From: a virus
IMG/VR virus record: IMGVR_UViG_3300009034_000045
Span: 1 to 57,030 of that record
Direction: 5' to 3' (one strand)
Length of the DNA: 57,030 bases
Positions 1 to 57,030 of the stretch are shown here, in pieces; position 1 is the first letter of the stretch; each line of letters starts with the position of its first letter. A model generated the notes under the pieces. That model was not told the DNA's origin. It searched no databases and saw only the letters and a list, made by a program, of their open reading frames with translations. Both the position numbers and the translations under genes were made by a program.

Positions 1-2
1 GC

Positions 3-110
3 AGGGTGGTCTCTGTCGAATGGATAACCGACGCTGAGCTGGAGCATATCAAGGGGAGCGGGAAATACGACAAGAAAGGTGTCTCCGTTCCCGGAGATGA
101 TAGTTGTTGA
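3..110 (+). CDS. 3' end of an unidentified gene cut by the window edge
   Basis: An open frame enters from the left edge and stops with TGA at 108-110, giving 35 residues beginning RVVSVEWITDAELEHI. The piece is charged and shows no recognisable motif. By position, upstream of the portal region, it could be the end of the large terminase subunit. It could also be the end of the AlpA-like protein that leaves the window at 57030, because its frame is compatible with that reading frame. Neither can be decided from this fragment. Confidence 0.5.
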   Translation, partial: RVVSVEWITDAELEHIKGSGKYDKKGVSVPGDDSC

Positions 111-179
111 TATTGCAGCGAGCCCATGGAAAATCGATTGGGGTAGTTTATGCTGCGATCCGGTAATGGTGCCGGTTGT

Positions 180-211
180 GCTCCGGTCGATGGGCGCCGG
201 AGCCTTTTTTT
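180..211 (+). terminator. Rho-independent terminator
   Basis: A GCTCCGG/CCGGAGC stem (180-186 with 197-203) and a 10-nt loop are followed by a run of seven T (205-211). It lies about 70 bases after the first partial gene, so it probably ends the transcript entering from the left. Confidence 0.75.
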
Positions 212-237
212 CTATTTGGAGGGAGGTGATAATTCAG

Positions 238-309
238 ATGGATAAGATGCCGATGCATAACTATAGAACTGGTAGGTGCAATATCGAAGACTGTTCTATT
301 TGTCAGTAG
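238..309 (+). CDS. Possible 23-residue cysteine-containing peptide
   Basis: A very strong SD (GGAGGGAGGTGAT, 218-230) sits about 8 bases ahead of ATG 238. The frame encodes 23 residues with three cysteines (RCNIEDCSICQ at the end) and stops with TAG at 307-309, immediately before a perfect palindrome. The good SD is the only support. No family is recognised and it could be spurious. Confidence 0.4.
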   Translation: MDKMPMHNYRTGRCNIEDCSICQ

Positions 310-345
310 CACCCCCGCGCCACCGATATCGGTGGCGCGGGGGTG
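310..345. repeat. Perfect 36-bp palindrome
   Basis: CACCCCCGCGCCACCGAT (310-327) is followed directly by its exact reverse complement (328-345) with no spacer. In RNA it would be an 18-bp, very GC-rich hairpin. There is no T run after it, so it is not a standard intrinsic terminator. It starts on the base after the stop of the small peptide gene. It could be a cruciform, a protein-binding site or a transcript-end stabiliser. Confidence 0.85.
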
Positions 346-369
346 GACAGCGGACAGTGAATTGGTGTA

Positions 370-388
370 GGCTTCCCTAAAGGGAGCC
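370..388 (+). promoter_or_regulatory. Hairpin covering the SD of the next gene
   Basis: GGC-T-TCCCT pairs with AGGGA-GCC (370-378 with 381-388) around an AA turn. The AGGGAG of the right arm is the best SD for the GTG start at 392, so the hairpin would hide the ribosome site and may control translation. This is read from base pairing only. Confidence 0.4.
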
Positions 389-391
389 GGA

Positions 392-1057
392 GTGAGTACC
401 ATATTCAGTTTCAAGGACACTTGCTCCGGCCCCGTCTTTGTCCTTGGCAACGGCCCGAGCCTCGACGAGATAAAAGACTTCAGCGCGCTTCCCTACCCCA
501 CTTTCGGCGTGAACCGGAGCTGGCGAAGGACCCGCTCTAGGTGGCATTTTGTCGCGAGATGCGACCGCTATTTCAGGGACATGGCCCTCCACGGATGGAT
601 AGCAGATCATATCTTCACACCTGGACCGATTGAGAACTGTCATAGAAAGCTCCTGCGCTTCGGTTCGCGCTCCACCATCTCCGACGTGATGCGACACTTT
701 GTCCTGGTGCCGTGCGACGATAGGACGGCACGCAAGCATGGTGTCGAATGGGGCGAGTTTCCCTTCGTCGGATTTAGCATGTCTGGGGCCATGGCGATGA
801 AAACGGCGAGATACATGGGCTTCGACACGCTCTATCTTCTCGGCTTCGACGGTGGTAATGCCGGCCACTTCGGGGGCGACGATCCCCCCGCCACGGGCAT
901 CGATCATGACAGGGAATATTTCCGTGAGATGAAGTGGCGGTATCCTGATCTGAAGGTGTACAATTGCAGCATGGGCTCCGGCATCGCGACATGGCCGAAG
1001 AAGCCAATAGGAGAAGTTATCAATGAAGCGTCTGAAAATTATCCTAAAAAAGATTGA
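392..1057 (+). CDS. DUF115/MptE-like Rossmann-type protein
   Basis: This 221-residue protein starts at GTG 392. It begins with VFVLGNGPSLDEI (about residues 15-27) followed by FGVNRSW. The GNGPSL loop plus a following asparagine strand is the signature of the DUF115 (6-hydroxymethylpterin pyrophosphokinase MptE-like / MAF_flag10) group, which includes nucleotide-sugar-related enzymes. Later pieces such as LYLLGFDGG fit the same fold. The virion or modification role is not known. It opens the head operon, and its last 35 bases overlap the next small gene. Family assignment is moderately sure and function is inferred only. Confidence 0.65.
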   Translation: MSTIFSFKDTCSGPVFVLGNGPSLDEIKDFSALPYPTFGVNRSWRRTRSRWHFVARCDRYFRDMALHGWIADHIFTPGPIENCHRKLLRFGSRSTISDVMRHFVLVPCDDRTARKHGVEWGEFPFVGFSMSGAMAMKTARYMGFDTLYLLGFDGGNAGHFGGDDPPATGIDHDREYFREMKWRYPDLKVYNCSMGSGIATWPKKPIGEVINEASENYPKKD

Positions 1058-1196
1058 TGAATGGTGGTGGCTGACATACAAGCTTTTCTGGCTATGCAAG
1101 ATCGGAATCCATCGCAGGTGCGACTGCTGCGTGCCGCGCATCTGTCTGAAGTGTGCCGATCCTTGGGATAAAGAAACAGATCAGGAGAAGTCATGA
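1023..1196 (+). CDS. Small cysteine-rich protein, 57 aa
   Basis: ATG 1023 follows an AGGAGAAG SD. The frame gives 57 residues with a basic, tryptophan-rich first half (KIDEWWWLTYKLFWLCK) and a cysteine cluster CDCCVPRICLKC that could hold a metal. It overlaps the previous gene by 35 bases and its TGA overlaps the portal ATG (ATGA at 1193-1196), so it appears translationally coupled to the portal. No family is recognised. Confidence 0.6.
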   Translation: MKRLKIILKKIDEWWWLTYKLFWLCKIGIHRRCDCCVPRICLKCADPWDKETDQEKS

Positions 1197-2554
1197 CTGA
1201 ATTCGATGTGCTGAAGGAGCTGGGCTCGACGGCGCTCGCCACACAGGCGGGGGAGGTCCTCGACGAGTTCATGCGCCAGCTTCGCGGCTCGAACGGCGCG
1301 AAGCAGTTTCGCGAGATGTCCAACAATGACGACATAGTGGGCGCGGTCCTGTTCGCTTTCAACGAGCTCGCCGGCAACGCATCGTGGTGGGTCGAGCCCG
1401 CCAGCTCCGACACGGACGACGTGCGGCGGCGAGACTTCGTCGACGAGGCACTCCACGACATGGACCAGCCGTTCACCGACGTACTCTCCGAGGCTCAAGC
1501 AAAGTGGGTCTATGGTTTCGCGCCGATGGAGATCTGCTTCAAGGAGCGCAAAGGAATGCTGCCGGGCGAAGATAAGGAGGGGAACCGGCTGCCGCAATCG
1601 AGGTACAGCGACGGGAAGCTCGCCTGGGACAAATGGGCATCCCGGCCGGCGGAGAGCCTGCAACGCTGGAGGTTTGACGACCACGGCGAGCTCGAGGGGA
1701 TGTATCAGACGCACCCGACCAACTACAAATCGGTGTGGATACCGCGGGACAAGCTCTTGCTGTTCCGCACCACGACGACGAAGGGCAATCCCGAGGGGAA
1801 GAGCCTGCTGCGGAACGCATGGCGTACTTGGTTCATAAAAAAGGGTATCGTCGACCACTATGCCGTCGGCATGGCGCGCGATTTAAGCGGCTATCCTGTT
1901 TTGACCGCACCTGAAAGACATGACATCTGGAACGAGAATAACACCGCCATGCGGACGCTGTTCACCAAGGCGTTTAAAATGATCCGTTCGATTGCGCGGC
2001 ACGAGAAGGAAGGTTTGGTGCTTCCCTTCGACTGGAAATTTACTTTGGTTTCCTCGCCCGGCACGCGGCAATTCAACCTCAAGGAGGCGGTGGAGCTCTT
2101 CAATCAGTCAATAGCGATGTCTATGCTGGGTGATGTGATCCTTATCGGCCACGCGCCGGAGGGGAGCTATGCGCTATCGACGAACAAGTCTAAGATGCTG
2201 GCGTCGGCCATCGAGACGCAACTCAGCAGGAGCGCCTCCGTGATGAATCGGCACGTGGTGCCCCAAATACTGGCCTTGAACGGCGAGCCTCCCGAGGTGC
2301 CGGCGCCGCAGATCAAGCATGGCCCGGTCGAGGTGCCGGATCTCCAAGAGCTAGCGGACTACATCGCGAAGCTCGCCGGCGTGGGGGGCTTCACGCTGCC
2401 GGACGAGACGCTGGAGGAGCACCTGCGAAAGATCGCGAAGCTTCCCGCGAAGGAAGAGGAGGAGCCGGAGCTCCGTCAGGCCACGGAGGAGGATTTCAAT
2501 TGGCGGGCCTGGACGGAGAGAGGGAGGAAGAGGAGCGAGAGGAGAATAATGTGA
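1193..2554 (+). CDS. Portal protein (DUF935/Mu gp29-like)
   Basis: This 453-residue protein forms the dodecameric portal through which DNA is packaged. Recognisable portal features are an N-terminal helical part (VLFAFNELAGNASWWVEP), ALHDMDQPFTDVLSEAQAKW, YGFAPMEICFK, then SLQRWRFDDHGEL (about 151-163) and RTTTTKGNPEGKSLLRNAW. These match the DUF935 portal group of Mu and related siphoviruses. The C-terminus is acidic. The start overlaps the preceding stop (ATGA). Bases 1634-1674 occur again, inverted, at the 3' end of the helicase gene near 41.5 kb. Confidence in portal is high. Confidence 0.92.
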   Translation: MTEFDVLKELGSTALATQAGEVLDEFMRQLRGSNGAKQFREMSNNDDIVGAVLFAFNELAGNASWWVEPASSDTDDVRRRDFVDEALHDMDQPFTDVLSEAQAKWVYGFAPMEICFKERKGMLPGEDKEGNRLPQSRYSDGKLAWDKWASRPAESLQRWRFDDHGELEGMYQTHPTNYKSVWIPRDKLLLFRTTTTKGNPEGKSLLRNAWRTWFIKKGIVDHYAVGMARDLSGYPVLTAPERHDIWNENNTAMRTLFTKAFKMIRSIARHEKEGLVLPFDWKFTLVSSPGTRQFNLKEAVELFNQSIAMSMLGDVILIGHAPEGSYALSTNKSKMLASAIETQLSRSASVMNRHVVPQILALNGEPPEVPAPQIKHGPVEVPDLQELADYIAKLAGVGGFTLPDETLEEHLRKIAKLPAKEEEEPELRQATEEDFNWRAWTERGRKRSERRIM

Positions 2555-3117
2555 ATGAAGAAGAACTGAAATCCAAGTCGACGTGGGCTTTGTTCGACGA
2601 GATGTTCAAGGTCGGCGACGATGTGGTGCTGATCGATGACGATGACAGATTCATCGTGGGCAAGCTCACTAGAGTCGATGATGAACGCTGCTATATCGAT
2701 GAGCGTCCGCACTTGAGGTGTGTGGAATGGAACGATATCCGGTTCATTTGCCACGACGGCTTTCCCGTGCGCAAGCTGCGAGGGGCCGACGGCAGCAAAT
2801 TAATCGAGAAGCTGGATACTACAGACACGAAAGCGATGATCCGACAGACTCTTACAACTAGTATCTGCGCGAATTGTGGAAAGCTGTTTCCTAATGATTA
2901 TATGTATTACGCACGGCAGTGCCATGAATGCCTTCACGTGGTCTTCGGCGATCCCTTCATGGCGGAGGCAATGTCTGTAACGCTGTACAACTCCGGCAAT
3001 GATAGCTCTCGCTTCTGGCTTACCGAGTGGGAGGAGTGCCTGGCTCTGGAGGCCAGAGACGGTGCGATGGCGCAGGTTTTTGATCTTTCAACGGTATATT
3101 ATTTTGGTTGGGTATAA
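2551..3117 (+). CDS. Unknown head-module protein with zinc ribbon
   Basis: The chosen start is GTG 2551, overlapping the portal TGA and preceded by GGAG; a longer frame from 2500 would run inside the portal. The 188 residues have an SH3-like opening (GDDVVLIDDDDRFIVGKL, about 20-37) and a central zinc-ribbon pattern CANCGKLF...CHECLHVV (about 108-131). The rest is acidic with aromatic residues and ends YYFGWV. It sits between portal and minor head protein, so a head or packaging-related role is possible. No family is recognised. Confidence 0.7.
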   Translation: MNEEELKSKSTWALFDEMFKVGDDVVLIDDDDRFIVGKLTRVDDERCYIDERPHLRCVEWNDIRFICHDGFPVRKLRGADGSKLIEKLDTTDTKAMIRQTLTTSICANCGKLFPNDYMYYARQCHECLHVVFGDPFMAEAMSVTLYNSGNDSSRFWLTEWEECLALEARDGAMAQVFDLSTVYYFGWV

Positions 3118-3978
3118 ATGGCGAATCCAACCTACCGTAGCGCCCTGTACCGTGCCATGCAGGACGCCTCAGACATCGCCGGCACAACGGTCAAGGCGAC
3201 CTTCTCGAGGCAGATAGGAGCCCTTATTGATTCCACATCCATAGCCTCCATCGAGCGCGGCATCTCGGGGGGCATTAAAGGAGTGGTCGATTCCGTGGAC
3301 TGGGCCGGCCTCGAAGGGAACCTGCGCGAGGAGTACGAGCGGCGCCTGGCCCGCGCCATGAAGCAGGGGGCCGACCAGTTCAAGAAGCGGTTTCCCAAGA
3401 TAGAGTACGATCCGGGCGCGCCTGGAATACAGAGGGCTATCAAGAAGCGGGCGAGGGAGCTCGCGCAGCAGCTCACGAAGGAGTCGAAGAAGGGATTCAG
3501 GCAGGCGGCGCGCGGCCTGTTCAGGGAGGGTGCGGGAAGGCGGAGGACCGCGAGGGAGCTGAAGAACCTGATAGGGCTCACGCGGAAGGAGGCGCAGGCC
3601 GTCATAAACGTGCGCAGCGCGATGCTGGAGAAGGATCTGGGAGCCGGAACCATCGACAAGCGCTCCACGCAACTGATCCGGAAGTACCGGCGGCAGAGAG
3701 GGGCGCGGATCGCGAGGACCGCCGGCGCAGACATCTCCGACCTTGGCCAGAATCTCGCGCTGAAGCAGGCGATCAAGAGCGGTGACGTGGAGGAGAAGGA
3801 GGTAGAGAAAGTCTGGATTGTTGATATGGATCCCTGTCCGATATGCGCGCCCATGCAGGGTCAGAGAAGGAGCCCGGGGAGGGCTTTCACCACCGGAAAG
3901 GGGGGAGAGGTTGACGGGCCGCCGGTTCATCCAAACTGCCGGTGCGCCACGACTGTGAAATTGAAGGAAGGATCATGA
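3118..3978 (+). CDS. Minor head protein, Mu F / SPP1 gp7 family
   Basis: The protein has 286 residues. The middle is strongly basic and helical (many KR and RE runs). The C-terminal block CPICAPMQGQ...GPPVHPNCRCATT (about 241-281) is the hallmark of the Mu F / SPP1 gp7 head morphogenesis family, where the cysteine-histidine cluster probably binds metal. Members are internal head proteins made next to the portal and often ejected with DNA. ATG 3118 directly follows the upstream stop. The assignment is secure from the C-terminal motif and position. Confidence 0.9.
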   Translation: MANPTYRSALYRAMQDASDIAGTTVKATFSRQIGALIDSTSIASIERGISGGIKGVVDSVDWAGLEGNLREEYERRLARAMKQGADQFKKRFPKIEYDPGAPGIQRAIKKRARELAQQLTKESKKGFRQAARGLFREGAGRRRTARELKNLIGLTRKEAQAVINVRSAMLEKDLGAGTIDKRSTQLIRKYRRQRGARIARTAGADISDLGQNLALKQAIKSGDVEEKEVEKVWIVDMDPCPICAPMQGQRRSPGRAFTTGKGGEVDGPPVHPNCRCATTVKLKEGS

Positions 3979-4005
3979 CTATTCCACGTGAAACACGGGG
4001 TACTA

Positions 4006-4034
4006 TTGACAAACCAGGGAAAACAATGTTGAAT
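4006..4034 (+). promoter_or_regulatory. Possible sigma70-type promoter
   Basis: TTGACA (4006-4011) is followed 17 bases later by TTGAAT (4029-4034). The -35 is perfect and the -10 is poor (4 of 6). It lies in the only sizeable gap of the head module (3979-4089), just before the virion paralog genes, so an internal promoter is plausible. Confidence 0.4.
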
Positions 4035-4089
4035 ATGTAAGTATATGAAACTATAGACATTTAACCCTTGAAATCCGGAGGAAATAGAA

Positions 4090-4872
4090 ATGGGAGTCGA
4101 CAGAGGCGAATTCTACGGCGGGGCCTACGACGGCGATCTGCGCCCGAGCTACCGCCGGGACAAGAACGAGAGGTACGTCTTCGAGCAGTTCATGGCGCTT
4201 CCGCTCTACGTCGATGAGGACGGCGACGGCGCGCCCACGGGCACGGCGGGCGACGTTAACATCATGAGGACGGACCGGAACAGCTTCGAGTATGTTGCGA
4301 AGGGTACACAGACTACGGTGAAGCATACCTTTGCGGCGACCGGTCTGGATGTGACCGGCGATGCCACGGCGGACGAAGGCTGGGAGATCACCCAGGGAAT
4401 CACCTCGCGCAGTAGGGGTTACTTTACGGTCGGCACTGACGCATCCTTCTTCTTCGCGCTCACTTTTTCCATCGAGGATGTCTCTGGCACCGACGACTGC
4501 TTCGTGGGATGGCGCAAGGCGGAGGCTTACCAGGCTAATCTCGACGACTACGACGAGATGGCTGGCCTGAACGTTATCTCCGGCGATATTAAAGTCGAGT
4601 CCATCCTCAATGGTGCGACCACAAGCACCACGGATACCACCGATAACTGGGCTGACACCGCGTCGCACTGTCTCGCGACCTATGTCGGAGCTGATGGGGC
4701 CGTGACTTTCAAGATCGACGGGGCCGCGCCGTCGACCACCGCCACCTACACCTTCGATGATGGTGAGACTGTCGTGCCATTCTTCTTCTTTCTGCACGCT
4801 ACCGACCTTGCCGGCTACATGCGGCTGACGCAGTGGGAGTGCGGCTTCGCGAGCGCGATCCTCTATCCGTAG
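4090..4872 (+). CDS. Putative virion protein with lectin-like beta fold
   Basis: The 260 residues are rich in Thr, Asp, Ala and aromatic residues and contain no Cys pairs that suggest enzymes. The alternating pattern (GITSRSRGYFTVGTDASFFFALTFSIEDV, read in pieces around residues 100-140, and CLATYVGADGAVTFKIDG) is typical of a beta-sandwich concanavalin-like structural domain. GGAGG precedes ATG 4090. Its place between the minor head protein and the three paralogs suggests a head decoration or fibre protein. The fold is inferred by eye only. Confidence 0.6.
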   Translation: MGVDRGEFYGGAYDGDLRPSYRRDKNERYVFEQFMALPLYVDEDGDGAPTGTAGDVNIMRTDRNSFEYVAKGTQTTVKHTFAATGLDVTGDATADEGWEITQGITSRSRGYFTVGTDASFFFALTFSIEDVSGTDDCFVGWRKAEAYQANLDDYDEMAGLNVISGDIKVESILNGATTSTTDTTDNWADTASHCLATYVGADGAVTFKIDGAAPSTTATYTFDDGETVVPFFFFLHATDLAGYMRLTQWECGFASAILYP

Positions 4873-4890
4873 GAGATAGGAGGCAGCATT

Positions 4891-5406
4891 ATGCCTAGTC
4901 CCATAACTGGCAGCGGCGATTATTACGCCTTGATACAGGAGGCACACCAGAAGGCGACGAAGGACTCCGTCTGCTTTCTGAGCGGCGGCCCTCCGGAGGA
5001 TTGCTCATACTGGGGAATAGACGGCCAGCCGGTCCCGGCAGCAGGAACAGGGGTATGGCCGGCGTACAACAATCTCGGCGCCACGGAGCACCTTGTTGCG
5101 CAGGCGAAGTTCACCTACGGCTCGGGCGGCACCACGGCGAAGTTCTATATCCAGTCTTCCTTCGACAAGGAGCGAACCTGGTTCGACATCATGTGCTTCG
5201 CCTTCGCCAAGACGACAGCGAGGAAGATAGGTCTTTCCACCTTGGGCGTCGAGGAGGCCAACCCGGAGAACATCGAGGATGCCGAGCTCGCGGACAACAC
5301 CTCGCGCAACGGCGTCCTGGGCGACGTGTTCCGGGTCAAGTACGTCATCGTGGGAACGTACGTCGATTCCAGGATCTGCATCGCCGGGATAGCGAAGAGC
5401 TTCTAG
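4891..5406 (+). CDS. Virion paralog 1 of 3
   Basis: The protein has 171 residues; ATG 4891 follows a double SD (AGGAGATAGGAGG). The core FTYGSGGTTAKFYIQSSF (about 71-88), then WFDIMCFAFA, then DAELADNT...NGVLGDVFRVKYVIVGTY is shared with the next two genes. This suggests a small beta-sandwich virion domain that has been tandemly duplicated. Unlike the other two, it has an extra N-terminal region with two cysteines (CFLSGGPPEDC). No exact family is recognised; a decoration protein is an inference from location. Confidence 0.65.
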   Translation: MPSPITGSGDYYALIQEAHQKATKDSVCFLSGGPPEDCSYWGIDGQPVPAAGTGVWPAYNNLGATEHLVAQAKFTYGSGGTTAKFYIQSSFDKERTWFDIMCFAFAKTTARKIGLSTLGVEEANPENIEDAELADNTSRNGVLGDVFRVKYVIVGTYVDSRICIAGIAKSF

Positions 5407-5416
5407 GAGGGGAAAG

Positions 5417-5860
5417 TTGCCGATAAGATCTCATGACTTCGTGATCAACGGGCGCAACCTCGCCCTCCTTCCCTCGACGGCCATCACGACGGCGGTGACG
5501 GGGAGCCTGGGGACCGTCTTCGACAACCTGGCCGGCATGAAATATGTCGGGGCGATAGGGGTTTTCACTTACGGCTCTGGCGGCACCACGGCCAAGTTCT
5601 ATCTTCAGACCAGCTTCGATGATGGGACCACCTACACTGACATCGCGTGCTGGTCGGTGACCACGGCGAGCGCGACGAAGTTCCACGTTGTCAAGTCGCC
5701 GACCGCCGTCACGGCGAACCAGGCAATCCAGGACGCGGCACTCTCGGCGAACACCATACTGGACGGCGTGCTCGGCGACCGTCTGAGGATCAAATATACG
5801 ACGACCGGGACGTATGCTGGAAGCACCACGATGAAGATCGACGCGGTGGTGAAGGGGTAG
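5417..5860 (+). CDS. Virion paralog 2 of 3
   Basis: This 147-residue protein begins at TTG 5417 after a strong AGGAGGGGAAAG SD. It is the plainest version of the paralog: LLPSTAITTAVTG near residue 18, FTYGSGGTTAKFYLQTSF, YTDIACWSVT, then AIQDAALSANTILDGVLGDR and a C-terminal MKIDAVVKG. It serves as the reference for seeing what was inserted into paralog 3. It is probably a structural virion protein; function is inferred from position. Confidence 0.65.
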   Translation: MPIRSHDFVINGRNLALLPSTAITTAVTGSLGTVFDNLAGMKYVGAIGVFTYGSGGTTAKFYLQTSFDDGTTYTDIACWSVTTASATKFHVVKSPTAVTANQAIQDAALSANTILDGVLGDRLRIKYTTTGTYAGSTTMKIDAVVKG

Positions 5861-5863
5861 AAG

Positions 5864-6886
5864 ATGCTAGGCCCACATCTCGCGGAGAACGGCAGGAGCT
5901 TCGCGCTTCTTCCGTCGACGGCCATCACGACGGCGGTGACGGACCAGACCACCACGCCGGTCGTGGGGCTGGAGGGCTTCCAGCATGTCACCGCGCAATG
6001 TCTGTTCACCTATGGCTCCGGGGGCACCGGCGCCACCTTCTATCTCCAGACGAGCTTCGACGAGGGCACCAACTGGACCGACGTGGCCGCGTTCCGCTTT
6101 CCGGGTGTCGCGGGGCGGGCCGCTACGGACTTCGATGGTAGTGCGGATTATTATGCGAGAGGTGCAGGACTCACGGGAGTTGTCGATGGGAAGGTGGGGC
6201 TTTTTTCGGGATTTTTTCGGCTTGATGGAGGTGACAGCGCGCAGCAATACATAATTATCAACACAGGTGCTGCGACCAGAGTGCAGCGTCAGAACAATAA
6301 CAAGCTAAGAGTGGTAATGGAAAATTCGGGTGGCACGGCGATCCTGGATCAATACAGCACGGGCACCTATACGACCAGTGCGATCTGGAAGCACCTTCTA
6401 CTCGCATGGGACCTCGGCAACTCTAAAGCGTACATGTACGTTGATGACGTATCCGTTGGAGACACTCCTGGCACACTCACTGATGATACAATAGATTATA
6501 CTGTGACGAACTGGAGTGTAGGAGCCGCTACAAATGGGGCTGGTCCAGTTAACGGCGCCCTCGCCGAGCTCTACTTCGCTACCGAGTACCTCGACATCAG
6601 CGTCGAGGCAAACCGCCGCAAGTTCATCTCGGCCAACGGCAACCGTGTGTACCTCGGCGCCGACGGCAGCACTCCGACCGGGACGCAGCCGCTGGTCTAC
6701 TGTTCTGACGGCGACGCCTCCGACAACCTCGGTTCCGGAGGCAATTTCACGGCACAGGGCTCGCCGACCTCGATCACTGGCCCGGGGGTGGAGGAGATCC
6801 GCGAGTCAGTCAGTGCAGGACGGCGCGCTGACGGCGAACACTATCCTCGACGGCGTGCTCGGCGACAGGATGAGAGTAAAATATAG
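5864..6886 (+). CDS. Virion paralog 3, carrying a LamG-like insertion and a frameshift
   Basis: The first ~80 residues copy paralog 2 (LLPSTAITTAVT, FTYGSGGTGATFYLQTSF, WTDVAAFRF). A ~230-residue LamG/concanavalin-like domain follows (about 84-313; FSGFFRLDGGD, HLLLAWDLGN, AYMYVDDVSVG). The expected paralog C-terminus reappears only in another frame, from about 6804 to 6944. A tandem CAGT CAGT at 6807-6814 explains this: removing one CAGT joins the frames as ...EIRES-VQDGALTANT. As written, the protein ends out of frame at 6886 with an arginine-rich tail. This could be a mutation, an assembly error or a recoding site. Confidence 0.7.
   Translation: MLGPHLAENGRSFALLPSTAITTAVTDQTTTPVVGLEGFQHVTAQCLFTYGSGGTGATFYLQTSFDEGTNWTDVAAFRFPGVAGRAATDFDGSADYYARGAGLTGVVDGKVGLFSGFFRLDGGDSAQQYIIINTGAATRVQRQNNNKLRVVMENSGGTAILDQYSTGTYTTSAIWKHLLLAWDLGNSKAYMYVDDVSVGDTPGTLTDDTIDYTVTNWSVGAATNGAGPVNGALAELYFATEYLDISVEANRRKFISANGNRVYLGADGSTPTGTQPLVYCSDGDASDNLGSGGNFTAQGSPTSITGPGVEEIRESVSAGRRADGEHYPRRRARRQDESKI
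6114..6803 (+). other. LamG-like domain cassette, copy 1
   Basis: This segment interrupts paralog 3 between FRFPGVAG and the QDGALTANT block. Its protein starts DFDGSADYYARGAGLTGVVDG and ends TSITGPGVEEIR. The same opening and closing patterns flank a matching domain inside the tail protein at 21.05-21.73 kb. Base composition looks more A/T-rich than the host gene. It replaces about 20 residues of the paralog. Confidence 0.65.
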
Positions 6887-6944
6887 TACGACTGGGACGT
6901 TCGCCGGCAGCAGCATCAAGATCGACGCGATCGCGAAGGGGTAA
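6804..6944 (+). pseudogene. Out-of-frame C-terminus of virion paralog 3
   Basis: Read in the frame ending at 6944, this stretch encodes SVQDGALTANTILDGVLGDR...KIDAIAKG, matching the end of paralog 2 almost residue for residue. It has no start or SD of its own and is reached only by a shift at the CAGT duplication (6807-6814). If the shift is real, the virion protein lacks this end. If it is a sequencing slip, the true gene is 5864-6944. Confidence 0.7.
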
Positions 6945-6946
6945 CG

Positions 6947-9085
6947 ATGGCCACTGAAGTCCAGAGCCTGATCTTTCCGAAGGGCAAGTGGAGCTCCGAG
7001 GCAGCCGTCAAGAAGTGGGCGAAGGACCACGACTTCCACTCCGGGAAGGTCGACGAGACCGAGCAGTCCTGGCGCCTCCGCCAGCGCGAGCCGGGAGACT
7101 TCGTGCGCATGCGCACCATCTGCCTGAGTCCCGGAAGGGACACGGAGATGGATGATTGCAAAGTCAAGGCTGTGGTCGGCCCGATCAAGGCTTCAGAGGA
7201 GAGAAGCATGGCAGAGAGGAAGACGGAGGACGGGGAGCAGTTTCCGGCCGCCGCCTATGCCTACGTCCCGGATGCCGAGCACCCCTCGACGTGGAAGCTT
7301 CGCCTCTGGGAGTCGGTCGCAAAGAAGGAGACGGCGCCCCAGGTCGGCAGGGCGATCGCCGCGCTGGGGAAGGGCTTTCGAGGAAAGAAAGTCCAGATCC
7401 CGTCCGAGGATCTTTCCAAGGTCAAGGCGAAGGTGCGGGCGGCCTGGAGGAAGACACATCCCGACGCCGAGAGCGGCGACATGCCTGCCGTGATCAAGGC
7501 AAGCGAGGTGAAGATGAAGGGAAGAGTTTTGCGCACGAAGGATTTCCTCGGGAAGCTCCGCGAGCTTCTCGCAGGCAAGATCAAGGACGACGAGCTGAAG
7601 GACGTTATCAGTAAGGCGCGCTCCCACGCCTCGGCGCAGTCGCGCGCGCGCAACAAGGCCGACAAGGACAAAGAGGACGGGGAGAAGAAGCCGGAGAAGA
7701 AGGCCGCCTACGAGGATTACAGCCCGAAGCTCGAGAAGACGCACGAATCCGTGGACTACAAGCAGGCTGAGAAGGTCGGGAAGACCTGCGGCGACTGCAA
7801 GTTCTTCTACCGCTTCTCATCATACGACGGTACCTGCCAGCTTGTGGAGGGGAGCATCAACGACATCAGCGTCTGTGGCCTCTGGGAGGCGATCATCACC
7901 GTGGTTTCCACAGAGTTGGCGACCGACTGGAGACTGTTTAACGAGCTCTCTGCCGAGTTCCAGTTCGCCGAGCCGCCCGACTGGATCCCTTTTCTGCCGC
8001 GGCCCGGCAAGTATGAGAGCCCGAAGTATGGCGAGGTACTCATTTCCCGCGAGAGGAACGAGAACTTTGTCTCCAACTTCGGCAACGCGGTCTATCAGGA
8101 GAAGATCGCCATAGACGCGGAGCACGAGTCGAAGCTCTCCGGTGCGTTCGGCTGGATAACAGAAATGCGCGCGAACGAGGATGGAAGCGTGGATGCGTAT
8201 GTAGAGTGGACAGAGTTGGGGGTGACGGCGATCAAGGAGGATAGATTCCGCTATTTTTCCCCCGAGTTCTACGACACCTGGCAGAATCCGATGACAGGGG
8301 AGACGCACAGGGACGTGGCGGTAGGAGGAGCGCTGACCACCCGCCCCTTTTTCAAGGAAGGGGCGCTCCGTCCCATCATTGCCTCGGAGAAGGGATTGAC
8401 CATCCTCGAGGAGAGAGGCAAGGATACTTATTTTCTGATACCATTGACAGGAGGTGAAGAGGAAATGGAAGACAAAGACAAGAAGGACGAGTTGACCCTG
8501 CGTGCGAAGCTCATCGAGTTCCTGGGGTTGGGCAAGAAGGATGACGTGGATGTCAAGGTCGACGATGTCAAGGTCGACGATGACACCAAGATCGATGACA
8601 CCAAGATCGATGACGTCAAGGTTGCTGCTTCCGAGGCGTTGTCCGAGGTCAAGCAGCTTCGTGAGGAGCTGAAGGAGAACAAGAAGACGATAGCCTTGCT
8701 TACCGAGAGCAACCTAAAGCTCGAGCAGGAGAATCGCAGGAAGCGGTTCGTCGAGATCGTCGGTGACGGCGAGGAGGATCTGAAGTTCATGGAGTCGATC
8801 GCCGCCAAGTTCGGCGAGGACAGCGACGAGATGAACCACTACGTCAAGCAGCACCGCGCGCACGAGGAGCAGGTGAGGCTTGCCGGGCTCTTCAGCGAGA
8901 ATGGGAGCACCGAGATTTCGCAGGGCGGAGGATCGGCGGAGGCCGAGTTTCACGCCTTGGCGAAAAAGTTTGTCGAGGAGAGCGAAGGCAAGCTGGACTA
9001 CAATGACGCCTATGAGAAGGCGATGAAGGAGAATCCTCAACTTTACGAAAGGTACACCGAAGAGTCTACTCTAAGGGTAGGATGA
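6947..9085 (+). CDS. Mu I-like prohead protease/scaffold with extra N-terminal domains
   Basis: The protein has 712 residues in several parts. An N-terminal region with WKLRLWE and basic stretches comes first. A small cysteine domain CGDCKFF...GTCQLVEG...VCGLWE follows (about 281-313), resembling the high-potential iron-sulfur-like module seen in phage proteins. The Mu GpI-type protease block is IDAEHESKLSGAFGWI...VEWTELG...RYFSPEFY (about 389-439). An acidic DVKVD repeat and a long coiled-coil C-terminus, typical of a scaffold, complete it. The protease would cleave the scaffold during head maturation. The 712-residue length is nearly double that of Mu I. Position before the decoration and capsid genes agrees. 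Confidence 0.82.
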   Translation: MATEVQSLIFPKGKWSSEAAVKKWAKDHDFHSGKVDETEQSWRLRQREPGDFVRMRTICLSPGRDTEMDDCKVKAVVGPIKASEERSMAERKTEDGEQFPAAAYAYVPDAEHPSTWKLRLWESVAKKETAPQVGRAIAALGKGFRGKKVQIPSEDLSKVKAKVRAAWRKTHPDAESGDMPAVIKASEVKMKGRVLRTKDFLGKLRELLAGKIKDDELKDVISKARSHASAQSRARNKADKDKEDGEKKPEKKAAYEDYSPKLEKTHESVDYKQAEKVGKTCGDCKFFYRFSSYDGTCQLVEGSINDISVCGLWEAIITVVSTELATDWRLFNELSAEFQFAEPPDWIPFLPRPGKYESPKYGEVLISRERNENFVSNFGNAVYQEKIAIDAEHESKLSGAFGWITEMRANEDGSVDAYVEWTELGVTAIKEDRFRYFSPEFYDTWQNPMTGETHRDVAVGGALTTRPFFKEGALRPIIASEKGLTILEERGKDTYFLIPLTGGEEEMEDKDKKDELTLRAKLIEFLGLGKKDDVDVKVDDVKVDDDTKIDDTKIDDVKVAASEALSEVKQLREELKENKKTIALLTESNLKLEQENRRKRFVEIVGDGEEDLKFMESIAAKFGEDSDEMNHYVKQHRAHEEQVRLAGLFSENGSTEISQGGGSAEAEFHALAKKFVEESEGKLDYNDAYEKAMKENPQLYERYTEESTLRVG
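8549..8623 (+). repeat. Five tandem 15-bp units in the protease gene
   Basis: The five units of 15 bp are two identical GATGTCAAGGTCGAC, two identical GATGACACCAAGATC and one GATGACGTCAAGGTT. They encode DVKVD/DDTKI-type acidic pentapeptides linking the protease and scaffold parts. The number of units may vary by slippage. Confidence 0.85.
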
Positions 9086-9136
9086 GCAATTTCGCTCGTC
9101 CCCGCCCTTTATGGGTATAGAGAGGAGAAAGGTTAA

Positions 9137-10093
9137 ATGAAGGGAACAATTGCGAGAAAACAGGCCGGCTTCGAAATGACCTGGCCGGCAGCTGCCGATC
9201 TGAGCGACTACCAGTATCGTTTCATGAAGGCCGACTCGAACGGTAGGGTCAACATAATCGCTGCAGTGGACGACATCGTGGTCGGTGTCCTGGACAACGA
9301 TCCGGCGGCGCTGGATCGCGGCGCGCGAATCATCCATAGTGGCGTCTGCAAGCTGGTCACTGACGGATCGTCCACGGCAATCACCCGCGGCAACTGGCTG
9401 GCATCCAACGCCACCGGCAAGGGGGTGAAGAGCAAGAGCAACATGGCTGTCGCCATGGCGCTCAATCCTTCCTCGGCTGACGGGACGATCATCTCGGCTC
9501 TCCTGATGCTGCATCCTATGCGTGTTCAGGACGACCATCTCGAGCTCATGGCTGATCAGGAAGCCAAGAAGCAGGTGCGTATTGGCTCGAAGGTTGCTAC
9601 GATAACCTCCGATACGCATATGGGGTTCAGCTCCAAGCCGGATCTCGAGGGCGACGGCTCGGCCACCGTGACGGGATGCGAGATTTCACCGAGGATCAGC
9701 AACGGCGGCTCCGGCGCCAACCTGTACGGCATCGACGTGAATCTAGACATCAAGTCGGATGCGAGCTCGGCGGTACTCAGTAGCAATATGGTAGCGTTGA
9801 AGTGCAAGTTGGAATGTGCTTCTGCGCTGGTTACGACCATCACTGGAGAAGCATGCTGCCTGCGCTGCGAGCCGGCTCTCAGCGGCAATCAGACGGTCAC
9901 CGGCAAGTACGTGCCGATCAGTATCAGGGATGCCACGCAGCAAGGCGTTGGAAAGAACTGGGATGGCGCGCTCATGATCGGTGGAGACGGTTCCATCGCC
10001 GATACTTCGAGCACGCCGAGCACGCAGGCAGGAATGATCAAGGTGCTCATCGGCACCACCGTGAGATATATCCGCCTCTACAGCGGTGCATAG
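9137..10093 (+). CDS. Capsid decoration/head-fibre protein (DUF2190-like start)
   Basis: The protein has 318 residues. Residues 1-110 (DLSDYQYRFMKAD..., VGVLDNDPA, ARIIHSGVCKLV, ITRGNWLASNATGKG) resemble capsid cement proteins of the DUF2190/gpD-like group, in which a small beta domain sits on capsomers. The remaining ~200 residues are Ser/Gly/Thr-rich beta sequence with four cysteines and end TTVRYIRLYSGA, as in head-fibre or decorated versions. It lies between protease and capsid genes. Decoration is likely; the C-terminal part is unassigned. Confidence 0.7.
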   Translation: MKGTIARKQAGFEMTWPAAADLSDYQYRFMKADSNGRVNIIAAVDDIVVGVLDNDPAALDRGARIIHSGVCKLVTDGSSTAITRGNWLASNATGKGVKSKSNMAVAMALNPSSADGTIISALLMLHPMRVQDDHLELMADQEAKKQVRIGSKVATITSDTHMGFSSKPDLEGDGSATVTGCEISPRISNGGSGANLYGIDVNLDIKSDASSAVLSSNMVALKCKLECASALVTTITGEACCLRCEPALSGNQTVTGKYVPISIRDATQQGVGKNWDGALMIGGDGSIADTSSTPSTQAGMIKVLIGTTVRYIRLYSGA

Positions 10094-10467
10094 TGGTCGA
10101 TATCAATAAAGAGAAGGAAGGAATCCCGATCGGGGAGCTCTTTCCCTATGCTGAGATAGAGGAAATCACGGATCAGGAGGCGGCTCTCGTGCAGCTGCGA
10201 GAAAGCTACAAAGTGGATCTCCAAACAGCAACGCAGAATAAAGAAATCGTGCAAAACGAACTGAATCGTCTTCAGAGTGTGATCTATCAACTTGAGGGAT
10301 GCGTCATGGCGATAGATGCCGCTTTGCCTCTTGTTCAAAAGAAAGGATGTGTTGTGAGCAAAGAAGAACCGACAGAAAAAGATAAACCTCTTCGGGTGGT
10401 TCCCAACGAGAACATTCAGCCACCTGAATTTGATTCAGTATCCGAGGAAAAAAAGGAGGAAGCATAG
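10093..10467 (+). CDS. Coiled-coil protein of unknown function between decoration and capsid genes
   Basis: GTG 10093 overlaps the previous TAG by one base; no strong SD is visible, which suggests coupling. The 124 residues include a coiled coil (about 25-75, QLRESYKVDLQTATQNKEIV) and a charged, proline-containing tail ending SVSEEKKEEA. It may help capsid assembly, by position only. No family is recognised. Confidence 0.6.
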   Translation: MVDINKEKEGIPIGELFPYAEIEEITDQEAALVQLRESYKVDLQTATQNKEIVQNELNRLQSVIYQLEGCVMAIDAALPLVQKKGCVVSKEEPTEKDKPLRVVPNENIQPPEFDSVSEEKKEEA

Positions 10468-10469
10468 AA

Positions 10470-11441
10470 ATGCTTTTGAAAAGTTTCGCACATAATCCGA
10501 CCCGAACGAATCTTCGAGTCGATGTGCCGCTCACGAACATGAGCATCGGCTATAGGAACCCGGGATACATTGCCGACGAGATGTTTCTCGTCAGCCCGTC
10601 CCAGGTGAGGAGCGGCATCGTCCCGAAGTACGACAAGTCTCACTGGTTCCGTGACGCTGCGCAGCTGCGTTCGCCTGGGGCTCCGAGCCAAGGTGGCGGA
10701 TGGGACACGGACGTCTCCGATACGTACTACTGCCACCGGTTCTCCTTCCGCTACGAGTACGACGACGACACCGCCGGCGAGGCGATGGCCCCGTTCAATC
10801 TCGACAGAGACGGGGTGGAGTTCGTCACCGACAAGATGCAGCTGAGGCGGGAGATCGCCTTTGCCACCGACTTCTTTGTCACCGGCGTCTGGGGGACGAG
10901 CAATACCCTCTCCGGGACCGACCAGTGGGACGACTACGCCGGCTCCGATCCTCTGGGCGACATCGAGACAGCGAAGGACACCGTCGAGGGATCTGCCGGG
11001 GTCGAGCCCAACTCGATTGCGCTGGGCAAGCAGGTGTGGATCAAGCTGAAGTGGCATCCGGACATCATCGATACCATCAAGCACACGCAGCGAGCGCAGA
11101 TGACGACGGAGATCTTCGGTGGCCTCGCCGAGATTCCGAAAGTCTTGATCGGCCGCGGCATCTACACCACAAGCGCCGAGGGGACTGCTGAGGCGAGCGT
11201 TTCCTACACCAGGATCTGGGGTAAGAACGTCCTCTTTCTCTTCGTGCCTCCCGCACCTTCACTTCGCACGCCGGCCGCCGGTTACACCTATGTGTGGCAG
11301 CGGGTTGCCAGTGCGCTTCAGTGGATCAAGCGGATGAGAAACGAGGAGCGCGAGGTTACCATCATCGAGGGTAACAGCTACTTCGATCAGAAGGCGACCG
11401 CCACCGACTCCGGCTACTGGCTTGGCGCCGTCGTTTCCTGA
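10470..11441 (+). CDS. Major capsid protein
   Basis: This 323-residue protein is expected to have the HK97 fold. Diagnostic pieces are LTNMSIGYRNPGYIADEMFLVSP (split here at residues 20-42), KYDKSHWFRDAAQLRSPG, FSFRYEYDDDTA, LRREIAFATDFFVTGVW (about 117-133), WIKLKWHPDIIDTIKHTQR and the C-terminal GYTYVWQRV...GYWLGAVV. This pattern is common to Mu/siphophage capsid proteins that follow an I-like protease. SD GGAGGAAGC precedes ATG 10470. The assignment is strong by sequence and position. Confidence 0.9.
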   Translation: MLLKSFAHNPTRTNLRVDVPLTNMSIGYRNPGYIADEMFLVSPSQVRSGIVPKYDKSHWFRDAAQLRSPGAPSQGGGWDTDVSDTYYCHRFSFRYEYDDDTAGEAMAPFNLDRDGVEFVTDKMQLRREIAFATDFFVTGVWGTSNTLSGTDQWDDYAGSDPLGDIETAKDTVEGSAGVEPNSIALGKQVWIKLKWHPDIIDTIKHTQRAQMTTEIFGGLAEIPKVLIGRGIYTTSAEGTAEASVSYTRIWGKNVLFLFVPPAPSLRTPAAGYTYVWQRVASALQWIKRMRNEEREVTIIEGNSYFDQKATATDSGYWLGAVVS

Positions 11442-11454
11442 CAAGGAGGCGTTT

Positions 11455-12147
11455 ATGCAGACAGAGGTTTGGGCAAGGCGTTCGTTTGCATACAGCGGTG
11501 TCGAGCATTCGCGCGGCTCGATCTTCTCTCTATGCGGCATGCGCAACGACGAGAAGCTGGTCCGTCTGGGCTACGTTCGCAAGTGCACCGAGCTGGATCT
11601 CGAAAGGAAGGTCCAGTGCGGTGTTTGCGGCGCCTGGTTCATCGGCGTGCAGGAGAGGGATCTCCATGGCAAGAAGATGCACGGCTCGCGCGAGATGCTC
11701 CGGCCTGTCGCCGGCAGCAAGATCGAGACGCCGCCATCAGCGAGACTGACAGGGAGCCAGGAGCGCGGCGGGATAGAGGACGAGAGCTCGGCGGTCGCCG
11801 AGGAGAGGAAGACGAATCAGATGGCTCCGCTCTATCTCGAGAACACTGCGGCTTCGCGCGACGCGGGAGTTGGTGGCATCGAGATAAGCTCGGGAGCGAT
11901 AGCTGAGGCCAACAAAGCCATGGAGGACTCTGTGGTGGTCTCTTCTCAGGAGCAGCGGGAATCCCAGCCGGAGCAGGGCGGAAAGAAGATCAAAAAAGCC
12001 TCTCCGAAACGCAAGAGGAGCAAGAAGAAGAGGCGGAAGAAGACGAAGCTCCTGAGCCGGAAGAAGACGGGAGGCCGGCGAGGCAGGCCGCGCGAGAAGA
12101 TTGTCGATGAGGCTCCGGATTCAGATTCGGAAAAACAGGATCAGTAA
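11455..12147 (+). CDS. C2H2-type zinc finger protein with a lysine/arginine tail
   Basis: ATG 11455 follows CAAGGAGGC. The 230 residues contain VQCGVCGAWF...DLHGKKMH (about 55-77), spaced as a classical C2H2 finger, then a long low-complexity linker. The C-terminus is very basic (KRKRSKKKRRKKTK) with GRRGRPREK, close to an AT-hook. It is probably a nucleic-acid-binding protein. Its place between capsid and connector genes is odd for a DNA-binding protein; it could be packaged with DNA or regulate late functions. No phage family is recognised. Confidence 0.7.
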   Translation: MQTEVWARRSFAYSGVEHSRGSIFSLCGMRNDEKLVRLGYVRKCTELDLERKVQCGVCGAWFIGVQERDLHGKKMHGSREMLRPVAGSKIETPPSARLTGSQERGGIEDESSAVAEERKTNQMAPLYLENTAASRDAGVGGIEISSGAIAEANKAMEDSVVVSSQEQRESQPEQGGKKIKKASPKRKRSKKKRRKKTKLLSRKKTGGRRGRPREKIVDEAPDSDSEKQDQ

Positions 12148-12174
12148 TCGGCCTTATCGGCTAAGGGAGAATGG

Positions 12175-12636
12175 ATGGCCGATCAATATATCGGTACTGC
12201 GAGCTGGACCTACGGCAACGACCCGGAGAACACGGCCCGGGACGAGGTCAGGCTCCTCAGCGGCGACTGTGTGGACACGCAGAAGTACCTTACCGACGCC
12301 GAGATCGCGTACTGCATAGCGAAGGAGCCGGTCACCGAGCTCGCGGCAGCCAAGGCAGCGGAAAATATAGCCGCGAAGCTCGCGCGGGAGATGTCGCAGG
12401 GCGCCGAGGGCTTCTCCGGCAGCCTGGATCAGCGGCGAAGGCACTTTCTCGACGTAGCGAAGGGTTTACGGAAGATGTACGGCCAGGGCGTGCCCGAGGT
12501 TGGCGGAATCGACGATGCGGACAACGACGCGCTGGATGACGAGGCCGACATCGTCCTGACAAAGTTCAAGATCGGAATGCACGACCATCCTTCGACCTAT
12601 GACGATCCGGCGCTCTACAATCAGGAAGAAGAATAG
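12175..12636 (+). CDS. Head-tail connector (gp6/gp15-like adaptor)
   Basis: The protein has 153 residues. The pattern DEVRLLSGDCVDTQKYLTDAEI (cut, residues 20-41), then AAAKAAENIAAKLAREMSQ and RRRHFLDVAKGLRKMY, matches small helical head-tail adaptors that join the portal. SD AAGGGAG precedes ATG 12175. The C-terminal third is acidic. The order connector, gp10-like protein, terminator, tube is standard for siphoviruses. Confidence 0.8.
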   Translation: MADQYIGTASWTYGNDPENTARDEVRLLSGDCVDTQKYLTDAEIAYCIAKEPVTELAAAKAAENIAAKLAREMSQGAEGFSGSLDQRRRHFLDVAKGLRKMYGQGVPEVGGIDDADNDALDDEADIVLTKFKIGMHDHPSTYDDPALYNQEEE

Positions 12637-13160
12637 TGGCGAAGACATACAAGTCCATCAAGGAGCTGAGCGCCGCGCACAAGACCGTCGGAAGGAACAT
12701 AGACAGGGCGACGCGGACGGGTATAGACAGGGGCCTGGCCTGGACAATCAGGTACATCAAGAGCCATTTTTTCCGGCGCTCTGGCGAGCCCGGGCCGGGC
12801 TACATCGTCAGCAGGTCGGGGAGGCTGATCGGCTCCATCCGTGCGACGAGGGCGAAGAACGTCGGAAGGGCGGGCAGGATATACGGCTCCCTCCAGATGG
12901 GCGGTCAGTGGATCGCCTACGCGGCGATCCTCGAGTACGGCGGGAGGACCAGGCCGCACATGATCTATCCTAAAAAGGCGAGCGTCCTTCATTTCATCAC
13001 GAAGGGGGGCGAGGAGGTCTTCACGAAGAGAGTGAGGCATCCGGGCTCCGTCATCGAGCCGCGGGCGGTCCTCGGTAGGGGTATGGCTCGCGGGACTCCG
13101 CAGATGATGAAGATGGTCGCGCAGGAGCACCGGAAGGCGATAAGGAAGTCCTATAAGTAA
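12636..13160 (+). CDS. HK97 gp10-like head-closure/tail-joining protein
   Basis: GTG 12636 overlaps the previous TAG. The 174 residues are basic; RSGRLIGSIRA (about 60-70), YAAILEYGG and ...RHPGSVIEPRAVL (about 130-142) are typical of the HK97 gp10 family, which closes the head-tail interface. Confidence comes from motif pattern and gene order. Confidence 0.75.
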   Translation: MAKTYKSIKELSAAHKTVGRNIDRATRTGIDRGLAWTIRYIKSHFFRRSGEPGPGYIVSRSGRLIGSIRATRAKNVGRAGRIYGSLQMGGQWIAYAAILEYGGRTRPHMIYPKKASVLHFITKGGEEVFTKRVRHPGSVIEPRAVLGRGMARGTPQMMKMVAQEHRKAIRKSYK

Positions 13161-13672
13161 TGGCACCAACCAATGAGCCCATACGCGAACGCATCCTGGA
13201 TGACATCAAGGACGCGCTCGACGCCATCACGGCGGGGAGCGATTACTGGTACACGCCCGACGTGGTCATGAGGACCGATCCGCCGGTCCTGAAGTTGTTG
13301 CAGGGACAAAATGATACTCTCATATATTTCATCAGTGAGGGGAACGAGACGGAGGAGCACTGGTCCACCGGAGGCTACCAGCAGTGCGCGCTAGAGTGTT
13401 TCATATTCGGCTCCCAGCTCTGGGGTCCGACTTACCACGACGAGTTCGCGCGGGAGGCGGCGGGCGATGATCCGAAGTCCACGATGCGGAGCAAGATGGT
13501 GCACGACGTGAAGAGGGCTCTCAACGTGGACTGGACGCGGGGAGCGCTGGCGCAGAACACGAACATAACCGATGTACGACCGGCCTACATTGATGTCAGC
13601 GAGACGGTGCAGAGAGCCTGTTTCGAAATGAGGATGGAAATTCTTTACACATACCAGAAGTTGTCGCCATGA
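13160..13672 (+). CDS. Probable tail terminator protein
   Basis: This 170-residue protein follows the gp10-like gene, and its ATG overlaps the TAA (TAATG). IRERILDDIKDALDAI at the start and TVQRACFEMRMEILYTYQ at the end give the alpha-beta pattern of tail-terminator proteins that cap the tube. No decisive motif is visible, so this rests largely on order. Confidence 0.65.
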   Translation: MAPTNEPIRERILDDIKDALDAITAGSDYWYTPDVVMRTDPPVLKLLQGQNDTLIYFISEGNETEEHWSTGGYQQCALECFIFGSQLWGPTYHDEFAREAAGDDPKSTMRSKMVHDVKRALNVDWTRGALAQNTNITDVRPAYIDVSETVQRACFEMRMEILYTYQKLSP

Positions 13673-13854
13673 TGGATGTAGCTGCTTCAAGAAGAGTGGA
13701 CAGGCTTGAGGAGGAAGTCCGTTCGTTGAAAGACAGAGTCGAGATCTTGGAGCAGGTGCTCCTCGCGGAGCAGGAGCTTGACTTCAACATGGAGAGGCAG
13801 CAATGGATCGACGATTGCCGTGAGCGCGCGGCGCAGAGAAGGAGGGCGTCTTGA
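13669..13854 (+). CDS. Small coiled-coil protein, 61 aa
   Basis: ATGA overlap with the previous gene. VDRLEEEVRSLKDRVEILEQVL (heptads, about 10-31) is a clear coiled coil, followed by a basic end. It could be an assembly chaperone. No family is recognised. Confidence 0.6.
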   Translation: MMDVAASRRVDRLEEEVRSLKDRVEILEQVLLAEQELDFNMERQQWIDDCRERAAQRRRAS

Positions 13855-14126
13855 AGATAAATTTTGACTATCCGACAGAGCAGATTCAAATGAGTTTTGG
13901 CATATCATTGAAACCGGGCGAGAATGATCTGCCAGATGAAATCGCTGAAGAACTGGTCAAGGGAAGCGATGCGCTGATCGCATCCATCGCGAAGGCGTCG
14001 GACAAGAAGTCCGAGGAGGATGTGAGAAAAGAGAGGAAAGGAAAAGGAATATTTACAAAGGTAGTCGTTCCTGAAGTTCCAGTAACGACAACCAAAAGAT
14101 CAACGCGCTCAGGAGGAGGCAAATAA
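13851..14126 (+). CDS. Small protein of the tail module, 91 aa
   Basis: It starts at TTG 13851 (TTGA overlap with the upstream stop). Residues 1-45 (MSFGISLKPGENDLPDEIAEEL) resemble small phage proteins with an N-terminal beta hairpin. The end is basic (TTTKRSTRSGGGK). Its TAA overlaps the tail tube ATG. Function is unknown. Confidence 0.6.
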   Translation: MKINFDYPTEQIQMSFGISLKPGENDLPDEIAEELVKGSDALIASIAKASDKKSEEDVRKERKGKGIFTKVVVPEVPVTTTKRSTRSGGGK

Positions 14127-15193
14127 TGGTACAGTGGAAAGGAGCTATGTCGATCGGCGGCCTGGTCTATTCCGGCGGCGGGAATTGGGGCACTGAAGTC
14201 GCATGCGCTGCCGATAGCGGATTCGAGTTCACGAGTGAGAGCATCAAGCCAGCCGTGACTCTCATACCCAATAACGGGATAACCGGCACTATCTCTCAGC
14301 AACCAGGTGTAAAAGGAAACGAACTTCACGCAGGAGACATCACGGTCATTCCAGACTATAACTACATAGATCGTTTTCTTGCGCTGGTGTTCGGGGTCGG
14401 GACCAAGGCAGAAGGACCAACATGGTATCTACAATCGCTTTCTCCTCCTCCCCCTGATCATGAAGGCAAGCATGGAACATTGGTAATAGGGCACACCGGT
14501 CTCTATGTGAGAGCGATGCCGACGGTGAAGTTCACCGGCTTCACGTTGACTGCGACTCCTGACTCGATTCCGGAGTTCGTTTTTCATTGCGTTGCGAACA
14601 GGCAGATCGTAGATGATAGCGGGACCAATACGCTGGCTACTCAAACCAACATCACTCGGGTGAATCCAGGAGGCGGATACATCGGGTTCGTGGCAAGTTT
14701 CAACGATCTTCAGATTTGCCTGAAGGCTCGTTCCGCCGCCGCGCTCAGTTACACGACTGACGCGGTCTACGTGGACAACTTCACGATGACCGTCAACAAC
14801 AACATGAGGGAGGCATCTGTCACGACGAGGAATGCGCCTTATGTTGACGAGCCTTTGCGTGACGGTTTCATGACGGCAAGCGGTTCGATGACTTTCAGCG
14901 CACTGACAGCGAACACATACGTTCTCGCCGACCTGGCGAAGACGGCGCAGAAGATGTATCTCAAGTTCGAGACGGCAGCGAACGAGTACTCCATCGAGTT
15001 CAAGTTTGCATCGCTTCAGTTTGAGGATGTGGATTCGCAGATCGGCGGGCCTGGACTCGCGCCTCACACGGTGAATTGGACGGCGCATAGACCTTTGGCG
15101 TCTCCTCCCGGCTTTGTCGGCAACGAATACAAGAGCGTCCCTGTGTGCTACATTCGAAACAAGCAGAATCGAAACGCGCTCGACGGCGTTTAA
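14126..15193 (+). CDS. Major tail tube protein
   Basis: This 355-residue, beta-rich protein lies directly before the chaperone pair. VTLIPNNGITGTISQQPG and the long alternating segments FTGFTLTATPDSIPEF, VDNFTMTVNNNM, DGFMTASGSMTFSAL, KFETAANEYSIEFKF are typical of tail tube proteins built from two related tube domains. The length suggests a duplicated or extended domain. No enzyme motif. Assignment is by pattern and order. Confidence 0.75.
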   Translation: MVQWKGAMSIGGLVYSGGGNWGTEVACAADSGFEFTSESIKPAVTLIPNNGITGTISQQPGVKGNELHAGDITVIPDYNYIDRFLALVFGVGTKAEGPTWYLQSLSPPPPDHEGKHGTLVIGHTGLYVRAMPTVKFTGFTLTATPDSIPEFVFHCVANRQIVDDSGTNTLATQTNITRVNPGGGYIGFVASFNDLQICLKARSAAALSYTTDAVYVDNFTMTVNNNMREASVTTRNAPYVDEPLRDGFMTASGSMTFSALTANTYVLADLAKTAQKMYLKFETAANEYSIEFKFASLQFEDVDSQIGGPGLAPHTVNWTAHRPLASPPGFVGNEYKSVPVCYIRNKQNRNALDGV

Positions 15194-15203
15194 GGGAGGC
15201 TTT

Positions 15204-15716
15204 GTGGCATTCATACACGAGCATTCAGACACGACGAAGAACCTGGGGCGCTGGTATAAGATCGTCTTTGACGAGGAGATAAACAAGCCGGTCGAGCTCA
15301 GGATAAGGAGGCTGGGGCGCGAGGAGAGGAAGAAGATCGAGAAGCCCTTCCTCCGCGCGCGGAAGCAGAGGCGCGGCGGCCAGAAGGTCCTCGAGGTTCC
15401 GTCGAGCAGGCTCGAGGACTTCGTGATAGAAGCGGCCATCTACATGTGGACGGACGCGAAAAATCTTTTTGTGAAACCGCTTGATGATGGCGCCCTGAGT
15501 TTCTACAAGAAGCATCTGGGCGAGGACGGCCTCGAGAAGGGAAAGGATATCAGGCTGGACGGGAAGCTCGACAGAGAAGTCAAGCTCCATTTGATCGACG
15601 AGGACTATTCGATAGCAACGTTTATCACGGATAAGGGGATCCTGCTCGACGAGGAGATGGCCGACATCGACGAGGCCGAGGTAGAGCGGGAAGAGGCGGC
15701 GGCAGAAAATTTATAG
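15204..15716 (+). CDS. Tail assembly chaperone, upstream frame (G-like)
   Basis: GTG 15204 follows AAGGGAGG. The 170 residues are highly charged (RIRRLGREERKKIEKP; AEVEREEAAAENL at the end). It occupies the position of lambda G between tail tube and tape measure. The last two sense codons AAT TTA form the slippery site A_AAT_TTA before TAG, so a fraction of ribosomes should continue in the -1 frame into the next gene. This makes the chaperone identity much firmer than sequence alone. Confidence 0.8.
   Translation: MAFIHEHSDTTKNLGRWYKIVFDEEINKPVELRIRRLGREERKKIEKPFLRARKQRRGGQKVLEVPSSRLEDFVIEAAIYMWTDAKNLFVKPLDDGALSFYKKHLGEDGLEKGKDIRLDGKLDREVKLHLIDEDYSIATFITDKGILLDEEMADIDEAEVEREEAAAENL
15707..15713 (+). 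promoter_or_regulatory. -1 ribosomal frameshift site A_AAT_TTA
   Basis: The heptamer AAATTTA is in the correct register of the upstream chaperone frame, immediately before its TAG (15714-15716). After slipping back one base, reading continues ATA GCG TGG TTG GAG with no stop, into the downstream frame. The same heptamer drives -1 shifting in Rous sarcoma virus. No clear downstream pseudoknot was identified. Confidence 0.75.
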
Positions 15717-16072
15717 CGTGGTTGGAGTTCAAGCTTGATTACTCCAACCTCACAGAGAGCAGATGTTCGGAGTGCAAAGTGAACGGCGGAAAAGAGACAC
15801 CTTGCGTGCCGGATCATTACCTGAAGAAATATGAGGCCGACTTCTGTCGCCCCTGCCCGCGAATAGCACTACATACCATAAACGAGGATGCGAGCACCAT
15901 GACGCTCTGCGCCCTGGGCGAGCACACGAAGGCGATCCTCCCCGCCCTGATCTTGTCTCTGGACAGGGACGGGGACGACCTGATCGAGTCGATGCGCAGA
16001 TCCATCTTCGCCCTGAACAGCAAGAAGTTCAACGACGCGCTGGAGAGACACAGGAAGAAGCACAGTGGTTGA
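15713..16072 (+). CDS. Tail assembly chaperone, downstream frame (T-like extension)
   Basis: In the -1 frame after the slippery site this gives IAWLEFKLDYSNLTES and about 115 more residues, including four cysteines (CSECKVNGG...CRPC, about 20-50) that could bind zinc, and a helical C-terminus. The only separate start is a poor TTG at 15722 without SD, which supports production by frameshifting. Its stop overlaps the tape measure GTG. Confidence 0.75.
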   Translation: MAWLEFKLDYSNLTESRCSECKVNGGKETPCVPDHYLKKYEADFCRPCPRIALHTINEDASTMTLCALGEHTKAILPALILSLDRDGDDLIESMRRSIFALNSKKFNDALERHRKKHSG

Positions 16073-19000
16073 GAGAACCAACGTAGAAATCGGCGTGAAA
16101 GCGGATACGAAGAACGCCAAAGCAGCTTTCGCCAGACTGGGAAAGAGCTTCGAGGATAGCGGAGCGAAAATGGAGAAACTGGGCCATGGTTTAAAGACCA
16201 TCGGAAGCACGCTGACAGCGGCAATAACGCTTCCTATTGTCGCCGTCGGGGCGGCTTCCTTGAAGATGGCTGCCGATGCTGTCGAGTCGGAAAGTCTCTT
16301 CGAGGTTTCCTACGGGAACATGGCGAAGCAGGCGCGGGAGTGGTCGGAGAAAACAGGGGAAGCATTGGGTAGAAATGCCTATGAATTGAGAAAGAATTCA
16401 GCGGTGATATTCACCATGACCGAAAACATGGGCTTGTCTCGCGAGGCTGCTTTCAAGATGGCGACTGGAGTGTCAGAGCTCACGCACGACATGGCTAGTT
16501 TCAGGAACATAAAAGGGGAGGAAGCCTTCAACAAGATAAGAGCCGGTATCACCGGGGAAACAGAGCCGCTCAAGCAGTTGGGAATCCTTGTTGATGAAGC
16601 CACAATAAAGCAGGAGGCTTATTCGACAGGTATAGCTGTGACGGGCACCAAGCTGACCCAGACGCAGAAAGTGCAGGCGAGATGGAGCGCGATCCTCAGG
16701 CAGACGACGAAAGATCAGGGCGACGTCATCAGGACGCAGAACTCGTTCGTGAACTCAATCCGTGCGATGAGGGAGAAACTTGCCGAGACATCGATCGAGC
16801 TTGGACAAGCCTTGTTGCCTCTGTTTGAAAAGCTTCTACCGCATCTTCGCGGCGGTGTGGAGTGGCTCGGGAAGCTTGTCGAATCGTTCAAAAATCTGTC
16901 TCCATCAATGCAAACCACGATCATCGTCTTTACGGGGCTACTTGCTGCCATCGGTCCGGTGATAGCGACGGCCGGATTGCTGACAGTTGCGTTGGGTAGC
17001 GTCATGACCGCTGTAGGGACGCTGACCACCGCGATGGCCGGCGCCGGCGGATTGTCCGGAATTCTTGCCACCTTGGCCGCCACCGTTCTTCCTGCTCTGG
17101 GGACGGCGCTGGCTGTGGTAGGCACCGCTATCGCCGCCTACAAGTTGACAAAATGGACGATGGAATGGACTGGATTAAGAAAAGCGGTTGATCGATACTA
17201 TGAGATATTGTTGCGTGTCAAGAAGGAATTGCCTCCAACCTCGCAGCAAATGACCGTGATGGAAAAGGCGAGCCGCCTCGCTGGACGCGAAATAACCGAC
17301 TGGTCTGAGGCCATGAAGATCGTCAACAAAGATCTCGCAGAACAACGTGAAAGGATGGAGCGGTACACCAAGAAACTGGCGGAAAACAATAAGACTACGG
17401 TAGTGCACGTGAAGTCTCTTCGCGAGCAGGCCCGCGAGATGCTGTCGGTGAAAAAAGAGACGGATAAATTGAAGCAAGCCACGTCGCTCGCCGGACAGGA
17501 AATCCGCGACATGGCACTTGCTGAAGCTGTCTTGAACGAGAGTCTCCGCACAATCGACCGGACGATTGATCCTGTCTACGCCGACATGACGAAGATGCCC
17601 CCCGTTCTTGATATGACCAGCTACTCGACTGAAGCACTGGTCAAGATGCTGGATGTCTACGCCTTCAATCTAAAGAACAAGGTCGAACCGGCGCAGAAAG
17701 ACTTCTTCGAAGGCGCCATAACGATGTCAGATGAGACATTGAGGAGCCTCGGTATCCTCGGATCGGGAACGGATCGGTTCGTCAGCCTCTGGGACAACTC
17801 GCTCGGGCAAGCAGCCGACATCATACGTATATTCGAGGGGAGCGTGGCGGAGAGCATCGGTCGAATCATCGGCTACATGGCGGCAGCACAAAAGGGCGGG
17901 GAGGACTTCGCCGCCGGCTTCAGGAGCGGAAATTGGGGTCAGGCGATAGGAGGGCTTGTCCAAGGTGTCTCCGCCGTGGGGGCTGCCACCGCCACGGGCG
18001 GGCGGGCGACGCGGACCGCCGGCGGGGCGCTGGCCGGCGCGAAGCTCGGTGCCGGGATAGGATCCGTCATCCCAGGGATAGGTACGGCAATAGGCGCCGG
18101 TGTGGGCGCTCTGGTCGGCGGCCTGATAGGTCTCTTCCGCGGGCGCCGCGAGCGCAAGCTCATGGAAAAGGTCGGCGAGGACTACGGCATATGGATGACG
18201 CAGGCCATGGCGAAATCCGTCACCGACAAGGCGAAGGAACTGAAGATCGCCGACGAGCTCGCCGCGCTCCTCTTCACCGGCGAGATGTTCCGGGCTGGCA
18301 TGGTGAGCGTGAAGTCCTTCGGCATGATGTTTACCGATCTCATGAAGGGCGTGAAGGAAGGCACCATCCCGGCGAAGGAGGGCCTCGAGGCTATCGACGA
18401 CGCCTTCAAAGCGATGGTCGAGTCTGCCGGGACCATGGGCGACGCGGGCGTGTTCCAGATCGGCCGGATGGTCAACGAGATGCGCGAGATGGGGATGATG
18501 ACCCAGGAGGTCGCGCAGCAGGTCGCCCAGTGGGTGGGGGAGGGCATCAGCAGGCTGGGCGACTACTTCGGCTACCTGGCGGAGCAGACCGAGATCACGG
18601 GCGAGCAGGCCAACGCCGCCGTGCAGCTCCTCGCCGCGGGATTCGCGGCCGCGATCGAGCAGACGGGAAGCCTCTATGCCGCGATCATGTCTTTGCCGGA
18701 AGGTTTCGGCGCGCTGATCGAGAGGCTCGGAGAGATGATAGGCACCGAGAATGAGGCCTTCCTCCGGATGCAGGAGCTCTACGACTTCGTCCAGGACAAC
18801 GAGGCGACTCTGGGCGCCATCGCCGCGCTGGGCGACGCGCTGCGGGCCTTCGGCATGGCGGGCATCCTAACCGCCGCGGATGTCGAGGCTCTCGGCACCT
18901 CGATGGGGGCGGAGTTCCAAAGGCTCATCGATTCAGGCGCCGATCTTACCAGCATAATCGCGGCGGTCGGTCCTGAACTTGCCGTCCTTTACCGGGCCTA

Positions 19001-19532
19001 CAAAGAGCTTGGGATGGACGTGCCGCCATGGTTACAGGGCATTGCAGAGGATCTCAAGGGCATGGAGCCTCCCCGCGATACCAAAGACATCTTAGGCTCT
19101 ATCGAGGATGCCATCTGGTTGATCGCCCAAGCCTTGGGTGCCGCAGTCGGCGAAGCGGAAGATCTTGGTACTGCTATTGGGAACATCCCAGATACTCCTG
19201 GTGGTCGAGGCGGCGGCGGCAGAGGCGGCAACGGCGAGGGTAACGGTTTTCATGAGGGGCGAGGCGGGCAGTTTGGTGCCATGGTTTCACCTCGATCTGG
19301 TGGCGAGTTATGGAGATTGGGTGGTGAGGGTGAAACCGAGCTCGTTGCGCCGGTGAAAGCCTTCATCAAACAGCTTGCTACAGACATGCGCCAGATGGGA
19401 GACGGAGGGACGATCACGGTCAATCTGATGCTGGACCGGAAGGTGTTGGCGAAAGAGGTTGTTCGGAGCGTCAACGAGGGCCAGCGTCACGGCTACATCG
19501 ATCCTACCGGCGAGGGGGCGGAGACAAGATAA
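16065..19532 (+). CDS. Tape measure protein
   Basis: The protein has 1155 residues. It begins with a coiled coil (VEIGVKADTKNAKAAFARLGKSFEDSG, in parts), then ATGVSELTHDMASF and GETEPLKQLGILVDEATIKQ, a typical tape measure block. Hydrophobic stretches lie near 280-360 and glycine/alanine-rich membrane-like repeats near 640-690 (GAKLGAGIGSVIPGIGTAIG). A Gly-rich linker (about 1045-1062) and a C-terminal domain follow. At roughly 0.15 nm per residue it predicts a tail near 170 nm. It starts with GTG overlapping the chaperone stop. Confidence 0.92.
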   Translation: MVERTNVEIGVKADTKNAKAAFARLGKSFEDSGAKMEKLGHGLKTIGSTLTAAITLPIVAVGAASLKMAADAVESESLFEVSYGNMAKQAREWSEKTGEALGRNAYELRKNSAVIFTMTENMGLSREAAFKMATGVSELTHDMASFRNIKGEEAFNKIRAGITGETEPLKQLGILVDEATIKQEAYSTGIAVTGTKLTQTQKVQARWSAILRQTTKDQGDVIRTQNSFVNSIRAMREKLAETSIELGQALLPLFEKLLPHLRGGVEWLGKLVESFKNLSPSMQTTIIVFTGLLAAIGPVIATAGLLTVALGSVMTAVGTLTTAMAGAGGLSGILATLAATVLPALGTALAVVGTAIAAYKLTKWTMEWTGLRKAVDRYYEILLRVKKELPPTSQQMTVMEKASRLAGREITDWSEAMKIVNKDLAEQRERMERYTKKLAENNKTTVVHVKSLREQAREMLSVKKETDKLKQATSLAGQEIRDMALAEAVLNESLRTIDRTIDPVYADMTKMPPVLDMTSYSTEALVKMLDVYAFNLKNKVEPAQKDFFEGAITMSDETLRSLGILGSGTDRFVSLWDNSLGQAADIIRIFEGSVAESIGRIIGYMAAAQKGGEDFAAGFRSGNWGQAIGGLVQGVSAVGAATATGGRATRTAGGALAGAKLGAGIGSVIPGIGTAIGAGVGALVGGLIGLFRGRRERKLMEKVGEDYGIWMTQAMAKSVTDKAKELKIADELAALLFTGEMFRAGMVSVKSFGMMFTDLMKGVKEGTIPAKEGLEAIDDAFKAMVESAGTMGDAGVFQIGRMVNEMREMGMMTQEVAQQVAQWVGEGISRLGDYFGYLAEQTEITGEQANAAVQLLAAGFAAAIEQTGSLYAAIMSLPEGFGALIERLGEMIGTENEAFLRMQELYDFVQDNEATLGAIAALGDALRAFGMAGILTAADVEALGTSMGAEFQRLIDSGADLTSIIAAVGPELAVLYRAYKELGMDVPPWLQGIAEDLKGMEPPRDTKDILGSIEDAIWLIAQALGAAVGEAEDLGTAIGNIPDTPGGRGGGGRGGNGEGNGFHEGRGGQFGAMVSPRSGGELWRLGGEGETELVAPVKAFIKQLATDMRQMGDGGTITVNLMLDRKVLAKEVVRSVNEGQRHGYIDPTGEGAETR

Positions 19533-20656
19533 TGGCTGCGAGTGAGCCTGAATTTCTCATAACCAACTTGATAGATTCCGCTACTCTCAGCGAGTCTTCG
19601 GAGGAGACGGCGCTGACGACCGAGAATATCCAGAGCCTGTTCAGGACGAAGGTGTGGAGATCCGATTCCGGCTGGAACATCGTCGCCGGCGTCAACGACA
19701 AGATCGATATCACGGAGGGCACCACCGGCGACGCGGTCGCCACGCTCGCCGCCGGCAACTACGCGACCGGCGCGCTAATGGCGACGCAGGTGGCGACGGC
19801 GATCAATGCTGCCGCCACGGACAATACCTGGACCTGTACCTACAGCACCAGCACGCGCAAGTTCACGATCGGACACGACGAGGGAGGAGACGGGGAGACA
19901 GGCGGTCTCGAATGGGCGACCGGCGCGAGCACGGCGACCACGGCGGGACCGGATCTCGGCTTCGCCGTCGCGGCGGACGACACGGGAGCAGCGAGCTACG
20001 TTGGGGACAACGCCTGCCGGTGCTCCCGCGAGTGGGTTGGCATCGACCTCACCGCCGCCACGCAAGTGAAGCGGGGTGCCATCGTCTCGCACAACTTCTC
20101 CTCGTCGGCCGTGGTCACGCTCTACCGGCACACCGCGGACACCCTCAGCGCGGCGACGGCCGTGGGGACCCTCACCTACGACGCCGACTTCATGTTCATC
20201 GAGTGCGACGCGACGTACCGGTACTTCTGGATCCACGTGGAGGACGTCGACAACAGCGACTCCTACATCGAGATAGGGCGCGCCTTCCTCGGCGACTACA
20301 GCACCACGGCCTGGATGGCAATGGGCATGGAGCTCGTCATGGTGGATCCGAGCGAGCCCACGCGGACGCCAGAGGGGTACGTGGGGAGGAATGAGCGGAC
20401 CCAGCACAAGCAGATGGTGTTCAGCTTCGGCTATCCGATGAACGAGACCGACCGCGACACCCTCATAACGATATACGAGACTATCGGCGCCTACAACCAT
20501 TTCTTCTTCCGCCCGGATCCGAACGAGGAGATCTTCACGCAGGCGGATCTCGGCGGGATGTACGGCTATTTTCTGACCAGAGATGTCGGCCTGGAGGTCG
20601 TGTCTGGGGCGACCACCTGGAGGCCGAGCAGGATCGTCTTCGAGGAGGCGCGGTGA
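19532..20656 (+). CDS. Tail protein after the tape measure (distal-tail-like)
   Basis: This 374-residue protein starts with ATG overlapping the tape measure TAA. It is Thr/Ala/Asp-rich with a beta pattern. The C-terminal third (MVFSFGYPMNETDRDTLITIYE, in parts; HFFFRPDPNEEI; YGYFLTRDVGLEVVSG) resembles phage tail proteins of the distal-tail family. The N-terminal third looks like a separate beta domain. It probably connects tube and tail tip. Confidence 0.65.
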   Translation: MAASEPEFLITNLIDSATLSESSEETALTTENIQSLFRTKVWRSDSGWNIVAGVNDKIDITEGTTGDAVATLAAGNYATGALMATQVATAINAAATDNTWTCTYSTSTRKFTIGHDEGGDGETGGLEWATGASTATTAGPDLGFAVAADDTGAASYVGDNACRCSREWVGIDLTAATQVKRGAIVSHNFSSSAVVTLYRHTADTLSAATAVGTLTYDADFMFIECDATYRYFWIHVEDVDNSDSYIEIGRAFLGDYSTTAWMAMGMELVMVDPSEPTRTPEGYVGRNERTQHKQMVFSFGYPMNETDRDTLITIYETIGAYNHFFFRPDPNEEIFTQADLGGMYGYFLTRDVGLEVVSGATTWRPSRIVFEEAR

Positions 20657-23286
20657 CGACGAGATTTGACGATGCGGTGACCGAGGTCTCGAGCCAGAAG
20701 CATCTCCTCTTCGAGGTCGAGCCGGCCGAGGCATTGTGGAACTGGACGCTGACCGACGGGAAGACAAACACCTATGAGATCTCCTGGAATCACCTGGCGG
20801 CCACGGACGTCGTCAAGGGCGGCTTCTACCGGCGGCTGATCGGCATCGAGGAGGACGGTACCGCGCTCAGCGAGACCGATAGCATCGCGAACGTCGAGGC
20901 CAACGCCGGCTACTACTACCACGACGAGTCGGCGCAGAAGATCTACGTCCATACGACGGGCAGCGCGGACCCCGACACGCTCGACATGGTCGCGGGGATC
21001 TTCCGGCTGCACTTCTCAACGACAGGCAAGACCTTCGTGCAAGCCGCCGGTGCCAATGCACGGGATTTCGGCGGCGCAGCCGACTGCTATTCAAAAGGAG
21101 CACCACTTGATGGTGTTGCTGATAGCCCAAAGTTCATATTTAGTACTTGGTTCCGACTTGATGGTGGCGATGGCAACGATCTATTCTTCTTTAATGGGGA
21201 TGCGGCGCCGATTGCTTTCACTATACGAAGACAGAACACCACCAACAAAATATTGATCTATTGCTTAAATTCTGCTGATGATACCGTTCTGTACGTCACG
21301 AGCTTGAGCACATATATTAGCTCTCCTACATGGCATCATATTTATCTTTCTGTGGATCTATCGGAGCTTGCCCTGAATTTATATATCGATGGCGTCGATG
21401 ACAAAGGACTTGTCACTTTCTTATTAAACGATACGATGGATTTCACTCTGGGTCGATGGGACATCGCATCTACTGGTGTTTCGGGTTGGCTTGATGGTGT
21501 CCTTTCCGAGTTTTTCTTCAATCCTGGTGAGTACCTAGATGCCGAAGGACGCTTCAAGTTCAGGGATGTCAACGGCGAACCTGTGCCGTTGGGTGACAAC
21601 GGGGAGTTGCCGACCGGGACGGCGCCGCCATGCTACTTTCCAGATGGCGATGCATCCAACAACCGAGGCACTGGCGGCAACTTTACGGAAGTAGGCAGTC
21701 CGGCGGCAGTATCAGGCCCAGCAATAAGGGCGCGATCCATCAATTACGAGAAGCGCGTGCTCTCGGACAGCACGGCCAACGTCTCCGAAGAGGCGGTGGA
21801 TCTTGTTGCCGGCAGACAGAGGACGACGAGGGGCGAGATCTCGTTGGACAACTCCGACAAGCTTTTCGACAAGCTGAGCCGCGCGTGGAACTGGAAGAAC
21901 AAGCAGGCGCGGTACCGCTTCGGGATCGACGACATTCCTTTCGCCGAGTACCAGACGACGGGACGGCTCGTCGTGGATGACATCGCGCCGCGGGAGGACA
22001 GCTTCACGCTCTCGCTCGTCGCGGGAACCGAGGCATGGCGCCATCGTTTTCCCATCACGCCCCACTTCGGTGCGGGGCTCGGCGAGGGCGTCATAGGGAC
22101 ACGGGTGCCAATCCTGATCGGGAGCAAGTCGGATATCATCCCCGATCTCGTCGATGACGAGGCGACCAATCCGAACGAGTGGGTCTATCGGATAGCGGAC
22201 AATACCTATCAGACGCTCGACGCCGTCTCCGCTGTCTACGCGATCAACAGGAGCACCGGTGCCCGGACGACGCTCACTCTTACCACTCACTACACTGTCA
22301 GTCTCGCGACCTGCTCGATCACGGTCCTCGATGCGTTCGACGCCGGCGCGGAGATCGAGGAGAAGTACGAGATACGGTGCGACGCGGTCGGGCAGCCGGC
22401 GGCCAGCGGAGACACGAGCACGGACTATTTACAGTTGCCCGGCGAGGTGGTGCACTGGATACTCAACACGTTCCTTGGCCGCTCAGACAGCGTTCTTGAT
22501 CTCGACTCCTTTTCCACCGCGGACACGGCGGCTCCCTTTGATCTGGCGTTCTGGATCAAGCGGGAAACGACCATCCGGGAGGTTCTCCGCGGGATCGAGC
22601 GCTCGGTACTGGGCACCATCCGTCCCAAGGAGAGCGGTATCGTGGGGCTCTACATCTGGGATCCGTGGTCGGGGGACGCGGATGCGATAGCGCTCAGCGA
22701 CGAGGACTTCTTACATTTTGAGGCGGACGTCAAGATGGGCACGGTCTACTACAAGACGAGCGTGCTCTACGACGAGAATCCGGCAAAGAAGGGCAGCTTC
22801 CAGGTAGAGACGGCGACGCACGACGCAACTCGATATCTCAATAGTAGTGAAAATTATCTCAAGATTGAGACATACCTGAAGAACTCCTCGGACGCGCAGC
22901 TTATCGCGCAGAGGATCAACTTCCTCTATCGCGGAATCAACGTCGAGATCGACTTCGCGGAGCGCGGAATACGGATGATGGATCACGAACTCTACCAGCG
23001 CGTTAAGGTGACGAAGACGCGCGCGTCCTCGACGGCGGGCAGCCTGTCCAGCCGGCTGATGGAGCTCCTCGAGATCGAGAAGGACTTCGTCACGCCTCGC
23101 GTCACGGGGCGGCTCGGAGATTTGCGGGGACTCGTCGACGTGATTGGGAAGTGGACAGAGGCAACCGCGCCCACATGGAGCGCCGCGACGGACGAGGAGA
23201 AGGCCGCCTCCGGCTTCTGGACCGATGCGAACGGACTGGCCGACGCGAGCGACCTGGCGAGCGCCGGGGTGAGTAGGTGGTGGTAG
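20653..23286 (+). CDS. Large tail-tip protein with an inserted LamG-like domain
   Basis: The protein has 877 residues; GTG 20653 overlaps the preceding TGA. Residues 1-130 form a tail-tip start (FDDAVTEVSSQKHLLFEVEP). A LamG-like domain spans about 133-360 (FSTWFRLDGGDGNDLFFF, HHIYLSVDLSELALNLYIDG). The hub-like part then resumes (SINYEKRVLSDSTANVSEEAV, TRGEISLDNSDKLFDKL) and continues to the C-terminus (LYRGINVEIDFAERGIRMMDHELYQRVKV, in parts). It is probably the central tail-tip or baseplate protein; the LamG domain may bind sugars. Confidence 0.7.
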   Translation: MTTRFDDAVTEVSSQKHLLFEVEPAEALWNWTLTDGKTNTYEISWNHLAATDVVKGGFYRRLIGIEEDGTALSETDSIANVEANAGYYYHDESAQKIYVHTTGSADPDTLDMVAGIFRLHFSTTGKTFVQAAGANARDFGGAADCYSKGAPLDGVADSPKFIFSTWFRLDGGDGNDLFFFNGDAAPIAFTIRRQNTTNKILIYCLNSADDTVLYVTSLSTYISSPTWHHIYLSVDLSELALNLYIDGVDDKGLVTFLLNDTMDFTLGRWDIASTGVSGWLDGVLSEFFFNPGEYLDAEGRFKFRDVNGEPVPLGDNGELPTGTAPPCYFPDGDASNNRGTGGNFTEVGSPAAVSGPAIRARSINYEKRVLSDSTANVSEEAVDLVAGRQRTTRGEISLDNSDKLFDKLSRAWNWKNKQARYRFGIDDIPFAEYQTTGRLVVDDIAPREDSFTLSLVAGTEAWRHRFPITPHFGAGLGEGVIGTRVPILIGSKSDIIPDLVDDEATNPNEWVYRIADNTYQTLDAVSAVYAINRSTGARTTLTLTTHYTVSLATCSITVLDAFDAGAEIEEKYEIRCDAVGQPAASGDTSTDYLQLPGEVVHWILNTFLGRSDSVLDLDSFSTADTAAPFDLAFWIKRETTIREVLRGIERSVLGTIRPKESGIVGLYIWDPWSGDADAIALSDEDFLHFEADVKMGTVYYKTSVLYDENPAKKGSFQVETATHDATRYLNSSENYLKIETYLKNSSDAQLIAQRINFLYRGINVEIDFAERGIRMMDHELYQRVKVTKTRASSTAGSLSSRLMELLEIEKDFVTPRVTGRLGDLRGLVDVIGKWTEATAPTWSAATDEEKAASGFWTDANGLADASDLASAGVSRWW
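21052..21734 (+). other. LamG-like domain cassette, copy 2
   Basis: This is an insertion inside the tail-tip gene, visibly more A/T-rich than the flanking sequence. Its protein opens ARDFGGAADCYSKGAPLDGVAD and closes AAVSGPAIRARS, the same pattern as copy 1 at 6.1-6.8 kb. Shared internal features are FSxxFRLDGGD, a variable middle, LxGxLSEFFF/LAELYF, GxxPTGTxPxxY and DGDASxNxGxGGNFT. Confidence 0.65.
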
Positions 23287-23288
23287 AG

Positions 23289-23666
23289 ATGCCGTTTAGC
23301 CCCATGAATCCTGTGAGGGTTGGCCCTTTTGACCGGAATAGCTACAAGGATCTGTTCAAAGATGGGAAGGAGCCTATGTTACTCAAAGACCACGCAGTGA
23401 AGACGGAGCTCGGGGAGATCAAGACGATAGTCGCCCACTGCGACTACTGCGGCAAGAAGCACATGGTGGGGGACGGCGTGGTCGGCGGCGCCATGGGCTG
23501 GCATGAGGCGCGGCGGTTCGACCGTGATATGCCGCCAATACATTTCTGTTGCCTGGATCACCATATTAGGGGTCTCCAGCGATTTCAGGCCAATGGCGTC
23601 AAGGAGCTCGATCGCGGCAACTGGCCGATTATTCACGGTCTCTGCTGCTCGGCGAAGGAGGAATAA
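23289..23666 (+). CDS. Zinc-binding protein of the tail module
   Basis: ATG 23289 is chosen; GTG 23277 in the same frame is an alternative. The 125 residues carry HCDYCGKKH (about 46-54) and HFCCLDHHIRGL (about 83-94), forming a probable zinc site. It lies between tail-tip and fibre genes; role unknown. Confidence 0.65.
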   Translation: MPFSPMNPVRVGPFDRNSYKDLFKDGKEPMLLKDHAVKTELGEIKTIVAHCDYCGKKHMVGDGVVGGAMGWHEARRFDRDMPPIHFCCLDHHIRGLQRFQANGVKELDRGNWPIIHGLCCSAKEE

Positions 23667-23668
23667 TC

Positions 23669-24313
23669 GTGGCGTTCGACGACAGTAACCCTGTTTCGGT
23701 CGGTGATCCGACCAGGAAATCTGACTTCGATGTCGCGTTCGACAACACGATAGCCTTACATGAGGGAACCATCGAGCACGACAAGATAGGGATCGGCACA
23801 GCGGCGATCCCGCACGGCGCCAAGGGCATGGCACTTCTGGCCATCGAGGGGGCCGACTCCAGCACCTCCGGTCCGCATGTGCAGATCACGACGGATAGCG
23901 ACGACTATCCGCTGTTCCAGATAAAAGGATGGGCGCATGATGACATGGGGCTTTGTTTCGATTGCTACCACGACGGCTCGAACTTTGTGAGCTCGGATGC
24001 GGGCTCGAATTACCTGATCACGAAGGCCGGCGACCTCCTGAAGTTCTACGTGGACACAGGCACGGCGGCGGGCGCCAATCTGTCGGTCATAGCGGTGGGT
24101 TGCTTCAACACAGCCGGGCACGTGGGCTTCGGCACAGTCTCCGTGGACACCTCGGCCCTGCTGGAGCTCGACAGCACCACGGGGGCACTGCTCCTACCGA
24201 GGATGACGGAGGCGCAGCGCGACGCGCTCACAGCGGTCAACGGCATGGTAATTTACTCTACTGATAACAACAGAATTGAGGCTTACGAGAACGGAGCATG
24301 GGTAGATTTGTAA
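23669..24313 (+). CDS. Putative tail fibre/receptor-binding protein
   Basis: GTG 23669 follows GGAGGAATAATC. The 214 residues form Ser/Gly/Asp-rich beta sequence. The end LLLPRMTEAQRDALTAVNG...YSTDNNRIEAYENGAWVDL is a widely shared fibre C-terminal pattern (PRMTxxQRDAL...VIYxTDxNxxxxYENGxW). This supports a fibre or side-fibre role in host binding. Confidence 0.75.
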   Translation: MAFDDSNPVSVGDPTRKSDFDVAFDNTIALHEGTIEHDKIGIGTAAIPHGAKGMALLAIEGADSSTSGPHVQITTDSDDYPLFQIKGWAHDDMGLCFDCYHDGSNFVSSDAGSNYLITKAGDLLKFYVDTGTAAGANLSVIAVGCFNTAGHVGFGTVSVDTSALLELDSTTGALLLPRMTEAQRDALTAVNGMVIYSTDNNRIEAYENGAWVDL

Positions 24314-24328
24314 GAGAGGAGTAACAAG

Positions 24329-24604
24329 ATGGCCAAGGTCAACGTACAGGTCTTCATCGACAAAGTCGCGGCGGTGGATCAAGCGGCGATCCGGGACAAG
24401 ATCCAGGATTTCGTAGACGCCCAGCCGGGCGCCAACATGAGACGGTTCGCATATACAGAGGAGGCGACAGCCAAGATCAACATTCATATCTTCGTCGCCA
24501 ACGTTGCGCTGACGGAGGTGGAGGCGGTCAGGCAGAAGGTGCAGAACTTCCTGGACTCCGTGCCCGGCGCGCGGCTCACGCTGTTCGCATGTATCGAGGA
24601 GTAG
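24329..24604 (+). CDS. 91-aa protein made of two copies of one domain
   Basis: Residues 3-45 (KVNVQVFIDKVAAVDQAAIR...) and 49-91 (KINIHIFVANVALTEVEAVR...) align along their whole length, both ending in a PGAxxxxFAxxEE pattern. Each half looks like a small beta-alpha-beta domain. SD GAGAGGAG precedes ATG. Function is unknown. Confidence 0.65.
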   Translation: MAKVNVQVFIDKVAAVDQAAIRDKIQDFVDAQPGANMRRFAYTEEATAKINIHIFVANVALTEVEAVRQKVQNFLDSVPGARLTLFACIEE

Positions 24605-24609
24605 CATAA

Positions 24610-25038
24610 ATGACCAGACGTTATCGGAGCCTGGATCTGCTCCACCCGGACTTCCGTATCCTGGCGGATCGATTGCTGATCAAGTGTGTCGAGGCGCGGA
24701 TCATGGTGATGGTGGTGGAGACCTGGAGGAGCCAGGCTTCCCACGAGGAGGACGTCAAGGACGGGCGCTCGTGGACCACCAGAAGCAAGCATCAGAACAC
24801 GATCGACAGGGCGGAGTTGCAGGAGCTCTTGCATCAGGAAATACCGGCGTCCCTCGCCATCGACATCGCTCCATATGATCAGTACCAGCTTCACGGTTTC
24901 GACAAGCTCCAGTGGGACGCAGACGATCCGATCTGGCAGAAGCTCGGCAAGATCGGCGAGTCGCTCGGACTCAAATGGGGTGGGCGTTTCAAGACGGTTC
25001 CCCCGGATATGGCGCACTTCGAGGCACCGTGGGCATGA
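24610..25038 (+). CDS. Endolysin, M15-type peptidase
   Basis: The protein has 142 residues. Metal and catalytic signatures of the M15 (VanY/T5-endolysin-like) family are SKHQ (about 59-62), SLAIDIAP (about 78-85) and DMAHFEAPW near the C-terminus, giving the two His and one Asp zinc ligands plus the Glu-containing loop region. Members cleave L-Ala-D-Glu or D-Ala bonds in peptidoglycan. There is no signal peptide, so it needs a holin to reach the wall. The next gene overlaps by ATGA. Confidence 0.85.
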   Translation: MTRRYRSLDLLHPDFRILADRLLIKCVEARIMVMVVETWRSQASHEEDVKDGRSWTTRSKHQNTIDRAELQELLHQEIPASLAIDIAPYDQYQLHGFDKLQWDADDPIWQKLGKIGESLGLKWGGRFKTVPPDMAHFEAPWA

Positions 25039-26048
25039 AATTCATCCTTGCGCTGATCGCGCTGCTGCTGTCGTGCGACGGGACTTTCACGCCGTCATCG
25101 GTCAACACGACCTCGACCTCGACCTCGACATCGGTTCCGGCGCGGCCGCCCCGAGTAGACCAGCGCCCCGACCTGTGGAACATTCGAGGCGTGACGGCGT
25201 TCGGCGCGCCGCTGCTCGAGAAGCCCGAGCTCCTCTCATTCATCCACCACGTCCAGAACTACGGCGTCAACATCCTCCGTGCCGGCGCGCAGACCGACGG
25301 ATGGTGCGGGCACAGGCAAATCTATCTCGATGAGTGCTGTGGACCGGAGCTCGGCACGGAGGCGTGGCGCGAGAACCTGGTTCGCTTCCTGGATGTGACA
25401 TCCCGAATACCGGGGCTCTACGTCCAGTTGATACCTACCTTTACTCATAAGCAGAACGGCTACCAGCAATGCCTCTGGATCACCGAACAGGTCATCGCCA
25501 TCCAGCAGGCGGGATCAGAGGATGATCCACGTCCCTATGAGCACGTGGTTTGGGAGGCGGTAAACGAACCGAACCATCCCATCTCACGACTCACGATGAG
25601 GCAGGTCGTGAGGCTCCTCGAGCTCCTCCGGGAGACGGAGCTCGCCGTGGGAGTGGACAGCGGCGGCGGCGACGCGCATCCGTGGGAGGGCCACTATCCG
25701 CCAGAGTTCCTGCCTTATGTGGACTACATCGCGTTCCACCCGCCGCGGCACGTGAACGGCTGCACCCCGGCCAGGCCAGGCCTGGCGCGGCTGAGGAAGG
25801 TGATCGGCAGCTACGGCCTGCCCGTGTGGCTCGATGAGACCACGGGCTACATCAGCGACGAATCCAAGGCGCTCTACGGCATCGGCGATCAGAACGGTCA
25901 CTACGCCGCCTGCGGCGGCAAGACCGAGAAATACCGGAAGCGCCTGACCCAGGAGTACATGGAAGACACGGAGACGGCGGGCGGCATCTGGTTCACGCAT
26001 GCCCCCTGGCTTTTTAAGTGCGACCGGCTCGGCTGGCTGCCGTCGTGA
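25035..26048 (+). CDS. Lipoprotein-like clan-A glycoside hydrolase
   Basis: ATG 25035 overlaps the endolysin stop. The 337 residues begin MKFILALIALLLSC, a signal with a lipobox-like cysteine, then a Ser/Thr linker. The rest reads as a TIM barrel: GVNILRAGAQTDGW, VWEAVNEPNHP (acid/base Glu in NEP, about 180), YIAFHPPRH, and VWLDETTGY (nucleophile Glu, about 264). This is the NEP...E layout of clan GH-A (GH5-like). It may degrade a host surface glycan or assist lysis. Secreted enzymes in a phage lysis cassette are unusual. Confidence 0.75.
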   Translation: MKFILALIALLLSCDGTFTPSSVNTTSTSTSTSVPARPPRVDQRPDLWNIRGVTAFGAPLLEKPELLSFIHHVQNYGVNILRAGAQTDGWCGHRQIYLDECCGPELGTEAWRENLVRFLDVTSRIPGLYVQLIPTFTHKQNGYQQCLWITEQVIAIQQAGSEDDPRPYEHVVWEAVNEPNHPISRLTMRQVVRLLELLRETELAVGVDSGGGDAHPWEGHYPPEFLPYVDYIAFHPPRHVNGCTPARPGLARLRKVIGSYGLPVWLDETTGYISDESKALYGIGDQNGHYAACGGKTEKYRKRLTQEYMEDTETAGGIWFTHAPWLFKCDRLGWLPS

Positions 26049-26058
26049 CAGGGAGATA

Positions 26059-26217
26059 ATGATGGACGAACTCTCACACTGTACAGATGAAATAGATGAA
26101 ATTCCGCCGGATCCTAGTGGTATTTTCTTTTCGGGGAAAGACCATGATTCTATCCTGACGATAATTGTTGCTATAGTAATCTTTCTCCTGGGAATGCTGG
26201 CTGGATGGCGATTGTAA
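26059..26217 (+). CDS. Small single-helix membrane protein (holin/spanin candidate)
   Basis: ATG 26059 (ATGATG) follows CAGGGAGATA. The 52 residues have an acidic N-terminus and a C-terminal transmembrane helix ILTIIVAIVIFLLGMLAGW (about 31-49). Its location after the endolysin and glycosidase makes it a candidate for lysis membrane function. Confidence 0.65.
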   Translation: MMDELSHCTDEIDEIPPDPSGIFFSGKDHDSILTIIVAIVIFLLGMLAGWRL

Positions 26218-26230
26218 CAGGGAGAAAATA

Positions 26231-26551
26231 ATGGACGGATTCGGGACGGAGTTGGGCGGCACTGCCATGCTTCTCGTGATCGTGTCGAAAGTCATCGATC
26301 TGCTGAAGGAGCGGAGAAGCAGGAGGACGGCGGTGGCGGTCGCAGACAGGAGCGAGAAGGCAAACAGCAAGAACAGCCCGGAGGAGATTACCTTGTCGCG
26401 CAAGAGGATGAACGGAAAGTCTTCGATAGACTTCATGCTCCACACGCTGAACCAGCATACGGAGGAGATCGGCGTGATCAGGAGGGATATAAGTAGGCTG
26501 CGCGAGAGCGTGGGGAGGATAGAAGGGCGGCTAGGGCTGGAGCCGCGCTAG
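26231..26551 (+). CDS. Membrane-anchored coiled-coil protein, lysis region
   Basis: ATG 26231 follows CAGGGAGAAAATA. The 106 residues have a short N-terminal hydrophobic helix (AMLLVIVSKVIDLL), a basic middle and a C-terminal coiled coil (DISRLRESVGRIEGRLG). It resembles small phage proteins near holins. It could be a holin regulator or spanin-like; not certain. Confidence 0.6.
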   Translation: MDGFGTELGGTAMLLVIVSKVIDLLKERRSRRTAVAVADRSEKANSKNSPEEITLSRKRMNGKSSIDFMLHTLNQHTEEIGVIRRDISRLRESVGRIEGRLGLEPR

Positions 26552-26570
26552 CTTTTTAAGGAGGTGCATT

Positions 26571-26888
26571 GTGTTCGATCTGAAGAAGGTCAAGTGGGCG
26601 ACGGGGGAAATCATTCTCCTGGAGAAGGTGGTCAACTTCATCGACGCCGTCAGGGCGGAGCAGGACGACGAGGATCCGCACGAGATCGACTTCGACGATT
26701 TCGTCAACATCGTCAGGAAGAGCGGCGGGCATCTCGTCTATGCCATCAGGCACTTCATGGCGCTCGGCTCGGCGAGGGCGATGCTCGACGAGGCCACGGA
26801 TCTCCTCGCAATGGTGAAGCGGTACTACGGGCTGTTGGAGGACAAAAATCCGAAGATGAGAACGGCCAGGCAAAAGGTGAAAACTTAG
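26571..26888 (+). CDS. Last gene of the late operon, unknown function
   Basis: GTG 26571 has a strong AAGGAGGTG SD. The 105 residues are mostly helical and acidic (EQDDEDPHEIDFDDFVNIV). Its stop overlaps by four bases the stop of the leftward gene, so the two operons converge end to end with no terminator visible between them. Confidence 0.65.
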   Translation: MFDLKKVKWATGEIILLEKVVNFIDAVRAEQDDEDPHEIDFDDFVNIVRKSGGHLVYAIRHFMALGSARAMLDEATDLLAMVKRYYGLLEDKNPKMRTARQKVKT

Positions 26889-27202
26889 AGATAACCCTTC
26901 CTCGAATCGACGATGGGCGTCAAGTCTTCTCGACGGATGGTGTCGTCGCCGGTAATCCATACGGAGGCGACGTGCGGCTCGTCCACGAGCTCGGCGCCGT
27001 CTCCGAGGTCGAGGAACTTTTCCCTGTTCTCCACCTTCGAAAGATCGATATAGTAATCTGTGAGCCGCTCGTCGATGTGCACGTCGGTGGGACGACAGTC
27101 CCAGCTTGCCAGAAAGTGGCGCCAGCCGTTCTTCACCTTCGGCCAGCAGGAGAGAGCGAGGAACGGGACTCCCAGAGCTGCGAGGAAATTTCTGCGCTTC
27201 AT
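26885..27202 (-). CDS. Tat-signal, lipoprotein-like surface protein
   Basis: The 105 residues begin MKRRNFLAALGVPFLALSC. RRNFL fits a twin-arginine signal and the cysteine after LALS is lipobox-like (leucine at -2 is atypical). The rest is soluble and acidic (DVHIDERLTDYYIDLSKVEN...). ATG overlaps the upstream TGA. Phage lipoproteins expressed from the lysogenic side often block superinfection, so this is a candidate, but no homologue is recognised. Confidence 0.65.
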   Translation of the reverse strand: MKRRNFLAALGVPFLALSCWPKVKNGWRHFLASWDCRPTDVHIDERLTDYYIDLSKVENREKFLDLGDGAELVDEPHVASVWITGDDTIRREDLTPIVDSRKGYL

Positions 27203-27396
27203 GATTCCAACTCCAAATTAATAGTTGTATCTATTGTGGCACATGCCGTATTTTCTTCTTGAGAACGATTGACTGCCTTTTCAAAAGCATCAAGCCGGCG
27301 ATCTTGTTCTTCTGGGGGGAGCTTCGACAGCGAATCAAAGAGGATATCAGTCGCCTTGGTAGCAAACTCTTCTGGTGTTAATTTTTTGTTCTTCAT
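27199..27396 (-). CDS. Small helical protein of the leftward operon
   Basis: The start MKNKKLTPEEF at 27396 is preferred (GAAAGAGAGAAAATC ahead), not a longer frame from 27453. The 65 residues are charged and helical (FDSLSKLPPEEQDRRLDAFEKAV). It is coupled at both ends by ATGA overlaps. Function is unknown. Confidence 0.6.
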   Translation of the reverse strand: MKNKKLTPEEFATKATDILFDSLSKLPPEEQDRRLDAFEKAVNRSQEENTACATIDTTINLELES

Positions 27397-27563
27397 GATT
27401 TTCTCTCTTTCATTACCACGATGACGGCAAGAAGAACGCCAACCGGAATACAAGCTACTACACCCTGCCAGAAAGTCAAAACGCCTTGCATATAAAGTAT
27501 ACCGAGAAAGAGGCCGTAAAAGGCAGCGGCGACACTAGCCTTCACCCTAAGCCTAAACTTCAT
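27393..27563 (-). CDS. Two-helix membrane protein, 56 aa
   Basis: ATG 27563 to TGA 27393. The protein has a basic start MKFRLRVK and two hydrophobic helices (ASVAAAFYGLFLGILYM and GVVACIPVGVLLAVIVV), then KERKS. It overlaps the gene before by 11 bases and the next by ATGA. It could be a holin-like or immunity membrane protein acting with the Tat/lipoprotein gene downstream. It is only visible if short frames are read. Confidence 0.65.
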   Translation of the reverse strand: MKFRLRVKASVAAAFYGLFLGILYMQGVLTFWQGVVACIPVGVLLAVIVVMKERKS

Positions 27564-27903
27564 GGTTTTTCTCCTTCCTTTCTTTAATGCACCATCTGGC
27601 GAGGAAGTGCCGTTCCATCTCTCCGAGCGTCACCTCCCGCCGCGGCCGGCCCGCCGTCGGGACCAAAATAGTATTGATATATTTTTTCTCCATCGCGTAG
27701 GCGACGGCGTACCTGGATATCCCAAGCGCCTTCGCGGCGCCCGTGATCGAATACCTCCTGTCCTGTCTCCGGCGCTCGTCGCGGTGCCATTTTGCACCGC
27801 AAATCGGAGAACAGTATTTCTTTTGCCTTCCGCTGAGAGGTATTTTGCACTGGATACACAATGCTGGATATCTGTTATTTGATTTGGGCGGTCCTGCAAG
27901 CAT
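27553..27903 (-). CDS. Zinc-knuckle plus helix-turn-helix regulator
   Basis: The protein has 116 residues. CIQCKIPLSGRQKKYCSPIC (about 16-35) is a four-cysteine zinc site. ITGAAKALGISRYAVAYAME (about 53-72) is a helix-turn-helix like those of excisionases and MerR-type proteins. The basic GRPRREVTLGEMERHFLAR follows. It is probably a DNA-binding control protein for the divergent promoters. No SD is seen before ATG 27903. Confidence 0.65.
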   Translation of the reverse strand: MLAGPPKSNNRYPALCIQCKIPLSGRQKKYCSPICGAKWHRDERRRQDRRYSITGAAKALGISRYAVAYAMEKKYINTILVPTAGRPRREVTLGEMERHFLARWCIKERKEKNHEV

Positions 27904-27918
27904 ACGTACGGTTTCTGG

Positions 27919-28104
27919 CTATGGTTTCATTCCGTCGCGGTGCTTTTTTTCACGATATCGCCTCCAGCGCTCCTGGACGGCCTTCCTGCACCGCTCGCTG
28001 CGCTTCTCCGGTGTCGAGCTCGCATGAAGGGATTTGGCACCCTTACGGCCGATTCTGGCCATGTACGCCGATATCTCCGGACTGATTTTCTTCTTCCTAT
28101 TCAT
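27919..28104 (-). CDS. Small basic protein, first gene of the leftward operon
   Basis: The start at 28104 (MNRKKKISPEI) is preferred because ATG 28122 lies inside the -10 region of the leftward promoter. The 61 residues contain YMARIGRKGAKSLHASS...RSERCRKAVQERWRRY, a pattern (AxIGxKGGxxxx...RxxxxRKAxxxRW) common in small phage/plasmid DNA-binding proteins. There is no SD and the expected RNA start is a few bases upstream, so it may be leaderless. Confidence 0.55.
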   Translation of the reverse strand: MNRKKKISPEISAYMARIGRKGAKSLHASSTPEKRSERCRKAVQERWRRYREKKHRDGMKP

Positions 28105-28113
28105 GATGTCATT

Positions 28114-28143
28114 ATTATACATGTCAGCTATGCTTTAAATCAA
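28114..28143 (-). promoter_or_regulatory. Leftward promoter
   Basis: On the minus strand, TTGATT (28143-28138), 18 bases, TATAAT (28119-28114). The -10 is perfect. It would start RNA near 28107, almost at ATG 28104. The sequence between the boxes contains GCTGACATG, related to GCTGTCATG in the rightward promoter. Confidence 0.6.
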
Positions 28144-28146
28144 ATA

Positions 28147-28251
28147 CTGTAAATCATTGAAAATAAAGGACTTATAAAGCCTGCAAACCATTGAAAATAA
28201 AGGACAAACTTTTTTTCTCGCTTTCTGTAAGTCATTGAAAACAAAGGGTTT
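28147..28251. repeat. Three direct repeats between the divergent promoters
   Basis: CTGTAAATCATTGAAAATAAAGG (from 28147), CTGCAAACCATTGAAAATAAAGG (from 28181) and CTGTAAGTCATTGAAAACAAAGG (from 28225) share a core of CATTGAAAAYAAAGG, with starts 34 and 44 bases apart. They are probably binding sites for a control protein, or iterons. Longest shared run between the first two: CATTGAAAATAAAGGAC. Confidence 0.8.
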
Positions 28252-28278
28252 AATATTTAAAAAACACTAAAATAATGC

Positions 28279-28307
28279 TTGACATATACTTGGCTGTCAT
28301 GTATTAT
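28279..28307 (+). promoter_or_regulatory. Rightward early promoter
   Basis: TTGACA (28279-28284), 17 bases, TATTAT (28302-28307); this is close to consensus and the best promoter in the window. TGACA and TGTCA within the spacer form an inverted repeat that may be an operator. It would drive the cassette array from 28.77 kb. Confidence 0.8.
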
Positions 28308-28313
28308 GAAAAG

Positions 28314-28686
28314 CAGTCAGTCAGTGGTAAATGTCCTTGCGGACTCAAGGATCGCTGCGGATTCAAGCCTCGCGCTTGGCCTAGAGAATCGCGGCTCGCT
28401 GCAAACGGCGTGAAGCCAAAGCTGACGGCCAGGGGAAAGACACTGAACGGTAACTGAGGTTACTTTTCTCTGGATTGAGCTCTAGCGATTTCATAACAAT
28501 CGCCGCGATGAGCGCCTTCCGAATACGGTTCAAGAGCATAGCCAAGAGTAGCTCCGCTGAGGCAAGGCAAAACTTTAAGTCCAAAGCCTACCGATATCGG
28601 AGAATCCGAAGAAAAGAGTTCGAAAGTGTATAAAACATTATTCCTTCCTCCTCCTTTTGCCGGGTGGGCGGCAGCAAGATCGCCTG
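28314..28686 (+). other. Long early leader without a supported gene
   Basis: About 370 bases follow the promoter. A frame from 28275 starts inside the promoter, so it is not supported. Small hairpins are visible (GTAAC/GTTAC at 28450-28463 followed by TTTT; GCGATT...AATCGC near 28484; palindrome CCGATATCGG). It may be an antitermination or regulatory leader; no known RNA family is recognised. Confidence 0.4.
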
Positions 28687-28770
28687 TCCAGCCAAGCCAT
28701 CGGATAGCAACCACTATTCGATGGCTTGGCTGGATCCAATCCGGGATCCTGGAAAAAGGAGGACGGGAAG
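28687..28770 (+). promoter_or_regulatory. Two-hairpin/SD element A
   Basis: First stem: 21 bp (28687-28707 with 28714-28734, one G-U), loop CAACCA. Second stem GGATCC/GGATCC overlaps its edge around AATCCG. Then AAAAAGGAGGACGGGAAG and ATG 28771. It is the first member of the nine-copy element set. Confidence 0.8.
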
Positions 28771-28962
28771 ATGACGAAGAAAGAAGCAGAAAAGTGGTTG
28801 GAATCCTTGCCATCGAAACATGTCCAGGCAAAGCAATGCCTGACGCAGCTCGAGCAGCTCCACCGCGCCGGTCACATGGATGACCGGGCATACCGGCTCG
28901 AGCAGAGACGCGTGGCAGTCGTATTCGCACTTGCGAGGAAACTGGCCGGCGAGATGGGTTGA
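28771..28962 (+). CDS. Cassette gene 1, 63 aa unknown
   Basis: Start fixed by the conserved GGAGGACGGGAAG. Helical, basic at the end (RAYRLEQRRVAVVFALARKL). The TGA stop is part of the next element (GGTTGAGCGCC). No family is recognised. Confidence 0.7.
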   Translation: MTKKEAEKWLESLPSKHVQAKQCLTQLEQLHRAGHMDDRAYRLEQRRVAVVFALARKLAGEMG

Positions 28963-29047
28963 GCGCCAAGCGGCAAGCGGACGGTAATAGTATCGTCTGC
29001 TTTCCAGTTGGTTCAATCCTGAGCTAACTAAAAAGGAGGACGGGAAG
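28959..29047 (+). promoter_or_regulatory. Two-hairpin/SD element B
   Basis: TTGAGCGCCAAG, then stem AAGCGGACGGTA/TATCGTCTGCTT (12 bp, loop ATAG). The second stem is AGTTGGTT/AGCTAACT around CAATCCTG, then AAAAAGGAGGACGGGAAG. TTGA contains the stop of cassette gene 1. Confidence 0.85.
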
Positions 29048-29245
29048 ATGATAACAAACAAGGAAATCAGGGAATATCTCGGCCACAATGGCCGTGAATG
29101 CAAAGTCGTGATCCGCCGAAACGGCTCCGTTGAAAGATACGGTAGCCCCAACGAGACAGACCGCTCCAAAGACTTCTGGACGTACATCGGTGAGATAGGT
29201 GACATCAGACGGCGGATTGAAAAGGGAGAAGGATTCACGATTTGA
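29048..29245 (+). CDS. Cassette gene 2, 65 aa unknown
   Basis: Start fixed by the element SD. The protein is basic and charged with CKVVIRRNGSVERYGS and FWTYIGEIGDIRRRIE, suggesting a small beta-alpha domain. No family is recognised. Confidence 0.7.
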   Translation: MITNKEIREYLGHNGRECKVVIRRNGSVERYGSPNETDRSKDFWTYIGEIGDIRRRIEKGEGFTI

Positions 29246-29248
29246 GAA

Positions 29249-29332
29249 TTGAGCGCCAAGCAGAGGTACTCGACAATTGCCGAGTACCTGCTAGTTGGTT
29301 CAATTCGGGACCAAAAAAAGGAGGACGGAAAA
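29249..29332 (+). promoter_or_regulatory. Two-hairpin/SD element C
   Basis: TTGAGCGCCAAGCAG, stem AGGTACTCG/CGAGTACCT around ACAATTGC, second stem TTGGTT/GACCAA around CAATTCGG, then AAAGGAGGACGGAAAA. The stem sequence differs from A and B but pairing is kept. Confidence 0.85.
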
Positions 29333-29578
29333 ATGAGAATCAAGAGTAGCGATAGGATGTCCAACAGCGGCTTCCATCGATCCGGCGGGAAAGGATCCGG
29401 AAGAGGATCCGGGGCGGCTTATTGGTGGCTCCGTGGTCCCGACGGATTTGTGGAGCTCCCCGAACGTGTGCGAGGCGACGACTATCTGGAGATTGAGATC
29501 GAGTTGTCACCGGGTGAATATGTCCTGGGTGTCGGCCGCGGGAAAGACGCGATTCGAGAAAACATCAAAGTAGGTTGA
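29333..29578 (+). CDS. Cassette gene 3, 81 aa unknown
   Basis: Start fixed by the element SD. A Gly/Ser-rich basic N-terminus (GFHRSGGKGSGRGSGAAYWW) is followed by an acidic beta-like half ending GVGRGKDAIRENIKVG. No family is recognised. Confidence 0.7.
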   Translation: MRIKSSDRMSNSGFHRSGGKGSGRGSGAAYWWLRGPDGFVELPERVRGDDYLEIEIELSPGEYVLGVGRGKDAIRENIKVG

Positions 29579-29661
29579 GCGCCAAGCGGCAAGCGGACGG
29601 TAATAGTATCGTCTGCTTTCCAGTTGGTTCAATTCAGAATCGATAAAAGGAGGACGGGAAG
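29575..29661 (+). promoter_or_regulatory. Two-hairpin/SD element D
   Basis: First hairpin identical in sequence to element B, but the second stem differs (GTTGGTT/AATCGAT with G-U pairs) before AAAAGGAGGACGGGAAG. TTGA contains the upstream stop. Confidence 0.85.
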
Positions 29662-29862
29662 ATGACGAGAACGGAGAAGCTTCAGCTCGCGATGAGCAAG
29701 ATGAACGACGCCTACAAGCTGGTTTCCGACGCCATGGACCTCGCGCAGACGGAGGACTGCAAGGTGGAGCAGGTCGAGAGCGATCTGTGGAACGTGGCAT
29801 CCGAGATCGAGCACGACATGCAAATGGAAGAGGAAAGAGAAAGGGACGAGCACTGGAATTGA
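29662..29862 (+). CDS. Cassette gene 4, 66 aa helical protein
   Basis: Start fixed by the element SD. Helical and acidic (KLQLAMSKMNDAYKLVSDAM; CKVEQVESDLWNVASEIEHD). No family is recognised. Confidence 0.7.
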   Translation: MTRTEKLQLAMSKMNDAYKLVSDAMDLAQTEDCKVEQVESDLWNVASEIEHDMQMEEERERDEHWN

Positions 29863-29944
29863 GCACCAAGCGGAGGGCAGGCGGCAAGGTCGCCTATCCT
29901 CCAGTTGGTTCAATCCGGAGTCGACTGAAAAGGAGGACGGGAAG
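29859..29944 (+). promoter_or_regulatory. Two-hairpin/SD element E
   Basis: Stem GGAGGGCAGGCG/CGCCTATCCTCC (one mismatch) with loop GCAAGGT; second stem CAGTTGGTT/AGTCGACTG (9 bp). Then AAAAGGAGGACGGGAAG. Upstream stop TGA is inside TTGA. Confidence 0.85.
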
Positions 29945-30232
29945 ATGAAAGGGAAAAGAAAATCATATCCATCCACCAAGCGATACACAATCACCCATGT
30001 CATCCATTTGGAAAGCGGGCGTCAGATAGTCCGCCATATGGCAAAGGAGTGGAAGACAATGCGAGGTGTTCTCAACGCTGCCGAACGGCTTGCTGTATGG
30101 ATCGGTGAGCGACACGATGACGAAGGAGTTATCCACAACTCCTTCGTCATAACGGATGAGATGGGACAGTTCAAGACAGTTCGCTGTTCGGCGATATCTG
30201 AGTTGCCGAACTGCCGTCACCCGATGGGTTGA
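29945..30232 (+). CDS. Cassette gene 5, 95 aa unknown
   Basis: Start fixed by the element SD. Mixed alpha-beta (TITHVIHLESGRQIVRHMAK; SFVITDEMGQFKTVRC). No family is recognised. Confidence 0.7.
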   Translation: MKGKRKSYPSTKRYTITHVIHLESGRQIVRHMAKEWKTMRGVLNAAERLAVWIGERHDDEGVIHNSFVITDEMGQFKTVRCSAISELPNCRHPMG

Positions 30233-30313
30233 GCGCCAAGTGGAGGTACTCGGCAATTGTCGAGTGCCTGCCAGTTGGTTCAATCCGGAGCCGACAAAAA
30301 GGAGGACGGGAAG
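30229..30313 (+). promoter_or_regulatory. Two-hairpin/SD element F
   Basis: Stem GGTACTCG/CGAGTGCC around GCAATTGT; second stem GTTGGTT/AGCCGAC around CAATCCGG; then AAAAAGGAGGACGGGAAG. Compared with C, the changed T-G pairing keeps the stem. Confidence 0.85.
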
Positions 30314-30607
30314 ATGAAAGGGAAGCATTACCATGTCTACGTCAACGACGGCGCCGGGAAGATCCTGGAGCCGTACAAGCCCTTCATATCTTTCAACAAG
30401 GCGGGAAGCCAGGTGAGCGAGGACTTCGGCGCGCCGCTGGAGGACCAGGTGACAAAATTCCGCTTCCGCGACGAGACCTTCGTGGAGTACGAGCCGGAGA
30501 CGGTCCGCATCTCCGGATGCGAGGGGGAGTGCGCCACCGACGACTTCTACAACAAACGGATGAAGTTCGAGAAGAGGACGGGATCGCGGAGAAACATCTA
30601 CGTCTGA
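30314..30607 (+). CDS. Cassette gene 6, 97 aa unknown
   Basis: Start fixed by the element SD. Beta-rich with two close cysteines (ISGCEGECATDDF, about 72-84). No family is recognised. Confidence 0.7.
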   Translation: MKGKHYHVYVNDGAGKILEPYKPFISFNKAGSQVSEDFGAPLEDQVTKFRFRDETFVEYEPETVRISGCEGECATDDFYNKRMKFEKRTGSRRNIYV

Positions 30608-30610
30608 GGA

Positions 30611-30701
30611 TTGAGCGCCAAGTGGAGGGCAGGCGGCGGTAGCGTCGCCTATCTTCCAGTTGGTTCAGTTCCGAGCCAGCTCAAAAAAGGAGGACGGGAA
30701 G
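30611..30701 (+). promoter_or_regulatory. Two-hairpin/SD element G
   Basis: Stem GGAGGGCAGGCG/CGCCTATCTTCC with loop GCGGTAGCGT; second stem GTTGGTT/AGCCAGC around CAGTTCCG; then AAAAAAGGAGGACGGGAAG ahead of the AAA+ gene. Confidence 0.85.
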
Positions 30702-32246
30702 ATGGAAAGAAAGCTGATAGAGACAATCAAGGCGGCGCGACGTGTCTCCACGCCGCTTCTCTGCGTGACTACGGCAGACCAGCAGGCAGTGGTGGCAAGC
30801 ATCTGCGAGTCGATCAACGGCGCGAAAGGGGATATAGGGGATATAGATACCTCGCCGCCGAAGATATCGTGGGACGCCGTGCGCGGTTTCGTCGCTCGCA
30901 ACGCGACAGGCAACGGGGCGCTCCAACAGTTCGATCAGGGCCAGGACATCGCCACGATATCGTCAAACCCGATGGAGGCCATCGCGATGGCGGCCGAGCT
31001 GCCGGCGAAGACTATCCTCCTCTGGCACAACGCGCACCGCTTCATAGGCGACGCCGTCGTAGCACAGGGGATAGCCAACCTCCGCGACGAGTACAAGCAG
31101 GACCGGCGCACGCTGATCCTGCTCGCGCCGTCGCTCCGGTTGCCCGCGGAGCTCGCGGCCGACGTCGTCGTGCTCGACGACCCGTTGCCGGATGACACGG
31201 AGCTGTCTTCCGTCCTCGGCTCGGTGTACGAGGCGGCGGGTGTCGAGGTTGCTTATGCCACCTCGAATCCTGAGATCGTCGACTCGGCGACGGCGGCCGC
31301 CCGTGGGCTCTCCGCCTTCGAGGCGGAGCAGGTCTTCGCCATGAGCCTCACCAAGGACGGGATCGATCTGGACGAGGCGTGGGAGCGGAAGATCGCGGCA
31401 GTCAACAAGACGAAGGGCGTCGAGATGGTCCGCGGCGGCAGGGAGACATTCGACACGCTCGGCGGCCTCGAGCAGGCAAAGAAGTTCATCCTGCAGAGAA
31501 TCGCCGGCCCAAACCCGCCAGCGGCCGTCGTGTTCATCGATGAAATCGAGAAGTCGATGGCGGCGGTGGGAACGGATACCACCGGCGTGAGCCAGGACTT
31601 TCACGGTGCGTTCCTCAAGTGGATGGAGGACAACGAGCTCGACGGAATGATCCTCGTGGGGCCGCCAGGTAGCGGAAAGACAGCCTTCGCCCGTGCCGTC
31701 GGCAACTCGGCTGGAGTACCGACAATCACCTGGGACCTGGGTGCGATGAAGGGCTCGCTCGTCGGCGAGAGCGAGTCCGCGATCCGGGAGGCGCAGAAGA
31801 TCTCCTCGAGCGTGGGCGGCGGGCGGATCCTCGTCATCGCGACATGCAACAAGCTCGACGTCCTGCCTCCGGAGCTCCGGAGAAGGTTCACGTCGGGCAT
31901 CTGGTACTTCGATCTTCCGACGAAGGAGGAGAGAAAAGGGATCTGGCAAATCCACGCGGAACGCTACAACATCAAAGGAGATCCTTTCAGACTGATGCCC
32001 GATGAAACGGACTGGACGGGGGCGGAGATCCGGAACTGCTGCAAGATCGCGTGGCAGCTGGAAACGTCCCTGAAGGAGGCCGCCGATTACATCGTGCCGG
32101 TAGCGAAGGCGAACCCGGACAGCATCAAGAGGCTCCGCGACGCGGCGACGGGACGATGGCTCTCGGCGAGCTATCCGGGACCGTTCAGGCAGCAATTCAG
32201 CACGGGGACGGCGAGATCCATCTCGGTGGATCCCGGCATGAACTGA
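30702..32246 (+). CDS. Ycf46-like AAA+ ATPase with Walker B before Walker A
   Basis: The protein has 514 residues. The N-terminal ~230 form the inactive domain typical of Ycf46-like proteins (RRVSTPLLCVTTADQQ, LLWHNAHRFIGDA, TLILLAPSLRLPAEL). The order then is unusual: GGLEQAKKFI, Walker B FIDEIEK (about 277-283), and only later Walker A GPPGSGKT (about 320-327), DLGAMKGSLVGESESAIRE, sensor 1 VIATCNK (about 378-384) and arginine-rich ELRRRF. In Ycf46 the Walker A block comes first. All motifs are intact, so it is probably active. DUF1257-like and DUF2997-like genes follow. The substrate is unknown. Confidence 0.8.
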   Translation: MERKLIETIKAARRVSTPLLCVTTADQQAVVASICESINGAKGDIGDIDTSPPKISWDAVRGFVARNATGNGALQQFDQGQDIATISSNPMEAIAMAAELPAKTILLWHNAHRFIGDAVVAQGIANLRDEYKQDRRTLILLAPSLRLPAELAADVVVLDDPLPDDTELSSVLGSVYEAAGVEVAYATSNPEIVDSATAAARGLSAFEAEQVFAMSLTKDGIDLDEAWERKIAAVNKTKGVEMVRGGRETFDTLGGLEQAKKFILQRIAGPNPPAAVVFIDEIEKSMAAVGTDTTGVSQDFHGAFLKWMEDNELDGMILVGPPGSGKTAFARAVGNSAGVPTITWDLGAMKGSLVGESESAIREAQKISSSVGGGRILVIATCNKLDVLPPELRRRFTSGIWYFDLPTKEERKGIWQIHAERYNIKGDPFRLMPDETDWTGAEIRNCCKIAWQLETSLKEAADYIVPVAKANPDSIKRLRDAATGRWLSASYPGPFRQQFSTGTARSISVDPGMN

Positions 32247-32248
32247 AA

Positions 32249-32270
32249 TCCGACCGAAGGGGGGACGAAG
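32249..32270 (+). promoter_or_regulatory. Degenerate tail of a cassette element
   Basis: ATCCGACCGAAGGGGGGACG followed by AAG and ATG resembles the end of the two-hairpin elements (CCGAC...AAGGAGGACGGGAAG) but lacks both hairpins. Confidence 0.5.
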
Positions 32271-32450
32271 ATGAAGAGGTGCAAGTCGTGCGACGCCAAG
32301 TGCATCACAACGAGAAAGATGTATGGAGAGGAGCTCTGCTACTATTGCTATCTGAGCTTCAGCAGCTTTCTCATCAAGCATTGGAAAAGGACGCATCAAG
32401 CGGTCGACGGGAACTCGACGATAGAGCTTCCGCCGGAGGGTCCTGGATAG
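32271..32450 (+). CDS. Small four-cysteine protein, 59 aa
   Basis: It follows the degenerate element. CKSCDAKC (4-11) and CYYCYLSF (23-30) form a likely zinc or iron-sulfur site. It lies between the AAA+ and DUF1257-like genes, a place where a small cysteine protein could be a partner. It was read directly because it is short. Confidence 0.65.
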   Translation: MKRCKSCDAKCITTRKMYGEELCYYCYLSFSSFLIKHWKRTHQAVDGNSTIELPPEGPG

Positions 32451-32453
32451 GGG

Positions 32454-32541
32454 TTGAGCGCCAAGCGGCAGACTCGCGGCAAGCTCGCGAGTCTTCCAGT
32501 TGGTTCAATCCGGGGCCGACTGAAAAAAAGGAGGACGGAAT
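32454..32541 (+). promoter_or_regulatory. Two-hairpin/SD element H
   Basis: Stem AGACTCGCG/CGCGAGTCT with loop GCAAGCT; second stem CAGTTGGTT/GGCCGACTG (9 bp); then AAAAAAAGGAGGACGGAAT. It precedes the DUF1257-like gene. Confidence 0.85.
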
Positions 32542-32883
32542 ATGCCATGTTATCAGAGAAGGACCACCACGGTGGATCTTGAGATGGCAAACCTTGACTT
32601 GCTCACAGCAGCTCTCGAAAATGCCGGCTACAGCGTCAGGAGAGATGACAGAACTATCCAAGCTCATCAAGGCGCTATCCATCTTTCCTTCCGAGAAGAT
32701 GTTCGAAAAGGCGTAAGGCTCCACATAGTGACCGACTACCTCAGCGATGGTGTGGCAATCACCAACGACATCAAGCGCGCCTACGCCACCGAGGCGGTGA
32801 GGCACGCCTCGAAGCGCTTCGGCTGGAAGCTGACCGAGCAACCGGGTGGCAAGATGCAGGCAAGAAGGAAGGGGTGGCGATGA
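32542..32883 (+). CDS. DUF1257 (Ycf35)-like protein
   Basis: The protein has 113 residues. LLTAALENAGYSVRRDDR near the start, HIVTDYLSDGV, and DIKRAYATEAVRHASKRFGW then KMQARRKGW at the end match the layout of DUF1257/Ycf35 proteins (xxLxxALxxLGxxV..., IxxxYAxxxVxxxAxxxGFxV). DUF1257 genes are known neighbours of Ycf46-like AAA proteins, as here. Function is unknown. Confidence 0.65.
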   Translation: MPCYQRRTTTVDLEMANLDLLTAALENAGYSVRRDDRTIQAHQGAIHLSFREDVRKGVRLHIVTDYLSDGVAITNDIKRAYATEAVRHASKRFGWKLTEQPGGKMQARRKGWR

Positions 32884-33107
32884 GCTACAAGAAAGGCGAC
32901 GTTGCATATGTATCAGCGACAGGGAGGAACCCCATGGCCAACAAACAAACTTGGAACACAGTCTGGCAATGCCAAAAGTGTGGTGACGACACTCATGCCC
33001 TCTACAATGTCCAGGTCAGCATGTACCGCGACCTTGAAACCGGCGAGATCGTCCGCCGTGAAACCGGGGAGTGTTTCTACTGCCACAATGCTGATCAACA
33101 AACCTAG
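32880..33107 (+). CDS. Zinc-ribbon protein, 75 aa
   Basis: ATG 32880 overlaps the previous TGA. WQCQKCGDDTHALYN and ECFYCHN give two CxxC pairs (about 31-71). It is probably a zinc ribbon. Partner or regulator of the AAA+ set is possible. Confidence 0.65.
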   Translation: MSYKKGDVAYVSATGRNPMANKQTWNTVWQCQKCGDDTHALYNVQVSMYRDLETGEIVRRETGECFYCHNADQQT

Positions 33108-33142
33108 GCACGCTGGCTGGCTGCCGAAGAAGGAGAACGAAA

Positions 33143-33334
33143 GTGACTAAACGGTACCACGTCAAGTGTGACTGCGGGTACAGCTACAGCTGGTCTCGAA
33201 AACCCTACGCTCTCCGCACCTGTCGCGATGCAAAGCGGACCTGCATGTCAAGGATGCCGACGGGAAAGCAATCCCGATTACTCAAACTTGGCGCGTCAAA
33301 CTATAGAGGCAAGGAGAACGAAAATGAAGATTGA
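33143..33334 (+). CDS. Small cysteine-containing basic protein, 63 aa
   Basis: GTG 33143 follows GAAGGAG. YHVKCDCGYSYSWSRKPYALRTC suggests a zinc-type half ribbon, and the remainder is basic (RMPTGKQSRLLKLG). Unknown. Confidence 0.55.
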   Translation: MTKRYHVKCDCGYSYSWSRKPYALRTCRDAKRTCMSRMPTGKQSRLLKLGASNYRGKENENED

Positions 33335-33482
33335 GCTCGACAAGGAGGAAATCTCGTGGATCCTGCTGGGGCTCGACCAGCTCCTTATGCCTGCCAGAAA
33401 AAACGCTAAAAAAATTGCCCAACTAGAGAGACGCCTACATCAGGCAGAAAAAATGGAGCGACAAAATGAAGAAGAAGAATGA
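33324..33482 (+). CDS. Small coiled-coil protein, 52 aa
   Basis: ATG 33324 follows AAGGAGAACG. MKIELDKEEISWILLGLDQL then RLHQAEKMERQNEEEE is helical; it overlaps both neighbours. Unknown. Confidence 0.55.
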   Translation: MKIELDKEEISWILLGLDQLLMPARKNAKKIAQLERRLHQAEKMERQNEEEE

Positions 33483-33660
33483 ACTGGACTGGGCCGAGTG
33501 TGAGGCGCTGATCCGCGGAGTGGAGAAGCTAGAGGAGGCCAACTACCTCACCGAATCGCACAAGAGGAAGCTGACCAAGAAGCTGAGAAGAATCCAGAAG
33601 AGGTACATCGAGGCATACGCGAAGAAGATGGAGGAGAAGAAACGATGCAGGAAGACGTGA
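33466..33660 (+). CDS. Small basic helical protein, 64 aa
   Basis: WAECEALIRGVEKLEEANY then KRKLTKKLRRIQKRYIEAY and a basic end. Overlaps neighbours by 15-17 bases. Unknown. Confidence 0.55.
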   Translation: MKKKNELDWAECEALIRGVEKLEEANYLTESHKRKLTKKLRRIQKRYIEAYAKKMEEKKRCRKT

Positions 33661-33860
33661 TCGACTTCCAGATCCTATCTGATGGAACCATCAAGGTGGT
33701 GACCCCCGGCATCTCCGGGGTGAACCACCGCAACGCCGACGAGCTGCTCTCGCTGGTTGCGAGGCTCGCCGGCGGCGAGACGAAGATCGAAAAGCTCGCG
33801 AAGCGCGGGCATGCGCACCACCAGCATCGATCGCATGTGCACCAGGGTGGAAAACAATGA
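33645..33860 (+). CDS. DUF2997-like protein with histidine-rich tail
   Basis: ATG 33645 follows GGAGAAGAAACG. DFQILSDGTIKVVTPGISG, then NADELLSLVARLAGG (about 22-43), resembles DUF2997 (xxxIxxDGxVxxxxxGxxGxxCxxxxxxLE). The tail AKRGHAHHQHRSHVHQ has six histidines and may bind metal. DUF2997 genes occur beside DUF1257 genes. Low to moderate confidence. Confidence 0.5.
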   Translation: MQEDVIDFQILSDGTIKVVTPGISGVNHRNADELLSLVARLAGGETKIEKLAKRGHAHHQHRSHVHQGGKQ

Positions 33861-34048
33861 AGACTTACTTGATCGTCTATGAGCGCAAGTCGGGAGATTT
33901 CACTGAAGATTTTCTCGGAAAGCTTTCCGGAAAAGAGGCGCGAGAAAAAGTTGACAGAATATCCCACACAGGGCTTCTACCTGAGACGAAGATTACGTGG
34001 ACACCTAGAGTGGTGAAAGGAGTTCGCTTCTACATCGCGGTGTATTGA
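33857..34048 (+). CDS. Small protein, 63 aa
   Basis: ATGA overlap with the gene before. MKTYLIVYERKSGDFTEDF and WTPRVVKGVRFYIAVY suggest a small beta-alpha-beta domain. Its stop TGA lies in element I (TTGA). Confidence 0.6.
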   Translation: MKTYLIVYERKSGDFTEDFLGKLSGKEAREKVDRISHTGLLPETKITWTPRVVKGVRFYIAVY

Positions 34049-34131
34049 ATCCGCCAGGATGCGCCCGGCAATGTCGGGCGCATATTGGTCGGTTCAATTC
34101 CGGGCCAACCGAAAAAAAGGAGGACGGAAAA
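34045..34131 (+). promoter_or_regulatory. Two-hairpin/SD element I
   Basis: Perfect stem ATGCGCCCG/CGGGCGCAT with loop GCAATGT, second stem TCGGTT/AACCGA, then AAAAAAAGGAGGACGGAAAA. It is the last copy, and its stem sequence is unlike all others. Confidence 0.85.
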
Positions 34132-35082
34132 ATGAAGAAAGATAGATTCGACTACACATCCACGAGCAAGGGGCTCATTGAGGACACCGTCTGCCTCCAG
34201 CTCTCCTTCAGGAAGCCAGGCGACAAGATCAAGGCAGACAAGAACGCCATTGAGGTCAACTCGGATAAGGATATGCTTCACCTCAGCAAGACCATCCTGG
34301 AGAGCAAGGAGCTGAATAAGATCAGGGGACACCGGATCGCGGCCAGGACGCACGTCAGGAGCCTCGCGATCCCCTCACCCATGTTCAAATCCGGCGTCCA
34401 CTGCATCCCTGTCGCGCTGATCGAGGACGTCAACACCAAGCTGGAAGAGGCGAAAAAGAAGGATAACGAGCTGATTGAAAAGTTCATGGATGCGTACGAC
34501 TGGAACCAGACGAGGCCCGACGGGCTGATCTCGCAGGCAAAGAAGAAGCTGAAAGCGCTGTTCGACGAGGCGGACTATCCCTCGCCGGGAAGAATGAAAC
34601 GCGCCTTCAATTTCGAGTGGAACTTCTTCTCCTTCCAGACACCGGAGAATCTCAGTGCCGTTTCCTCGTCGCTCTTCAAGAAAGAGAAGGAGAAGATGAG
34701 GCTCAAGTGGCAGGAGGCACAGGAAGAGGTGGTCGTGCTCCTCCGCGCCGAATTCAAGTCTCTGGTTGACCACATCACGGAGAGACTGACACCGGAAGAC
34801 AGGACCAACGGAAAGAAGAAGTTCTTTAAGGGCGCCACGGTGACAAGTGTGTCGGATTTCCTCGGGACGTTCCCATTCCGGAATGTCTGCGACGACAAGG
34901 AGCTCGACACGCTGATCCAGCGGACGAGAAAGCTGCTCGACGGTGTGGACATCAAGGAGCTCCAGAAGAGCGAGGCGCTGAAGGCCAACATGAACGCGGG
35001 CTTCGCGGTGGTGAAGAAGCGGCTCGATGTCCTGGTCAAGGACAAGCCGGCGCGGCTGATCAGCCTGGAGGGGGAGGAATAA
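34132..35082 (+). CDS. Conserved-looking protein of the AAA+ set, 316 aa
   Basis: FNFEWNFFSFQTPENL, VDHITERLTPEDRTNGKKKF, LGTFPFRNVCDDKELDTLIQ and LLDGVDIKELQ are patterns I associate with proteins encoded beside Ycf46-like AAA genes in phages; the N-terminal half (RSLAIPSPMFKSGVHCIPV) is weakly DUF3150-like. Its last 42 bases are repeated 229 bp downstream. No enzyme motif is seen. Confidence 0.55.
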   Translation: MKKDRFDYTSTSKGLIEDTVCLQLSFRKPGDKIKADKNAIEVNSDKDMLHLSKTILESKELNKIRGHRIAARTHVRSLAIPSPMFKSGVHCIPVALIEDVNTKLEEAKKKDNELIEKFMDAYDWNQTRPDGLISQAKKKLKALFDEADYPSPGRMKRAFNFEWNFFSFQTPENLSAVSSSLFKKEKEKMRLKWQEAQEEVVVLLRAEFKSLVDHITERLTPEDRTNGKKKFFKGATVTSVSDFLGTFPFRNVCDDKELDTLIQRTRKLLDGVDIKELQKSEALKANMNAGFAVVKKRLDVLVKDKPARLISLEGEE

Positions 35083-35312
35083 GATGCTGTCCCGATTCTT
35101 CGTCACCGACACCGACCTGATTCATCTTCAGATGAGCTTCGATGGAGGGCAGAACTGGATCAATATAACCACGTTCTGCTCTCCCGGTGTAGCGGGGGCC
35201 GTGCCGTACTTGACAGCTGCCGTAGACATCAACAAACTGAAAAGCAAGGATCTGAAGATGAAAAGCCGAGACAAGCCGGCGCGGCTCATCAGCCTGGAAA
35301 GGGAGGAGTAAA
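35041..35312 (+). repeat. 42-bp direct repeat flanking a virion-gene fragment
   Basis: GACAAGCCGGCGCGGCT starts both copies (35041 and 35270). Over 42 bp they differ at four positions. The 190 bases between them include a stretch similar to the virion paralogs at 5-6 kb. Confidence 0.85.
35084..35311 (+). CDS. Chimeric 75-aa protein with virion-paralog piece
   Basis: HLQMSFDGGQNWINITTFCS then PGVAG aligns with virion paralog 3 (YLQTSFDEGTNWTDVAAFRF then PGVAG). The end KPARLISLEREE duplicates the end of the preceding gene (KPARLISLEGEE). It looks like a recombination product. ATG 35084 is right after the previous stop, with SD GGGGAGGAAT. Expression is possible; function unknown. Confidence 0.6.
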   Translation: MLSRFFVTDTDLIHLQMSFDGGQNWINITTFCSPGVAGAVPYLTAAVDINKLKSKDLKMKSRDKPARLISLEREE

Positions 35313-35552
35313 ATGACAACCGACGAACTGGCGATGGAATGCAAGAGGAAAGAAATCGCCTGTCTGAAAGAAGCCAAAGGAAAGTGTACAATAACCGTCC
35401 ACGGTCACAGTGAAGATCATCGACGGTGGTACTTCGATGGTAAGGCGAGCGCCTATGCCGACATCTGGGAGCTGGCAACATACGGCCGGCGCCTGCCTCC
35501 GGATGAATACAATGAAGCCAACGAATACTGGAGCAAGAGGGTCGAAGAGTAA
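35313..35552 (+). CDS. Small protein before the early terminator, 79 aa
   Basis: SD GGGAGG (duplicated repeat) precedes ATG. CKRKEIACLKEAKGKC then HSEDHRRWYFDG, charged. No family is recognised. Confidence 0.6.
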   Translation: MTTDELAMECKRKEIACLKEAKGKCTITVHGHSEDHRRWYFDGKASAYADIWELATYGRRLPPDEYNEANEYWSKRVEE

Positions 35553-35560
35553 AATTGTAA

Positions 35561-35600
35561 GGGAGCTATTTTTTGAGAAAAAATAGCTCCCTATTTTTTT
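35561..35600 (+). terminator. Strong Rho-independent terminator
   Basis: Stem GGGAGCTATTTTTT/AAAAAATAGCTCCC (14 bp, 35561-35574 with 35578-35591), loop GAG, then TATTTTTTT. It ends the cassette operon. Confidence 0.95.
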
Positions 35601-35649
35601 GCCCGTATTCTTTTCAAGAAGAAAGCCGTAAACTTTGCATATAAATATC

Positions 35650-35679
35650 TTGACATGCTGCGATCGGATGGCATAAAAT
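35650..35679 (+). promoter_or_regulatory. Promoter of the second early operon
   Basis: TTGACA (35650-35655), 18 bases, TAAAAT (35674-35679). It lies 50 bases after the terminator and ahead of the 35.9 kb gene. Confidence 0.75.
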
Positions 35680-35898
35680 TGCCAATATTGGGAACAACAT
35701 GAACAGGAGAAAAAAAGTGAAGTGAAATTTTTCGGGCGACCCGGCTCTTCTACTGCCGGATCGCCCACCCCCAAGAGAAGCAGCACTCGATGAAAATAAT
35801 AGCCAAAGAAAACAGGATAGTCAAGCTTGCTCCGATAGGGGCCAGGATCGGTGTTTCCGCGCCCGTTATAACAATAACGACAATGGAAGGAGATCTCC
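35680..35898 (+). other. Leader with a stable hairpin
   Basis: Hairpin GGGCGACCCGGC/GCCGGATCGCCC (about 35733-35765, one mismatch) has no T run after it. A tiny frame MNRRKKVK (35699-35725) and a 70-residue frame from 35790 without SD exist; neither is well supported. The leader may regulate the operon. Confidence 0.45.
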
Positions 35899-36582
35899 AT
35901 GGAAGAATTGGCGAACAGGATGCTGGAGGAAGAAGCAAGGCAGGCGGCGAAAAACGTCGAACAAATCTATGGCAACATATCAAGCGCTGTCATCAAGGTT
36001 GAGGCTGATTACATTTGCGCCGGAGATCTTCTCCGCGAGGTGGCGACAAAGAAGAAAATAATCGTCGGCCATGAGAAATCCATTCTCGATCCCCTCAATC
36101 TGGCCGCGAAGAATACGAGAAACTTCTTCGGGCCGCTGAAAGAAGTTTGCGACAAGGCAAGAAAATATATCGAATCGGCGAGAAGCGAGTATCGCAACAA
36201 TCAGGAGAAGACGAGGCGTGAGGAGGAGGACCGCCTACGGGCGCTCGCCGACAAGGAGCAGGAGCGGCTTAGGAAGAAGGCGGAGAAGAGGGCCGAGAGG
36301 GCGATAGAGAAGGGCGACGAGGAGAAGGCCCAGGAGATAATCAACTCCGTGCCGGTCATCGCCGCGCCTGTCCTCGCCGACGCCGAGATACCGAAGCAGC
36401 ACGGCGTCAAGGTGAGGAAGATCTGGAAGTTCAGGGTCGTCGACGAGGCGAAGGTCCCGCGCGACTGGCTCGTCGTGGATGAAAAGGGGCTCGGCGCCTT
36501 CGCGCGCGCCACGAAGGGCGCGAGAAAAGTCCCCGGCGTGGAGTTCTACTCCGAGGACTCCGAGGCGGTTTCGGGGAAGTAG
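35899..36582 (+). CDS. Phage coiled-coil protein, 227 aa
   Basis: ATG 35899 follows GGAAGGAGATCTCC. A long charged coiled coil (about 85-150) is followed by a C-terminal domain KIWKFRVVDEAKVPRDWLVV (about 173-192) and GARKVPGVEFYSE. This C-terminal pattern is widespread in phage early regions near recombination genes. The exact role is unknown. Confidence 0.65.
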   Translation: MEELANRMLEEEARQAAKNVEQIYGNISSAVIKVEADYICAGDLLREVATKKKIIVGHEKSILDPLNLAAKNTRNFFGPLKEVCDKARKYIESARSEYRNNQEKTRREEEDRLRALADKEQERLRKKAEKRAERAIEKGDEEKAQEIINSVPVIAAPVLADAEIPKQHGVKVRKIWKFRVVDEAKVPRDWLVVDEKGLGAFARATKGARKVPGVEFYSEDSEAVSGK

Positions 36583-36586
36583 CATA

Positions 36587-37555
36587 ATGGCAACAAAAAT
36601 TGAATGGGTTATCAACCCTGATGGGACCAAGGGAGAAACGTGGAATCCCGTGACGGGATGTAGCCATATCTCAGACGGATGCCGATCATGCTACGCAGAG
36701 GCGATGGCCCGCCGCTTCGACAAGGATTGGAAGCCGTGGACGGCGGCGAACGCGGAGCACAACGTGAGGCTTCATCCTGGACGGCTCCCTACGCCGCTGC
36801 GCTGGAAGAAGCCGCGGAAGATCTTCGTCTGTTCCACATCAGATCTCTTCCATGAAGAGGTACCGATATACTTCGTCCACGATGTCTTCGCAACTATCGG
36901 CGCTGCGCCCAGACACATTTTTATTATTCTTACGAAACGGCCACAGCGGATGATGCATGATCTGACATCTAAATATTTTCCTGATGGATACATCAAGGAT
37001 TATTTCGAAGGCGGCAAAATCTCATGGCCACTTTCCAACCTCTGGATCCTCGTAACGGTCGAAAACCAGCGCGCAGCCGACGAGCGCATCCCGTACCTTT
37101 TCCGGACGCCGGCGGCGGTGCGGGGCGTCTCGATAGAGCCGATGCTCGGGCCGATCGACATTTCAAAATACTTATGGCCTACATGTTGGCATTGGGATAG
37201 TCACTATAACTCACCGCAAGAAGCCACTGCGGCAGGCGCGTATGCCGAGCGCAAGCCGCAAAAGCTTGTTGCGGCAAATCGGACATTCCTAAATTGGGTG
37301 ATCGTCGGCGGGGAGAGCGGCCCGAAGGCGAGGTCGATGCACCCGGCTTGGCCGCGCTCTATAAGAGACCAATGCCAAAAGGCAAATGTACCATTTTTCT
37401 TTAAACAGTGGGGAGAGTGGGCACCATCGGGAAGTCGCGGGGAATACTGTTGTAATCCTGGCGCTAGCATCCATGACTTGGAGACTATGAATCGCATCGG
37501 CAAGAAGGCCGCAGGGCGCGAGCTCGACGGGCGGATCTGGGAGGAGTTTCCATAA
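36587..37555 (+). CDS. Phage Gp37/Gp68 family (DUF5131) protein
   Basis: The protein has 322 residues. IEWVINPDGTKGETWNPVTG, CSHISDGCRSCYAEAMARRF (three cysteines, about 25-36), FVCSTSDLFHEEVP, FIILTKRPQRM, VTVENQRAADERIPYL, RGVSIEPMLGPIDI, WVIVGGESGPKARSMHP and VPFFFKQWGEW are the classical block order of this family. Cysteines resemble a radical-SAM cluster loop, but chemistry is not established. Family is certain. Confidence 0.9.
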   Translation: MATKIEWVINPDGTKGETWNPVTGCSHISDGCRSCYAEAMARRFDKDWKPWTAANAEHNVRLHPGRLPTPLRWKKPRKIFVCSTSDLFHEEVPIYFVHDVFATIGAAPRHIFIILTKRPQRMMHDLTSKYFPDGYIKDYFEGGKISWPLSNLWILVTVENQRAADERIPYLFRTPAAVRGVSIEPMLGPIDISKYLWPTCWHWDSHYNSPQEATAAGAYAERKPQKLVAANRTFLNWVIVGGESGPKARSMHPAWPRSIRDQCQKANVPFFFKQWGEWAPSGSRGEYCCNPGASIHDLETMNRIGKKAAGRELDGRIWEEFP

Positions 37556-37779
37556 TGATAGAGCACCCGGATCAGGAAGTTCGCAAGGCGTTGATCCGTC
37601 TCTGCGACGCGTTGTGTACCTGGGAAAGAGCTACCGGACTCGAATCTGTGTTAATTCTCAGAGAGCAAGGAGGATTTCAATTTCGTGCTCAAATGGCAAG
37701 CCACTCGATCATATGCAAGATGATGTTTCTTGATTCGATGTTGTTTTACTTGATCGGTTATCGGGAAATAGATGTGTGA
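37555..37779 (+). CDS. Small protein, 74 aa
   Basis: ATG overlaps the upstream TAA. HPDQEVRKALIRLCDALCTW at the start, hydrophobic end (KMMFLDSMLFYLIGY). No family is recognised. Confidence 0.6.
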   Translation: MIEHPDQEVRKALIRLCDALCTWERATGLESVLILREQGGFQFRAQMASHSIICKMMFLDSMLFYLIGYREIDV

Positions 37780-37987
37780 ACTCTGCGACGAAGACGGGAC
37801 CGACTCTTGCCAGGATTGCGGCCGGATGATCTGCTACGATGCCAAGCCGTCGAATATTGATGTCATCGATCAAGCCTATGTAACCGAGTCGGGCGATCTA
37901 TTCTGTCATCATTGCGGCTCAGCTCACGATAGGCGAGAGAAAGAAGAGATGGAGAATGATTCCGATTATATAAGGGAAATACCATGA
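37772..37987 (+). CDS. Zinc-binding protein, 71 aa
   Basis: CELCDEDGTDSCQDCGRMIC (2-21) and CHHCGSAHD make a probable two-site zinc domain. Bases 37865-37949 are repeated at 38046-38130. ATG overlaps the previous gene by 8 bases. Confidence 0.65.
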   Translation: MCELCDEDGTDSCQDCGRMICYDAKPSNIDVIDQAYVTESGDLFCHHCGSAHDRREKEEMENDSDYIREIP

Positions 37988-38064
37988 TCTACCTCGGCGT
38001 CGACCCCGGGAAAACCGGCGCGCGCGCCGTTCTTTTTCAAGCAACATCGATCGGGCCTACGTAA
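37984..38064 (+). pseudogene. Truncated RuvC-like resolvase start
   Basis: ATGA overlap start encodes MIYLGVDPGKTGARAVLFQ, the N-terminal strand of RuvC-type nucleases (first catalytic Asp in GVDPG). After 19 residues it runs into a duplicated piece of the previous gene in another frame and stops. Probably a remnant. Confidence 0.7.
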
Positions 38065-38135
38065 CAGAGTCGGGCGATCTCTTCTGTCATCGTTGCGGCC
38101 TGGCTCACGACAGGCGAGAGAAAAAAGAGGTTTAG
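38040..38135 (+). pseudogene. Duplicated end of the zinc-binding gene
   Basis: Reads SNIDRAYVTESGDLFCHRCG then LAHDRREKKEV, about 87% identical in DNA to 37865-37949. It has no start. Together with the RuvC remnant it marks a recombination junction. Confidence 0.75.
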
Positions 38136-38146
38136 GAGGAGAAACA

Positions 38147-38356
38147 ATGATTGTCACCGTCACCGCGACCTCAATGGACAAGGACAAGGCGGAGATCCTT
38201 TGCGAGTTCGACGCAGAGGTGGGAGAGCTCACCGCGATGATGAGGCACGAGCTCGTCGAAAGGCTCTGCGCCGCCACGGCAAACATGACTCTAGAAGTCT
38301 ATACCTCCGGGCCGCCGAAGGGCCTGACCGCCCCCAGCTTCGAGCCGGAGGACTAG
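38147..38356 (+). CDS. Small protein, 69 aa
   Basis: Strong AGGAGGAGAAACA before ATG 38147. Beta-alpha pattern (MIVTVTATSMDKDKAEILCE; LTAMMRHELVERLCAATAN). Unknown. Confidence 0.65.
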   Translation: MIVTVTATSMDKDKAEILCEFDAEVGELTAMMRHELVERLCAATANMTLEVYTSGPPKGLTAPSFEPED

Positions 38357-38358
38357 AC

Positions 38359-38628
38359 ATGAAGATGCCGGAGAACGAGAAGCACCGCTTCCTCGAGTGG
38401 CAGGACAAAGTGGAGAATTGCCGATCCTGGGAAATACACCTCGCCGCAAGGAACATCCCTCACGCGCTGACGAAGAGGAAGAAGGGGTGGACGATATACA
38501 AGCACATGACGACCATGAAGAACGGAAGGGAGAAATGGTGCTGCGATGAAGGAAAAAAACTCGCCGGGACAATACACCGCCGCTCGGATTACGGCTGGAA
38601 CATCGTTGCCGAGATCCCGCAAGCTTGA
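38359..38628 (+). CDS. Small basic protein, 89 aa
   Basis: ATG 38359 soon after the previous stop. Basic with Trp (RSWEIHLAARNIPHALTKRK; GWTIYKHMTTMKNGREKWCC). Overlaps the next frame by 83 bases. Unknown. Confidence 0.6.
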   Translation: MKMPENEKHRFLEWQDKVENCRSWEIHLAARNIPHALTKRKKGWTIYKHMTTMKNGREKWCCDEGKKLAGTIHRRSDYGWNIVAEIPQA

Positions 38629-39217
38629 GCTTGTCCACCGGGGCAAGGAGAGCTACTACGCCGACGAGGATGGAAAGAAATACCCTCGCGTCACCAGCAT
38701 AGTCGGCTTGGTGCTCCCCCTTTGGGAAGGGATAGATCCGATCGTGCTTGAGGCGCAGGCGGCGCTGGGAACCGAGGTACACGCGATGTGCGCCATGCTC
38801 TCGAGAACAAATAGCACCTTGAATAAAATTGGCGTCCCGATCGTGTTGAAAGGCTACGCTGACGCCTTCAACAAGTTCAGAAACGACTTCAAGTTCAATC
38901 CGATCGTCGTGGAGGAGGCAATCTGCAGCAGAAAATACAAGTATGCCGGCAGACCGGACGCAATAGGAATAATAATCGGCAAACACCCAGTTGTGGTGGA
39001 CTATTCTATCAGCATGATGGAATTGGCGAAACGCCTCCAGACTGCGGCATACGCGCATGCATGGAAAGAGATTATCAGTTCAAGGATAATGATAGGAAGA
39101 ATGGGCGTCCAGCTCAAGGAGAACGGCACGTACATCGTTCACCGCTTCGACGACCCGAACGACTGGTACGGGTTCCTCGCAGCGCTTCAATTCTATAGGT
39201 GGAAGGAAGGCGCATGA
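38546..39217 (+). CDS. PD-(D/E)XK-type exonuclease-like protein, catalytic Lys missing
   Basis: The protein has 223 residues. VEEAICSRKYKYAGRPDAIG (about 132-151), then PVVVDYSISM (about 157-166) and LQTAAYAHAW (about 173-182) match the RecB/Cas4-type fold, where GxxD, DxK and QxxxY are conserved. Here the lysine of DxK is serine (DYS). It may be inactive or use another residue. The true start could be downstream, since ATG 38546 lies in the preceding gene. Confidence 0.7.
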   Translation: MKEKNSPGQYTAARITAGTSLPRSRKLELVHRGKESYYADEDGKKYPRVTSIVGLVLPLWEGIDPIVLEAQAALGTEVHAMCAMLSRTNSTLNKIGVPIVLKGYADAFNKFRNDFKFNPIVVEEAICSRKYKYAGRPDAIGIIIGKHPVVVDYSISMMELAKRLQTAAYAHAWKEIISSRIMIGRMGVQLKENGTYIVHRFDDPNDWYGFLAALQFYRWKEGA

Positions 39218-39468
39218 TAGAAAGAACAATCAACGACAATAGAAGAATCAAGGCGCTCTACTATAATTCGCATGACCTCTTCACCGGATATGTCTGTACG
39301 GAGCAGAATAAACCGACTTGCTTGCAGCTTGATATGTTTGAGATTTGCGATTTGATCGAGCCATACGAGGAGAACGGAGAGATGGCGCCTCAAACTTGGT
39401 TCGCGATCTATAAAGGTGGCGCCATCTGGAGGCGGGTTTCCGGGAAAGACGTCACCGTGGAGTATTGA
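39214..39468 (+). CDS. Small protein, 84 aa
   Basis: ATGA overlap; beta-rich (IKALYYNSHDLFTGYVCTEQ; QTWFAIYKGGAIWRRVSG). Unknown. Confidence 0.6.
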   Translation: MIERTINDNRRIKALYYNSHDLFTGYVCTEQNKPTCLQLDMFEICDLIEPYEENGEMAPQTWFAIYKGGAIWRRVSGKDVTVEY

Positions 39469-39471
39469 AAT

Positions 39472-39771
39472 ATGAAGATGAATCAAGATACTCTGATCGG
39501 GGCTTTCCGTTTGGCGTTGTTCGGAATCATCTCCTTCGGCCTGGGGACTGTCTTCGGGCTGTACCTGGTCACGATGCAGCAGACCACGGTCCTATCTGCA
39601 AAAATAAAGGAACTGACGGCGCAGACCGAGCGCCTGATCCGTTTCGAGGGCAAGATCCTGGCCTACCAGAGGGACGTGGACGAGAGGTTCCAGGAGTTCA
39701 ACAGCAGGTTCAACCGGATCGAGTTCATCATGGGGATTTCCAGGTACCAGAACACCGACGGGTTGGAATAG
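39472..39771 (+). CDS. Membrane-anchored coiled-coil protein, 99 aa
   Basis: One transmembrane helix FRLALFGIISFGLGTVFGLY (about 12-31) then a coiled coil (SAKIKELTAQTERLIRFEGK). Unknown role; could sit at the host membrane. Confidence 0.65.
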   Translation: MKMNQDTLIGAFRLALFGIISFGLGTVFGLYLVTMQQTTVLSAKIKELTAQTERLIRFEGKILAYQRDVDERFQEFNSRFNRIEFIMGISRYQNTDGLE

Positions 39772-39775
39772 CAAT

Positions 39776-41563
39776 ATGCCGCCAAATAAGATCTCAGCGA
39801 TAGTTGAAGACGATACTGTATATCTGAGGCTCCCCTATGAGCTCAAAGAGCGAGCAAAGAGCCTGCCCGCCTACCGTTGGGACAAGAAGAGGAGAGTGTG
39901 GACGTTTCCCGCCACAGCCGCCGTCGCCGGCAACATCATCGATGAGTTCAGCTATGTGGAGAGGGACAAGGAGTTCATTGAGCTCGAGAACCTCTTCCTC
40001 GCGAGGAGAGTCGCTCATAAATATCTGAACTTCAAGAAAGGCTCATTGAAGGAGCCGGAGATTGTCAAGGGATCCTCGTGGCACCACCAGCTCCAGGCTT
40101 ACAATTTCATAGCCTCGCTGTGGGGGGGCATCTCCAACGGCGCTCCCCGCGGCGGGGCGCTCCTCGCCTACGACATGGGGACCGGCAAGTCCCGCGTCGC
40201 CATACAATTGATCGAGAACTTTGCATTGAAGAAAGTGCTCATCCTCTGTCCGAAGTCCGTGATGGATGTCTGGCCGGAACAGATTGAAAGACACGCGAGA
40301 TATGATCTAAGCTATTTACCGATTGTTCTCAATAACGAAAGCGTGAAGCGAAGAGCGGAGATGATGAAACATTTTCGTGATCGCTCCCGTCTCTTCGTCC
40401 TCAACTACGACGCCGCCTGGCGTGGCGATATGAGAAAAGCGATCCTCGAAATCAACTGGGATCTCGTCATCCTGGACGAGGCACACCGGATCAAGTCGCC
40501 GAACTCCGCCATCTCCAAGTTCTGCGCCGAGCTCGGGAGCAGGATCCCGGCAAGGCTGGCGATGACAGGGACACCGCTGCCGCACTCCCCTCTTGACGCC
40601 TTCGCGCTGTACCGCTTCCTCGACCCCGGCATCTTCGGCCTGAGTCACTACAGATTCAAGGAGGAGTACGCCGTGCTCGGTGGATTCGAGCAGAAGCAGG
40701 TGGTCGCATTTCGGAACCTCGACGAGCTCCATGACAAGATGTACAGCATAGCGATACGCGTTACGAAAGAGGAGTGCCTCGACCTGCCCGAGCTTATCCA
40801 TGAGCGCCTGACCTGCTCGCTGAAGGAGAAGACGCGAAAGATCTACGACAAGATCGAGAATGATTTCTACGCCGAGCTCGAGGGCGGAGAGGTGACGGCG
40901 GCAAACATACTCGTGAAGATACTAAGACTTCAGCAGATAACCTCCGGTCACGTGACCGACGACGAGGGCAAGCAGCTATGGATAGACGACTCGAAGGAGA
41001 AACTGCTCGAGGACTTTCTTCAGGATTTGCCGAAAGACGAACCGGTCGTCGTCTTCTGCCGCTTCCGGAATGATCTTGACGCGGTTCATCGGGTAGTTAA
41101 TAGAATCTGTTATGTTCCGATCGGGCGATTTACTGACCTCTATGATCAAATCATCCCTGTTGCGAGAATGCATCGCGGAAGCCTGGAGCTTTCTGGAAGA
41201 GTAAATCAACTCAAAGCTTGGCAAGAAGGAGAAGGACATATCCTCGCCGTCCAGATCCAGAGCGGCGGCGTGGGGATCGATCTTACTCGGGCGGCTTACG
41301 CCATTTATTACTCGGTGGGATATTCGCTCGCCGATTACCTCCAGAGCGTGAGCCGCCTGCATCGCCCAGGACAGAAGCGGAAGGTGAGCTGCTACCACCT
41401 GGTGGCCAGCAACACAATCGACGAGAAGGTGTACAAGGCCCTCGAAAAGAGGGAAGAGGTTATCGAGAGCGTTTTGGGGGTCATCGAACCTCCAGCGTTG
41501 CAGGCTCTCCGCCGGCCGGGATGCCCAGAAAAAAATGAATCTCAACTACAAGACAAAAAATAA
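39776..41563 (+). CDS. SNF2-family helicase/ATPase
   Basis: The protein has 595 residues. Motifs: MGTGKSRVAI (I, about 135), LILCPKSVMDVW (Ia), VILDEAHRIKSP (II, about 231), AMTGTPLPHSPLD (III), VVVFCRFRND, QSGGVGIDL (V, about 497) and SVSRLHRPGQ (VI, about 525). The N-terminus has a HARP-like start (YLRLPYELKERAKSLPAYRW). The last 25 residues derive from an inverted 41-bp piece of the portal gene (41487-41527), giving an unusual end EPPALQALRRPGCP. It probably remodels DNA in replication or repair. Confidence 0.9.
   Translation: MPPNKISAIVEDDTVYLRLPYELKERAKSLPAYRWDKKRRVWTFPATAAVAGNIIDEFSYVERDKEFIELENLFLARRVAHKYLNFKKGSLKEPEIVKGSSWHHQLQAYNFIASLWGGISNGAPRGGALLAYDMGTGKSRVAIQLIENFALKKVLILCPKSVMDVWPEQIERHARYDLSYLPIVLNNESVKRRAEMMKHFRDRSRLFVLNYDAAWRGDMRKAILEINWDLVILDEAHRIKSPNSAISKFCAELGSRIPARLAMTGTPLPHSPLDAFALYRFLDPGIFGLSHYRFKEEYAVLGGFEQKQVVAFRNLDELHDKMYSIAIRVTKEECLDLPELIHERLTCSLKEKTRKIYDKIENDFYAELEGGEVTAANILVKILRLQQITSGHVTDDEGKQLWIDDSKEKLLEDFLQDLPKDEPVVVFCRFRNDLDAVHRVVNRICYVPIGRFTDLYDQIIPVARMHRGSLELSGRVNQLKAWQEGEGHILAVQIQSGGVGIDLTRAAYAIYYSVGYSLADYLQSVSRLHRPGQKRKVSCYHLVASNTIDEKVYKALEKREEVIESVLGVIEPPALQALRRPGCPEKNESQLQDKK
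41487..41527 (-). repeat. Exact inverted copy of 41 bp of the portal gene
   Basis: The reverse complement (TGGGCATCCCGGCCGGCGGA...) is identical to 1634-1674 over 41 bases; further matches flank it with a few mismatches. In the portal it encodes ASRPAESLQRWRF in frame, so the portal is the likely source. Confidence 0.9.
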
Positions 41564-41579
41564 AATCAATGTGAGATTT

Positions 41580-41699
41580 ATGTTCAACTGGCGACAATTC
41601 GAATTCTGGTTTCATTGGTGGACGCCAGCTTGGCACAAAGGAAGAGGGCCTTACATCAGCATAGGATTCGGCATGTTCGCTTTTTATCGAGGATACTAA
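41580..41699 (+). CDS. Small aromatic protein, 39 aa
   Basis: MFNWRQFEFWFHWWTPAW then SIGFGMFAFYRGY. The pattern (F/W-rich, GFGxFxxxxY) is like small phage proteins of unknown function. No clear SD. Confidence 0.45.
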   Translation: MFNWRQFEFWFHWWTPAWHKGRGPYISIGFGMFAFYRGY

Positions 41700-41734
41700 T
41701 TTCTTTCAAGCAACCAAGAAAAGGAGTAAGGACT

Positions 41735-42493
41735 ATGGGACGAAAAAAGACGACGAAACAGAGCAAGGCGCTCGCCGCCCAGGGAGGAGAGTACGCGGCT
41801 CTCGCGCGCTCGCCGGAGCAGATCAAGGAGATCATCCAGACGAACGTGGGCCAGGAAGGGCTCACGCTCATGGATCTGGACCGGATCAAGATACCGGCCG
41901 GTGGCGCGACGGTGTGGAGCGTCCCGACGCTGAAGGGAGAGGAGCACCACGAGGAGATAGAAGGCGTCATCGTCGCACACAAGATGGCGCGCGCCTACTG
42001 GGAGCGCAGCATCAAAGAGACAGGCGGCGGCGAGCCTCCCGACTGCTCGAGCGACGACGGCGTGGCCGGTCTCGGCGATCCGGGAGGCAACTGTTCGCAG
42101 TGCCCCCTGAACGTCTTCGGCACGGCCGAGGGCAAGGGCAAGGCGAAGGGTAGGGGCAAGGCTTGCAAGGAGCTCCGCATCGTCTTCATGATCCTGCCGA
42201 ACAACCTGATACCGGTGCTCTTCATGCTCCCGCCGACGAGCATCGGGCCGATGCGCAAGTACTTCCTGAAGCTGGCGAGCGAGGGGCTGCCCTCCAACGG
42301 CGTGACGACGAAGTTCTGCCTCTCGGCGACGAAGAACAAGGACGGCATCAAGTACGCCCAGGCGAACCCGCTGCTCGGCCGCGAGCTCAACGAGGACGAG
42401 ATCCAGAGGGTGCGCGCCTACTCCGCGGCGATAGCGCCGGCCATCAACGCGAGGCGCGCCGACTACGTGCGGCAGGACGAGGCCGAGGGATAG
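41735..42493 (+). CDS. Phage protein with a cysteine/lysine cluster, 252 aa
   Basis: ATG 41735 follows AAAGGAGTAAGGACT. SVPTLKGEEHHEEIEGVIV, then CSSDDGVAGLGDPGGNCSQC (about 103-122), PLNVFGTA, GRGKACKELRIVFMILPNNL, LMLPPTSIGPMRKYFLKL and TTKFCLSATKNKDGIKYAQA. I recognise this as a frequent uncharacterised family of phage replication regions; metal binding by the cysteines is likely. It could be a ssDNA-binding protein, unproven. Confidence 0.6.
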   Translation: MGRKKTTKQSKALAAQGGEYAALARSPEQIKEIIQTNVGQEGLTLMDLDRIKIPAGGATVWSVPTLKGEEHHEEIEGVIVAHKMARAYWERSIKETGGGEPPDCSSDDGVAGLGDPGGNCSQCPLNVFGTAEGKGKAKGRGKACKELRIVFMILPNNLIPVLFMLPPTSIGPMRKYFLKLASEGLPSNGVTTKFCLSATKNKDGIKYAQANPLLGRELNEDEIQRVRAYSAAIAPAINARRADYVRQDEAEG

Positions 42494-42495
42494 GA

Positions 42496-42789
42496 ATGAG
42501 TCACCGTGCCGGCGAGCTGAGCCCAAGGACCGCCAACAACCAAGTAGGCGACGCTCTCAGCCAACCTCTGGGCGACTGCCATGACCCGGTACGGTTCACA
42601 AGTTCTCGCGGCTCGGCGCGATTTGTTCGAAGCGTTTTAACGTGTGAACTTTGTGGGCGGCGTTACTTACAGATAAGACCTTGGTCGATTCAATACATGT
42701 CGGCAATGTGTGGTCGCTGTAAGAAGTATCGTAATCAATTCGAGGTGAACTGGTACAGAGAATCGCGATGGATGGGAAAAACGTATTGA
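42496..42789 (+). CDS. Zinc-ribbon protein, 97 aa
   Basis: ATG 42496 just after the previous stop. CELCGRRYLQIRPW and CGRCKKYRNQFEVNW form a zinc ribbon (about 50-75). Its first half is Ser/Arg-rich and has no family. Unknown. Confidence 0.6.
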   Translation: MSHRAGELSPRTANNQVGDALSQPLGDCHDPVRFTSSRGSARFVRSVLTCELCGRRYLQIRPWSIQYMSAMCGRCKKYRNQFEVNWYRESRWMGKTY

Positions 42790-42995
42790 GTTCTCGCGGC
42801 TCGGCGTGGTTAGGCGTAAGGCGCAGTCGTAGCGTGGCCGCTGACCCGGGTGGCACAAGTCATGTCGGAGAGACCCCATCGCCGTACGGCAGCCGCGAGG
42901 CGCCCGCGCTTGGGCATCGGGTGAGAGTAGGGTAGGGCATATGGGGTCCTTCAGCCGGGTGATGGGAAACCGGCAGCGCGGGAAAGGATGGAGCG
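42790..42995 (+). other. Non-coding, GC-rich stretch with structured element copy 1
   Basis: No gene is supported. CGGCAGCCGCGAGG (from 42887) then CCCGCGCT (42903-42910) pairs with AGCGCGGG (42975-42982), enclosing GCCGG/CCGGC (42954-42974). The same layout recurs at 43471-43552. Confidence 0.6.
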
Positions 42996-43361
42996 GTGAA
43001 GAAACTGAAGAAGACGAGTAAACGTTTCCAGCAAATGATGGGGAAGTTCTCAGAAGAGCTTCACAGGCTAAAGCGGGAAAGCGACGAAAAGAGGTTCAAC
43101 TGGGCATTTGACTCGCGGCTCGGTACGGCGAAGGAGACGAAAATGAAGCTAGAACCATCCACCGTTGGCATGGCGATCCGTCACCATCTCAACAACATCC
43201 GACTATCACGGCAGTTTGAGTTGACGCCCGAGTTGATGTTGGCCCGGCCCCAGGAGATCACACTCCACCAAGGCGGCCAAGCGGTCCTTGTACCACCAAA
43301 CCCTCCCCATCTGTGGGATACAATGGTGGTAGGAGCGGACCACCTGGAGGGGTTCTTTTAA
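42996..43361 (+). CDS. Unknown basic protein, 121 aa
   Basis: GTG 42996 with AAGGATGGAGCG upstream. Basic N-terminus (KKLKKTSKRFQQMMGKFSEE) and a C-terminal part with VGMAIRHHLNNIRLSRQFEL and HQGGQAVLVPPNPPHLWD. No family is recognised. Confidence 0.55.
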   Translation: MKKLKKTSKRFQQMMGKFSEELHRLKRESDEKRFNWAFDSRLGTAKETKMKLEPSTVGMAIRHHLNNIRLSRQFELTPELMLARPQEITLHQGGQAVLVPPNPPHLWDTMVVGADHLEGFF

Positions 43362-43519
43362 TGGCCGAGGCAATGACCGCAATGGCCTATAAACAGCACC
43401 TTGCCAGACAATGTGGTGAGTGGAACAAGCAGCAGTTAGCGCTGCCTGACCGCCACCACAACAGTCCCGCCGGCAGCCGCGAGAAGCCCGCGTTCCCATG
43501 GTGGTCGAGGCGGCCGTAA
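43361..43519 (+). CDS. Small protein, 52 aa
   Basis: ATG overlaps the previous TAA. AYKQHLARQCGEWNKQQLAL then basic end FPWWSRRP. Its last codons overlap the structured element copy 2. Confidence 0.5.
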   Translation: MAEAMTAMAYKQHLARQCGEWNKQQLALPDRHHNSPAGSREKPAFPWWSRRP

Positions 43520-43823
43520 TGGCTGGGCCGGTTCGATTCCGGCCAGCGCGGGGAGCCCGCGCTGTCTGTAGCCTCTCGAGGAAAGCTTCGGGCAGCGCGG
43601 GCAGCTTTCTTGCGCGACTGGACGAGATAATGAATTGGATCCAAAGAGACAAGAGAAAGCGCAGGCTCGGCAATCCCGCCGAGCATCGCCCGGTGGTCGT
43701 CCGGGCCGGGCAACCTTTCCGTGGGGGCCGGCGCACCGTCCTCCTTGCGTGCGCTAGTCCCGCTTCCCAAGGAAGCGCCGGTCCCCGTAGGAAGAAAAAC
43801 ATAAATAAGGACAAGGAAATGAG
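43471..43823 (+). ncRNA. Structured, GC-rich RNA region (candidate non-coding RNA)
   Basis: It contains CGGCAGCCGCGAGAAGCCCG (from 43471); CCCGCGTT (43487-43494) can pair with AGCGCGGG (43545-43552). Further stems: GGCCGG/CCGGCC (43526-43544, loop TTCGATT), AGCGCGGG/CCCGCGCT (43545-43563), GAAAGCT/AGCTTTC (43581-43609), GCTCGGC/GCCGAGC (43665-43684), GCCCGG/CCGGGC (43688-43706), and GGGGGCCGGCGC/GCGCCGGTCCCC (43723-43786). The last can swap with GCGCAC/GTGCGC plus CGCTTCC/GGAAGCG. No convincing gene lies here. No known RNA class is recognised. Confidence 0.55.
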
Positions 43824-45434
43824 ATGCCAGACAAGGCCCAGGCGCGGAAGTTCCTCGACGAGCTGTTCTCCGGGAGGCCCGAGGAGAGCAGGATCCTGAT
43901 CTGGAGCCTCCCCTCGAAGAGCAGCCGGTGGTTCTCCTCAACGGAGGATGCGGCGGGGTACGGCGCCGGACTCGAGGGTGCCGAGGTCTACGTCGGCTGC
44001 GGCCTGGCCGGTAGGGACATGGGGCCGAACGCACGCTGCAAGGCGGCCGACATCGTCGGCGTCCCGGGCGTCTGGATTGACATCGACGTCAAGGGACCGA
44101 CGCACAAGAAGCCGAACCTCCCGCCGAACCGCAAGGAAGCGATGAAGCTCCTCGACGGCGCGCCGCTGAAGCCCACCATCGTCGTGGACTCCGGCGGCGG
44201 TTACCAGGCATGGTGGTGCTTTCGCGAATTCTGGACCTTTGACATCGACGAGGAGCGCCAGAACGCCGAGAGGGTGACGCGCGGATGGAACCAGGCCATG
44301 AAAAACCTCGCCGCGGAGAGGGGCTGGGACGTCGACGCCACGTGGGACCTGGCGCGCATCTTCCGCCTGCCCGGCACCAACAACAACAAAGGCAAGTCCC
44401 CGCGGCCCGTGAGGATCGTCAAGCTCGACGATGCCCGCTACAACCTTTCGGACTTCGAGCTCTACCTCTCGGAAACCAAGACGCCCTCAACAGCGAGAAG
44501 CAGTCAGGAGATCGCCAGCAGGATAAAGCTAAATCTGCAAGCGGAGCCACCAGTAAAGTTCTTCGCACTACTGGAAAACATCCCGAAAGCGAAAGCGACA
44601 TGGGACAAGAAACGAAAAGATCTGGGAGATCAAAGCGCCAGTTCCTACGACATGTCGATGACTGATTATTGTGTGGCAGCTTTATATGAAGACCAGGAAA
44701 TAGCAGACACCCTCATCGCGATGCGAAGAAGGCATGGATCAGACCTGAAACCTCGCGACGACTACTACGGTCGGACCATCGCGCGGGCGCGAGCCGACAT
44801 AAAGATAGAAGCTGAAGTCAAAGAGGCGGAGGAAACCATCGACAAGCTCGTCGACGGCGAGGAGACGGAAGAAAAAATACTCGATGTCATAAACAAGCGC
44901 CTCAAAACGAGAATAGTGAAGCTCGAAAAGTATCTCAGCGACCCGCCGACCTACAGGGTGGAGACGGAGGACGGCAAGAGCTACCACTTCAGCTCGAAGC
45001 AGATCCTCCGCCAGGCCAACTTCAGAGACCGGTACTTCGAGCTGTCAAACCGGCAGCCGCTCCTCGTGAAGCCGGCGCAGTGGGGGAAGATCACCGCCCT
45101 CGTCTCCCGGCACATCGACGAGAATCAGGTAGAGCTCGGCCCCGAGGCCACGGATGACGGGAGCGTCGAAGGCTGGATCCAGCAGTATCTGGACTACAGG
45201 AAGCCGGGAGAAAGCCTCGACAAGAGCGTCGTGGAGCGCGATCTACCCTGGCAGGACAGCGACTTTATCTACTTACGCAACTGCGATCTACGCGGCTATC
45301 TGATACGGTATCTGGGCATTCAGATGGGCCACAAGGAGCTGCCTAAACGCTTACGCAGCATAGGGATAGGCCATACGACGAAGAATGTCCCAGGCAAGAA
45401 GACATCACGGAGCTACTGGAAAGTGAGAAAGTAG
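43824..45434 (+). CDS. AEP-type primase/polymerase
   Basis: The protein has 536 residues. GVPGVWIDIDVKG (about 79-91; DxD metal site), TIVVDSGGGYQAWWCF (about 118-133) and TWDLARIFRLPGTNNNKG (about 173-190) are the three archaeo-eukaryotic primase (primase-polymerase) motifs as found in phage and plasmid proteins. The C-terminal half is a helical region with coiled coil. It synthesises primers for phage DNA replication. It follows the structured RNA region. Confidence 0.82.
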   Translation: MPDKAQARKFLDELFSGRPEESRILIWSLPSKSSRWFSSTEDAAGYGAGLEGAEVYVGCGLAGRDMGPNARCKAADIVGVPGVWIDIDVKGPTHKKPNLPPNRKEAMKLLDGAPLKPTIVVDSGGGYQAWWCFREFWTFDIDEERQNAERVTRGWNQAMKNLAAERGWDVDATWDLARIFRLPGTNNNKGKSPRPVRIVKLDDARYNLSDFELYLSETKTPSTARSSQEIASRIKLNLQAEPPVKFFALLENIPKAKATWDKKRKDLGDQSASSYDMSMTDYCVAALYEDQEIADTLIAMRRRHGSDLKPRDDYYGRTIARARADIKIEAEVKEAEETIDKLVDGEETEEKILDVINKRLKTRIVKLEKYLSDPPTYRVETEDGKSYHFSSKQILRQANFRDRYFELSNRQPLLVKPAQWGKITALVSRHIDENQVELGPEATDDGSVEGWIQQYLDYRKPGESLDKSVVERDLPWQDSDFIYLRNCDLRGYLIRYLGIQMGHKELPKRLRSIGIGHTTKNVPGKKTSRSYWKVRK

Positions 45435-45596
45435 CAAACGGGTTTCTATAGGGGGTTTTTTTCATTTTAAAATATTTTTTGGTGCGAAAAATGGTAAATA
45501 TGATAAAAGGTAAAAAAGTCCTTTGAAATAAGTGAGTTATGATATTAATTCAAATTTTGCCATTTTTTTGGTAAATAACAGAAGAAAAGAGGAAGA
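45435..45596 (+). other. A/T-rich intergenic region
   Basis: 160 bases strongly A/T-rich, with GGTAAAT repeated (near 45490 and 45575). A promoter for the methylase gene is expected, but no clear -35/-10 pair is present. No good terminator stem precedes the T run at about 45463. Confidence 0.4.
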
Positions 45597-46685
45597 ATGA
45601 AAATCTCAAGCCAGAAAAAATACCAATTGTTCGAGAATTTGAGAAAAGAAGAGTTCACCGCGCTGGAGCAGGATATCATCAAGCGAGGAATAAAGGTCCC
45701 CATTGAGGTTGATGAAAGCGGCAACATACTGGACGGCCACAACCGGATCGCCATCGCCCGGAAACACAACATCGAATACGAGACCATCAAGAGGAAATTC
45801 AGGAACGAGGAAGAGAAGCGCGAGCACATCATCAAGCTCAACCTCGCCCGCAGGATGCTCCAGCCATGGCAATGGGGGAAGGCTTTCAGAGAATTATTGA
45901 AGGTACGAGGCGTAAAACTTGGTAGTGGAGGAAAAATGGATAGAGGGCAAAGTGCAACTGTTGCACTTTGCACTAAAGAAATTGGAGTTCCCAGAAGAAC
46001 AGCATTTCATCGAATGGAACAGGCTACCGAATACGAGAATCTGTCAGCGAAGCAGAAAGAAGAGGTAAGAGAAGGGACAGAATCACTGACGGATATCATC
46101 CGCAACAAGAAGAAAGACATTACCCGTACAGAGCGGATGAAGGAGATAGGAAACATCAAGGGAAAATACTTTCTCATCTATGCCGACCCGCCATGGAGAT
46201 ACGAGCGCACGATATCCTCATCTCGGGAAGTGGAAAGACATTACCCCACAATGGAGCTTGAGGAAATAAAAGCGGCGAAGCCTTTCGGAAAACCGATCCA
46301 AGAATTCGTTGGAGACGATGCCATCCTTTATCTGTGGACACCCAATCCAAAGTTGGAAGAAGCGCTCGAGGTTCTCAACGCTTGGGGATTCACCTACAGG
46401 ACCAATATGGCGTGGATAAAGGATTCAATCGGTCCAGGCTACTGGGTTAGAAGCAGGCACGAACTCTTGTTGATCGGAACCAAGGGAGCGCCGCCCACTC
46501 CCAAGGTAAACTTGAGGCCTGATTCTGTCATCGAAGCTCCGAGAAGAAAGCATAGCGAGAAACCAGAAACAATGTACGGATTTCTCGAAAAGATGTTTCC
46601 CAAATGTCGTCGGTTGGAGATGTTTAATAGACAAGAAAGAAAAGGCTGGGATTGCTGGGGAAATGAACCGGAGGTGAAAAAATGA
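45597..46685 (+). CDS. ParB-like domain fused to MT-A70 adenine methyltransferase
   Basis: The protein has 362 residues. The N-terminus has PIEVDESGNILDGHNRIAIA (about 37-56), the ParB/Srx-type fold with a helix-rich part to ~170. DPPWRYERTISSSREVERHY (about 197-216), DAILYLWTPNPKLEEALEVL, SRHELLLIGTKG and KPETMYGFLEKMFP are the MT-A70 family motifs (DPPW catalytic). It is expected to make m6A in DNA or RNA. The next gene, a nuclease, starts inside its end (ATGA-type overlap). Confidence 0.9.
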   Translation: MKISSQKKYQLFENLRKEEFTALEQDIIKRGIKVPIEVDESGNILDGHNRIAIARKHNIEYETIKRKFRNEEEKREHIIKLNLARRMLQPWQWGKAFRELLKVRGVKLGSGGKMDRGQSATVALCTKEIGVPRRTAFHRMEQATEYENLSAKQKEEVREGTESLTDIIRNKKKDITRTERMKEIGNIKGKYFLIYADPPWRYERTISSSREVERHYPTMELEEIKAAKPFGKPIQEFVGDDAILYLWTPNPKLEEALEVLNAWGFTYRTNMAWIKDSIGPGYWVRSRHELLLIGTKGAPPTPKVNLRPDSVIEAPRRKHSEKPETMYGFLEKMFPKCRRLEMFNRQERKGWDCWGNEPEVKK

Positions 46686-47278
46686 TCACAAAAGAGTGCG
46701 TGGCTCTTGGAGAAGAAGGAGAAAAAATAATAGCGTTCGGATTGAAGAAACGAGGCCACATCATTCTCAACGTGGCGAAGATAGAAGAAAAAGGCGCGCC
46801 TCTTTTTAGAAGTGCCACACGCAACATTATTGCGCCTGATTTTTTCACGGCAAACAAGGGCAAGAGCATGTTTGTCGAAGCCAAAGCAAAAACTAAAGCC
46901 AATCCTTGGGATGGAAGATACGGCCGGCCAGAAGGTTTAGGAACAGGCAGAGAACGCGGCCCTTTTCATGGATTCGAGGTGAGACATGCAGAAAACTATC
47001 ATTCCGTACAGGAAGAGACAGGCATCAATGTGTTAGTTCTTTTGTATGAAAAAAGCACAGGAGATGTTTTGTCGATAAGTGTCAACGACATTAATCATTG
47101 TGGTTACCCAGGAATAATGCCTGGCAAAGATGGGGAAAAAGAAATACCCATGATTAATATCCCAAGAAGCAGATTCAAATTTGAATGGAATGTTAAAAAA
47201 GACTATCAAGAGCTTGCAGCGGAAAACTTGAAAAATGATCCGAGAAAATTTCCAGAAGGTACTGACATTATTTTCTAA
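46682..47278 (+). CDS. PD-(D/E)XK-type nuclease
   Basis: The protein has 198 residues. GEEGEKIIAFGLKKRGHII then IAPDFFTANKGKSMFVEAKA (about 50-69; PD...ExK) and VRHAENYHSVQEETGINVLV form a restriction-endonuclease-like core. It overlaps the methylase by four bases, suggesting a methylase-nuclease pair or a recombination nuclease. Confidence 0.75.
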   Translation: MITKECVALGEEGEKIIAFGLKKRGHIILNVAKIEEKGAPLFRSATRNIIAPDFFTANKGKSMFVEAKAKTKANPWDGRYGRPEGLGTGRERGPFHGFEVRHAENYHSVQEETGINVLVLLYEKSTGDVLSISVNDINHCGYPGIMPGKDGEKEIPMINIPRSRFKFEWNVKKDYQELAAENLKNDPRKFPEGTDIIF

Positions 47279-47317
47279 TGATCCTTGGATTCTGTGTTCG
47301 AAGAAAGGAGAAAGATC

Positions 47318-47617
47318 ATGGACAAACCAATCTCGGTTGAAAATCGGAAACAGGATTTCCTGAAAGCGGTATTTGAATTCCTGCTCAGGCCGTTCGGGCT
47401 GAAAGTGGAGAAGAAAATGCCATGGGAAATGGAAGAAGGTAAGTGGGAGCACAGATACTTGCATCCGGAGGACGGTGAATTTGTCGGAGCGCATGTATCA
47501 AGCTTCCGCTACAACCATCAAGACTACAAGCCGGATCCGAGGCTCAAATTCACTCATGATCTTCACTCTCAGAAGATTTCAGAATCCAAGTATCTCGGAT
47601 TGTTTAAGGTTGCGTAA
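47318..47617 (+). CDS. Unknown protein, 99 aa
   Basis: ATG 47318 follows AAAGGAGAAAGATC. The protein has a helical start (FLKAVFEFLLRPFGLKVEKK) and His-rich aromatic end (HVSSFRYNHQDYKPDP). Unknown. Confidence 0.6.
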   Translation: MDKPISVENRKQDFLKAVFEFLLRPFGLKVEKKMPWEMEEGKWEHRYLHPEDGEFVGAHVSSFRYNHQDYKPDPRLKFTHDLHSQKISESKYLGLFKVA

Positions 47618-47669
47618 ATGATCGCCGAACACAGGATCCACATCGATAATGCGTGATCATAGCGTTTTT

Positions 47670-47729
47670 TTTACACGTGGAGAAAATATTTTCCGATCTT
47701 TTTCTCCTACTATATAGGGGTAGCGTTTC
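47670..47729 (+). promoter_or_regulatory. Probable control region of the split methylase
   Basis: Palindrome GAAAATATTTTC (47682-47693) and flanking GGAGAAA/TTTCTCC. TATATA (47711-47716) could be a -10; the -35 is poor. It may bind an autoregulator. Confidence 0.45.
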
Positions 47730-48830
47730 GTGGCGATGGACTATGAAATCAGGATAGGCGACTGCCGCGAGCTGATGAAGAAGCTCGGAGACGGTAACAT
47801 CGACGCTGTGGTGACCGATCCACCCTACGAACTCGGCTTCATGGGAAAGAGTTGGGACCGGACAGGTATCGCGTACCAGGTTGATGTTTGGAGGGAGGTC
47901 CTCCGCGTCCTGAACGCCATCGAGGATGCGGGCTTCGAGCTGAGGGATACGATCTGCCACGTGTTCGGCTCAGGGTTTCCGAAGTCGCTCGACGTGAGCA
48001 AGGCCATCGACGATGCGGCGGGGGCGAAACGGGAAGTAATCGGCGTAAGGCAGTACGAGAGAAAAGGAACAACGCCGGTGACACGGAAGGCGACGAGCAT
48101 ATATTCGAAGGGAGACGAGGGGAACGTCGGGCAAGAAAGTAATCTCATAAGTGCTCCAACCACCGAGGCCGCCCAGCGCTGGGAGGGCTGGGGCACGGCG
48201 CTGAAGCCGGCGGCGGAGTTCTGGACGGTCGCGAGGAAGCCGCTGGAGGGGACCGTGGCCCAGAACGTGCTCCGGCACCAGACAGGAGCTTTGAATATAG
48301 AGGCATGTCGAATAGGGGATGCCGAGGTTGGGTGGGCCGGAAAAGCCGCCGGAGGAAATACATGGAACGAAGATAATTGCGGACTTACAAAAGATGGAGA
48401 ACCGCGTCCGGCCACTGGCCGCTGGCCTCCCAATTTCGTGATGAGCCACGCGGAAAGCTGCGGCGAGGACTGCGCTCCCTCGTGTCCCGTCGCCCAGATG
48501 GACCGGCAGAGCGGAGAGAGTTTTTCATCTCGTCGTGTTTCGAAAGATATAGACGCCCCTGGATCTACTTATTCCCTTAATCGTAGTGGGATCACTCCGA
48601 GAGGTCATAACGACTCTGGCGGTGCCTCGCGCTTCTTCCCATGCTTCCGCTACGAGGCAAAGGCGGGGCGGCGGGAGCGGGACGAGGGACTGGGGGAGCT
48701 TCCAAGGCGGAGCGCGGGTGAGGTGACAAATCGCAAGGATGGGACAGCGGGGCTCAAGTCGCCGAGAGCCGGGGCCGGTCGGACAGGAGGAAAAGATGGG
48801 GCGGGTGTTAGAAATACCCACCCCACATGA
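47730..48830 (+). CDS. DNA methyltransferase, N-terminal half (split, DPPY)
   Basis: The protein has 366 residues; GTG 47730. IRIGDCRELMKKL, DAVVTDPPYELGFMGKSWDR (DPPY about 30-33) and FGSGFPKSLDVSKAID are typical of class-beta N4/N6 methylases of phages. Between REVLRVL and NAIEDAGFELRD about 20 residues (the usual PGG...F-G-R strand) are missing. The end RNTHPT stops where THPTVKP is expected; the SAM-binding half follows in the next gene (ATGA overlap at 48827-48830). Confidence 0.85.
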   Translation: MAMDYEIRIGDCRELMKKLGDGNIDAVVTDPPYELGFMGKSWDRTGIAYQVDVWREVLRVLNAIEDAGFELRDTICHVFGSGFPKSLDVSKAIDDAAGAKREVIGVRQYERKGTTPVTRKATSIYSKGDEGNVGQESNLISAPTTEAAQRWEGWGTALKPAAEFWTVARKPLEGTVAQNVLRHQTGALNIEACRIGDAEVGWAGKAAGGNTWNEDNCGLTKDGEPRPATGRWPPNFVMSHAESCGEDCAPSCPVAQMDRQSGESFSSRRVSKDIDAPGSTYSLNRSGITPRGHNDSGGASRFFPCFRYEAKAGRRERDEGLGELPRRSAGEVTNRKDGTAGLKSPRAGAGRTGGKDGAGVRNTHPT

Positions 48831-49063
48831 CGGTGAAGCCGATAGCATTTATGCGCTGGCTCATCCGCCTCGTGACGCCGCCGGGCGGGCTGGTCCTTGA
48901 TCTCTTCGCGGGGAGCGGGAGCACGGGATGCGCGGCGGTCGCTGAGGGCTTCCGGTTCGTAGGGATGGAGAAGGATCTCGATAGCGCCGAGATTGCACGT
49001 ATGAGAATAAGGTACTGGGCATCTCTCGAACATCAAATGGATCTTTTCGGAACTACTTTCTGA
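48827..49063 (+). CDS. DNA methyltransferase, C-terminal half (SAM-binding)
   Basis: The protein has 78 residues: MTVKPIAFMRWLIRLVTPPG then GLVLDLFAGSGSTGCAAVAE (SAM-binding FxGxG) and FVGMEKD. This is the C-terminal half that normally follows N-x-HPTVKP. An extra ATGAC between CCCCAC and GGTGAAG shifts the frame and provides the overlapping stop/start, so the enzyme may work as two subunits. Confidence 0.8.
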   Translation: MTVKPIAFMRWLIRLVTPPGGLVLDLFAGSGSTGCAAVAEGFRFVGMEKDLDSAEIARMRIRYWASLEHQMDLFGTTF

Positions 49064-49078
49064 TAAGGAGAGAAAAAA

Positions 49079-49405
49079 ATGAAGATGATGTTACTTACAC
49101 TATTGCTTATGGCTACGAGCATCGGCGAATCCGCCTCGCAGAGAAGGCATGTCTTCGAGGCGAGGGTATATCCGGTGGACTCGTGCGACGATCCGCTGGT
49201 CTTCGCGTACAGCTTCAGCACCCTGAGAGGGGCTCTCGACTTCGCCAGGGTGGTGAGCCACCGGGGGCTCGAGGTTGAGTTCTGCCCGCCCGGCCCGGGC
49301 ATCCAGGTCCTCTTTCCCGTCATCAGGAGGATCGAGATCAGGAGAAGAATATGCATCGGGCCGTGCCCCGTTGCTGACGCCCCTTGCATTCTCCAGTACC
49401 GATAG
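49079..49405 (+). CDS. Secreted cysteine-containing protein, 108 aa
   Basis: Signal peptide MKMMLLTLLLMATSIGESA, cleavage likely before SQRR. The mature part has five cysteines (C42-like DSCDD, EFCPPG, ICIGPC, PCILQ), probably disulfide-linked in the periplasm or outside. Unknown function; possible lysogenic-conversion or exclusion protein. Confidence 0.6.
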   Translation: MKMMLLTLLLMATSIGESASQRRHVFEARVYPVDSCDDPLVFAYSFSTLRGALDFARVVSHRGLEVEFCPPGPGIQVLFPVIRRIEIRRRICIGPCPVADAPCILQYR

Positions 49406-49423
49406 AAGAAGGAGGCACGCATC

Positions 49424-49639
49424 GTGATCTACATGAATCCGACCATCGTGTACCACTGGAGAGAGCAGTGCCAGTACTGCGGCGGGACGGGCATGGTCTC
49501 CGAGCCGAACAGCTGCGCTTTCACGAACGGAGGAATCACCTGTCCGGTGTGCAAGGGGGAGCGCATCGTCCATCGGAGTGAGCCGTTTCTTCTGGGAATC
49601 GTGAGGGCGAATAGCAACACCGGGATAGCGAATCCATGA
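49424..49639 (+). CDS. DnaJ-type zinc-finger protein, 71 aa
   Basis: GTG 49424 follows AAGGAGG. CQYCGGTGMVSE and CPVCKGERIVH are DnaJ-like CxxCxGxG repeats. Single zinc module; unknown function. Confidence 0.65.
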   Translation: MIYMNPTIVYHWREQCQYCGGTGMVSEPNSCAFTNGGITCPVCKGERIVHRSEPFLLGIVRANSNTGIANP

Positions 49640-49839
49640 GAAAGAATGAATTGATGGAACGGTTGATGAATCCCAAACCATATGACTATGCAGTCGCCAT
49701 CTCAGACGATGGTTTGGAGCGGAAGATGCGCTACTGTGATCTGTCGCCTTACCGGAAGTGGGAAAATATAACGGAGTTCGGAGATGAGATTCCGGTCTTT
49801 TTGGCGACATTCCACAAGGATAATAGTAACGGGTACTGA
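49636..49839 (+). CDS. Small protein, 67 aa
   Basis: ATGA overlap. YDYAVAISDDGLERKMRYCD then DEIPVFLATFHKD. No family is recognised. Confidence 0.55.
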   Translation: MRKNELMERLMNPKPYDYAVAISDDGLERKMRYCDLSPYRKWENITEFGDEIPVFLATFHKDNSNGY

Positions 49840-49862
49840 ATTCAGGAAAAAGGAGAAAAATC

Positions 49863-50189
49863 ATGATGACGATCTGGAAGTACGAGGTTTCTGTAAGAGA
49901 CTCATTCGAGCTCGAATTGCCGAAGGGCGCAGAGATACTCAGTTGCCAGAATCAGCATGGTGGAAGTGAATCTCTTCAGATGTGGGCGCTCATGGATACG
50001 GAGGCCGAGAAGGAGATCAGACGGTTTCGGATCTATGGTACCGGGCATCCGATCGAGCAGAAACAAAAACCGATGGTGAGAATTATCGAAGGTGGGATCA
50101 CTCGGAATTTGGCGCCTTTGCGGCATATTGCGACTGTGGTCGTTTCTGGCGGGATGTTGGTCTGGCACTTGTTTGAAGAAATAAAATGA
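49863..50189 (+). CDS. DUF7352-like phage protein, 108 aa
   Basis: KYEVSVRDSFELELPKGAEI, LQMWALMDTEAE, YGTGHPIE and GGMLVWHLFEE fit the small phage family whose layout is P-x-GAxIL...W-ALVD...GTGH-P...W-H-F. Unknown function. SD AAAAGGAG before ATG 49863. Confidence 0.65.
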   Translation: MMTIWKYEVSVRDSFELELPKGAEILSCQNQHGGSESLQMWALMDTEAEKEIRRFRIYGTGHPIEQKQKPMVRIIEGGITRNLAPLRHIATVVVSGGMLVWHLFEEIK

Positions 50190-51784
50190 GCAACGAGTAC
50201 CGGGTCCAGGGGCCGCCGGGGACGGGGAAGACCACGCACCTCGCGAAGCAGGTGGAGAACGCCGTCAGGAGGCACGGCAGCGACTCCGTGCTCGTGACAT
50301 CCCTCACCAAGGCGGCGGCGCTCGAGGTGGCCGGAAGGGACCTGCCCATCGACCCGGAGCGTATAGGAACGCTCCACTCACATTGCTTCCATGCGCTCGA
50401 CAAGCCCGGCATCGCTCAGGACAAGAAGAACATCAAGCTGTGGAACGAGTACGTCGATTCCTCGAGCAAGGCGCACCTCTCCCTGTCCGGCTCCGCCAAC
50501 AGGGACGACTTCGGGGGGCACGGGGAGAAGGCGACGGTGGGCGACGAGCTCCTCGCGCAGGCGGACATCTACCGGGCGAGGATGCTCCCGAGGGAGAAGT
50601 GGCTGCGCGCGTCCGTCGCCGAGTTCTTCGATGCCTGGTGCACCTGGAAGGAGGCAAACTACCTCATGGACTTCACCGACCTGATAGAGGCGGCGCTGCG
50701 CGATGTTGAAAAGCCGCCCTTCAGGCCGAGGTTTCTATTCACGGACGAGGCCCAGGATCTGAGCTTCCTGGAGATGACCCTCGTCCGAAAATGGGCGAGG
50801 CACTGCGAGAAGGTCATATTCTGCGGCGATCCGGATCAGACGCTCTACTTCTTCCGTGGCAGCAGCGCGGAGAACTTCACCACTCCGGCGATCCCGGAGG
50901 AGAACTACATTGAGCTGAAGCAGAGCTACCGCGTCCCGTGGACTGTACACAGGATTGCACTCGACTGGATACGACAGATAAAGGACAGGCGAGATGTCGA
51001 ATATCTGCCGCGAGACGCCGAGGGCGAGGTCGACAGGTTGAACCTGAACTACCTCCAGCCGGAGTTCATCTTCGGCGACGCGGAGAAGTACCTGGAGACC
51101 GGCAAGAGCGTCATGTTCCTCGCGACCGCGGGGTACATGCTGAAGCCCCTCATCGCCTTCTTCCGGGATCATGGCGTGCCTTTCCACAACCCGTACACCA
51201 CGAAGCGAGGTGACTGGAATCCGCTCGCCAAGCGCAAGGGCGCCTCGATAGCGGAGCGCGTGAGGGCGTTCCTGTACTGCCAGTGGCTGACGGATCCCGA
51301 GGAGCTATGGCTCTGGCTGGAGATGCTGAAGCTGGACCACTGGAGGAGGGACAAGGACGTCACCGTCAACTTCCTGAAGGAGCTCAAGGGGAAGATGACG
51401 CTAACCGAGATCGGGAGCCTCTTCGCCGACGAAGCGATAAGGAGAGCCACCGACTCCGATCTCGAGTGGCTGTACGAGGGTATGCTGAGCCGGTTCAAGG
51501 GCTCCCAGGCGACGCGTTACGCGCTCAAGGTCGCCGAGAGGGACGAGACAGGGGTTAGCCTCACCAAGACGCCGCAGATATGCGTAGGCAGCGTGCACAG
51601 CGTCAAGGGCGGCGAATCTGATGTCTGTTATGTCTTTCCTGATCTGTCCCCGGCGGCGGACGACGAGTACGTGGTCGACGAAAGCTCCATCATTCGCGTC
51701 TTCTACGTTGCAATGACCAGGGCGAGAGAGACGCTCGTGCTCTGCGACGGGGCGTCGAGATCGAGGAGATGTGTGGAGATATGA
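50186..51784 (+). CDS. SF1 (UvrD/Rep-like) helicase
   Basis: The protein has 532 residues; ATG overlaps the previous stop. GPPGTGKTTHLA (Walker A, about 9-20), VTSLTKAAALEV (Ia), FTDEAQDLSFLE (II, about 185), FCGDPDQTLYFFRG (III), LKQSYRVPWTVH (IV), VGSVHSVKGGESD (V) and VFYVAMTRARETL (VI, about 505) are complete. It unwinds DNA for replication or repair. Confidence 0.92.
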   Translation: MSNEYRVQGPPGTGKTTHLAKQVENAVRRHGSDSVLVTSLTKAAALEVAGRDLPIDPERIGTLHSHCFHALDKPGIAQDKKNIKLWNEYVDSSSKAHLSLSGSANRDDFGGHGEKATVGDELLAQADIYRARMLPREKWLRASVAEFFDAWCTWKEANYLMDFTDLIEAALRDVEKPPFRPRFLFTDEAQDLSFLEMTLVRKWARHCEKVIFCGDPDQTLYFFRGSSAENFTTPAIPEENYIELKQSYRVPWTVHRIALDWIRQIKDRRDVEYLPRDAEGEVDRLNLNYLQPEFIFGDAEKYLETGKSVMFLATAGYMLKPLIAFFRDHGVPFHNPYTTKRGDWNPLAKRKGASIAERVRAFLYCQWLTDPEELWLWLEMLKLDHWRRDKDVTVNFLKELKGKMTLTEIGSLFADEAIRRATDSDLEWLYEGMLSRFKGSQATRYALKVAERDETGVSLTKTPQICVGSVHSVKGGESDVCYVFPDLSPAADDEYVVDESSIIRVFYVAMTRARETLVLCDGASRSRRCVEI

Positions 51785-51799
51785 AAAAAGGAGAATGGC

Positions 51800-52021
51800 A
51801 TGCATACAAGTACCTATCTGATAGATGATTCCGACATCCATGTGATTCATAATTCGGATTGGTCCGGTGACGCTTTCGTGAACTTCACGGATTACCGAGG
51901 GAAAAAACGCTCGACTATAATTCCAGCGAAGCTTCTGATTCAGATCGGAAGGAGGGCGGCACACGAGCATATCGTGAGCGAGGCGATCAGTTTTTTCGAG
52001 GGACTGGAGATGAAGCCATGA
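51800..52021 (+). CDS. Small protein, 73 aa
   Basis: AAAAAGGAGAATGGC before ATG 51800. DSDIHVIHNSDWSGDAFVNF then KLLIQIGRRAAHEH. Unknown. Confidence 0.6.
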   Translation: MHTSTYLIDDSDIHVIHNSDWSGDAFVNFTDYRGKKRSTIIPAKLLIQIGRRAAHEHIVSEAISFFEGLEMKP

Positions 52022-52155
52022 CGAGGAAAGAAGAGAAAATGTTGCTGAGGAAGCTGGCAAAGACCAGGTGCGAGCTGTGCGGCGCCGCGCCCGCGAACAG
52101 GGTCGAGAAGGGACTCAGGCTCTGCGGGAAGAGGCACGATGAGAAACGGAGATGA
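52018..52155 (+). CDS. Small zinc-knuckle protein, 45 aa
   Basis: ATGA overlap. KLAKTRCELCGAAPANRVEK then LRLCGKRHDEKRR: CxxC...C...H zinc site. Read directly as short frame. Confidence 0.55.
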   Translation: MTRKEEKMLLRKLAKTRCELCGAAPANRVEKGLRLCGKRHDEKRR

Positions 52156-52360
52156 GAACTTCCCGAAGCAGCGGCACACCATAGATCTGAGGAACCTGGC
52201 GGCGAAGGAGGAGGCGCTCATCTGCCGCGAGCACAAGCTGAGGGGGATCTACGATTGGAAAAGCAGGAAGATAACGGAACAGTGTGTGAGGTGCGGTTTC
52301 AGAGGAGATGCCCGAAGTGCAAGAGGCTCGGCACGCTCAAGGAGGAGAGAAGGTTCGTGA
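52139..52360 (+). CDS. Possible zinc-binding protein, 73 aa
   Basis: ICREHKLRGIYDWKSRK and EQCVRCGFRG could bind zinc. It overlaps the genes before and after, so either this or part of the next frame may not be expressed. Confidence 0.4.
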   Translation: MRNGDENFPKQRHTIDLRNLAAKEEALICREHKLRGIYDWKSRKITEQCVRCGFRGDARSARGSARSRRREGS

Positions 52361-52545
52361 GGAGGGGGATGCTCGCGTACACCGGCTACTACGCGCTCTG
52401 TCTGGCCTGCCACGAACGCCTAAAGTATTTCGAGGTGTACGATTCCGTGAACAAGTCTGTGATAGCGAGCGTCCCGTACAACGAGGAGCTCGCGGTGAGA
52501 TGGGAGGAGGGTTTCAGTGTCCTTGAAAGAAAAGCAAATAGTTGA
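52255..52545 (+). CDS. Zinc-ribbon protein, 96 aa
   Basis: RRCPKCKRLGTLKEERRFVR and ALCLACHERLKYFEVYDS form a convincing two-CxxC zinc ribbon. Start uncertain: TTG 52255 or GTG 52282/52288. Confidence 0.6.
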   Translation: MEKQEDNGTVCEVRFQRRCPKCKRLGTLKEERRFVRRGMLAYTGYYALCLACHERLKYFEVYDSVNKSVIASVPYNEELAVRWEEGFSVLERKANS

Positions 52546-52765
52546 CGAAAAAGTAATCTATGTTGCCGTTATCGAGGATCGTCATTCTGATATTGGAATA
52601 GAACTTTTTACTAGCTATCTAGAAGCCGCTGACTTTGCGGTAGAGCACTGTAAGAAATACAGCTTGGACGGTAAATATCAGTTTTTTCGCTGTGATGATT
52701 TCAGATCGTACATTTATTCACCGGAAGGCGATTGTGTGATCATCTTTGAAAGGAGACTGCCTTGA
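52517..52765 (+). CDS. Small protein, 82 aa
   Basis: GTG 52517 with GGGAGGAGG upstream. Alternating hydrophobics (KVIYVAVIEDRHSDIGIEL; YQFFRCDDFRSYIY). Unknown. Confidence 0.6.
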   Translation: MSLKEKQIVDEKVIYVAVIEDRHSDIGIELFTSYLEAADFAVEHCKKYSLDGKYQFFRCDDFRSYIYSPEGDCVIIFERRLP

Positions 52766-52872
52766 GAGAACAAATGGAATTTGATGAGATATTGTGCCAG
52801 CTGCTTGGTAGGCATAACCACCGTCAATTTTTAATCAAGAATCCTGATTGGGATAGAGGACTTGCGCCTTGA
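52762..52872 (+). CDS. Tiny protein, 36 aa
   Basis: TTG 52762 (TTGA overlap) with AGGAG 8 bases before. Encodes LREQMEFDEILCQLLGRHNH and 16 more residues. Plausible from coupling only. Confidence 0.4.
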   Translation: MREQMEFDEILCQLLGRHNHRQFLIKNPDWDRGLAP

Positions 52873-53225
52873 GAGAAAAGCCGCCACTTGAAAGCGCAAT
52901 AGTCAAGAAGATCATCGCCTACCTGAACTCGCTCGACGGATGCCGTGCGTTGAAGCGCCACGGCGGCCGGCTTAGGGGGGGCGAGCCGGACATCTACGGC
53001 AGCTATTACGGCAGGCACTTCGAGCTCGAGGTGAAGCGATCAGATAAGGTCAAGATCACGCCGCGGCAGGCGTCCTGTATATGCAAGTGGAAGAAAGCGG
53101 GCGCGATAGCGGATGTGGTAACCTCGATAGAGGATGTCATGAACGTTTTTCAAATGAAGGGATTCTTCTTGGAGAAGAAAGGCGCCGATACCAATTGGCG
53201 TAAAGGCAGTAATGCTAACTGGTAA
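52869..53225 (+). CDS. VRR-NUC nuclease
   Basis: The protein has 118 residues; TTG 52869. RHGGRLRGGEPDIYGSYYGR (about 28-47), FELEVKRSDKVKITPRQASC (about 49-68; PD...ExK) and AGAIADVVTSIEDVM match the VRR-NUC family of phage nucleases. Probably a recombination/repair nuclease. Good match by motif order. Confidence 0.85.
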   Translation: MREKPPLESAIVKKIIAYLNSLDGCRALKRHGGRLRGGEPDIYGSYYGRHFELEVKRSDKVKITPRQASCICKWKKAGAIADVVTSIEDVMNVFQMKGFFLEKKGADTNWRKGSNANW

Positions 53226-53237
53226 AGGAGAGAAATA

Positions 53238-53492
53238 ATGGAACCAATCGAATTTCCGCAGGCCAACTCGACGCTGCTGGCCGGGGACATCCCAGACTGT
53301 GATGACCTGCCTGTATGCAAGGACGGAAGGCGGATCGTGAGCATATGGAGGATGTCGTGGCGCGAGAGGCTGTCGGCGCTGTTCTTTGGTACCGTCTTCG
53401 TTTCCGTGCTGGCACCGAGGACCTCGCCGCCCATAGCGGTCTGGGTACAGCACAATAGGGAACGGATTTGGGAAACGGTGAGGCCGAAATGA
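53238..53492 (+). CDS. Common phage protein of unknown function, 84 aa
   Basis: EPIEFPQANSTLLAG, DLPVCKDGRRIVSIWRMSWR, ERLSALFFGTVFVSVLAPRT and SPPIAVWV match a small family widespread in phages (P-x-E-F-x-x-A-N...W-x-x-S-x-x-E-R...G). Function unknown. SD AAAGGAGAGAAATA. Confidence 0.65.
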   Translation: MEPIEFPQANSTLLAGDIPDCDDLPVCKDGRRIVSIWRMSWRERLSALFFGTVFVSVLAPRTSPPIAVWVQHNRERIWETVRPK

Positions 53493-53794
53493 CGGAAGAC
53501 AACAGCAAGAAGATAATGGCCTTCCTCGACCTACGGGCCGCGTGGTGCTGCGCGAACTGCAGATACTTCATTCAGCAGGGCGACAACCCCGAGGAGGGCG
53601 AATGCCATGCCGAGCCGCCCGTACCGATGACCATCGAGGCCATGCTGTTCAAGGGGAAGGTGGCGCCCTCGCCGCTGTCGTGTGAGATGGTGGACAGCTG
53701 GAAGGTAGTCCCGCAGATAGTCTGGATGTTCAGGCGCACCGGCAAGAAGATGACGGGGTGCGGCAAGTTCCAAGTCAGGAAGAAGGTGAATTGA
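53489..53794 (+). CDS. Zinc-binding phage protein, 101 aa
   Basis: AWCCANCRYFIQ, then EGECHAEPPVPM is a common phage C-x-x-C-xx-F...G-x-C-x-x-x-P-P motif. The C-terminus includes a last cysteine (GCGKFQVRKK). Overlaps the previous gene by ATGA. Confidence 0.6.
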   Translation: MTEDNSKKIMAFLDLRAAWCCANCRYFIQQGDNPEEGECHAEPPVPMTIEAMLFKGKVAPSPLSCEMVDSWKVVPQIVWMFRRTGKKMTGCGKFQVRKKVN

Positions 53795-53795
53795 T

Positions 53796-54281
53796 ATGAA
53801 ATCAAGGAGAAAAGATCCAAGCAAGCCACGGAAGAAGAGAAAGGTGCCGCTGCTCCGAACTACCAAAACTACCCTGGAAAAAAGGAAGAGGTTCCTTGAA
53901 AGCTACAGCAAGGCGGGAAACATCACGTTGGCTTGCGAATATGCGGGGATAGAAAGATCTACTCACTACAACATCTGGATGAAGGACCCAAAGTACGTTG
54001 CAAAGTTCGAGGACGCGAAGCAGAGGGCCGGCGACCTGATAGAGGCGGAGATACTCAGGCGTGCCGTACAAGGGATAGACAAGCCTGTACACTACAAGGG
54101 CGATCGCGTCGACACGGTGAGAGAGTATAGCGACCTGCTCCTTATTTTCCTCGCCAAGGCAGTGAGGCCCGAGAAGTTCAGGGAGCTCTCCCAGTGGCAC
54201 GGCAAGGGGCAGCTGGATCTCGCCACCGGCAGCATCGACGTCAGCATCATACAGGAGGCGGTGAAGGATGCGGAGGAATGA
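53796..54281 (+). CDS. Terminase small subunit
   Basis: The protein has 161 residues. Basic N-terminus, then RKRFLESYSKAGNITLACEY and AGIERSTHYNIWMKD (helix-turn-helix, about 30-65), RRAVQGIDKPVHYKGDRV and REYSDLLLIFLAKAVRPEKF are the hallmark order of small terminases that recognise pac/cos DNA. The large subunit is not seen next to it. SD GAAGGTGAATTGAT is moderate. Confidence 0.85.
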   Translation: MKSRRKDPSKPRKKRKVPLLRTTKTTLEKRKRFLESYSKAGNITLACEYAGIERSTHYNIWMKDPKYVAKFEDAKQRAGDLIEAEILRRAVQGIDKPVHYKGDRVDTVREYSDLLLIFLAKAVRPEKFRELSQWHGKGQLDLATGSIDVSIIQEAVKDAEE

Positions 54282-54314
54282 GATGTCGTCAAAAGTTTTT
54301 AAGGAGGGTGACCT

Positions 54315-54524
54315 GTGGCTTTGATCTACACCTGTCTCAGTATCGCGCATGTGCTTCTGCTTGTCCTGGCGGCGTTCACAACGCACCCCGAGGCGGCCTG
54401 GGCGCTACCTTTTGCTATTTTTGCCTGGGGGTTTGTTATCTGCGCCGTCTGGAAGGACGAGAAGAAAAATCCGCGGCTCAATAGCATTCAGCTCCGAGCT
54501 CGAAAGAGAAGGAAAGAAAAATGA
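54315..54524 (+). CDS. Two-helix membrane protein (holin-like)
   Basis: GTG 54315 follows AAGGAGGGTG. Two transmembrane helices (YTCLSIAHVLLLVLAAF and AWALPFAIFAWGFVICAVW) and a very basic tail RARKRRKEK. The pattern fits a small class II holin, but it sits after the small terminase, not in the lysis region. Confidence 0.6.
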   Translation: MALIYTCLSIAHVLLLVLAAFTTHPEAAWALPFAIFAWGFVICAVWKDEKKNPRLNSIQLRARKRRKEK

Positions 54525-54706
54525 TTATCATCGAAGTAAGAGCGTATGAAGACGAGAAGAAGAAGGAGAAAACAATCGACAAGATAGAGTTCGTATCCGC
54601 CGACCGCGAATCAGCAATGGATCTCTTTTATAAATTTGAAGGCTTAATGAAGGGCCTGGCTGGAAGGAGGGATCGTGCTGATCAAGATAGCGCACATCTC
54701 GGATAG
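54521..54706 (+). CDS. Small protein, 61 aa
   Basis: ATGA overlap. MIIIEVRAYEDEKKKEKTID then helical end. Unknown. Confidence 0.55.
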   Translation: MIIIEVRAYEDEKKKEKTIDKIEFVSADRESAMDLFYKFEGLMKGLAGRRDRADQDSAHLG

Positions 54707-54890
54707 CCCTGACAAAAATTTCGATGACTCCAAGAAGATCTTCGAGAAAGTTCGAGTGTTGCTGAAGCACGGCGGGCAGCACGATGTTCTGAGGGCGGCC
54801 GAGGTTACGAAGCGGGCGACGAGGGAGATGCACCGTCGCGCCCGGCTTTCCCGAGGCAGTCTTCATCGTTCTCATAGGACGGAGGGATGA
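54675..54890 (+). CDS. Small basic protein, 71 aa
   Basis: GTG 54675 after GGAAGGAGGGATC. KNFDDSKKIFEKVRVLLKHG then REMHRRARLSRGSLH. Overlaps the previous gene by 32 bases. Unknown. Confidence 0.55.
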   Translation: MLIKIAHISDSPDKNFDDSKKIFEKVRVLLKHGGQHDVLRAAEVTKRATREMHRRARLSRGSLHRSHRTEG

Positions 54891-54891
54891 G

Positions 54892-55146
54892 ATGCTCGAC
54901 GAGAGATCAATACCGCTGGCGGAGGGCAAGGTGCTGAAGATAGTCAAGGAGGGCGACGGGCGCTGGACCGTCACATACAAGCTCGGTTCTTCGTACTCCT
55001 TTACCTGCGCGAGCAAGGACTACGTGGAAGCTTTGCGCGAGGTCTACCGCTACGCGAAGAGCAAGAGGGCCACGGACGAGGAGCTGAAGGCGATAGAAGA
55101 CGTCGCGACGAGCGACATGTTCGAGGAATGGGCGAGGGGACAATGA
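54892..55146 (+). CDS. Small protein, 84 aa
   Basis: GGAGGGATGAG before ATG 54892. Beta then alpha (KVLKIVKEGDGRWTVTYKLG; YVEALREVYRYAKSKRATD). Unknown. Confidence 0.6.
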   Translation: MLDERSIPLAEGKVLKIVKEGDGRWTVTYKLGSSYSFTCASKDYVEALREVYRYAKSKRATDEELKAIEDVATSDMFEEWARGQ

Positions 55147-55328
55147 AGAAAGAAGAAGAACTGCTGCGACGCGCTGCTACCATTCTTGATACGGCACTCG
55201 TGCATCAAGATGGCTTCATAGCCACAGATGCGCGCATGTGGTTGGAGGACTTCGAGGAATGGAAGAAAGAGAAGGAAGAGAAGGAAGCAGAAATCCACCC
55301 CTATCCCCTGGACGAACGAGCGAGATAG
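55143..55328 (+). CDS. Small helical protein, 61 aa
   Basis: ATGA overlap. LLRRAATILDTALVHQDGFI then EEWKKEKEEKEAEIH. Unknown. Confidence 0.55.
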   Translation: MKKEEELLRRAATILDTALVHQDGFIATDARMWLEDFEEWKKEKEEKEAEIHPYPLDERAR

Positions 55329-55477
55329 ACTTCAGCAAGGAATGCTGCGACGAGGAGATCTGCGATCATCCTTTTGGATATGACGTCTGTGGACGGTGCC
55401 ATGCGAGCATCAAGAGGGAGGCTCCGCTGGCGCTGAGATGTCCAAAATGCGGCGCCGTCCTGAGGAATCCGAAATAG
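55259..55477 (+). CDS. Zinc-binding protein, 72 aa
   Basis: ATG 55259 (GGAGG 8 bases upstream); an upstream GTG 55238 is possible. ECCDEEICDHPFGYDVCGRC then ALRCPKCGAVLR form one or two zinc sites. Confidence 0.6.
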   Translation: MEEREGREGSRNPPLSPGRTSEIDFSKECCDEEICDHPFGYDVCGRCHASIKREAPLALRCPKCGAVLRNPK

Positions 55478-55619
55478 CCACAATGTGTACTTGCATCGTC
55501 TTGCACACGACGCGATTCCGGAGTTTTCAACGACTTACAGCCACAAAGCGAAGTAGACGCGAGGCGTGAGAAATAGAAAAAATATTTTTCATGAAAAAAT
55601 CCCCATATAGGAGGTGGTT
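55478..55619 (+). other. Short intergenic region
   Basis: 140 bases, A/T-rich toward the end (GAAAAAATATTTTTC). A weak inverted pair ATCGTC/GACGCGAT lies near 55500. I see no clear promoter, terminator or gene. Confidence 0.4.
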
Positions 55620-56054
55620 GTGAAAATCTATGTAGCTTCTTCATGGAGAAATGAAAATCAACCAAAAGTCGTATCTGTTCTACGTAACGCTGGCCACGAG
55701 GTCTACGATTTTAGGAATCCGGAGCCTGGTGACCACGGATTCCATTGGTCGTGGATAGATCCGAAATGGATGTCATGGACGTCTGCACAGTTCAGATATT
55801 GTCTTGGGCATCCTTTAGCCAAGGATGGATTCGGCAAAGATTTCGATGCGATGAAAAATGCTGAATTGTTCGTTCTCGTTTCTCCTTGTGGTCGAAGCGC
55901 TCATCTCGAGCTTGGTTGGGCAGTTGGTGCCGGCAAGAAAACGATCATACTTCTTGACGAGGGTTGTGAGCCGGAATTGATGTACAAGCTTGCTGAATAC
56001 ATCTGCATCAATATTGGCGAGGTAATCGAAGCCATAAAGGAATGTGGTTCATGA
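55620..56054 (+). CDS. Nucleoside 2-deoxyribosyltransferase-like protein
   Basis: GTG 55620 chosen for the spacing from TAGGAGG. The 144 residues start MKIYVASSWRNENQP and have GHEVYDFRNPEPGDHGFHW, DGFGKDFDAMKNAELFVLVS (about 77-96), PCGRSAHLELGWAVGAGKKT and PELMYKLAEY. This matches the nucleoside deoxyribosyltransferase-like Rossmann family common in phages; catalytic Glu would be the one in HLELGW. Probably acts on nucleotides or a related ligand. Confidence 0.75.
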   Translation: MKIYVASSWRNENQPKVVSVLRNAGHEVYDFRNPEPGDHGFHWSWIDPKWMSWTSAQFRYCLGHPLAKDGFGKDFDAMKNAELFVLVSPCGRSAHLELGWAVGAGKKTIILLDEGCEPELMYKLAEYICINIGEVIEAIKECGS

Positions 56055-56299
56055 AATGCTGGTGTGGTGCTGTCGGTACCTACAAAGAGCTGTTCGATGA
56101 CTCCGGCCTGGAGGAAGGTTGTGGAGGCTTGGGCATCCTAAATTGCTTCTGCGGCGGCGATCAATGCGTCTGCCATCACCACGGCGAAGCGCCGTGCGGC
56201 GGTTGCGAAGACTGTAACTGGGGTAATCCTGGCGACGAATTCGACGGATTTTTTATAGACTTGGTGAGGGATCATGAAGCTGACGACAGAAGATCTTGA
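56051..56299 (+). CDS. Cysteine-rich phage protein, 82 aa
   Basis: ATGA overlap. CWCGAVGTYKELFDDSG, GCGGLGILNCFCGGDQCVCH, GEAPCGGCEDC is a known phage pattern with about a dozen cysteines, probably binding zinc. Unknown function. Confidence 0.7.
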   Translation: MKCWCGAVGTYKELFDDSGLEEGCGGLGILNCFCGGDQCVCHHHGEAPCGGCEDCNWGNPGDEFDGFFIDLVRDHEADDRRS

Positions 56300-56468
56300 C
56301 ATGGCGGCGTCGGAGTCGAAGAGCAAGCATCCGGGTAGGCTGATGACGGTCGCTGTGAATGCGGCCAACGTTCTGATGGTGTTCCTGGACGTGGATTCAA
56401 GGAGCTTCAAGGAGGGTGACGGCTTCGTTGATGCTGTGACATTCCTTGATGGGGAGCGGTTATGCTGA
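56274..56468 (+). CDS. Small protein, 64 aa
   Basis: Overlaps previous gene by 26 bases. MKLTTEDLDMAASESKSKHP then VLMVFLDVDSRSFKEG. Unknown. Confidence 0.5.
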   Translation: MKLTTEDLDMAASESKSKHPGRLMTVAVNAANVLMVFLDVDSRSFKEGDGFVDAVTFLDGERLC

Positions 56469-56563
56469 AAAACATTCTGGAGCGTGTAGAGGAGCAGAAC
56501 AGGCTTCTCAGGCGGACCGGCGGCGACAAGAAGAAGATCATGGAGGAGGTGTCGAAACAATGA
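56462..56563 (+). CDS. Tiny coiled-coil protein, 33 aa
   Basis: NILERVEEQNRLLRRTGGDK then KKIMEEVSKQ. Overlaps both sides (ATGA at 56560). Low to moderate support. Confidence 0.45.
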   Translation: MLKNILERVEEQNRLLRRTGGDKKKIMEEVSKQ

Positions 56564-56616
56564 GCATGGAGCGCCCGGCCGTGGGAAACTATGCGGAGAG
56601 GAGTGAAAAGAAATGA
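56560..56616 (+). CDS. 18-residue coupling peptide
   Basis: MSMERPAVGNYAERSEKK links the previous stop to the AlpA-like start by two ATGA overlaps. It may only serve translation coupling. Confidence 0.3.
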   Translation: MSMERPAVGNYAERSEKK

Positions 56617-57030
56617 ATTTTCGACAACCAAAAGGAAGATCGGGCCTTCTTACTAAAGACGAAGTCGTTGATCTTTGTAGGCAAAGCTATTCAACAATTC
56701 GACGAAAAGAAATGTCAGGCGACTTTCCAGCGCGCATCCGGCTCGGTCCTGCTGCCGTTTTTTGGAGAGAAGAAGAAATCCTCGCTTGGCTCGAGAATAG
56801 GCCTCGCGGACCCGCAGCTTCGCCACGCGAAAAAGCGCAAGCAGCGAAGAAGCAACGGGAGATCGCCAGTGCGCCCGCATGCATGTTTGAGCTGCTAGAG
56901 GTGCTGGTCGTGCAGAACCAGTTGCTGCTGGTGGAGCTGAGGAAGATTGTCGAGGGGAACGCCGCTCTCTTCGAACAGCTTCGCGCTGTCCGTCTGCTTC
57001 AGGAAAAGAAGAGAATTCTTGAGCCGGATG
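56613..57030 (+). CDS. AlpA-like helix-turn-helix protein, runs off the window
   Basis: ATG 56613 after AGGAGTGAAAAGA. LLTKDEVVDLCRQSYSTIRR (about 12-31), FPARIRLGPAAVFW, REEEILAWLENRP is the AlpA/excisionase-type winged HTH. The rest is a coiled coil (VQNQLLLVELRKIVEGN). No stop before 57030, so the end is unseen. It could be a regulator of excision or packaging. Confidence 0.75.
   Translation, partial: MNFRQPKGRSGLLTKDEVVDLCRQSYSTIRRKEMSGDFPARIRLGPAAVFWREEEILAWLENRPRGPAASPREKAQAAKKQREIASAPACMFELLEVLVVQNQLLLVELRKIVEGNAALFEQLRAVRLLQEKKRILEPD

Follow-up and report, generated by a model that had tools for sequence, protein, structure and literature searches.

Nine intercistronic elements with two competing hairpins precede early genes in a 57-kb viral record

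Nine copies among the early genes

The window, i.e., the whole stretch of DNA analysed here, is the IMG/VR record IMGVR_UViG_3300009034_000045 (57,030 nt). The sequence-only reading had claimed the same element ahead of nine genes, and all nine copies, named E1-E9, were found before the named start codons (Table 1), confirming that the elements are real. All of them precede early genes, and the structural half has none. Each is bounded by a stop codon on its upstream side and a strong SD on its downstream side, except for E1, which has no adjacent upstream gene. The order of parts is stop codon, arm A, free-sequence stem, arm A', arm B, SD and start codon. The gene behind E9 (34132) gave a weak DUF3150 match, and the AAA ATPase gene behind E7 was used as the marker for finding related phages.

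The string AAAGGAGGACGGRAADATG occurs eight times, compared with 0.09 expected by chance, and the ninth copy, E8 (before 32542), ends with ACGGAATATG. The SD tail ACGG shows no variation across the nine copies. The other strings reported as common to all copies, TTGAGCGCCAAG and GTTGGTTCAATCCGG, are kept closely in E2-E8 only, with one change in TTGAGCGCCAAG in E5 and variable final bases of GTTGGTTCAATCCGG; their counterparts differ in E9 (TTGAATCCGCCAG and GGTCGGTTCAATTCC) and in E1 (CCAGCCAAG and CTTGGCTGGATCC). A covariance model, as had been proposed, was trained on E2-E9; it recovered the held-out E1 (44.6 bits, E=5e-8), and elsewhere in the 57-kb record it detected no additional copy of full length. 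In the 57,030-nt window, none of 4227 Rfam families matched at the gathering score, and ARAGORN gave no match.

Table 1. Coordinates of the nine elements and of the ATPase gene used as a marker
Feature	Span	Strand	Hairpin 1	Hairpin 2	SD + ATG	Upstream stop	Remarks
E1	28686..28773	+	28686-28735, perfect, 22 bp	28732-28749, GGATCC/GGATCC	28755-28773		before 63-aa gene 28771-28962; layout kept, sequence divergent
E2	28959..29050	+	28959-29016	29007-29028	29032-29050	TGA 28960-28962, within arm A	
E3	29249..29335	+	29249-29303	29294-29315	29317-29335	ends 29245	
E4	29575..29664	+	29575-29632	29623-29644	29646-29664	within arm A	hairpin 1 identical to E2
E5	29859..29947	+	29859-29913	29904-29925	29929-29947	within arm A	
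E6	30229..30316	+	30229-30283	30274-30295	30298-30316	within arm A	
E7	30611..30704	+	30611-30668	30659-30680	30686-30704	ends 30607	precedes AAA ATPase gene
E8	32454..32544	+	32454-32508	32499-32520	32527-32544	TAG, ends 32450	
E9	34045..34134	+	34045-34098	about 34087-34109	34116-34134	within arm A	arms changed on both sides; precedes DUF3150-like gene
AAA ATPase gene	30702..32246	+					514 aa; Pfam AAA E=1.7e-18; phrog_8638 E=1.9e-48

The shared arm, related layouts and selection on pairing

The two hairpins do not lie side by side: the complete hairpin 1 pairs TTGA..CCAA with TTGG.TTCAA, which is the 5' arm of hairpin 2. Arm A' pairs either with A, giving the 55-60 nt hairpin 1, or with B, giving a 22-nt hairpin 2 that adjoins the SD. 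Because the 5' arm of hairpin 2 is the 3' arm of hairpin 1, the full folds are mutually exclusive. Eight copies prefer the long fold by about 1-5 kcal, and E1 is biased by 24 kcal toward one fold. Competition of both hairpins for one arm had been overlooked in the earlier reading. Its observation on the stop codon needed refinement: the upstream stop lies within TTGA in E2, E4, E5, E6 and E9 and ends 4 nt before TTGA in E3, E7 and E8, i.e., it is inside or at most 4 nt from the first arm of hairpin 1 in eight of nine copies. By direct sequence reading, a frame from the arm A TTG is open in E2-E8, with spacers of 45 or 48 nt. A leader peptide from this TTG was rejected, because each copy has a different end or fusion of that frame. 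A tRNA T-arm reading of GGTTCAATCC fits only a few copies and was also rejected.

Protein searches with the ATPase alone and with the 34132 gene found no close relative of the virus. The ATPase gp103 of Tunturiibacter phage Tunturi_3 (PP885686) has 35.7% identity to the ATPase behind E7, and this phage carries elements of the same layout, with a stop at arm A, a variable inner stem, an A' common with a short hairpin, and an SD. Unlike E1-E9, the Tunturi_3 elements number four, are unrelated in sequence and precede different genes. Their stems are 21-24 bp; for copy T3, the assignment of the SD and start that follow it is uncertain. When both phages are considered, the last base of the stop falls at +3 or -4/-3 of arm A in all 12 elements having an adjacent upstream gene. 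With an ATPase profile, 80 viral loci and 80 genome loci were collected, in which the covariance model found nothing convincing (best E=0.065). Pattern scans of IMG/VR with the SD block, A..A' and the Tunturi core gave chance matches only. When the two-state layout was scanned for blindly, E2-E9 and two Tunturi_3 copies were recovered. At loci L177 and L180, a tRNA-like hairpin bearing a T-arm is followed by a covarying hairpin and then an SD, a layout that is possibly parallel.

The hairpin 1 stem is 20-24 bp in all nine copies, its arms measure 22-29 nt there and in the four Tunturi_3 elements, and its inner sequence is freely variable. In this hairpin 94.6% of cells are paired, a value reached by none of 500 shuffles. 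Two-sided changes among these paralogous copies within one genome affect 10 of 23 pairs and 22 cells, compared with shuffle means of 5.6 and 7.5 (0/500). The excess of compensating changes over chance, without which the sequence-only reading was to be given up, is present. Its statement that pairing is kept by changes on both sides stands, but in addition to the match of E2 and E4, the inner stems of E3/E6 and E5/E7 resemble each other (82-83%). In hairpin 2, 95.8% of cells are paired, versus 15-57% with slid partners. Four of its eight pairs are changed on both sides, every one of them from E1, in which arms A, A' and B are all altered and both alternative pairings are retained. Hairpin 2 beats most linker-shuffled versions in 13 of 13 elements of the two phages (p 0.002-0.076), and the folding z is -3.2 to -8.8 in every copy of E1-E9. 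The stems hold 53 G·U pairs versus 6 A·C mismatches, counted from minimum-energy folds that are somewhat biased toward G·U, and the sense strand is stabler than the antisense strand in 11 of 12 informative copies with the two phages pooled. Judged by sequence and statistics, base pairing in both helices is selected at the RNA level, in the mRNA sense.

Comparison with known systems

The SAS/ESAS repeats were described in Cluster K mycobacteriophages by Pope et al. 2011 (PMC3203893), and similar motifs are found in Microbacterium clusters EF and EG (PMC7302621). E1-E9 resemble them in being multi-copy, start-associated and restricted to the non-structural half, with an inverted repeat and an over-conserved SD; all nine lie immediately upstream of non-structural gene starts. 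However, the 13-bp SAS GGGATAGGAGCCC at up to 3 mismatches gave 18 matches compared with 19.6 expected, none of them at element SDs. According to Pope et al., departures in the ESAS arms do not support RNA pairing, and the authors favoured DNA binding (PMC3203893). Our recomputation of the TM4 sites found no sense-strand bias and conserved arms without covariation. In contrast, E1-E9 keep pairing by two-sided change, with one arm common to two folds. Membership was therefore rejected, as GGGATAGGAGCCC is not above chance and the two-sided changes contradict the ESAS arm pattern.

In T4-type phages, PeSL cassettes (Arbiol 2010 and Comeau 2014, as cited in PMC4503421) consist of an early promoter and a terminator stem-loop. 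E1-E9 resemble them as stem-loop units that recur between small early genes and have a link to shuffling, and differ in having no U-run and in holding the SD inside the unit. Scans for sigma-70 and intrinsic-terminator consensus sequences on the + strand found nothing at the elements, with phage-specific promoters falling outside the consensus. PeSL membership was rejected on the lack of any such promoter-like or terminator-like match.

The intercistronic RNase III sites of T7 early mRNA are imperfect hairpins of roughly two turns, placed between early genes that share a transcript. Intercistronic hairpins of about two turns are likewise found in the nine copies here and the four of Tunturi_3, where cleavage is putative. 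The T7 sites are not known to carry a competing second hairpin or an embedded stop codon.

In ermC-type translational attenuators, alternative helices have a common arm (PMC5118997). The elements are similar in that A:A' and A':B exclude each other, each is supported, and a ribosome could decide which forms. They differ in that a full gene rather than a leader peptide stands upstream and nine copies occur in one genome, and in that the calculated SD sequestration does not change between states. With arm A blocked, computed SD accessibility rose in some copies and fell in others, and calculations showed no greater SD opening than in shuffled elements. An SD-occluding switch was rejected because accessibility shows no consistent change between folds, and an SD insulator was unsupported when compared with shuffled elements. 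Since predicted SD accessibility does not differ consistently between the folds, a simple ermC-type switch is unsupported.

A putative processed leader, its alternatives and their meaning

We tentatively suggest, at somewhat less than even confidence, that the element is an intercistronic RNA leader of an early polycistronic message, cut by an RNase III-type enzyme and leaving hairpin 2 as a 5' cap. Hairpin 1 (20-24 bp, about two helical turns) would be the substrate for this double-strand-specific RNase, which would cut when the upstream gene has no terminating ribosome. Cleavage would part A from A', A' would then snap onto B, and the downstream message would carry hairpin 2 as a protective hairpin right before the SD. 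A ribosome on the upstream stop would likewise hide arm A, and the A':B fold would then form with no cut, which could make the module a sensor of upstream translation as well. The uniform stem of free sequence fits a processing site of this type, and the placement of all copies between early genes and nowhere else in the record also speaks for it, as do the RNA-level pairing, the phasing of the stop to arm A, the similar stem length in Tunturi_3 and the possible parallel in L177 and L180. Several points count against it. The covariation comes wholly from paralogous copies within a single genome. The invariance of ACGG goes further than an RNase site would require and is a hint of recognition by sequence. 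The position of the stop codon might reflect nothing more than genome compaction, the SD calculations do not establish an effect on translation, and ATPase-bearing relatives as a group show no enrichment of the two-state layout (76 hits vs 72.5 in shuffles). Of the earlier suggestion of a regulated or processed translation module, an RNA-level, sense-strand element with two-sided pairing changes is upheld, and simple SD occlusion is argued against. The elements suggest a device that the phage reuses to cut a long transcript into its individual messages or to time them.

A switch without cutting is rather unlikely. A terminating ribosome would cover arm A, A':B would form, and the state of the leader would set initiation at the next gene, i.e., translational coupling through RNA rearrangement in the manner of an ermC-type attenuator. 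The exclusive helices with a gap of about 1-5 kcal in eight copies are in the switchable range, the stop is phased to arm A in both phages, and unfolding of RNA by an upstream ribosome is an established form of coupling, as in rpmI-rplT with its +52 nt spacing (PMC12548453). However, blocking arm A shifts SD accessibility in no consistent direction, the stop-to-start distance of 84-95 nt is far longer than in typical coupled pairs, and E1 combines its 24-kcal bias with the lack of an adjacent upstream gene. We regard as improbable an operator RNA, in which a phage or host protein or an antisense RNA would bind A', the loop or the SD and repress or activate the nine early genes jointly. The unvarying AAAGGAGGACGG amid varying inner stems points that way, as do two noncoding + strand complements of the SD, one at 28642-28658 beside E1 (15 bp plus a 5-bp clamp) and one with an 11-nt match at 43736, but a complement of at least 11 nt arises in 13 of 200 shuffled genomes, and both the free inner stem and the recurrence of the layout in Tunturi_3, where the sequence is unrelated, argue for structure and against sequence recognition.

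A DNA-level element, either a PeSL-like recombination cassette or a repeat bound as dsDNA as proposed for ESAS, is already disfavoured and has little chance of being correct. Small unrelated genes flanked by conserved blocks would suit it, and E2 and E4, which lie between unrelated genes, have an identical hairpin 1 and hairpin-2 3' arms that are only 42% identical, which indicates that parts of the element were copied among sites. This trace of copying is what remains of the recombination module for swapping small genes proposed earlier, since a DNA site leaves selection on RNA pairing unexplained. Pair-preserving changes with a G·U bias on one strand and the high percentage of pairing are unexpected for DNA sites, and no promoter-like or terminator-like match lies at the elements on the + strand. 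It is hardly credible that the copies share no function and are recent duplicates of intergenic segments with structure by chance. Their confinement to one genome, with close relatives not found, would agree with this, but the inner stems are almost wholly different while pairing and length persist, a divergent held-out copy was recovered, and Tunturi_3 has the same layout; because of the compensating changes, chance structure is already refuted.

Beyond this virus, the processed-leader reading might extend to an undescribed general punctuation of phage early operons, consisting of a bistable unit with the stop in the switch arm, a nuclease-substrate first structure and a 5'-cap second structure; we consider this possible but doubtful. 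If it is true, different phages would have reached the same layout with unrelated sequences, the nuclease substrate being the two-turn hairpin in E1-E9 and Tunturi_3 and the tRNA-like hairpin in L177 and L180. Several actinobacteriophage clusters have been reported to carry start-associated repeats, and RNA folding was judged unlikely for the best studied; the phage described here is a case with well-supported RNA folding. The layout predicts the cut position, the arm protected during upstream translation and the 5' end that would remain. One unit precedes nine unrelated genes, and its layout occurs in a cultured acidobacterial phage, so that an isolate is available for testing.

Element anatomy and its two exclusive folds

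The IMG/VR viral record is 57,031 bases long, of which the window covers nearly all. It represents a tailed phage: the genes for head and tail occupy the first half, and those for replication, together with the early genes, the second. Searches for relatives of the window found no close phage record or viral contig. Nine starts between 28,686 and 34,134 are each preceded by a copy of the element (E1–E9, numbered 5' to 3'); the sequence-only reading had named these nine sites correctly, and the set is well above chance.

From 5' to 3', the element opens with arm A (TTGAGCGCCAAG in seven copies, with a single change in one of the seven), followed by an inner stem of 10–12 bp whose sequence most copies do not share, and by arm A' (GTTGGTTCAA). 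A six-base AATCCG-like loop then leads to arm B (GAGCCGAC-like), after which come a few A residues, the SD block AAAGGAGGACGGGAAG and the ATG. Pairing of A with A' closes hairpin 1 (55–60 nt), and A' with B makes hairpin 2. Because the same bases serve both, complete hairpin 1 and hairpin 2 are mutually exclusive. The two hairpins had been taken as neighbours, with the inner stem and hairpin 2 being seen, but the full hairpin 1 uses the bases of hairpin 2. Folding calculations gave the inner stem plus hairpin 2 when arm A was barred and the long hairpin when arm B was barred; the calculated preference for the long form is about 1–5 kcal/mol in E2–E9 and 24 kcal/mol in E1.

Evidence for pairing in RNA

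In the E2–E9 alignment, 94.6% of the hairpin 1 cells are paired and 10 of the 23 pairs show both-sided changes. The hairpin 1 covariation score is 0.444 versus 0.236 in shuffles (0/500), and at most 46% is paired when the arms are slid out of register. For hairpin 2, 95.8% of cells are paired across the nine copies, and four pairs carry both-sided changes, every one owed to E1, in which arms A, A' and B are all altered, yet both folds are still possible. The covariation of both hairpins is between copies in one genome and not between species. Hairpin 2 was seldom equalled after shuffling of the arm-B linker (p 0.002–0.076 in each of 13 elements). The stems of the window and of the Tunturiibacter phage Tunturi_3 (PP885686) together contain 53 G·U pairs versus 6 A·C mismatches, counted on minimum-energy folds and hence tilted somewhat toward G·U. 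A sense/antisense comparison, which is free of this bias, found the sense strand more stable in 11 of 12 informative copies from both phages. The earlier interpretation is right on the RNA level.

Tunturi_3 and other ATPase carriers

Among isolated phages, a single protein matches the window ATPase (30702–32246) over its full length, Tunturi_3 gp103 (35.7% identical). Read by eye, the Tunturi_3 early region has elements with the window layout but a different sequence: the inner stem, again variable, is closed by arms CTAATGGTG.GAGT and GACTCTGCTATTA, of which the 3' one also makes CTGCTATTAGCAG, and AAGGAG then follows in most copies. The four copies have folding z values of -4.8 to -6.4, and the upstream stop (TAA or TAG) lies inside arm A in three of them and 3 nt before it in one; one copy, T3, has a weak SD and start downstream. 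The paper that describes the Tunturi phages, searched for repeats, hairpins or stem-loops, does not mention them.

A comparison set of 80 viral loci carrying the ATPase was scanned blind for the two-state layout, which recovered E2–E9 and two Tunturi copies. Across the whole set the layout showed no excess over shuffles, and it is therefore not universal among ATPase carriers. Several relatives have their own repeated start-associated hairpins. In two of these loci, L177 and L180, the first structure is a tRNA-like hairpin whose T arm is canonical (GGTTCGACTCC) and whose 7-bp closing stem differs between copies; it was not called as a tRNA by ARAGORN. The second hairpin covaries between the loci (GCTCCGG/CCGGAGC against GCCCTGG/CCGGGGC). 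These junctions look like a tRNA-like version of the window's punctuation.

Features in the window and in loci of ATPase-carrying relatives (L-numbers)
Location	Strand	Feature	Remarks
Window ~310–346		Perfect palindrome CACCCCCGCGCCACCGATATCGGTGGCGCGGGGGTG, near record start	16-bp stem, directly after stop at 309
Window 28142–28307		Three imperfect 30-nt direct repeats (AAATACTGTAAATCATTGAAAATAAAGGAC), then near-consensus promoter TTGACA-17-TATTAT at 28279	Likely an early promoter with regulator sites
Window 28642–28658		CTTCCTCCTCCTTTT, just upstream of E1	Complementary to shared SD block (10+5 bp, plus CCGGG/CCUGG clamp); pairing could lock E1's SD; also reads as minus-strand SD before 16-codon ORF
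Window 35041–35086, 35270–35315		46-nt direct repeat, 89%	Spans end of one gene, SD and next ATG: repeated gene junction of another kind
Window 37864–37959, 38045–38140		96-nt direct repeat, 83%	Codes for a stretch with Cys/His; may represent duplication of a small zinc-binding protein
Window 43520–43823		~300 nt ahead of primase-like gene, coding evidence slight	Canonical T-arm hairpin GCCGGTTCGATTCCGGC at ~43526; AAGGAGGACGG has an exact 11-nt complement at 43736 (one as long in 13/200 shuffled genomes)
L177 ~8930–9040, ~9280–9390; L180 ~70–180, ~420–530		Stop codon, tRNA-like hairpin, covarying second hairpin, SD, start	
L164 2573, 3233, 5008, 5673	+	Structured conserved motif GCCCCGCAA..CCGGGCGCCTCCACGTGGCGCGGGGTGG before starts	Four copies; no Rfam match
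L220 (six sites), L171, L246, L207	+	Further repeated hairpins near starts: GATTCTAGGGGTGGG, GCCCCAAACACAAACGTTTGGGGC, GAAATCTTCGATTTTCGGCGTAGATTT, GCGCGACACCAGCGC	Lineage-specific
L196 250–5800	-	Long array of ~63-nt repeats (AGGCCCGTGCAACCGTCGAGA...)	Probably a gene for a repetitive protein, with no relation to the elements

Known systems and proposed function

By position and copy number, the nearest described phenomenon is SAS/ESAS of Cluster K, whose defining 13-mer is absent from the window elements; according to its authors, departures in the SAS/ESAS arms do not support RNA pairing (PMC3203893), and our quick recomputation on TM4 agrees. PeSL is described as a promoter-terminator motif (PMC4503421), and neither a sigma-70 promoter nor an intrinsic terminator was detected by consensus on the + strand at the window elements. 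The ermC-type attenuators (PMC5118997) share the alternative-helix logic, but their SD switching is not seen here. No Rfam family matches the window elements.

An attenuator hiding the SD fails as an explanation, as the calculated SD accessibility shifts in no consistent direction when arm A is blocked, and an SD insulator fails in comparison with shuffled elements. The conserved features are a 20–24 bp stem with free inner sequence and a competing short hairpin, hairpin 2, which is possible only once A' loses A. A terminating ribosome may also impose the hairpin-2 state, as suggested by the placement of the upstream stop codon at arm A. Five copies (E2, E4, E5, E6, E9) have the end of the stop inside the arm, at +3; in three others (E3, E7, E8) the stop ends 4 nt short of the arm, and E1 has no adjacent upstream gene. 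Such ribosome control is the main rival of a processing role, or a second function beside it. A stem of this length with free sequence is the mark of a double-strand-specific enzyme, not of a sequence-reading protein. Read jointly, the two hairpins are most simply taken as a processing site (hairpin 1), at which we infer a cutting step, and as the 5' hairpin that would remain on the next message after the cut (hairpin 2). Such processing has a known parallel in the early mRNA of T7, which uses RNase III.
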